Positions 1-64,000 of a stretch of 64,000 nt of DNA are shown here, in pieces. Where the stretch lies: NCBI RefSeq assembly GCF_910596095.1, contig NC_056544.1, positions 7,766,655 to 7,830,654 of the forward strand, in the 5' to 3' direction. Positions within the stretch are counted from its first letter, which is position 1; every line of letters begins with the position of its first letter. The notes below the pieces were generated by a model, which worked only from the letters and a program-made list of their open reading frames with translations, was not told the origin of the DNA and did not search any database. Source of the DNA: Thunnus maccoyii. Its lineage: Eukaryota; Chordata; Actinopteri; Scombriformes; Scombridae. The translations under genes and the position numbers were made by a program.

Positions 1-316
1 TCTTTATACTTTGTCATTACTAAGCATTACTGCAAGATTTGCTGCTGTTGTCTTCATATTTCTCACCATGACTGATAGATAGAAAGATAGATTCATAGAA
101 ATGTGTAATTTGAGTGACTGTTGTAGGTTTGAGGGAAAGAAGAGATTGAAATAAAGATGAGTTAATTTGGGAAAGTGCTTATGTGACTGAGGATTGAGAG
201 TGCTTGTGTAACAAAGTGGAAAGGTGAAGCTTTTATTGATTTTTATTTAGAAACAGAACACAATTCAATATTTAAATTTAGCAAACTGTCAAACTCTTGG
301 CATTTCCACTCTTTAG
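1..316. other. Sequence upstream of the first zinc-finger exon
   Basis: No gene is visible here. A pyrimidine-rich acceptor (ctttag, 311-316) ends the stretch. The zinc-finger reading frame is open through it with no in-frame ATG from about 220 to 363. It is probably intron or 5' flank of the zinc-finger gene, and the true first exon may lie outside the window. Confidence 0.4.
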
Positions 317-3300
317 AGTTCCCCCTGTCATCACTAGCACTTCTGGTCCCACCACTAAGACTGATGTCAGCAGTGATGTGGGAAGTGGTGCGCCAGAGGA
401 ACATAAAGCACTATGGGAAACTGGAGGAGTTTGTGTCCATGGTAACAGATGCAGTTCCTGAGCTGATGAGTAAAAGAGAGGGGAGACTGCTCTCGTTGGG
501 CCTGAGAGCGAGGGTAAGTGATCAGAAATGTTGGAAGAAGAAATAATTAATCCTGAGGGAAATGAAAGTGTTACAACAGCACCGTCCAGCACACATCACA
601 CACAACAATAGAATAAAATAGAATAGTTAAATAATAAAATAGAAAACGTTATTATACATTGTGCAATAATTATATGTGGTCTATTGCAAAATAGTTTGTC
701 ATCCATTTTGAAATGATTATACAATGAAATATGATTAAATAAATAAAATTATTATTATTATACATTGTGCAGAACAATAATAATTATATAGTGCCATTCT
801 TAACCAGTTATGAGTTATTTGTGAGAAGGGGGGGAATCATAGGGTGGAAAGCATCAGTATAATCCCATGTTGCAGCAGAGAGGGGAGTAGTTTAGGATGG
901 CTGTGTGTATATAAAGAGTTGTTCAAATAATAAAACCCAAAGAGTCAACACTGTAAAGGACAATATGCAAATATTGTGATTAAAAATCTGAATTATGTTT
1001 CCTCTAGACCACTCTTGAACTGTTGCGCTCTGAGCACCCTGAAGATCTGAAGGCTGTTGAGAGTCACCTTAACAGAATCCGCTCATCTTGCATAGAGGAG
1101 GTGATTGATACTGTCGGCTTGTTTTTATGGATCACTTATTAATATTGTGTTGCATTAAACTCATCTTACTGTCATGTCTTGTTTTGCAATCTAGACAAAT
1201 GATCCTGTAATTGAAGCACCGGAAGCAAACTTTATGAAGCTGGTACAAGGCCTCATTGAAGACACTGATGGCAGAGAACATTTTCTCAAGGTAAAATGAT
1301 TATAAAACTGCATCCAGATAAAACGGTAAATAATATGAACTGCTAAAGAGTTCTGCTGTTTAGGGCTGCAACTCAAAATAAATTTCATTATGGATTAATC
1401 TGACAGAAATTAGTGGAAAAATGCCCATTACAAGTTCCCAAGCTGATGTCTAAAGATACAGTATTTGTTTTGTCTGACCAACAATCCAAAGCACAAAGAT
1501 ATCAAATTTACAATTATATAACAAAGAGAAAAGAAGTGTAGCATTTGTGTACCTGGAACTAGAGAATCTATTTGAATTTTTGCTTGATAAATTACTTAAA
1601 AGAAAAATCAGTTATCAGATTTGTCTAATCTATTAAGCACTAGCTAACAGTTGTTACGACACTAATCTCTTGCATTATCAGTATTTTACATATCAGTACG
1701 TAGAAGTTGTAGACTCATGTAAATTTGGTCTGATCATGAAGGTGAATGTCATGATCTAAATGTTAGTTTTTATATATTTATGTATTTTGATCTGACAGAA
1801 TGTGTTTCCGGTGGAGTATGGTCCTGACTTCGACACGGCACTGGAGACTCTGGTTTGTGAATTCTTCACCAGGCTGGAGGAGCTGCTGCCAATACCAGAT
1901 TTCAAGCAGGTACAGACAAGATGAGCTGAAAGATGAGAGAATAAAGTTGATGAATTACTTAGCACTTAAAAAATGTCTCTCTGTTTTTTGTGGCTCTCTG
2001 TTATAGACTGCATCCTGGATCAGTGCTGCCCCCTCTGTCCTAGAGGAGTACATGCAGTGTGTCTCGAATGGAGAAGACCTCAAATTTCTTCTCCAGAGCA
2101 AACAGTGCCATGGAAAATTGGCAAAGAATACTGTTGGTGTGTGCAAAATCTACTATAAACTAGTCAACATGAAGTATATTTGTTGAAGTGAGAGACTTGT
2201 TATATTGATCATTTTCTCCTCATATTTTCCACACAGCTCCTTTTCAGTCGGATGATCTTCTCATTCCCTCTCTGTCTCTTCCCCCGTCGCTGGAAGTGGC
2301 CATCGCTTCCCATCCTAGTGCTTGTGATGATGAAAACAACGACGTTCCTCAGATAGTCATGTTTGACGAAGAGCTGTCTACAAACCCTTCCACCTCGACC
2401 GACTTTCCTGAATCGCCGAAAAGGACTGACATCTCCTCGTCTCCCCGTCGGAGACAGCAGCCAGGAATGCATAAATGCTCTGAGTGCGACAAATGCTTCA
2501 AGCATCACTCAGTCCTCATCGAACACCAGAGAGTCCACAGCGGGCTGCAGCCTTACAACTGCTCTGAGTGTGGGAGAGCTTTCAGAACAGCCACGCTGCT
2601 GGCCGGTCACAGGCTACGGAAGTGCAAAAATGCTGCGTACCTTTGTATTAAATGCGGGAACAGTTTTCCAACTTCACTGGACAAATTCAGACACCACTGC
2701 CCGAAACGGGGCCGTAACTACGATTGCGGGCACTGCGGAAAGAGTTTCCAAAAGTCCAGCAGCCTAAAGGAACACCTGCTGACTCACGTTCAAAGCCGCC
2801 TTTTCAAGTGCAGCCATTGTGGGGTAGGCTTTTCAGGAATAGGTGACCTGAAGTATCATCAGCAGGTGGATCATGATAAGCCCTATCAGTGTAAGCAATG
2901 TGGAAAGAGCTTTATCTCCTCCAAGTGTCTGACCAAACATCAGCAACGGCATGAAGAGGTCGGCGAAATGGAGACCACCGCCAAATTAATGAGTGGAGGT
3001 AAACACAGGAAAAGTGGCTCAGCTCATCGGACTTCCTCAACATCTATGTCCTCGAGGAAAATGGCCGTCAAAGCGGTCTACCCACGAGGACGAGTCACTC
3101 ACAACTGTCCGCTGTGTGGAAGGAGCTTTAAGTATCGTTTTGAATTCCTGGAACACCAGAGGTTCCACACCGCCGTGAAGCCTTACAAATGCTCGCAGTG
3201 TGGCAAAGCCTTCCGCACAGAGGCTCACTTGTCCGGACACAGGAAGAGGAAGTGCAAAAACGCCGCCCACATTTGCACCAAGTGTGGATGTCAGTTCAGG

Positions 3301-4116
3301 TCTCTACATGAACGTGTCAGACACCAGTGTGTGCAGCTGCTGACAAAATACGAGTGCTCTCATTGCGGGAAGACCTTCAAGATGGCCCACCTGCTGAGGA
3401 ACCATCAGATGACCGAGCACCAGCTTCCATACAGCCCCAACCATCGTTTCAGGTGCAGGTATTGTGATGAGACGTTCCCCGGGATCAGCGAGCTCAAGTA
3501 CCATCAGAGAGTTGACCATGAGAAACCCTACCAGTGCCAAGAATGTGGCAAGTGTTTCCTGTCTGAGAAATGCCTCTCCAACCACGAGCTGCGTCACAAC
3601 GACGACAGGCCAGAAAGCTGCCTCGTCTGCGGTCGCGGCTTCAGAAACCGCTACGACTTGAAGCAGCACATGCGCACTCACACAGGAGAACGACCGTACC
3701 AGTGCACTCACTGCTCACAGTGTTTTTCCACAGCGGGAGGACTGAGGAGTCACACCAGGGTTCACACTGGCGAGAAGCCGCACGTCTGCCCGGATTGTGG
3801 GAAGGCCTTCTCCCAGATGGGTGCAATGCGCACCCACAGGCTCACCCACACAGGAGAGAGGCCGTTCAAGTGCACAGTGTGCGGCAAAGGTTTCACAATG
3901 GCGCATAAGGTAACCGTGCACATGCGCGTGCACACTGGAGAGCGGCCGTACGTGTGCTCTCAGTGCGGGAAAGCATTCTCAGATGGCAGCGTGCTAAAGC
4001 AGCACATGCTGAACCACTCAGGGGTGAGACCGTACCACTGCCAGATCTGTCCCAAGACCTACACCTGTCTGAACCACCTGAGGAGGCACCTGAAAAGTCA
4101 CTCTAACATGAACTGA
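317..4116 (+). CDS. TIN2-like N-terminal domain / 18 zinc-finger protein
   Basis: This is a predicted nuclear DNA-binding protein. The exons are about 317-513, 1008-1100, 1195-1290, 1799-1909, 2007-2136 and 2237-4116 (stop tga). All junctions are GT-AG and the frame stays open. From the ATG at 364 the product is 819 aa, but the frame is open upstream to the acceptor at 311-316, so the N terminus may be longer. Exons 1-5 encode about 200 residues resembling the TRFH-like N-terminal domain of TIN2 (TINF2): W-x-V-V-R-x-R near the start, then a GLRAR-like segment followed by LELL, and later EYG and LEELLPIPDF. The last exon encodes 18 C-x2-C fingers. Fingers 13-18 have canonical TGE(R/K)P-type linkers, and fingers 2, 3, 8 and 9 end in Cys instead of the last His. 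The DNA target is unknown. I recall similar fish proteins but know no standard symbol. Confidence 0.82.
2470..3600 (+). repeat. Tandem duplication of a six-finger module
   Basis: Fingers 1-6 (about 2470-2958) and fingers 7-12 (about 3100-3600) match one to one. Both copies have a C2H2 finger, a C2HC finger ending H-R-x-R-K-C-K-N-A-A, a short C2HC finger (RHHC or RHQC), a C2H2 finger, a finger ending YHQ(Q/R)VDH followed by (D/E)KPYQC, and a C2H2 finger. They are separated by a basic Ser-rich spacer at about 2959-3099. The duplication is inside a single exon. Confidence 0.85.
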
Positions 4117-4790
4117 GTCAGACATGAAGGCAAACACATACTGAAACATTGACAGAGTGGCTACTAGAATTGAAACGGACCAATTAAACAAAGCAATACA
4201 TGAAGGAATATGGAACAATGTACAGTTGCTGCTGAAGTGGAGGTGAAAAGTCACATTTCTTCTTCACTGTAAAGTAAATGTAGTCACAGAAGCCGTTTAA
4301 CATCCGCACAAGAAAATGTGTCCTTTTTCTTCCTCAGACCCCAACAGGCTTGAGTTTTTTCTTTCATCACTTTGTCATGCATGATGATGTTCGGATGTTA
4401 CAGCAGATGTTATTTGGGTGAGATACTGTATGTTCATGAGCTGTAATATTACTGAAAATATATATTTTTTGAAAGGCCTCAAAAGTGATACAAGTGCAAA
4501 TTTTAGCTCTGTAAATATGCTGAAAGACAAATATTGTGAGAGTGCAAATTTAAAAATCTGACACCATTTATTTCAACATGACATAACTTTATTTCTCTGG
4601 GCCTTTTATATCCCCACTGTGGTTTGCAAGGTTTATGAATTTAAGATTAAATTACCTTGGTTACACCTCGTGCATGTTGATTGACTTTATTTTAGGAAAA
4701 AAGCTGCAAGAGAGAATTCTTGTTTTCTACTTCTGAGAAAAACATGTTGTCACAAGGTTGTATCAGAATAAAAGAAGGCTTCACTAGATG
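4117..4790 (+). other. 3' UTR of the zinc-finger gene
   Basis: This AT-rich sequence follows the tga stop. AATAAA at 4767-4772 is the first good polyadenylation signal, so the transcript probably ends near 4790. No coding potential is seen. Confidence 0.5.
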
Positions 4791-6334
4791 GCAGTAGCTC
4801 ACCATTAACCATTTTTACCCATGGTCATGTATTGTGAGGAACTGCTCTACATGTGTGTCTATGGGAATCCAAATGAATAGGACCCTTCAGTTTATCCATC
4901 TACTTACTGCTTTGTTATATCAGTTTTCAAGGAAACAATCATACTTTCTCTTCTTTACTGCAGACTGGAGCAAGACTCTTCAAAAGATATCTAAGGAGAG
5001 TAGAGATGATTGATGAGGGACTACTGCAGCGGAAGTCCATCCGGCCCATCCGGTCATTAACTTTATTTGGCGTGGTTCGGAATCTTGATTGGTCTGCAAT
5101 TTCCTGATGTTTTGACTGGCGCCTCGCAGTATCTGAAGTGGTGTAAACCATGACAAAGCACATTCTTCACCACTTTTTAAAAGTTTTAATCATGTCCCTG
5201 TAGCTGATCTTTATTTGTTCACAGCATTTTGCACAGCATGTTAACTTACAACTTGAACCTCAAGCAAAAGAACTCCCCAGTAAGATTGTAACAGGAACAC
5301 AGTGATTAATCTCTTCCATGTGTGCTGCTCTGACTTTCATGTTTTTCACTGGAAAAGAAGAGCTCTGTTTTTTGTTTTTTTTTCCTCCCTTGTTCCATAC
5401 TTGTGTTTCCACAGTCACTTATGCATAGCAACTTTTGAATCATATTTTCTAACTTTACACCCTCACCATTCATAGGGAGTTCAGCCTGGAACATGGATGT
5501 AGCAGCATGGTAAATGTTGCAAGATGTTTAAAAAACAAACAGTAATAATCTAGTATCTTCAGACTGGAGACACTGGCTGCACTCAGCTTTACTTTCTCTT
5601 AATCTGACTCAGATGTGCTACTAATCTTCTCCACTAAATGTCTGGATCCTGTGGAAACTCGTGCTGCTTTCCTGTCTGCCAACAGGCCGTGCCCAAAACA
5701 CTATGCAGAACCTCTCCGCTTTAGGAAGTGTGTGTTATTTTTTGCGTTTTATCTTGATCTCTTGAGGACATACCCTATCCTTGTGTCTTCCTGGTGAAAT
5801 AATTGTATCTTAATGAGCTCATTAAGTGAGCTCAGACCCTCCTGCCAGCTTCAGGACTGTAAAGGGGTTTTTTTTTAAAAAAAGAAAAAAGTTGCACAGC
5901 AGATTTATATCTTTGAACAAAATCGCTTTGGTATCTGAAAACACTCCCAACTGCTTGACTAATGAATTTCTCGAGAATTTTTATGGAGTCTCTATTTCTG
6001 ATGAAGACTGGCATTGAGACACCTCCACATACACGAATTACAGTTACACCCCCCCACCCACCCAAAAAAAAAAAAACGCCAAAAATCCAGTAGATTTATT
6101 ATGAGAGCTTGCTAATAAACACGGATCATTACCAGATGTCCCTCCCTCCCTGCCTGCTTCTCTGCACTCTGAGCAACTTTTTCTCCTTGAAACAGTGATC
6201 TCAGTGGAAAATGTGAGTCCAGGCCTTCCCCTGCAGTCCCACAGTCTGAGCACACACATACACATCCATTTGTCCACAGCAACCGTACCATCAACACCTT
6301 GCCAAATGCACACTGTACAACGCCTACACCTCTC

Positions 6335-6366
<32 letters not shown>

Positions 6367-6978
6367 GCCTCCTTCCATGGAAATGCCCCAATGCACCCCG
6401 CAAAAAACTCTTTCCAAAGTCTTCTCCAAGATCTTTCCCAAAGAGCGCTAGATGGCACTGTGTCTCCTCCCGGTTCCTAGGAAAAGGGAGTGAAGAACAC
6501 CCATCATCCTCCCTCCTCCCCTCCTTTTTTCACTTTTATGTTCAGGTCAGGTCTGGGCTCTGAAGTGAACCAGATGTATTGAAACCCCACCCACACCACC
6601 CCCTTCTTCTTCCACAGAAAGGATAGACTTTTTACAGAAAGAGAATGCAAAATGCCTCCAAGATGTACGTCAGCTGCTTTTCATTAAGTGAGATGAAATG
6701 GCTCCAGTGTGCATCTGACTCGTTTCTTGATTTTCTACATGCATGTGGGCGGAGGGGCCGAAAAGAAAAGCTGCCTCTGCTTTCTGATTAAAAATGTTCT
6801 GAAATCATCAAAGCACAGACAAGATAAGTTCTTTCACGCACTCTTATTCTTGCACAGACAAAACATCTCAGCACACTGACGCTTCACAGTCAGCAAGTTT
6901 ATTGTTTATTCCCATGCGTCCACGGGAGTAATCCCTGATGAGCCCTTTTATGGAAGAAGGCATACTTTCTGAGAAGAG
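4791..6978. other. Intergenic spacer, zinc-finger gene to col6a1
   Basis: I see no gene on either strand. The stretch holds a poly-T/poly-A run near 5862-5890, a C-rich/A-rich run at about 6048-6078 and a (TC)n tract at 6331-6366. Open frames here are short and lack flanking splice sites or recognisable domains. Confidence 0.5.
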
Positions 6979-7144
6979 TCTATCTGCAGTCTTGCAGACC
7001 TGCACGACACACCCACTTTACTATATGACACCCCCCCTCTAATGTTGCCACTGTAACCTCTTCCCATACCTAAACCAAACCAAGTGGGGGTGTCATGTAG
7101 TAAAGTGGGTGTGTCGTGTAGATACAGCGAGTCCGCAAATAGAT
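6979..7144. repeat. 166-bp imperfect hairpin upstream of col6a1
   Basis: The left arm (6979-7036) and right arm (7084-7144) are imperfect reverse complements around a loop of about 47 bp. The best-matched core is cacgacacacccacttta at 7003-7020, paired with taaagtgggtgtgtcgtg at 7101-7118. The shape suggests a short fold-back element or MITE. It ends about 300 bp before the col6a1 start codon. Confidence 0.75.
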
Positions 7145-7451
7145 CCACTTGGACTATGTGGGGTATTGTGTAAACTTTTGGTCCATGCGCGTTCTGGTCT
7201 ATTCCTACTCCTCTGAGGAAGCGCGTGAACTCTTCCTCCTCCCTCCCCTCCTCACCAAGCGCTCTGGTCCTCCTCTGCGCGCTCTGGGTCTCGCCTCGGA
7301 CAAATTGCGGCGGAGTGGTGGATCACCAAAAGTTCGCAGAATTGGTGTAGAGGAACCCAGCTTTGGGTCGGGGTGTTTGGGTGTTTGTTTTTCTGAGGAA
7401 CAGGGTGTTGTGATATTTTTGTCAGTTTTGTAGTTTTGCCGCAGTTCCACC
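7145..7451 (+). promoter_or_regulatory. col6a1: Probable col6a1 promoter and 5' UTR
   Basis: The stretch between the hairpin and the col6a1 ATG is rich in CT and GC compared with its surroundings, with several GCGC sites at 7218-7315, as expected of a proximal promoter and 5' UTR. The start context ttccaccatgg is a good Kozak match. No clear TATA box was found, and the transcription start cannot be placed. Confidence 0.45.
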
Positions 7452-33224
<25,773 letters not shown>

Positions 33225-34030
33225 ACGCAGGGCCCCAAATAATAGGATGAACACGCTTTAGATTTTTAGTCCCGTTATGAATATTCAGTCTCACTCATTT
33301 ACCATACACTGCATTTGAGTACTTTTTTGTAAAGAAATGTCACAAAACGACAAATGATTGTGTGGCAGGCAAAAGGAAATGTCTTCATGAAATAACCATG
33401 GGACATTTCTACCCTGAGTTGAGCCTCAAAGGCAGACCATCTCAAGCTGTGTGCGCTGGGATCATTAGACCATAATCCAAATGATGGTGCTAATCTATCC
33501 CATTTTAGAGTTTTAAAAGTTGTAACAGAACTAAATCTGAAGGAACAGCTGCCTGGGAAGCAAAATTCAGGGTAAATTCATCCCACAGTAAGAGTACCTG
33601 CTCCGGTTCTTAAGAGCCATCAGTAATGGCTACATATAAACTTACTTCTAGCTTTCAACTGCATTGAGCTAATTTCAACTCAGGTGTTCTGCATTCCTGT
33701 ATCAGCTAGTCTGAACCAGTGCTTTGATTCACTTCAACTAACCAGTGCGGGTTAAAAATACTCATCAAGGATACACTCTCTTGTCTCTCAAGGACCGGAG
33801 CTCTCGCCCTTTGAAGAATTTTATTTAGTGTCTGAAGTGGACTTTTGTAGCTCTTACTACTCTTTTAAGTGGTGTCGGATTCACAGAGTTTCAGGAAGGT
33901 CCACATGAACATGTCGAATGATCGAGTCAGGAAAATCAGGATTTAGGATTAAATTGTGGTATGATTCATTCATACCAGCAATGCCTGACCTATCAAAATT
34001 TTACACAATAAAAACATAAGTGAACCAGCC
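33225..34030 (+). other. col6a1: col6a1 3' UTR
   Basis: Non-coding sequence follows the tga at 33222-33224. The first AATAAA is at 34007-34012. Others at about 34630 and 34881-34886 could give longer transcripts. Confidence 0.5.
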
Positions 34031-34934
34031 ACAGCTGTGAATTGAAAACATACACATTCTTTGGCGATTGGTTGGTGTACCTAAATGAATAGACGGCTGG
34101 CTCATGACTGGCTTTTATGGATAATCATTGTTTTAAATTGCAAACATGTACCTTGCAAATTGCAAAGTCAGTTTGCAAAATCGTGACATATACCTGAACT
34201 GGAGAAAACTCCAACCCGACATCACTTGAAAGCTCTATTGGATCACCAAACCAACAGGGAAAACAGGACATGACTTCAGGCAGACTCTCAAAACAAAACC
34301 CGTCAGCATTTCACCTGGTACTAATGAGGACAGGACAGCTGGACTCAACATGTATGATTCTGTCCGAGCATGTGTGTGTGTATACATGGGCCTGTGCTTG
34401 ATGTGACCGACATTTACATGTATATGGAGGTGATTTTTTATGTGTAGCCTTGGACATTTGTTCCATAAACAGTTCTGCTGGGGTCACTGGTTCAAATGAC
34501 AGAATGACAGAAACCTGTTCTTTATTGTCTGCGCACACCACAGACACGTCTGTCAAACACACACATACACACATCTTTGTTCTTCCTCAGTGAGGTAGGA
34601 AAACATCTGTCATAGTTGAAGGCTGGAAAAAATAAAACCTAATGGGACTTATGCCATGAGTCCCCCCACACCCACGGAAACAAACAAACACTGTTTAGAT
34701 CCCCATAACTGTTAAACTCCACACCTTTGGTTTTGTTGTCTTCAGTCACCCAGAGTCGCTATACTCTTGTTATTATCTGTGGTGCTTTTAGTCCCAGTGT
34801 ATCAGCCTCTACCCATGTTGTTAAAGAAGATATTTTTACCTGAGGATACACAACCTCAGTAGTGTTGTAAGATCTCCCTCAATAAAGGTTGCTACACCAA
34901 AGGGTCTCAGCTCACTTTTGTCCACACACACTCT

Positions 34935-35085
34935 TTCATGTTTCCATCACTTTAGAGGACATTACATTTATTTCCAGGAGACTTACACTAACCCTAACCA
35001 TAACCACTACTTGCCTAAGCCTAACCTTAACTTAACTTTAAACCAAATCTTCACCCTAAAATTAATGATTTACGTTATAGGGACT
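34935..35085. repeat. CCTAACC-rich dispersed repeat
   Basis: Irregular ctaaccctaaccataacc motifs occur near 34988-35040. They resemble a common fish interspersed repeat and are not telomeric arrays, because the units are irregular. The rest of 34031-34934 shows no gene. Confidence 0.5.
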
Positions 35086-36757
35086 TACTTTTTGTCTATG
35101 GAGGGTTTTAAAGGCCAAAACTAAATATATAAATACATAAATAATTATATAAATTAATGCTTAATAAATACATAATTACATAAAAATGCTTAAATAAATG
35201 AATAAATAAATAATTATGTAATTTAATGCTTAATTGTCACCATAAATCACAAATTGATGTCTAAAATGTCTAAAAACAACTAGACCTATGTTACATATTT
35301 TGTTGAGTTGTGCACTTACATTATCCCAAATGTTTCCAACAATTTTCAGAGAAATCCATAATTTTAATCAAGGTAATGGTCCATTTCATTCAGACGCCTG
35401 TCAATGGCGTCATACCCCTCTACCAAAGTGTTTATGTCCACAAGATGTACGTGTCTGCGTTGTGGTTGTCTGCCACAATTGCTTCTACCAAAGAGTATAC
35501 ACATACAAGATAATACATCGGCATTGTGGTTGTCTGCCAGAAACTCATAAATTGACTTTTATTCAGTTTTAAGCCACATTTTTATGATAAACTTTTTAGT
35601 TCTTGGTCATTTTTAACCATATCTCTTCACTAGATGAAGGATTTTAGTCATCGGACATCTGGATCTTAAGTTATCAGAGAAACATGTTGAGTAAACGTTA
35701 GCAGAAGCAAGGCTAGCAGCCCCTCCTTACATCCTGTGTCTGCCAAACAGAGTCAGAGAAACACTGATTTTTTATGTGAAACTGCTTTATTCAGTGTTTT
35801 TACCTGTTTTAATCACCTGGTCTGTTTGTTCTGGAGAGGTGGAGACCTTTGCAGACAATTCGGGTCCCGGTAAAAACATGCTGAACAATGAATACTGAAG
35901 TAATCCTAAACCGGAGAAGCTGGTTGTTTAACAATGAAGACAACAAACTCCCATGATCCAACAATACTTCACAACTCCATCAAACTCCATCTTTTGTTAC
36001 TGTTTTGATTGAGAGACCCCTAGTGACAGAAATAACATATTGTGCATTTAAATGAGACGTTAAATATATAAATGTCAACTTCATCCATCAAAAGTCAGGG
36101 GGCGGTTTAAAGCCTCTGATTGGTGAATGAACAGTATTACAGGCCCAGCAGGATCATGAATACAGCTTCATTAATTTCTGTGTAAGTCAGGGACGATATT
36201 ATTCCAATTCGTTAAGCAAAGCCTTCAATCTGATCTAAAAAAGCACAGGAATTGGCATTTGCCTCCATCTGTTCTGCTACAGCCAATATATCTACCATTG
36301 TAGCGTGCAAGATTTCATTAAGATCTGTGCTGGGTGCTGCCATCTTGAATTAGGCAAAAGCAGTAGATTCAAGTTCAACCACCAATCGCAGGGCAGGATC
36401 CACCCCTGACTTTTAATGGGTGAAGTTGAAATATTTATTTAATTTCGCTGCAGCAAGTTACACGACAGATAAATAAAAGTATATATAAATAAAATTATAA
36501 ATAGATAAATGTGTGAATAAATGAATTAGTAAATAAATTAATATACAAATGAATAAATAAATATACAAATAAATGTAACATTTATATATTTAATGTCTCA
36601 TTTAATTTGTGATTTATTTATTTGTTCATGGTGACAATTAAGCATTAAATTATATGATTATTGATTCATTTATTTAAGCATTATTTATATAATTATTCAT
36701 GTATTTATATATTTAGTTTCAGCCCTTAAATCCCTCTATATTTGTCCACAAAAGGGA
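35086..36757. mobile_element. 1.67-kb non-autonomous element with long nested inverted repeats
   Basis: The left end (about 35086-35260) and right end (about 36580-36757) are reverse complements. The AT-rich arms share actaaatatataaatacat and taatgcttaattgtcaccat, the latter at about 35229 and, as its complement atggtgacaattaagcatta, at about 36628. A second inverted pair is nested inside: about 36062-36125 (cttcatccatcaaaagtcag) against about 36375-36440 (ctgacttttaatgggtgaag). No transposase frame is present. Confidence 0.75.
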
Positions 36758-36764
36758 GGCGAGT

Positions 36765-37085
36765 CCATAAAGACTGCAAGCTGAGGGGAAACCATTAGCT
36801 TGACTCTCTCCAAATTAAAGAACTATAGGCCTACCTACAGTACCTTTAAAGCTCACTAATTAACACATATCTCATTTGTTTAAAATGAACAAATGTAAAA
36901 ATGAAAAGTAGTGGCTTTGTGGTTAGGGAGTTACTTACGGAACAATTTCTTGTAGTATTGTTGAACTTTGGAGTGAGCCTGGCTAGGTTTTTCCCTCTGC
37001 TTCCATTCTTTATGCTAAACTAATCTAATCTACTCCCAGCTCTAGCTCTTGACAAAAACTGTATTTCAAAATATCAAACATTCCT
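36765..37085. repeat. Fold-back MITE-like fragment
   Basis: Motifs of the 22370 family occur: a degenerate left half with aaagactgcaagctgagggg, then ctttaaagctcactaattaa, and a right half near tttatgctaaactaatctaa (about 37009). It directly abuts the inverted-repeat element. Confidence 0.55.
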
Positions 37086-37349
37086 TTAAAGGATTTTCCC
37101 CTTTTTTGAACAATAATAACATTTTATTCTCTAACTTTGTTACTGAGAACTGTGATGCTGTGACATATGCTGCAAGTCCAACAGGGCAACTGATGTTGGT
37201 TGTAAAATCAGACAGGTTTACCAAATTTATTTGAAAGAGAAATGAAGGCAAACCTTAAAAACTATACCAACCCTCTGTCTATTGGAGATGTGCACCAGAT
37301 TTTGCAGGTGGATCCAGTTCTGCCAAGTACTTTTTAGCTATGTGTGTAG

Positions 37350-38310
37350 CGGTGTGGTTCAATGGATGGCAATGTTGGTCAGCCAGCCCATCACTTCGTC
37401 CAGACTGAAATATCTCAACAACTGATAAATTGCTATGAAAGTTTGTACAGACATTCATGGTCTCCAGAAAACAAATCATGATCACTTTGGTGACTTTTCC
37501 TCTTGCACCACCAAGCTGATATTTTTGTAACTGTTGGATGGATTTCCATGAAATTGGCACAGACATTCATGTCATCCTCAGGCTGAATTGGTGATCCTCT
37601 AATTTTTCATCTAACGCCACCATCAGGCCAAAGTTTTATTTGTCCAATACTTTGGTTTATGACTAAATACCTACAAAACTAATGATATTCCCATCATGCT
37701 TAGCTATACTTTGTGTTTAGTCCTAATTAGCAAACGTTAGCATGATAACATGTTAAACTAAGACGATGAACATCAGCATGTTAACATTGTCATTGTGAGT
37801 ATGTTAGCATGCCAATGTTAGCATTTAGCTTAAAACACTATAGTGACTGTCTACACAGCTGTAGACTAGTCTTTTTACATATAATCGGACGTATAAAGCA
37901 CATGACACCATTCGTGGTCTCTCTTTGTTTAATCACTTCAAATGTGTTTTTACAACCTCAGTCTCAGTTATGAGCTATGGTAACATTTTATTCACCAACA
38001 GTGCTTAGAGCTGGGATGCAGTGACATTGCTACAAAGGGGAAAAAAGAGAAAATGGATGCAAATCTTAAAACTGCTAGTTCAGTCTGTCTGATGTAAACA
38101 TCCACTAGATTTTTACGCTGGATTTTGACCTGCTGTATTAGTTGTGTGCACAGTTTTTGGCCATGCTTGCATTGTGGCTCAAGGGATGGCAATGTCAGTT
38201 GGCCGAATGGTCCATCACTTTGGTCCGGAGTGAAATGATGAAAGATGGGGACCATTGTCAACATCAGCATGTTAGAACTGTCATTGTGAGTATCATGCCA
38301 TGGTGATGTA
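37350..38310. repeat. Dispersed fish repeat, copies 2 and 3
   Basis: Copy 2 (37350-37870) has the same motif order as the block at 26980: actgaaatatctcaacaact, gatggatttccatgaaattg, then several ttagcatgc motifs. Copy 3 (about 38100-38310) is shorter and degenerate. No coding content is seen. Confidence 0.6.
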
Positions 38311-38844
38311 AGTATTTACCTCAGTAAGGGGGAAACTGAAAAAAGAAACAGAATACTTCTTTAACTACACACTGATTCTGTGTCATCTTTGGGTACAGCA
38401 GAGTGACACAGTGTAGTGGAAAGACTGTCCCCTAAACAGATGTCTAAGCTAATGTGTCTGCAAGCATGTGCCTGCCAAGGTGCCCTTGAGCAAAACACCA
38501 AATCTCTACCATCTCCAAGGCTGCTGTGCTGCAGCAGGGCTTGATCTTTGACCTCCCGTCAAAGGAGTTCAAGAAAGAAAAGAATTCCTCTTTCAGGGGT
38601 CAGGGGTGTATCACCAAAGAAATCTTTCTATTGAAATGGTGGAGGTGCAGAAAATTTACAGTAGCCTACATTGACACTCAACTGTTAAATTCTCTTCCCC
38701 TTTGTGGCTCAACACATGTTTTATATTAAAACTTAACAGTCAGACTGCTGCAGAATTTCAGTGGAACTGTCTCAGTTTGAGTTACATTCCGGCTTTTTTT
38801 CCTGTGGTCCTGATTTTGAGCCACTGTTTTGATTTTCGCTGTGT

Positions 38845-39110
38845 GCATTCTTGTGTGTGTGTGTGTGTGCATGTAAATTCACTGTATGCATCTGCACTGT
38901 TTTATGCATCTCTTCCTGTGTCGAAGCAGGTTTTGAAGATCCTGAGCCAAAACTGCACTTATCAGAGCGTTCCACAGAGTCCTTGCATGTGTGTGTGTGT
39001 GTGTGCGTGTGTGTGAGTGTGTGTGTGTACATGTGTATGGGTGTGCCCACTTGTATTGTAATGCATATTTCTGTGCATCATGTACAGTATGTGTGCATGT
39101 ATATCCATGT

Positions 39111-39197
<87 letters not shown>

Positions 39198-39205
39198 TGT
39201 TTGTG
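38845..39205. repeat. Cluster of GT microsatellites
   Basis: Tracts lie at about 38851-38870, 38987-39030 and 39113-39205, the last being nearly 90 bp. The open frames they create are artefacts. Confidence 0.9.
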
Positions 39206-40021
39206 TGTGGGGGACTGTTCCATAGAAATTTGTCTTGGCTCATCTGTAGTTTTTCTGAGACTCAATTTCCTTCTCCCTCCTGCCTTTGGATTGGACCTTT
39301 TCGCTATCATTTTACTGTCAGACCTCAGCACAACCTTTTTCCACTGAAATTCACTGGTGGTGACATAAGTTTCCCACCTGGACTCCACCATATGTGCGCG
39401 TGATGTGTGCGCACGACCGTGTGTTTGTGTTCATGATGCACTGGGGTAATGGCTCCCAGCTGCCTTGTCTGAACAGCAAGCACATCTGGAGAAAAGCAGG
39501 GAAAAAGATTCCAAAAAGAAGCAAAAAGAAAAGAAGGGAACAGAGGAGTAAATGTCTTATCATAAGTTGAATGTAATATCCTGTTTATTTGTTCTTAAAT
39601 ATAGCTTCTCAGCTAAAGAAGTTGCACTGGAAAACATCTGGAAAAACTATATCACTCCCATCCATACACAGTAACAGAGACTAGGACAGCTCCCTTCAAC
39701 CTCTCTGTAACCTTTGTGTATTTGTGTATGCTGCAGATAACATGAACATGTTGTTAGACTGTGTGCAGATCTGTGCATTTTCATTTCCATTTGCATGCAT
39801 GTGCTTGATCTGATTTTATGTTTGCTCTGTAGCCTTGTTGGTGCATGTTTGCATATGTATAAGTGAATTGATGTGTTTTCTGCAGAACAGTGAGTAAAAA
39901 GTTGCAGCGATGTTGGCAGAGTTGAGCTGTTTATGATTCTGGAACTGATTATGCAGAAATCCCCCCAGACTGAGTCGCTCTTTTGGTCCATGTGAAAGAA
40001 ATAAAGAAAAAAGAATTGACT

Positions 40022-40053
<32 letters not shown>

Positions 40054-41370
40054 CAGAGGCTGGTTTACTCTTAGTTGGGAGGGAGGTCATTCCGATTCTA
40101 TGAGTCACACTTTCGAGAGACCAGAACCCCCCACTCGCCTCCATCCCCCGCACCTCCACATCCCTCCATCACATGCACTCACACACACATCGCTCCACTC
40201 CTCTCTTCTCTTTTTAAGGAAAAAGCCTTCTGTGGCCAAGACAGGGAGACGAGCTTCACACAGTAATAACTCTGGTCAGCAGCTGGACTTCTCCTCCTCC
40301 TCTTCTTTTCTCTCTCATCCGCTCCCCTCTTTGGTTGCCTTGACAAAATGCTGACTGTTGTCTCACCTCCAACCACCTCCAGACTGATCGCAACCCCACT
40401 TCACCTTCAGATAAAGTTTTAAGTGTGAGGGATCAAAAAAATTGTGCAAGACTTGCTTGTACAAATACATTTGTATAACAGCAAAAGATTGATGAGGTGA
40501 AAAATGATAGATTCTGGTTCCCAAGTTTAGTTGGAAACCTCCATCTGAAAGCTCATTTGATGTGATATTCTTAAACATAAGATATGGTTTGATTAGTGCC
40601 TTCCATTAATATTATGAAAAATATCAGGATTAATCACCTTCCATGACCTCTTCATCTCCAAACTGATTGCATATTTGTAACGGATGTGGAAAAACCTGTT
40701 CCTGACATGGCCTCCTGTGTTCTGAGCTGGATAACACATTACTGGCAGCTCTGCAGGACACATCAGAAAATTCATGCAAATTGAAATGGCGCAGCCAGTG
40801 TTGCTGCAGCTGCTGCAACCAACATGCAATCATCAACAATGACATGAAATGACACAAGCTTTACATGTACAGTATGATGTTTACTGACACGGTAAATCCT
40901 CTAAAAGGGGAGACCTCCCACCATGTCCAAAAACACTTGAACACACACAAATGGGTAAATGAGTGTGCACGCACACACACACACCTAATGTTTATACCGA
41001 ATGTAAACTCCTCTCACTTGGCCTAATTGCAACCAGACCACCAGATACAACAGAGGGGTGTATGTGTGTGTTTATGAGTATGGGGGGTTAAGTCTGCTCT
41101 TTATCCTGTTTTATTTCATTCTGACTCACCACATGTATGAGATTAGCTGTGAAAACCTCCCAAATGCTCTATTTCAGGGACATGAAAGCTCAGCGGGTCC
41201 CCAGGGTTGGACCATATGTTATGCTGAGGGCCACATCCATAATGTTTTCATATCTCTTGATGCTAAACGGACATTACAATCAGTTTGTGGAGTTTAATGC
41301 GTCTTTGAAAGGGGAATCTCTTCAAAACTCCAACTGCACTTTGGTATTTCACTGGCGCATTGCAGTTAAC
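39206..41370. other. Spacer upstream of col6a2
   Basis: No gene is recognisable on either strand. A (GA)n tract is at 40030-40054, and short open frames lack domains. Confidence 0.45.
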
Positions 41371-41697
41371 ACTGGTACAATAGGCCACGGGTACACGCGC
41401 GCGCGCACACACGGGTTCCTGCGGAGCCACGGCGCCTCCAAGTGGTCAACAGCGGGCACTGGGGTGCGCCGTGCGCGTACAGGAGGAGGGATCAGAGATT
41501 GTCGCTGGGGCTGGACCGGGACAGGAGAGCGAACGGACGGCTCTTCTGCGGGAAGTAAACGCGCATCCAGGGCTTTATTTCCCATTTTCTCATCCCTTGT
41601 CCCTCTTTTCTTTCTCGGCTTTCCCTCCTGCTGAGATGAGGAGATAATCAACTGAGGATCAGCTGCTCACAAAGTTTTGAAGTTGGAAAGAGTTCGG
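41371..41697 (+). promoter_or_regulatory. col6a2: Probable col6a2 promoter and non-coding first exon
   Basis: A sharply GC- and CpG-rich block (cgcgcgcgcgc at about 41396 and many CG sites to 41575) stands out from the AT-rich surroundings. It ends in a strong donor, agttcgg|gtaagc, after 41697. The next acceptor in front of a coding exon is at 44034, 16 nt before the col6a2 ATG. This suggests an untranslated first exon and a 2.3-kb first intron. The transcription start is not placed. Confidence 0.6.
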
Positions 41698-42144
41698 GTA
41701 AGCAGCACTTTTTCACACAACAATGTGCCTCTCTCCCTTTCCCAGTTTGTCTCTGTGTATTTCTGTCCGTCTTGCTCTGTGTCTTTACGTATCTTAAACC
41801 TTAAACTCTAATGAAAGGGAATTATGGTGATTTGTCAGTCAAAACCAAATTTGTCTACTACACGAACAAATTTTGGATACGCAACTTCTTTGAAATCCAC
41901 AAACTACGTGTTTTGGAAAAAATCTGAAGGATAGCACGGGCTCTATCGGTAGTGTTGTTATCTCTGCATATTTGTTTGCATGATAATTACCCGTGCATTG
42001 ATGAAAAGCTATGAGGACTCCCACTTACTCTCCTGGCCTGGACAGTGGGAGAGGAGTGGTAACATCTGCAGGAGTGACTCCGCTAGAGGGAGCCACAGCA
42101 AAGCGCGTGGCTGACGGTCTGTCGGTTGGTGGGAACATTGGAAA

Positions 42145-42360
42145 TGATTGGATTCAATTTATTTATATAGCACCAAATCTCAACAGAAGTTACTTGGGGC
42201 ACTTTTCACATAGAGCAGTTCTGGACCGAACTCTTTAATTTACAGAGACCCATTATTCTCCCATTAGCAAGCACTTGGCCACAGCAGCAAGGAAAAACTC
42301 CCCTTCAATGGGAAGAAACCTCAAACAGAATCAGGCTCTAGGTGGGCGGCCGTCTGTCTT
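42145..42360. repeat. Dispersed fish repeat in col6a2 intron 1
   Basis: The sequence runs from ttatttatatagcaccaaat through tttacagagacccattattc and aaggaaaaactccccttcaa to gtgggcggccgtctgtcttg. I recognise it as an abundant teleost repeat. An (AAC)n/(AAT)n tract follows at 42425-42480. From 42481 to 44034 nothing else is seen. Confidence 0.65.
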
Positions 42361-44050
42361 GACAGCTTGGGTTAAGAGAGAAAGAAGGAGGGGAGAGACA
42401 CACACAGAGAGAACCACAGCAACACCAATAACAACAACAACAAAAACAAAAACAACAACAATAATAATAATAATAATAGAAATATGTCTAATAATAATGA
42501 TAGTAGGCGTGGGCGTCAAGCAGGACCATGGCAGTCATGGTCCATGGAAGATTCATCCATGATCCATAGAAGGCTTGTGAGAAATGAGACGGCCTACAAA
42601 TGGCAATTCTGATGGTATTGTTTATCTGAGTAATAGGATTTTAAAAAGCTTTCAACAGGAATATTGTAATTCTACTGAGTTTTCACGTTTTATGAACTTT
42701 TTTTAAATCTCAGAATTTTAAGACAAATTACTCGACTAGTAAAAAGGCATTTAATGATAGAAAATTTTACTTTCCTTGGAAGATTTTTCTGATGCAGTAT
42801 ACTGCAGGGGCATTGGTTGGCACATGGTCAAGTGCAGGACTTGTGCTGATTTGAAATCTCTGGAGGTGATGTAGAGTGATGGATAGACACTAAACCAACT
42901 GTAGACTTTGTTCACTGCATGTGAGAGCAGTCAGCTGCTCTCAGAAGGTCCTCCCTTTACTGTCAGCCAGTAGGGCTGAATTATCAATGGCAGGCAAAGT
43001 GGGTAGTTTTGCCTGTGGTAACTTGGTTAATTACAAATTTGTGTGTCTTATCAAAATTTATATTACACATAATCATACGTAAATTTGTAATAAACAGTTA
43101 TAATAGAGGCTTTACACATGGGTGTTAATTCTGCCAATGACAGCATTTTGTGAGGAAGGAAAAGCCAATGGAGGGCAGCAAACTAAGGCATTGTGATATC
43201 TTGTGGTTTAAAACCATAACCGTGATGCTTACTGTATTCAATCAGCTGCCTGCTCTCTGCTGCCCAAATGCAACAAGAGTTTGCTCATTTTAATGTCATC
43301 GCCAGAAGTAAAGTTTGTATGACTTCTCCATGATTTGAAAGGATGAGGCGCTCTGTTTACATAAGATAATTAGTTCCTTTAATACATTTCATGTTAGTCT
43401 TGGACTCACAAGTTCCATTTGGTCAAACTGTGTAACATAGTCAACTAAATCCTCAGGTCTGTATAGACCCAGTGAATCATGATCAGTGTAGTCTCACCCA
43501 TGTTGAGACTACATTATTTGCTTCATTATTAGTCCATGATTTTGCAAATGTAGCCTATGTTGAGATCATTCACTTGTAGCTCCTGCTGTTCTCATTTCCA
43601 TCATTTAAACCAAAAAAGAAGAGCCATGTTCAGCTCATGTGATGCTTTCAAACCCATTACATAACTCTGAAGCCGACATTTTGTCTCACTGGCAACACTC
43701 GGTGTTGTTCATATTAATACCAGGTGCAGAATCTAAATGGAGAAGCGAGTTGAATTACTTTGGGAATCATGTTGGCAAGTCAACACTACACGAAAAAATC
43801 ATGTAGTATGCAGAATGATAAGGAAAATCTTTACATTAGGCTACACTAGACAGGCTATTACAATGCTTGTTATTTAAAATAATATGTCTTTCCATTTCCT
43901 TGACTTTGTGTCTTTCCTTTTTCATCTTTTACATTTTCTATGAGTTCACCATCTTCACTTTAATGGTTTTAAGAGAGAAAGACGCAATCAAAGAGAGTTG
44001 GCTAAGGTGTGTGTCTTGTGTCTTTATGTATCAGACAGGAGAAGAGGAAG

Positions 44051-44690
44051 ATGCTGGGGTTAGAGGTCATCGTGCTCTGTCTTCTTTTTGGAGCCCTGAC
44101 TCATGGACAGACAACAGAGTGTGGCAGTGAGTGCCCTGACACTGAACCCTGAACAGCCACATGTCATGTTTAAAATCTTAACACAGCTTCAGTGACATAA
44201 AACATGGAACATTTCCTCTTGCCTACATGAATGCAATGCAATTTTCCATGGAAGTTTTATATGTGGATCTTTGTGTTCCCTCCAGAGAAGAATGAATGCG
44301 CCATAGACGTGTACTTCACCATAGACACATCTGAGACCATTGCCCTGCAGGAGCCACCTGCTGGAGCGTTGGTGAAGAGCATCAAGGTTACTTGTTTATC
44401 TGCAACTTTATCATTTAAACCTCAACACAAAATAGCACCATTCTGTCATGTCATCCTTTCTGAATCACAGCTGACCAAGTCGGCTGTAGCAGTCACGTTG
44501 TGTAATGTGTTGTGTGTTGTTGTTGTTGTTGTTGTTGTAGACCTTCACTGAGCAGTTTGCAGATCGTTTAGAAGATGCTGACTACAGAGGTGCTATACAG
44601 ATCAAGTGGAAGATCGGTGGACTGCACTTCTCCCAGAGAAGGGAAGTTTTCAGCACCATCGGATCAAAGACTGATTTCATCAATGTAAGT

Positions 44691-44724
<34 letters not shown>

Positions 44725-47700
44725 TACATGTATGTCACAGATACCTTCAAATGAAAGGTTAATATAGTTTGTACAAATTTCTTTCAAGTGTTTGATAACT
44801 TTGACCTTTATCCTCAAAATTAGGTGTAAATGCTAATAAGTGAATGCTAATGCCTTGTTTGAACTGTAATGCTCAGAAATCAAATGTGCCATATCTTGAA
44901 TGGTGGATGGAGATTTCCTACCAGTGACCTCACCCATCAAGAGTTTCCCATGGAAAGGAAAGGACAAATTTGTTGAAAGCATTGTCACCCTTTTCCCCTT
45001 TGCTGCCCCACTAATTACTGATAACATGGGTGTTTTTTAGCTTAGCACACACTTATGAACGCTTATGACAACCAGGGCCAGATAAATCTGCTCTGGGGGA
45101 CCTAGGGCAAAAATCAGCTGTTGGCCCACACAAACCCCCAATGCTCCCACCCCATGGTTCCCAATTTATTGGTTGAGTATTTGCAAATGTATTAAAATAT
45201 GCACCATGTAAGCATGCTATCAACTGAAATACTAAAGTGAAAGAAGGTGAAGAAGGTTTTTGTAACAGTGTACTGCAGAGGAAAAACTGCTGGTAACTGC
45301 ATGATGGACATGATGTATGGGAAAGTCCTTGTGGCTGAGTGGTTTAAAACATGTACTGTATAACTGCAAAATTCCTGATTTGATTCTATATAGGGACTTT
45401 TATTGCAGTTGTCTTCCACAATTTTGTCTTTCGCTTTTCACTGTCAATAAAGGTAAAATATCCCCAAAAACTCATAGACAGAAAATAAACCACACAGAGA
45501 AAAATATGTTGCTCATGTCAATGTTAATAAAATCTTATGCATAGTTCACATAGTTCAGTACATAGTTCAACATTTTTGGAAATATACTTTTTGGCTCTTT
45601 GGTATAGTAACATGAGAAGGCAGATACCACTCTTATAGCTGTCTGTTAAACATGAGGCTACGGCGAACAGATGATTAGCTTAGCATAAAGACCAGAAACA
45701 GAGGGAAAATGCCAGCCTGGCTCTGTCCAAAAGTAACAAAATATGACTACAAGCACCTCTAAAGCTCACTGATTAACTTTTTCTTGTTTGTTTAATCTGT
45801 TAAAAAAACAACAAAGGATAAAAAACAATTTGCAGATTACAGGGGTTATGTGCCCTATGTATAGCAGTTACCTGTAACTTCCTGGAGTCTCTTCTGGTTG
45901 CCTGGTAACTGCTCAAGAAATAGTATCCCCCTCTAAAACGGCAAATTGACGTTTTTACACTTTGCAAAGATTAAACAAATGAGATATGAGATCATTAGTG
46001 AGGTTTAGAGGTGTCTTTTTGCTAAGCTAAGCTAATCAGCTTCTTGTGGTTGCTTCATATTTACGCTACAGACACAAGTGCTACTAAGGGTCTGAGTGAT
46101 TATGTGCTTTGCCCAGTTGGTAATCTAGGCTTGAACAACAAGTCACACTTGTCACTGTTTCCAGGGTCTCAGAAATATCAATTACCTGGGTAAGGGCACC
46201 TACATCGACTGCGCCATCACCAACATGACTCATGAAATGCTGCGCTCGCCTTCAGACCCCAAGGTCCTCCGATTTGCAGTGGTCATCACCGATGGCCACG
46301 TCACTGGAAACCCATGCGGGGGTATCAAAGTGGCAGCAGAAAAGGCACGCGACGAGGGCATCCGCATTTTTGTTGTGGCAGCATCCAAGAACGTTGATGA
46401 GACGGGGCTGAGGGAGATCGCCAACTCTCCAGCGACAGTCTACAGGAGGGACTTCATGGCTGTGGATCTGAGCCAGGGCAGAGCCGACATACATCTCGAA
46501 ACAATTAACCGTATCATCAAGACCATGGTAACACACAAAAACATATACAGAGACACATAGAAACATGTTACTGACTCTTCTCCTTACACCTTGTTTATTT
46601 TGTTTTCACAGGAACATCTGGCATATACGGAGGTAAAATGGAAGACAGACATTATGATCAGAGGTTTCTTGAAAACCGATTTTTCAGACTGTCATCACTG
46701 ACTTTTCTTTTCATTTCTTTTTTTAAATTCTCTTTTTATTGAGATAGATATTCACATATCCACCAAACATTATGTCGTCTATCATACATTTTTCTTTTTT
46801 TTAAACATGAAAAATATCCAAAAATTTAGGTACCAAGCGGCAAACTCTAGGGCTGAAAAATGAAGCCAATGTGGAGGTGCAAAAAACTGCAGTTCCTCGA
46901 ATGGCCACTTGAGGCTGGCTCCAAAAGCAAGTCAATCCCCATAGACTCTCATGTTAAAATGCCCAACTTTACAGCAGAAATAAACATCTTTACAGCCTGG
47001 TACATAAACGTTTATAGCTAATTTCCCCTTTCGTGACAACTATATGGAGGGTGAATTTTTTTTTAACTCACCCATTTAAATTTTATTGAGCCGTAAAGTT
47101 ATACATAATTAAGGACAGTCTTAGGTATCCCTGTCTTCAACCATTTTCTAGTTATAGTTTTTTTACTTGCAATTAAAATGATCCTGAACATATGTTTGTC
47201 TCCAAATCTTGTAAGTCCTATCTTCGTTTTCTCCAAGTATAATACCTCAACTGTAAGTGGAAATTCTACCCTCAGTCTTTTCTTCATACATTTCTTTAGC
47301 TCCTGCCAATAAAGGCTAAAAGAGGGGCAATCCCAGAAGAGATGCAAGTGATCGGCTTTATTTGCTCTGCATAATCTCCAACACCTTGTATCTTGATTTT
47401 TTTTCTGTGTCGGTATTATAAAAAATCTTCTGATATTTTTCCATCCGTATTCTCTCCAAGATAAGGAGCAAGTTGTTTTCCACTGTTGCTCATTAATCTC
47501 TTCCCATTCGTCCACTGATAACACTATGTTAGCCTCTTTCCCCCACTTCTCTTTTATATATATATTGTATCATTTCCTTTTAGATTTCCCACTCCTATAT
47601 ATAATTTCGAGATTAACTTTCTTCTCACTTCTTTTATAACAGTGTTACAGTGTGTCCTGTCTGGAAACACAAGGGCCTCCCGGTCCAAAAGGTCACAGAG

Positions 47701-50700
47701 GACAAAAAGTGAGCTTCACACACACACACACACACACACTTTGAATTTTTACACTATAGTCACTTTCCTCCTCACACATGTTTTGTCCTTTTAACTCGTT
47801 GACTGCAGGGAGCTAAAGGAGACAATGGCGATCCAGGCCTGAAAGGAGAAAGAGGTCGCCCAGGAGACCCTGGTATTGAGGGTCCCATCGGTCAGCCTGG
47901 TGTCAAAGTAAGACGCCACACTTCCACCTACCCATCATTCTTTGCAGTGCAACAAATATTCATTTTGTTTGTGGCATTATTATAATGAACAATTTCCCTT
48001 TTCCTTCTTTGTAGGGAGAACCGGGTCTTAAAGGCGAGAAGGTGAGGTATCTATTTGCGTTTGTTTGTCTATGAGTAACTCTGTTGAGATGGTGAGATTT
48101 TGAATACTTACTATTTTAGGTTAATTAAAATCTGGTGTGAATCTGTTATGGATAAGCAGTGATTAATCATACATGGATTGACCATTAATCTTCTGTTTAC
48201 CCACAGGGAGAGATTGGAACTCAAGGAAAAAAGGTAAATCATTTTCTATTTTTGATGATGAATTATGAAACCCAATCTCTCAATCATTGCTCATTTTTTA
48301 ATGTGATTGGTCATTTAACCAATTGTCTCTTCTCTTTGTCATCAGGGTGTGTTTGGTATCCCAGGACGCAATGGGACAGATGGACAGAAGGTAGGAACCA
48401 TATGAAACAGAAATTCAAGGACCAGGTTCAGTTTAGGGAACAAAATGCCAGCTAATCCTTACTTAAGCTGATTCTATTTCGTAAATTTCAGGTAGCAGAT
48501 GTCTGATTTTGAAGTGAAGCTCTAGTTGTATTGTTACATACTGGACTTCACTGTCATGGGACACTCTTCTTTCGTGATTACATTTTTTTCTTTGCCTTCT
48601 TCATCACAGGGTAAAATTGGACGGATCGGTGCTCCTGGCTGCAAAGGAGACCCAGGCGACAGAGTAGGACATTGAACTCATATTAACATAATGAACACAT
48701 CCATATTTAAGTGTGTTATGGCCTCTTTAAAATATGTTTTTGATGCTTTCCAGGGTCCCGATGGTCACCCTGGAGACGTTGGTGAACGTGGTCTCCCTGG
48801 ATCTGAGGGACAAAAGGTATACAGTCTAGCCTCTGCTTCCACAATCCATCATCTATCCAATCTGTGGTTAAACTCTCTATTTGCCTGTAGGGAGATCCAG
48901 GACGCTCTGGAAAATCCGGTCCCCCTGGCCCATCTGGAGAGCCTGGACCAAAGGTAAACCAGAATATTTTGCATTGTACAGCTGATCCAAATAACAGATA
49001 CTCAGGGATAGCTGCTCTTTGTTTGCGCACAGTGGTAGGTTGGAGGTGTTGGAGGTGTAGGTAAAAAGGCTAACCTCTGGTGCGTCTTCCACAGGGAGAG
49101 AGTGGAAGTCCCGGATCACCTGGCCTCCCTGGAGAAAAAGGAACCCCAGTAAGACTCATCATCACAGGCAGACATAAACACACACTCACTCACATGCATC
49201 AAGTGCTTCACCTATGTGTTGTGTTTCTTAGGGAACCTCAGGACGTCCAGGAGCCAGAGGAGAGCCAGTAAGAACATTAGATTCACCCATAACCCAATAT
49301 TCTGTCTTTCTCTGTTTTTGTGGTTTTCTAATGGTTTTTATGTTCTAGGGGAGAAGAGGAGACTATGGACCAAAGGGTGGTCAAGGGCCAGATGGAGTTA
49401 AGGGAGAAAAGGTCTGACTTCATGTACTCAATCAGACAAGTGTGATGAATTTCTGTATTATGAACTCTTTTCCTAGGCCCCTACCAAGCATGTTTCATTG
49501 TAACACATTATTCCACCGCTAGGGGGCTCATTACTGGATTATACTGTATGTTTCAGGGTGAAATGGGGCCAGAGGGCGCGAGAGGACTTCCAGGTGAATC
49601 AGGAAACAAAGGAACAAAGGTGAGGAGAGCTGTTTTAACTATAATTTGTATATGTTCCTATGGATGAACACCATACACTCTTTAATCCATTTTAATCCAC
49701 TGCACCTGTCTTCAACTTTCTCTACTCTGAACAGGGAGACAATGGTATGCCAGGCCCCAGAGGACCACCAGGGGCACCAGGAGAGCTTGGGAAAAATGTA
49801 GGTCAAACATTTCAAAAAGTGCCTTAAACATTAATTAGCTCGTTGTAAAATTAGCTAAATTAACACTGTTGGCATTGTAGGGTACCAGAGGTGACCCTGG
49901 TGATGCTGGGCCAAGAGGAGATCCTGGACCGCTTGGACCAAAGGTGAGTATCTGTGTGTTAGCTTCTGCCTTCATCTGTTTATAGATCTCTAGCTTGTGT
50001 GGTGCTGCAGTTCTGTATCTTGACTGTTTCTTTCATCTCTGCTCAGGGAGACCCTGGAAGACCTGGCTTCAGCTACCCTGGACCAAGAGGACCATCGGTA
50101 ACGTACACATGCATTCATTCTCCTTACATTTGCTAGCTGGCACTCAGCTGACAGAATCTTCCTCTGCTGTTGTGTAGGGTGAAAGAGGCGAGAAGGGCAA
50201 TCGTGGACCTCGCGGCAGCAGGGGGGACTGTGGTCAAAAGGGTGAAGGTGGAGATTCAGGAACTCCAGGAGAGGCAGTAAGTAACTCTTTGTAGTTGGAT
50301 GCACGCTGTTGCTGAAGCAAAAAAGGTGTTTGTATATTAAAGTTTCACACCGTTAATTTCTCTTACAACATTTCGCTTACAACAGGGTGACCCAGGGTCT
50401 CAGGGTGAACCTGGACTTAGAGGACCGAGAGGCGAGATCGGGCGTGACGTAAGTATACAAAAACTCGATAATTCCACATACAGGAGCTTTCCTCGTTACT
50501 GACATAGTGCAGATGAAGCAGACTTGTTAAAAATCCAGTTGTAGCCAAGTAGGACAAGCTAACCATAGCTGTCGGGACATAAACAAGGAGGCGGGATGTG
50601 ACTTTGTGTTGTCTCTTCTCTACAGGGAGATCCTGGCCCAGAGGGAGATCCCGGCCTCACTGTAAGAACATTTCATCTAACTGTTGTTTGATCACATCAA

Positions 50701-53700
50701 CTGAAACATATAGTGGATGTGAAAGTATAGCTATGGTATTGTTTGTTTCTTCCTGCAGGAATGTGATGTCATGAACTACATCAGGGAAACATGTGGCTGC
50801 TGTGGTGAGTTACTGTTGTGTTGCCATCCATGATCCAAACAGGCTCCAATGGGCTGTCAGATCCTCACAGTCTGTGTTTTTGTCTGTAGACTGTGAGAAA
50901 CGGTGCGGAGCCCTGGACATTGTGTTTGTGATTGACAGCTCAGAGTCAGTGGGTCTGACCAACTTCACGCTGGAGAAGAACTTTGTCATCAATACCATCA
51001 ACAGACTGGGATCCCTTGCCAAAGACCCCCAGTCAGAGACAGGTACACAAGCATTTTTGTGTACCTTACATGATTTCAGATTTAGTCTGAGCAATGTCAA
51101 AAAAAGTCACAAAATGGCTATCAACATCAGCATGTGTTGGTTGTGTTCCCAGGCACAAGGGTGGGAGTTGTTCAGTACAGTCACAGTGGAACCTTCCAGG
51201 CCATCCAGCTCAACGACCCCAAGATTGATTCACTGTCTGCTTTCAAGGTCTCACACACACACACACACAGACATGAACACATATGCAAACTGCTTTGAAG
51301 TTTATTTTTAGGGTGTAGCACAAAATGTTTTTTTGTCCAGATGTTTCTTAATCAATCAGGGCTGATGTGCTGGTAAACATTTCACATGGTTGCACTTGGC
51401 GATATGTTCTTTGTTAAGATGAAATTTACATTGTAGCTTATTTTGGCACTGGACGCATACTCTGTCCTGCTGCTGTTAATACTCACTAAGCACAAAATGT
51501 GTTAATCCGTCACTGAAAATAGTCTCAAAAAAATGCACTATTTACTCCTGTTTGAGTAACGCTTGCTAAAAACTACAGTGCCCAGCTGACTTAAGTTAAC
51601 TTTTTACAGTAGTTCAAATCTCTATTAGTTAAATTTAGTAACTTACATCGTTGTAATTAGCATAATTACTTTGAGAAGACGTCTCCATGTTGACCACACT
51701 CACAATATGTGATGGCCATTTTGAACACTCCAATGGGAAACCTGAAGGAGCCCAACTGCACTAATGCTAATATACTAATCATGCTATCTTGCTGGACATA
51801 GTATACAAAGATTTATGTTTTAATAGATTCCCTTTAAAAAAAAATCATTTATGAGTTAAAGGTTTTATTTATACAGTGTATGGTAGACAGTATATGGTAA
51901 TTTTACCTCTGCAGTGTCCCCTATCACGACTGCAGTCTTTTTTCACACAACCATCCCAAGTGTTCAAAATGGCCACTGTGTGACTTAAATTATATAAACT
52001 ACGAACACCCGTGTTGAAATGATAGAATCGCCTTTCTCTGCTCCCACGTTCAGTACTCACATCACATCATGTACCACAGTGCATACACATCAATCACATG
52101 CCATCTCCTGCATTATTCAGGACGCAGTGAAGCGCTTGGAGTGGATTGCTGGAGGAACGTGGACTCCATCTGCTCTGAAGTTCGCCTACGACAATCTGAT
52201 CAGGGACAGCCGCAGAGCCAAAGCCAACGTCACTGTGGTGGTCATTACTGACGGACGCTTCGACCCCAGAGATGATGACACGCTGCTCACCTACCTCTGC
52301 AGGTGCCGACACTGGGGCTGCTCAGATATTTAGAATGAGCATTTATGTAAAAGAAAAGTTTTAGCTTATTGTTTATTTGTGTGCACTTATGTATGTGAGC
52401 AGTGCTCCCAATGTTGATGTGAGTGCCATCGGTATTGGAGACATGTTTGACCAGATTGAGGAGAATGAGAGTCTGAAGAGTATTGCCTGCCAGAAGGACG
52501 GCAGGGTGTTGGGCATGAGGCGCTTTGCAGACCTGGTGGCCGAGGAGTTCATCGACAAGATTGAGACCGTGCTCTGCCCAGGTACGCTCACACACATTAT
52601 ATACAGTATGTTCACATAGCAGCAAATGAATACCTGTTTTGGTCTTTGCCCCTGGTCTCTGACATTCTCCTTCTTTGCTTCAGATCCCATTATTGTGTGC
52701 CCTGACCTTCCTTGTAAAACAGGTAAGTGTTCAAAACCTTTTTTATCATAAAAGTTTAACTCTCCCTTTTTGTTCTCTTCCAAATTTTTTAAGTTTCAGC
52801 ATTTAGGCCTGAGTAACCAGCATTATTAAGGCGTCAATATGCTTTAAACAAAGTGCTTGTCAAATCATCAAACTGTGTCTGAAACCCCCTATCACGACAT
52901 CTTTTTTGGCAGGTTCATTCCACAATTTTTCTTAACTTTCTGAAACCCACAATCTAACACCCCCACTTCACGCAGCAACTTGCCAGGTGTGCGGTGATGG
53001 GAAAGTAGGATTTGAACTTCTCACTCAGGCTCTCTTTTTTCTTTTTTCATACTTCACTCGACATTTGCACAACCACATGCAACAACAAGAGCAAAGACTG
53101 TCCAAAAGTATGCAACATTGTCCCCAGTTTGTACGATTCATCACTTCTTGCTCCTCCTTCTAACAACACTTTTGCCTTTGACGACACCTTGTACAAACTA
53201 GTTTGTTTGAAGCATACTGACGCCTTCAAGCTATGTCAAGGATTAGATGCGTTGTGGATCAAGCTGAAGTTGAATTATGTCTGTTTTTAACACAGTTGTA
53301 TAGTAACACCTCCTATGCTATGGTGCGATTAACTCATGTGACAGTAAAACGAATACCTGAGACCAAACATGCCATTTAGCGCAACTCGGTGCACCATCGG
53401 CATCTTAGTTGGCTGTGTTGATGCGTCGTGTTTGTGGGAACCCGCCCACAATGTTATTCCGCCCACTTGTTGCAGGAGGGGGCATCACCTCAGGGCATGG
53501 CCCCAGGGAGCCACTGGCTGAGGAAGGCAACCCCTCATTGGTCCCTACCTCTTTGGAGGGTGTGGCCAACCTGCTGAACAGCCTGAGCGTCAGCGAGCAG
53601 CAGTATGGGGTTGGCGTGGCAACCATGGCGTACACAGCCCAGAGAGCCAAACTCGCCCAGGGAGTGGAGAGGCAGCAGTGGACCCAGCTGTTCATCGACT

Positions 53701-56229
53701 CCTTCAAACATGTCTATGGAGAAATTATTGGGGACCCAGAGAAAGCCCTAGGACTTTGCTAATGCTAATATGCTAACCATGCTACCTCGCCATTAGAGTT
53801 TTTATGGATGCCAATATCTAATGAGCTTACTGCTGGACATAGAATAGATTTTATCAATACTGTGGGCATTTTTTTTTTGAGGGTGCAATACATACCTGGG
53901 CTGATGCAAAAGAATTGCATGATATGAAGCTGGTCCTGTCATAAATTTTTTGTATAGTTACTGTATGTGATGGGCCAAAAGTCAAAACGAGGATTCACGA
54001 TGCTCTCTCTACTCATTGATTATTTCTGAAATAACATACACGGCGCTGTCTCTCAAAAAATCTTTTTTTGTAATATGATACATATCATTTCTTCCACCTT
54101 AGTGGAGAACATTTTCCAATCGCACGGAAAGCAGACGTCATCCATTTGTTGGATGCAGGTTCATCTGTAGAGCCATTCATGCTGCTCCTGTGTACAGTGG
54201 CTCTTTGATGAAGCCTCATTTCCACTGTGAATCACGGGCTTGCTGAATCACTCTGATGACTTTTTTTCTTCTTTTTTTTTTTGCTGTTTTGCACATATCC
54301 ATGGTTACGGCCTTTACTTTTTTTTCCTGTGCTCTGTGAATGACTCATGTTGATGAAAAGGCCATTACATGTGGAAAATATCTAGTTTTCTATATATGTC
54401 ACATTATACTGTATATGAGTTAGAAGATAGTGTATGTGGATGTTTGGTTAATTGACTTGACACTGAGAAGAAGGAACTATTATGTTATAGTCATGTAATT
54501 TAAAATAGGGAGCTTTATAGTGCCAATAATGGCCTTGATTGGTGCATGTTTTTTTGCATGTGGCTTGGCTTGTAAAATAGGATGACCAGAGGAAAATGAC
54601 TACAGAGCGGCTTTAACCAAATAAAATGGTATCATGTTAGCTCTGTGACTGCAACTTGCTGATGTGAACTGTTTTTTGTATAAAACTGAAATATATTCAA
54701 TGTTTTTATGTTGTCCTCTGAAGAACTAAATAAAATGGTAGCGCAAACTAAAACAGTGCTTTCCTGATGAGGCCATGACTGATCCGCAAAGGTTTAGATG
54801 AAATCAGACAGCTGGACTGCATCTGGCATGTATGGAAGCACAGCTTGTTACAGTATATGATGTGCTGGCTTTGACCTCTGAGCATCTGTATTCAAGCTGA
54901 AACTCACTGAATATCATGTCTGATCTAAGACTTTATATGTGTGTTTTAGAGCCTGCTGTGGCCAGCTGTGTTCAGCGGCCAGTGGATCTCGTCTTCCTAT
55001 TGGATGGTTCTGAGAGGATGGGACTGGACAACCACCGTCGGGCCAAAGAGTTCATAGAGAACTTGGCTCGCCGCCTCACTCTGGCCAATGACCAGTCAGA
55101 CGACAGGAATGCTCGCTTGGCTTTGCTCCAATACGGCAGCTCATCAGAACAGAGGTTGGAGTTCCCGCTCACACACAATCTGACGGTGATCTCTGATTCG
55201 CTGGCAGCAGTGAGGTACATGGACTCCTCCTCTGCTCTGGGCAGCGCTATCATCCATGCTGTCAACAATCTGGTTTTTCAACCAGGTTCACAGGTATAAA
55301 CAAACACACAAAGACACACACACACAAATACACACATAACACAAAACATTTACTTTTGGACAACCTGCATAGGTTGACATTTTTGAAAATTTGCTCTCTT
55401 GCCATGTGTAGGATGAGATGATGCATAAAACTCTCATGTCTGTACAATAAATATGAAGTGACAACCAGCAGCCAGTAAGCACAGCTAGCATGAAGACTGG
55501 AAATAAGTTGTAGTTTGTTTAATCCGTACATAAAACAAAGTATAAACATGACAAGTTGCTGTTTTTTATAGGCTATCTCTTCTTTGATTCTCTGCTGGTT
55601 GCCAGGCAACCTCACGGTGACGACAAGACTCCAGGAAGTCACTGCTCCTAGCCGCATGGCACATAACCTCCCTTAAAACCACCATGTATTGTTTTTACAC
55701 TTTTACACGTTTTTCAGACAGATTAAACAAACAAGATATAACGTGTTAATTAGTGAGCTTTAAAATTGCTGGTAGGCAGTTATTTTAACCTTTGGACAGA
55801 GCCTGGCTAACAGTCATCCCCTGCTTACAGTCTTTATGCTAAGCTAAGCTAATCACCTTCTGGCTCCAGTGTAATGCACAGACACAAGTGTGGTGTCAAT
55901 CATCTCATCTAATGCTCTCAAAATGTGAAACAATTCCTTTAACATTATATGTGCGTTTGTTGCAGTCACGCTTGGCTCGTCGCAACGCTGAGCTGGCCTT
56001 TGTTTTCATCACTGATGGCATCACATCCATGGAGCAGCTGGATGAGGGCGTGTCTGCCATGAGGCGAGCAGAGGGCATTCCCACAGTGATTTCCATGGGA
56101 ACTGACACCGATGAGGAGGTGCTGCAGAAGGTGTCGCTAGGGGACATGTCTGCCATCTTTAGAGGAGATGACTACAACATGCTGAACAATCCCGCATTCT
56201 TTGAGCGCTTTGTCCGCTGGATATGCTAG
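44051..56229 (+). CDS. col6a2: Collagen alpha-2(VI) chain, long isoform
   Basis: This is the alpha2 chain of collagen VI. The start at 44051 opens a signal peptide ([19 protein letters not shown]). I could place 31 coding exons, all with GT-AG junctions, summing to 3042 nt and a 1013-aa product; human is about 1019 aa. The order is VWA N1, linker, 335-residue triple helix, VWA C1 and VWA C2. Family-diagnostic segments include [56 protein letters not shown] and FVRWIC at the end. The C2 MIDAS position reads DGSER, as I recall for the human chain, so it is probably not metal-binding. C2 is split by an intron (55294-55965) that is mostly a fold-back repeat. An alternative terminal exon lies at 53476-53762. 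Confidence 0.97.
45310..45475 (+). mobile_element. tRNA-derived SINE fragment
   Basis: A tRNA-like head has an A-box resembling tggctgagtggtt (about 45332) and a degenerate B-box gatttgattct (about 45377). A pyrimidine-rich body follows and ends ctgtcaataaaggtaaaata. It is too degenerate to be a tRNA gene. Confidence 0.6.
45560..46085. repeat. Fold-back MITE-like element in a col6a2 intron
   Basis: This copy of the 22370 family has both halves. It carries gattagcttagcataaagac at about 45673 and the inverted gctaagctaagctaatcagc at about 46021. The ends match as reverse complements with many mismatches. Confidence 0.7.
46840..47110. repeat. Dispersed fish repeat in a col6a2 intron
   Basis: Recognisable segments are ctgcagttcctcgaatggcc, ccatagactctcatgttaaa and tttacagcagaaataaacat. 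This is a very common percomorph non-coding repeat. Confidence 0.65.
47110..47640 (-). mobile_element. LINE 3' fragment, L1-like
   Basis: Read on the minus strand, a 141-residue open frame (47099-47524) carries a C-terminal LINE signature: [20 protein letters not shown], a Cys-Cys-His-Cys segment like the one in the LINE at 16063. No reverse transcriptase core remains. Its orientation is opposite to col6a2. Confidence 0.7.
53476..53762 (+). CDS. col6a2: Alternative terminal exon of col6a2 (2C2a-like isoform)
   Basis: A strong acceptor (cccacttgttgcag, ending 53475) opens this exon. Exon 52684-52722 ends in phase 1, and joining it to 53476 keeps the frame to a stop at 53760-53762. This replaces the whole C2 domain with 95 residues and gives a 906-aa product. 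The last part ([34 protein letters not shown]) closely resembles what I recall as the end of the human COL6A2 2C2a isoform (918 aa). Its role in mammals is not well understood; without C2 the chain may assemble differently. Confidence 0.85.
53763..54760 (+). other. col6a2: 3' UTR of the alternative col6a2 transcript
   Basis: The sequence is AT-rich and non-coding. AATAAA signals at 54620-54625 and 54729-54734 lie before the C2 exon acceptor at 54949, so a short transcript could end here. The upstream stretch 52723-53475 is intron with no recognised element. Confidence 0.55.
55360..55950. repeat. Fold-back MITE-like element filling the last col6a2 intron
   Basis: The left end (acatttttgaaaatttgctc) and right end (tctcaaaatgtgaaacaatt) are imperfect reverse complements. 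Inner motifs gctagcatgaagactggaaa (about 55483) and tctttatgctaagctaagct (about 55831) are mirrored. The element takes up nearly 90% of the 672-bp intron 55294-55965. Confidence 0.75.
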
Positions 56230-56950
56230 TGAGGAACTGTAACGCTCTACACCATAGAATTAGAATACATAGAATGAAGGAAGCTACTTCAATGTACACG
56301 TAAACATACATAGAGGCAACAATCAAACCATTATCATTACTGGATGTAGGGCACTGAGACAGCTACATATCGTGTTGTTATGGGTAAACATTCATTTACA
56401 AAAGCCAAAACTATCAACGTAGGGACAGCAGACACACACACACACACAGAGATATGCAATATCAACTGTAACTAGTTTGTTCTATTCATTCTAACTCTAT
56501 GGTCAGCACTCCAAACCAAAGACACTCATAAGTATCCCAGAGGAGAGGTGTATGATTATTGAATGTGTACGAAACAAATTGTAGTCTTTATTCTGTTTTT
56601 ATTTTGTATTGATTTTCAGTTTGATGAAAAGAGTTTCTTCTTTCTTCACAAAGTCAGTATTAATATTAAAGGTGCTAAAGTAGAAAAAAAGGACAAAGCC
56701 ATCTGAGTGGTTTTGAGAACTTTTTTACATCATGTTATGCTGTAATTACAGTAGATTGTTCAGGGGACAAAAACAAATAGACACATGTCACGCACAAATG
56801 CTCCAAGATCAACCACATAAGATCACACACACACAGACACCTACAGGCACTGTAGTTAACACACACATACATTCACAAATAAAGATAAAACAACCAAATC
56901 TGTAAACATGAAGTCCAAATAAAGCCCTAATGTGGTGAACCCAATAAAGT
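56230..56950 (+). other. col6a2: col6a2 3' UTR (long isoform)
   Basis: Non-coding sequence follows the tag stop. Three AATAAA signals cluster at 56878-56883, 56918-56923 and 56943-56948, which makes this the likely end of the long transcript. Confidence 0.6.
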
Positions 56951-57889
56951 CTTTTGTGTTTGTGGCACAGTATGTGTGATATGTATTTGCTATTGAATCA
57001 CTGTAACCTAGAGCAGCATTAAGGAAGTGGATGTCCACAATGATTTTTAGTAAAAAATAGAACACTGAAAAGGTTGTATTATTTTGTTGAATAGCACATT
57101 ATGATTCTCATTGTTGCAGGTAAATTTCCAACTTCCATGACTGTAACTATCTGACACCAAGCAGCTGATTATTTGAGTGGTTTCCATCCATCCAATGCAG
57201 TTGAGACCTTTTATAGAAATGCTCCAGTGCTGCAGCAACTACAGGGAAATTATTAACTAATGCTCTTACAAAAATGTGGATGTACTGATCCTGTATGCGG
57301 GTCAAGTGGTTAAAGTCCTTGAAACAGCCATCCACTCACACAGATGACTTTTTGTCCTCTTTATTTCACAGTTTCAATGGACGTGAATGCAAAAAGGAAT
57401 ATAAAATAATCAATACAATACAAAAAATAGAGAAAAATAAATAAAGTTAAAAAAGATGTATAATTCATGACAATTATTTGAACAGTAATGTAGACAAACA
57501 GAATAGAAAAACGGGGGATTAGTGGTAAAAACAATTTAGAGTTATACATTAAAATTATTACAAATACAAGGTTTTAAAGCCTTTTGTTAAAACAGGAGTC
57601 AATAGTTTTAACATGTAGTTTGAATTCCGTCAAGACAAAAAGGTTTGCTACCAGCAAATTTGCATCTGTATGTATGATATTTGGCTGACAACATCAATAA
57701 ATCTATGACATTTGTTTTTCATTGGATCTATGAAAATTCTGAAAACCAAATAGCACGTTATGGTTAAACAAATAATAAACATTACATACAATCGAAATGA
57801 TAAAGCCAGCAGGCCTAAATATTATTGTGTGGAGAAATGGATAATTAATCGGCGATTAAAAATATCATTACATCAGTAAATGAGCTCAT
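56951..57889. other. Spacer between col6a2 and the dehydratase gene
   Basis: AT-rich sequence with no gene or recognisable element on either strand. Confidence 0.45.
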
Positions 57890-57984
57890 CCGGTTAGGAG
57901 GTTTGACCACTCAAGGACACCGTAGAAATATGTGAGCACAGCAGCCAGCGTCTCATGACTGAGAGAGGAATCACTGCTCAAGCG
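57890..57984 (+). promoter_or_regulatory. Possible non-coding first exon of the dehydratase gene
   Basis: A good donor site, caagcg|gtaagtgacc, follows 57984. The next acceptor in front of the start codon is at 58591. A short untranslated exon here is plausible, but its 5' end cannot be placed. Confidence 0.4.
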
Positions 57985-58376
57985 GTAAGTGACCAGTAGC
58001 GATCATAAACACCAGCTACATACACTGTGTAGAGATCATTTCTGTTAAATGAGGGCTTATTATAAAAAAGTATTGCTAAAAATGTTTGAGTGTCTATTTG
58101 GGAACCATTTTTGTAACCTACTGTAGGCTGTAGCTATGTTAGTCTATTCGTGATTTTTGTAGTGTAGTTTGGTTATTTATTGATATTGCAATGAATATCT
58201 AATGTTACTGATTCCTTGATAAGTATTTATTGGAAAATGAGAACGAGGCAAAGAACATCTTATTGATTTGTTTTTAAAGTTCAAAGGTCTCAACATTACA
58301 CAACCTGAGGCATTGCAAAGCTGCACAGAAATGGGTAGAAAAAGTATGTGCTGTGCTGTGAGTTTTATATATATAC

Positions 58377-58380
<4 letters not shown>

Positions 58381-58434
<54 letters not shown>
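58381..58434. repeat. (TA)n microsatellite
   Basis: About 50 bp of TA, preceded by tatatacatatgtgtg, in the presumed first intron of the dehydratase gene. Confidence 0.95.
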
Positions 58435-58439
<5 letters not shown>

Positions 58440-58539
58440 TCCATGTATACTTTCCTATTGTAAGAATAGTGTCACTTTTGGGCCAGTATGTGAGTTAAAG
58501 CTAGTCATGCATAAGGATTTAATTGCATGTGAAATATCT

Positions 58540-58584
<45 letters not shown>
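58540..58584. repeat. (GT)n tract before the dehydratase start exon
   Basis: GT repeats end only 7 bp before the acceptor tactccag (ending 58591). Confidence 0.9.
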
Positions 58585-58587
<3 letters not shown>

Positions 58588-58601
58588 CCAGTGCTGCCAG
58601 T

Positions 58602-61600
58602 ATGGAGGGGGAGCCCATCTCCACGCTGTTTACTCCTGCTCTAGTGGTGGATGTGGACAAAGTGAAGAGAAATGCCCAGAGGATGATTGAACGTTGTAAG
58701 AAGCTGGGAGTCCAGCTTCGCCCTCACATGAAGACCCACAAAACCCTGTATGAATGCACACATACACACTACATTCATACAGGTCAGTCATATATAAGGG
58801 ATACTGATGAGGTCTGTGTGTTTCTGTTCATGTGTAGTGAGTGTGCTGACATACTGACGGGTGGATCACGGAGGTGCATCGTGGTTTCCACGCTGGCAGA
58901 GGCCAGTTTCTATGCCGACCACGGATTTGATGACATCCTCTATGCTTATTGTCTTCCCTTTGATAAGGTTCTCTCAATTCACACTACAGCTCCCAGTTGC
59001 CAGTTACCACACACTCATTCTGTCCAGGTTTTGATTATGTAGTGCTGTCACACTGGAAAAGTAACTAAATTAAATATACTCCAAAAAAAGTCAGCATGCA
59101 TCCTAAAATACCCTTGTTGAGTGTGCAAGGAATTGCTGGAGAGAAATGGAGGAGCTGCTCACAGCTTCATAACAACAAACAAAAAAATAAATAATAAATA
59201 ACATTTTTCTTTCCCTTTGAGAAGTGTAATTGACATCATTTTCAGTTAGTACAAAAGGGTTACATTGATTTTGAACTAACCGCAAATAGAGTACTGTATG
59301 GAATAGGGGACACAACTTTTCACATTAGCAGACATTAGTTGTTATAGCAGGAAAAACACAGGTGGAACTAATACATTTAACAAAGTAGTGACAGCTCTGT
59401 TGTATGTGAGTGTACAGATAAGCCATGACAGTGGGCCAGCAAGTACAATAGCATGACCCTCCAACTGGCACACCTCAGACTGCAGCTTCGTTGATGGTAT
59501 TAATTACACCTGTGCTTTTCCTGCTGTGACATGTAAAAATATCTACCATGAAAACGGATTCACTCACTGTACTAAAAACCAAGACCTGAGTGGGATACTG
59601 TTTCTCAGTGAAAACATAACTAAAGGATGATACTGAGTTACTCAATTCTGGTGTCAAATTTTAACTAATTATAATCTCTTACAAACTGAGATCTGACATA
59701 GACATCTGTATTGCTTACTTTTCTTCAACAACCGCTGAAAAGTTTTCAGTTTACTATGAGATGAAAGGGAGAAAAGCGAGCAACTAAACACATTTAAAAA
59801 CCTGCTACCAGCAAATGTTTGTTATTTTACTTTCATTTTTACTTTTTCCAAATGACTGAAACCATTAACTTGTTATCAGCCCTAGTAGCCTACTGAATGT
59901 ATGGAACGTAACCACAACGTCCCCAGTTCAATTCCAGCAGTGGATCTTTGTTGTCTCCCCACAATGAAACAATGAATTGACTTATTGTTCCAGCAAAACT
60001 GAATCACTACATGTAGCTATTATTAACACTGATTTGACGTACTTCTTATTTCTCATAATTTTTGTATTCCTTTGCGTTATTTCCCCTCTGTACATCAAAC
60101 ACAAATCACATTAACTTTGTGCGTGTGTGTGTAGGTGGAGCGTTGTGCAGCCCTGTCAGAGCGGCTTGATCTCTTCCAAGTTTTATTGGATCATCCTGAT
60201 GCTCTGGAGCAGCTCAAAAAGAGACCACTGAGAGACGGTCGGCTGTGGCATGTTTGGCTGAAACTCGACTGCATGAACGGGAGAGGTAAACAGGCAGGGA
60301 AACCAGGAAACAGCTGATCAGCTGTTGAGATAAAATGCCTGCTGATCGTGCATTTGCTCTTTGCTGTAGCTGGTGTCCTGCACTCAGAACCCGAGGCGCT
60401 CAGATTGGCACAGGCCATTGCTGAGACGGCAGGCGTGGAGCTGACAGGAGTGTACGCTCACTGTGGGAACACCTATAACTGCAGAGGAGTAGAGCAAATA
60501 CATGCCGTTGCCCAGGAAACCACCAATTTTACTCTGCAGTTCATGGAAAAGTAAGAAAAATGTGACTCCATGTATCCCACCTCACTTTTATATTAAGAAA
60601 AGTGCATTTATGAAGAATTAATTCCCGACCGGCAAGCACCAGAGGAAGGACAACTGTTTTTTCCTCCTGACAATACAATGTCTTTGCCACACAAAATTCT
60701 AGTTGTTAATCCGCCATGATTGTAGGAGAAAAGTTAGCTGTATTATTGTATAATCACATTATTAGGAGGTTACTTGCAGCAACAGATGGTAACAAGTAAA
60801 TTACCTTTATATTTATGAAACTTAATATTGATAGAATCATTCATTTAACATCTCTGGGTGTGTTTTCTGGCAGATTGAAGGCTGTTGGCATCACCTGTAA
60901 GTCCAGCATCGGCTCCACTCCGTCCTGTAGTCACCCCATCAAAGACATGGCGCTGCTCAGCGAGGTGCATCCGGGAAACTACGTCTTCTACGGTGCGTGG
61001 ATGTAAATGTGGTCGCACCGGTGTCTGGTCTTAGATTCCTGCAGAGTCACATGACACCAATGATAATGTTTTTTTATGTACTTTTTGGTTGCTTCTAGAT
61101 GTGCAGCAGTCTGTGATTGGCTCATGCAGTCTGGAGGAGGTGGCTGTGCGGGTTTTGACAAGAGTCATTGGGCACTGTCCTCACAGGAACCAGCTCCTGA
61201 TTGACTGTGGATGGTCTGGATTAAGGTACGACCTTCGTCAGTTATATTTACCCACTTTTGTATTTGCACAGTGGACTTTTCTAGTTATCATCTCTAGTTC
61301 ATATATGTAATTCATGTAGATCTATAGCATAAGGGTAAGGATTTATAATGCCCACCAATTAGAACAGAGACATTACCCACTTTTTTACTCACTACTACAT
61401 TACTGACCTTTACACCTTTATTTATTTAACATTTGATTTAAACTTGGCACTGACATAACCTTTCACCTGTTGTTGCTCACATCTCTCAGTTTGGACGGAG
61501 GTGGAAAACTTCCCACTGGATATGCTGTGATCGAAGGACACCCAAACCTCAAGTAATGAAACGTTATCTTGTCTCATTTCTCAATATCAAACTTTAGTGT

Positions 61601-61939
61601 AACTGATGTTCTGATGTGAGATGTTTTTCCTCCAGGTTGTTGTCCATGACCCAGGAGCACGGGAGAGTGGAGCCCATCTCAGGACCGCTGGATTACAGCA
61701 AATACCCTCTGGGCTCTCTGCTCACACTGATCCCATACCATGTTAGTACTGTTCAATGTGGAGTTAAGCTTTTTCGTCAGTTTTATCGTGTCAATTTTCC
61801 TCTTATCTCGCTCTCTCTATATCTCTCTCTCTGTGTTGTTGTTCTGCAGTCGTGTGCAACAGCGATGATGCATCCTGTGTATCATGTGCACTCTGAGGGA
61901 AGTCTGCTGGGGAAGTGGACGCCAACACGTGGGTGGTGA
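58602..61939 (+). CDS. D-serine dehydratase-like protein (DSD1 type)
   Basis: This is a predicted PLP- and zinc-dependent eliminase that converts D-serine to pyruvate and ammonia (alanine racemase-like fold III family). Nine coding exons are 58602-58747, 58838-58967, 60135-60285, 60370-60550, 60874-60992, 61099-61225, 61490-61552, 61636-61741 and 61850-61939. The frame closes exactly at 1113 nt and 370 aa; the chicken enzyme is about 376 aa. The likely PLP lysine is K44 in RPHMKTHK. The likely zinc ligands H341 and C343 (PYHSC) are kept and are split by the last intron. VYAHCGNTY and CGWSGLSLDGGG also fit the family. The first ATG with good context was chosen. A related aldolase/dehydratase activity on other D-hydroxy amino acids cannot be excluded. 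Confidence 0.88.
59880..59975 (+). mobile_element. tRNA-derived SINE fragment
   Basis: It has tagtagcctactgaatgtat followed by a B-box-like ccagttcaattccagc at about 59922. It lies in the dehydratase intron 58968-60134, which otherwise shows nothing. Confidence 0.5.
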
Positions 61940-62000
61940 ACTGCTGCTCAACTGATCACATCACCCTGTTAGGATAGCCAGATGATCACTAAAATAAAGA
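61940..62000 (+). other. Dehydratase 3' UTR and polyadenylation signal
   Basis: AATAAA at 61993-61998 lies only 54 nt after the tga stop, which indicates a short 3' UTR. Confidence 0.6.
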
Positions 62001-62999
62001 CTGGAACAACTCATGTCACCCGTAGTTGGACGACTGCTCTCTGTTCCTCTGGAGCAAAAGATACTTATCAGTAATAGAGTATCATTACAAATTAAAAGTG
62101 TAGATGTTTTCCAAAACTGATGATTAAATAACACCTAGTACTTTTCAAAGGGAAATAGGCAAAGAAATGTTAATCAATACGCACATTTAAGCTTTTAAAT
62201 TTCTAAAAAAAATTACATTTTTAGGACTATGTTGTTTCCTTTTCATTTTATTGATGTCACCTTGCAGTATTTTGAAATGTGTCAGTATGTGGATTGTGTT
62301 CATGGGTATGATGCTACAGATTATGTGTGCCAGCTTGACAGTGAAACACCAGTGAATTATGAAGTAGGCGTTTGTGTGGTTTCTGCATCATATGGTGAAG
62401 GGCATTGAGTTGGACTCATGTCCAGATGACTGAAAACAGACTGCATAAAAATGATGAACACATGCATGTAGCCTATATATCTTGATTTTAACCTATCTCT
62501 TCCAGAAATGTGCATTTTTTAAAAATCATTGTTTAGTTTTGTACATTGTCTTTGATTCTTGATGGAAAAAGAAGAAAGACGCTTTGCTCAGTGTATAGTC
62601 TACTGCCTTCTTCTGACTAAACAAATTTACTATTGTTGTAAATTTCTTATTATTTTCTTTTTATCAGTAATACATTTGTGGATACATTTCTAAATAGGTG
62701 TCATAATGAGCATAGGAATAGGAATATATTAACATTTTTCATTTAATATGGTAAAACATAATTCCACTGTCAAAATGTTTATTATTGTTGTTGTTTATTA
62801 CAAAACTTTTATATCCACAAACATTTCAACATCATCATACAGGCAATGATGTATAAAACATACAAGAAATAATAGCAGGAACCTAACACAAATATAACTA
62901 AGTAAAAAGAAACAAGCAAGAAAAAATACATAAATGAGTACATAAAACAAAGACTAAAAGATACATTTTAAAAACTGAAATGGGTTGGGGGGTTAAATA

Positions 63000-63066
<67 letters not shown>

Positions 63067-63480
63067 AAATTAGGACTTGATTAAAGACACAGCTCATGGG
63101 GGGTCCATAGAACAATAAAATACAAAGAAGAAAAATAAATAAATACACAATGTATGATATTAATAATCATAATCATAATAATAATAATAATAAACGTTAA
63201 TGTATAATAAATAAATTTAATGTACTGCATCTGTTCACATTTTTATACTTTCTTGGAGATTTAAAATAAAGAGAGAAATAAAGAGGTTAGCTATTATCAC
63301 AACGTTGTTACATAAATATTCAAATTCTTGCATGAAAAAAACAAAGTTGTTCTTGAGATTCTATGTATTTGTCACAAAATGTACATTCATTACATTCTAA
63401 TTTCTCAAAAACTCATTTATCGGGTGTATATATCATTAATAACAAAAATGTGTTACTAGGTTGATGTGCATCTTGGGAAG
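62001..63480. other. Intergenic spacer with TATC microsatellite
   Basis: No gene is seen. A (TATC)n tetranucleotide tract occupies 63001-63066, and AAT-rich repeats occur at 63126-63220. Confidence 0.6.
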
Positions 63481-63655
63481 TGTTGTTTTTTACCGAAGGA
63501 AGCGTTCTGATTGGCCACCGCGTGACCTTTCACTTGTCACGTGGTTTAAAAACTTTAGGAGGATGGCGCGGAAAGTTGCCACACCAGCACAGTGTATAGC
63601 TCTCAGTTTATGATACTTTGTTTATGTTCTCCTGGAGCGATATTGACCCTATCAG
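63481..63655 (+). promoter_or_regulatory. Promoter and non-coding first exon of a gene running off the window
   Basis: Within 70 bp lie an inverted CCAAT box (tgattgg, 63508-63514), a palindromic E-box (CACGTG, 63538-63543) and an E2F-like site (ggcgcggaaa, 63565-63574). A strong donor, ctatcag|gtaagt, follows 63655. The ATG at 63563 gives only 16 codons before a stop, so this exon is mostly untranslated. The motif set would suit a housekeeping or cell-cycle gene, but its identity cannot be read here. Confidence 0.55.
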
Positions 63656-64000
63656 GTAAGTTACGACTGTTCAGAAACATTATTGAACTTTTCCGTTTTT
63701 CTTATTTTACATTCAGCGTGCAGCAGCCGCACATTGCAGCTGAGAGTCTGTCACTCCTACAGCAGGCTGTAACGTCACATTGTCAGCTAACGTTAATGCA
63801 AGTTTAACAACGTTACCATGACTGAATTAAAAACCTTCATTGTCAGTTAATCATTCAGCATTGAGAGCCTTAGTGCACGTCTGTATCATGGATATATATA
63901 TATATATACCTCCATGGTCTGTATGTTTGGTGCTTGTAAAGTCCTGCTAGCTGGTTTCTGTCACACTGTGTTACTTTAATGTCCCTTTAGACATGAGTGT
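63656..64000 (+). other. Presumed first intron of the downstream gene
   Basis: Begins with gtaagttacg and holds a short (TA)n tract near 63894-63907. No acceptor with a following coding exon is visible before the window ends. Confidence 0.4.

Follow-up and report, generated by a model that had tools for sequence, protein, structure and literature searches.

What does the collagen VI gene col6a2 encode in the exon that lies just ahead of the exons for its last von Willebrand factor A (VWA) domain, C2, and what would become of a chain that ended with this exon and not with C2? Collagen VI mutations give rise to muscular dystrophies, and the identification of a domain for the other ending of the alpha-2 chain would give a concrete handle on its possible role. 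We describe the exon in a fish, the likeness of its product to FAM180, a small and little-characterized protein family, and the consequences that this ending would have for the assembly of collagen VI.

The locus and the two endings of col6a2

The window, that is, the whole stretch of 64,000 nucleotides that was analyzed (C12:7766655-7830654 in a genome of 782 Mb), covers the col6a1-col6a2 region of a fish. We take its first gene to be col6a1, judging by the gene order and by its collagen and VWA exons; ORF pieces at 15965-18433 (+ strand) in the col6a1 region presumably derive from a non-LTR retrotransposon. Elsewhere in the window, an open frame of 635 codons (2209-4116, + strand) is presumably that of a multi-C2H2 zinc-finger protein, and exon-like ORFs downstream of col6a2 (approximately 58560-61940, + strand) are assumed to belong to an enzyme of the D-serine dehydratase/D-threonine aldolase type.

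In col6a2, all parts of which are on the + strand, the last exon of VWA domain C1 (52403-52581) was delimited by its frame and splice sites and ends in phase 1; it is followed by a link exon of 39 bp (52684-52722) that is common to both endings, has the donor CAG/GTAAGT, and has the size of human Asp808-Thr820. Domain C2, which the alternative ending would lack, begins with the exon at 54950-55293 (Pfam VWA, E = 6.4e-17), which joins the donor at 52722 in frame, and closes with the exon at 55966-56229 (Pfam VWA, E = 5.6e-5), which ends RWIC-stop. All four of the C1 and C2 pieces that were scanned (two pieces of C1 and the two C2 exons) match Pfam VWA, and the best match of the first C2 exon in the PDB is collagen alpha-2(VI) (9gtu_B, E = 9.2e-42; 9han_B, E = 6.5e-40). 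Between the link exon and the first C2 exon sits the exon at 53476-53762, which its acceptor rank, its coding score, and its own stop mark as a probable alternative terminal exon of the 2C2a type; no second copy of it was found in a search of the genome.

Splice sites were scored with matrices built from the collagen-helix exons of the window, which were recognized by a Gly-X-Y frame with splice borders; the donor matrix uses all 34 of these exons and the acceptor matrix uses 33, the exon at 26044 having been left out because its AG appears to fall within coding sequence. With these matrices, the acceptor at 53476 scores 9.34; it ranks first among the 117 AGs of its intron and above 23 of the 33 true acceptors, and 79 of the 3,944 AGs in the whole window score at least as high. 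The C2 acceptor at 54950 scores lower (6.12). In the link exon, the donor (52722) outscores all 34 true donors and the acceptor (52684) outscores 32 of the 33 true acceptors. Joined to the link exon in phase 1, the exon encodes a tail of 95 residues, counting the Gly at the junction (94 residues are wholly within the exon); the tail reads EKALGLC at its C terminus, that is, its last residue is Cys, and the stop is the TAA at 53760-53762. The second-best acceptor of the intron, at 54103 (8.33), is located inside the presumed 3' untranslated region, where it might define another short ending of the human 2C2a' kind.

The codon log-odds of the exon are +42.1 in the spliced frame, whereas the five remaining frames give -41.9 to +11.1, and none of 15,924 intron windows reaches the exon's score (intron maximum, -10.4); because approximately 330 of the 884 codons on which this score was trained come from three FAM180 exons (the rest are from the VWA exons of the window, C1 and C2 pieces among them), the score and the likeness to FAM180 described below are not fully independent. 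The length of the open frame was rejected as sole evidence, since 94 open codons have P = 0.034 at the exon's own composition. The exon at 53476-53762 is coding and is in frame with the 39-bp exon at 52684-52722. An earlier note on this DNA had described an alternative terminus that takes the place of C2, with a strong acceptor, a phase that fits the link exon, and an in-frame stop; in its splice sites, frame, and coding signature the exon indeed bears every mark of such a terminal exon. The polyadenylation signals that the same note had assigned to this ending are a different matter: the AATAAA motifs are there, at 54620-54625 and 54729-54734, as candidate signals in a putative 3' untranslated region (53763-54760) that was itself delimited by the stop and these motifs, but two motifs vs 1.28 expected in the stretch is no more than chance would supply (P(>=2) = 0.37), so we rejected them as independent support.

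The stop codon also lies inside a direct repeat of 32 nt (88% identical) whose one copy, at 53759-53790, begins with the third base of the Cys codon that closes the tail, and whose second copy, at 51761-51792, is 2 kb upstream. A 26-nt part of the repeat has four matches in the genome with three or fewer mismatches, two of which are the copies in the window.

The tail and the FAM180 family

In a comparison with Pfam, residues 21-79 of the tail match FAM180 (PF15173; E = 2.8e-4, 21.3 bits) at profile positions 69-133 of 137. This score does not reach the curated cut-off of 27 bits, so we call the tail FAM180-like and not a member of the family; the tail has no match to the N-terminal half of that domain and does not span all 137 positions. 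FAM180 is alone among the Pfam families listed to E = 10, a range in which the filters remove most matches above approximately 0.1; no VWA match to the tail is among the Pfam matches listed, and no NCBIfam match to it was listed. With hhalign, the match covers residues 21-85 (E = 1.4e-4 for a single comparison, probability 53%). The FAM180-like core, as delimited by Pfam, hhalign, and shuffled sequences, is therefore placed at tail residues 21-85 (53538-53732, + strand). The match begins at residue 21-23, just before SLEGVANLL, which agrees with the earlier note's placing of the constrained part from approximately this motif onward.

In four FAM180 genes of the genome, the second exon is open (C5:25733586, C23:17841147, C5:14696049, and C5:15550975). 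These exons match Pfam FAM180 with E = 7.1e-48, 4.3e-42, 1.1e-19, and 3.4e-19; only the genes at C5:25733586 and C23:17841147 also showed a match for a first exon. A FAM180 fragment is located at C5:16083617 (L010). The copies of the second type (C5:14696049, L006; C5:15550975, L007; and L010) occupy a 1.4-Mb span of a single contig, and in L010 the frame is broken before the FAM180 domain ends. The search of the genome for the family listed matches down to 15.7 bits, yet it did not list the tail in spite of the tail's higher Pfam score; this first look was, therefore, too insensitive to exclude such modules in other collagens.

A profile of the four genes gives the tail 15.4 bits, a score that is reached by none of 20,000 shuffles (best, 9.9) and by none of 5,000 class-preserving shuffles, in which hydrophobic, polar, and Gly/Pro residues stay in place so that helix periodicity is kept (best, 12.4); the reversed tail scores -1.7. 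When the same profile is applied to the 790 ORFs of at least 40 aa in the window, the ORF that bears the tail scores 14.6 bits and the next scores 7.5; against 177,635 PDB sequences, the profile of the four-gene alignment finds 12.3 bits at best (default filters). Pro, Leu, Val, Tyr, Trp, and Gly columns are invariant across the five aligned sequences, with identities that do not exceed 24%.

The four genes do not contribute equally. Alone, L005 gives the tail 11.8 bits (0 of 5,000 in both free and class-preserving shuffles) and L004 gives 7.1 bits (reached by 1 of 5,000 free and 2 of 5,000 class-preserving shuffles); L006 gives 2.0 bits (60 and 356 of 5,000, respectively) and L007 gives 1.1 bits (71 and 487 of 5,000). 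Profiles of pairs give 14.4 bits for L004+L005, which no shuffle among 5,000 of either kind reaches, and 1.7 bits for L006+L007, a score that 61 (free) and 403 (class-preserving) of 5,000 shuffles reach. The tail thus resembles the L004/L005 type (the genes at C5:25733586 and C23:17841147), labeled FAM180A-like here (the labels A and B are our own), and hardly the L006/L007 type.

Could the exon be a true 2C2a ending whose likeness to FAM180 reflects only chance or the convergence of short amphipathic helices, that is, an orphan tail with its own function? We consider this unlikely. The Pfam score is under the cut-off and the hhalign probability is modest, but the two methods agree on E-values near 1e-4; the identities are low and pairwise BLASTP yields no useful match, but class-preserving shuffles, which retain the pattern of such helices, and the PDB background both fall short of the four-gene score; and, although the L006+L007 type of gene gives no real support, FAM180 is the sole Pfam family in the filtered list. 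Based on these statistics, common descent of the tail core with FAM180 is highly probable.

When the tail was compared by pairwise BLASTP with three of the four FAM180 exons, nothing useful emerged, and a recent FAM180 retrocopy was rejected for this reason. The N-terminal half of FAM180 is unmatched and the intron phases differ (1 before the tail exon of col6a2, 0 before exon 2 of the FAM180 gene at C5:25733), so a simple exon transfer is not seen. Among other candidate relatives, tandem RecA fusions in the PDB (best E = 2.5e-5) were rejected because each repeat contributes approximately 3 bits and the sum alone looks good; the fourth PDB match of the tail (E = 0.85) and a match with 32% identity on contig C10 (E = 4.41) were taken as chance. 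PDB searches with two alignments gave nothing below E = 0.87, and scans of viral and genome contig collections found no relative; no vertebrate sequence of the exon was found in the collections covered.

Human 2C2a and the assembly of collagen VI

We infer orthology between the fish exon and the human 2C2a ending, of which the exon is most likely the counterpart. Chains with C2a are reportedly able to assemble into short microfibrils (a JBC paper of 2010 is said to describe this). Three human COL6A2 variants are known, according to a passage of PMC10049728 that cites Saitta et al. (1990). Two reported human variants touch the region of interest, as described in passages of PMC10059973: one, at a splice site, is expected to remove Asp808-Thr820 (13 residues, i.e., 39 bp); the other, Arg835Cys in the numbering of the 2C2a transcript, is rated likely benign under ACMG rules, although two of three prediction programs call it deleterious or disease-causing and the third calls it possibly damaging. 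Barring length changes, Arg835Cys falls at residue 15 of the tail, within the linker that precedes the FAM180-like core.

The 2C2a isoform is, therefore, already known; the assignment of its tail to FAM180 is what we did not find in print. In a literature search that most subscription papers fall outside, the portions of papers covered contain no statement that links the COL6A2 tail to FAM180, and the same literature contains no mention of PF15173 or of FAM180 named as a family or domain; the words "splice", "isoform", and "C2a" do not occur in the main text of the recent paper on the microfibril structure (PMC12354898). For FAM180/FAM180A, passages of two papers contain expression data only (cartilage and growth plate). 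The earlier note had regarded the role of the isoform as little studied, a view that must be qualified because the isoform has been studied; as a whole, its interpretation is supported in part, for the marks of a terminal exon that would replace C2 and for the start of the constrained part, and it overlooked the likeness of the tail to FAM180.

The assembly of collagen VI suggests what the choice of ending may do. In the sections of PMC12354898 that describe the cryo-EM structures, alpha-2 C2 contacts alpha-3 C1 within the trimer; a second contact, in which alpha-1 C2 is packed against the alpha-2 C2 of the symmetry-related partner, arises only with higher-order assembly, when tetramers form. 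The same sections report that constructs cut after C1 still trimerize, that the coiled coil is needed, that the C2 domains are dispensable for trimers, and that Cys1019 of human C2 takes part in a disulfide. In the fish gene, both endings, the tail and C2, finish on a Cys codon.

We propose that the choice of terminal exon at the donor at 52722 would produce a chain with either VWA domain C2 or the 95-residue tail, the latter consisting of a linker of approximately 21 residues followed by a diverged module that is probably homologous to the C-terminal half of FAM180. Because constructs truncated after C1 trimerize and the C2 contacts would be absent, a chain with the tail should enter trimers, by means of the coiled coil that precedes C1, with the loss of both contacts, that is, the one to alpha-3 C1 in the trimer and the one to the partner's alpha-1 C2 in the tetramer. 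This loss predicts a change in tetramer stability or microfibril length as well as a new bead surface; the tail would tune or cap higher-order assembly, and it would display a FAM180-like surface on the microfibril bead. Taken together, a 2C2a counterpart, a FAM180-like module, and altered assembly form a reading that we judge reasonably likely, with expression and the effect on assembly as its predicted parts. An extension of it is possible but tentative: alternative splicing may provide collagen VI with a tethered relative of free FAM180. The 2C2a chain and FAM180 would then bind the same partner in connective tissue, and the switch would exchange the C2 tetramer lock for an interaction of the FAM180 type on the microfibril bead.

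That trimers form without C2 domains would also suit a 2C2a chain that can functionally replace the C2 chain and build normal microfibrils; this seems improbable, however, given that alpha-2 C2 makes contacts in both the trimer and the tetramer (both points from the described portions of PMC12354898) and given the patients described in passages of PMC12564197. Two homozygotes for Gln858Ter (exon 28), a variant that should spare 2C2a, are severely affected: one, aged 8, never walked, and the other lost walking at 15. In these few cases, then, the tail seems not to stand in for C2. Two homozygotes for Gln819Ter (exon 27), by which both endings are struck, lost walking at 48 and 11 (same passages). 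We regard it as very unlikely that the exon is mainly a regulatory trap, in which splicing and polyadenylation lower the amount of the C2-bearing chain and the encoded tail is minor: the alternative acceptor does outscore the C2 acceptor and AATAAA motifs do follow the exon, but the number of these motifs is not above chance, and a strong coding signature and a protein-level likeness to FAM180 are unexpected in a mere trap.

Comparison with known systems

The reading that we prefer, a 2C2a counterpart with a FAM180-like module and altered assembly, would tie FAM180 to a defined matrix assembly, and it places the tail beside three known systems. Human collagen alpha-2(VI) 2C2a (NM_058174) has, like the fish exon, an ending in place of the usual C terminus; the link exon that leads to it accounts for 13 residues in human numbering and is the same size in the fish gene. 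VWA domain C2 of alpha-2(VI) (PDB 9gtu and 9han) shares with the tail its C-terminal place and a Cys codon as the last codon, but is a different domain. FAM180 (above all the genes at C5:25733364-25733903 and C23:17841147-17841964) has a C-terminal half that aligns with residues 21-85 of the tail; unlike FAM180, however, the tail is attached to a collagen and continues at its C terminus with the extra residues DPEKALGLC.
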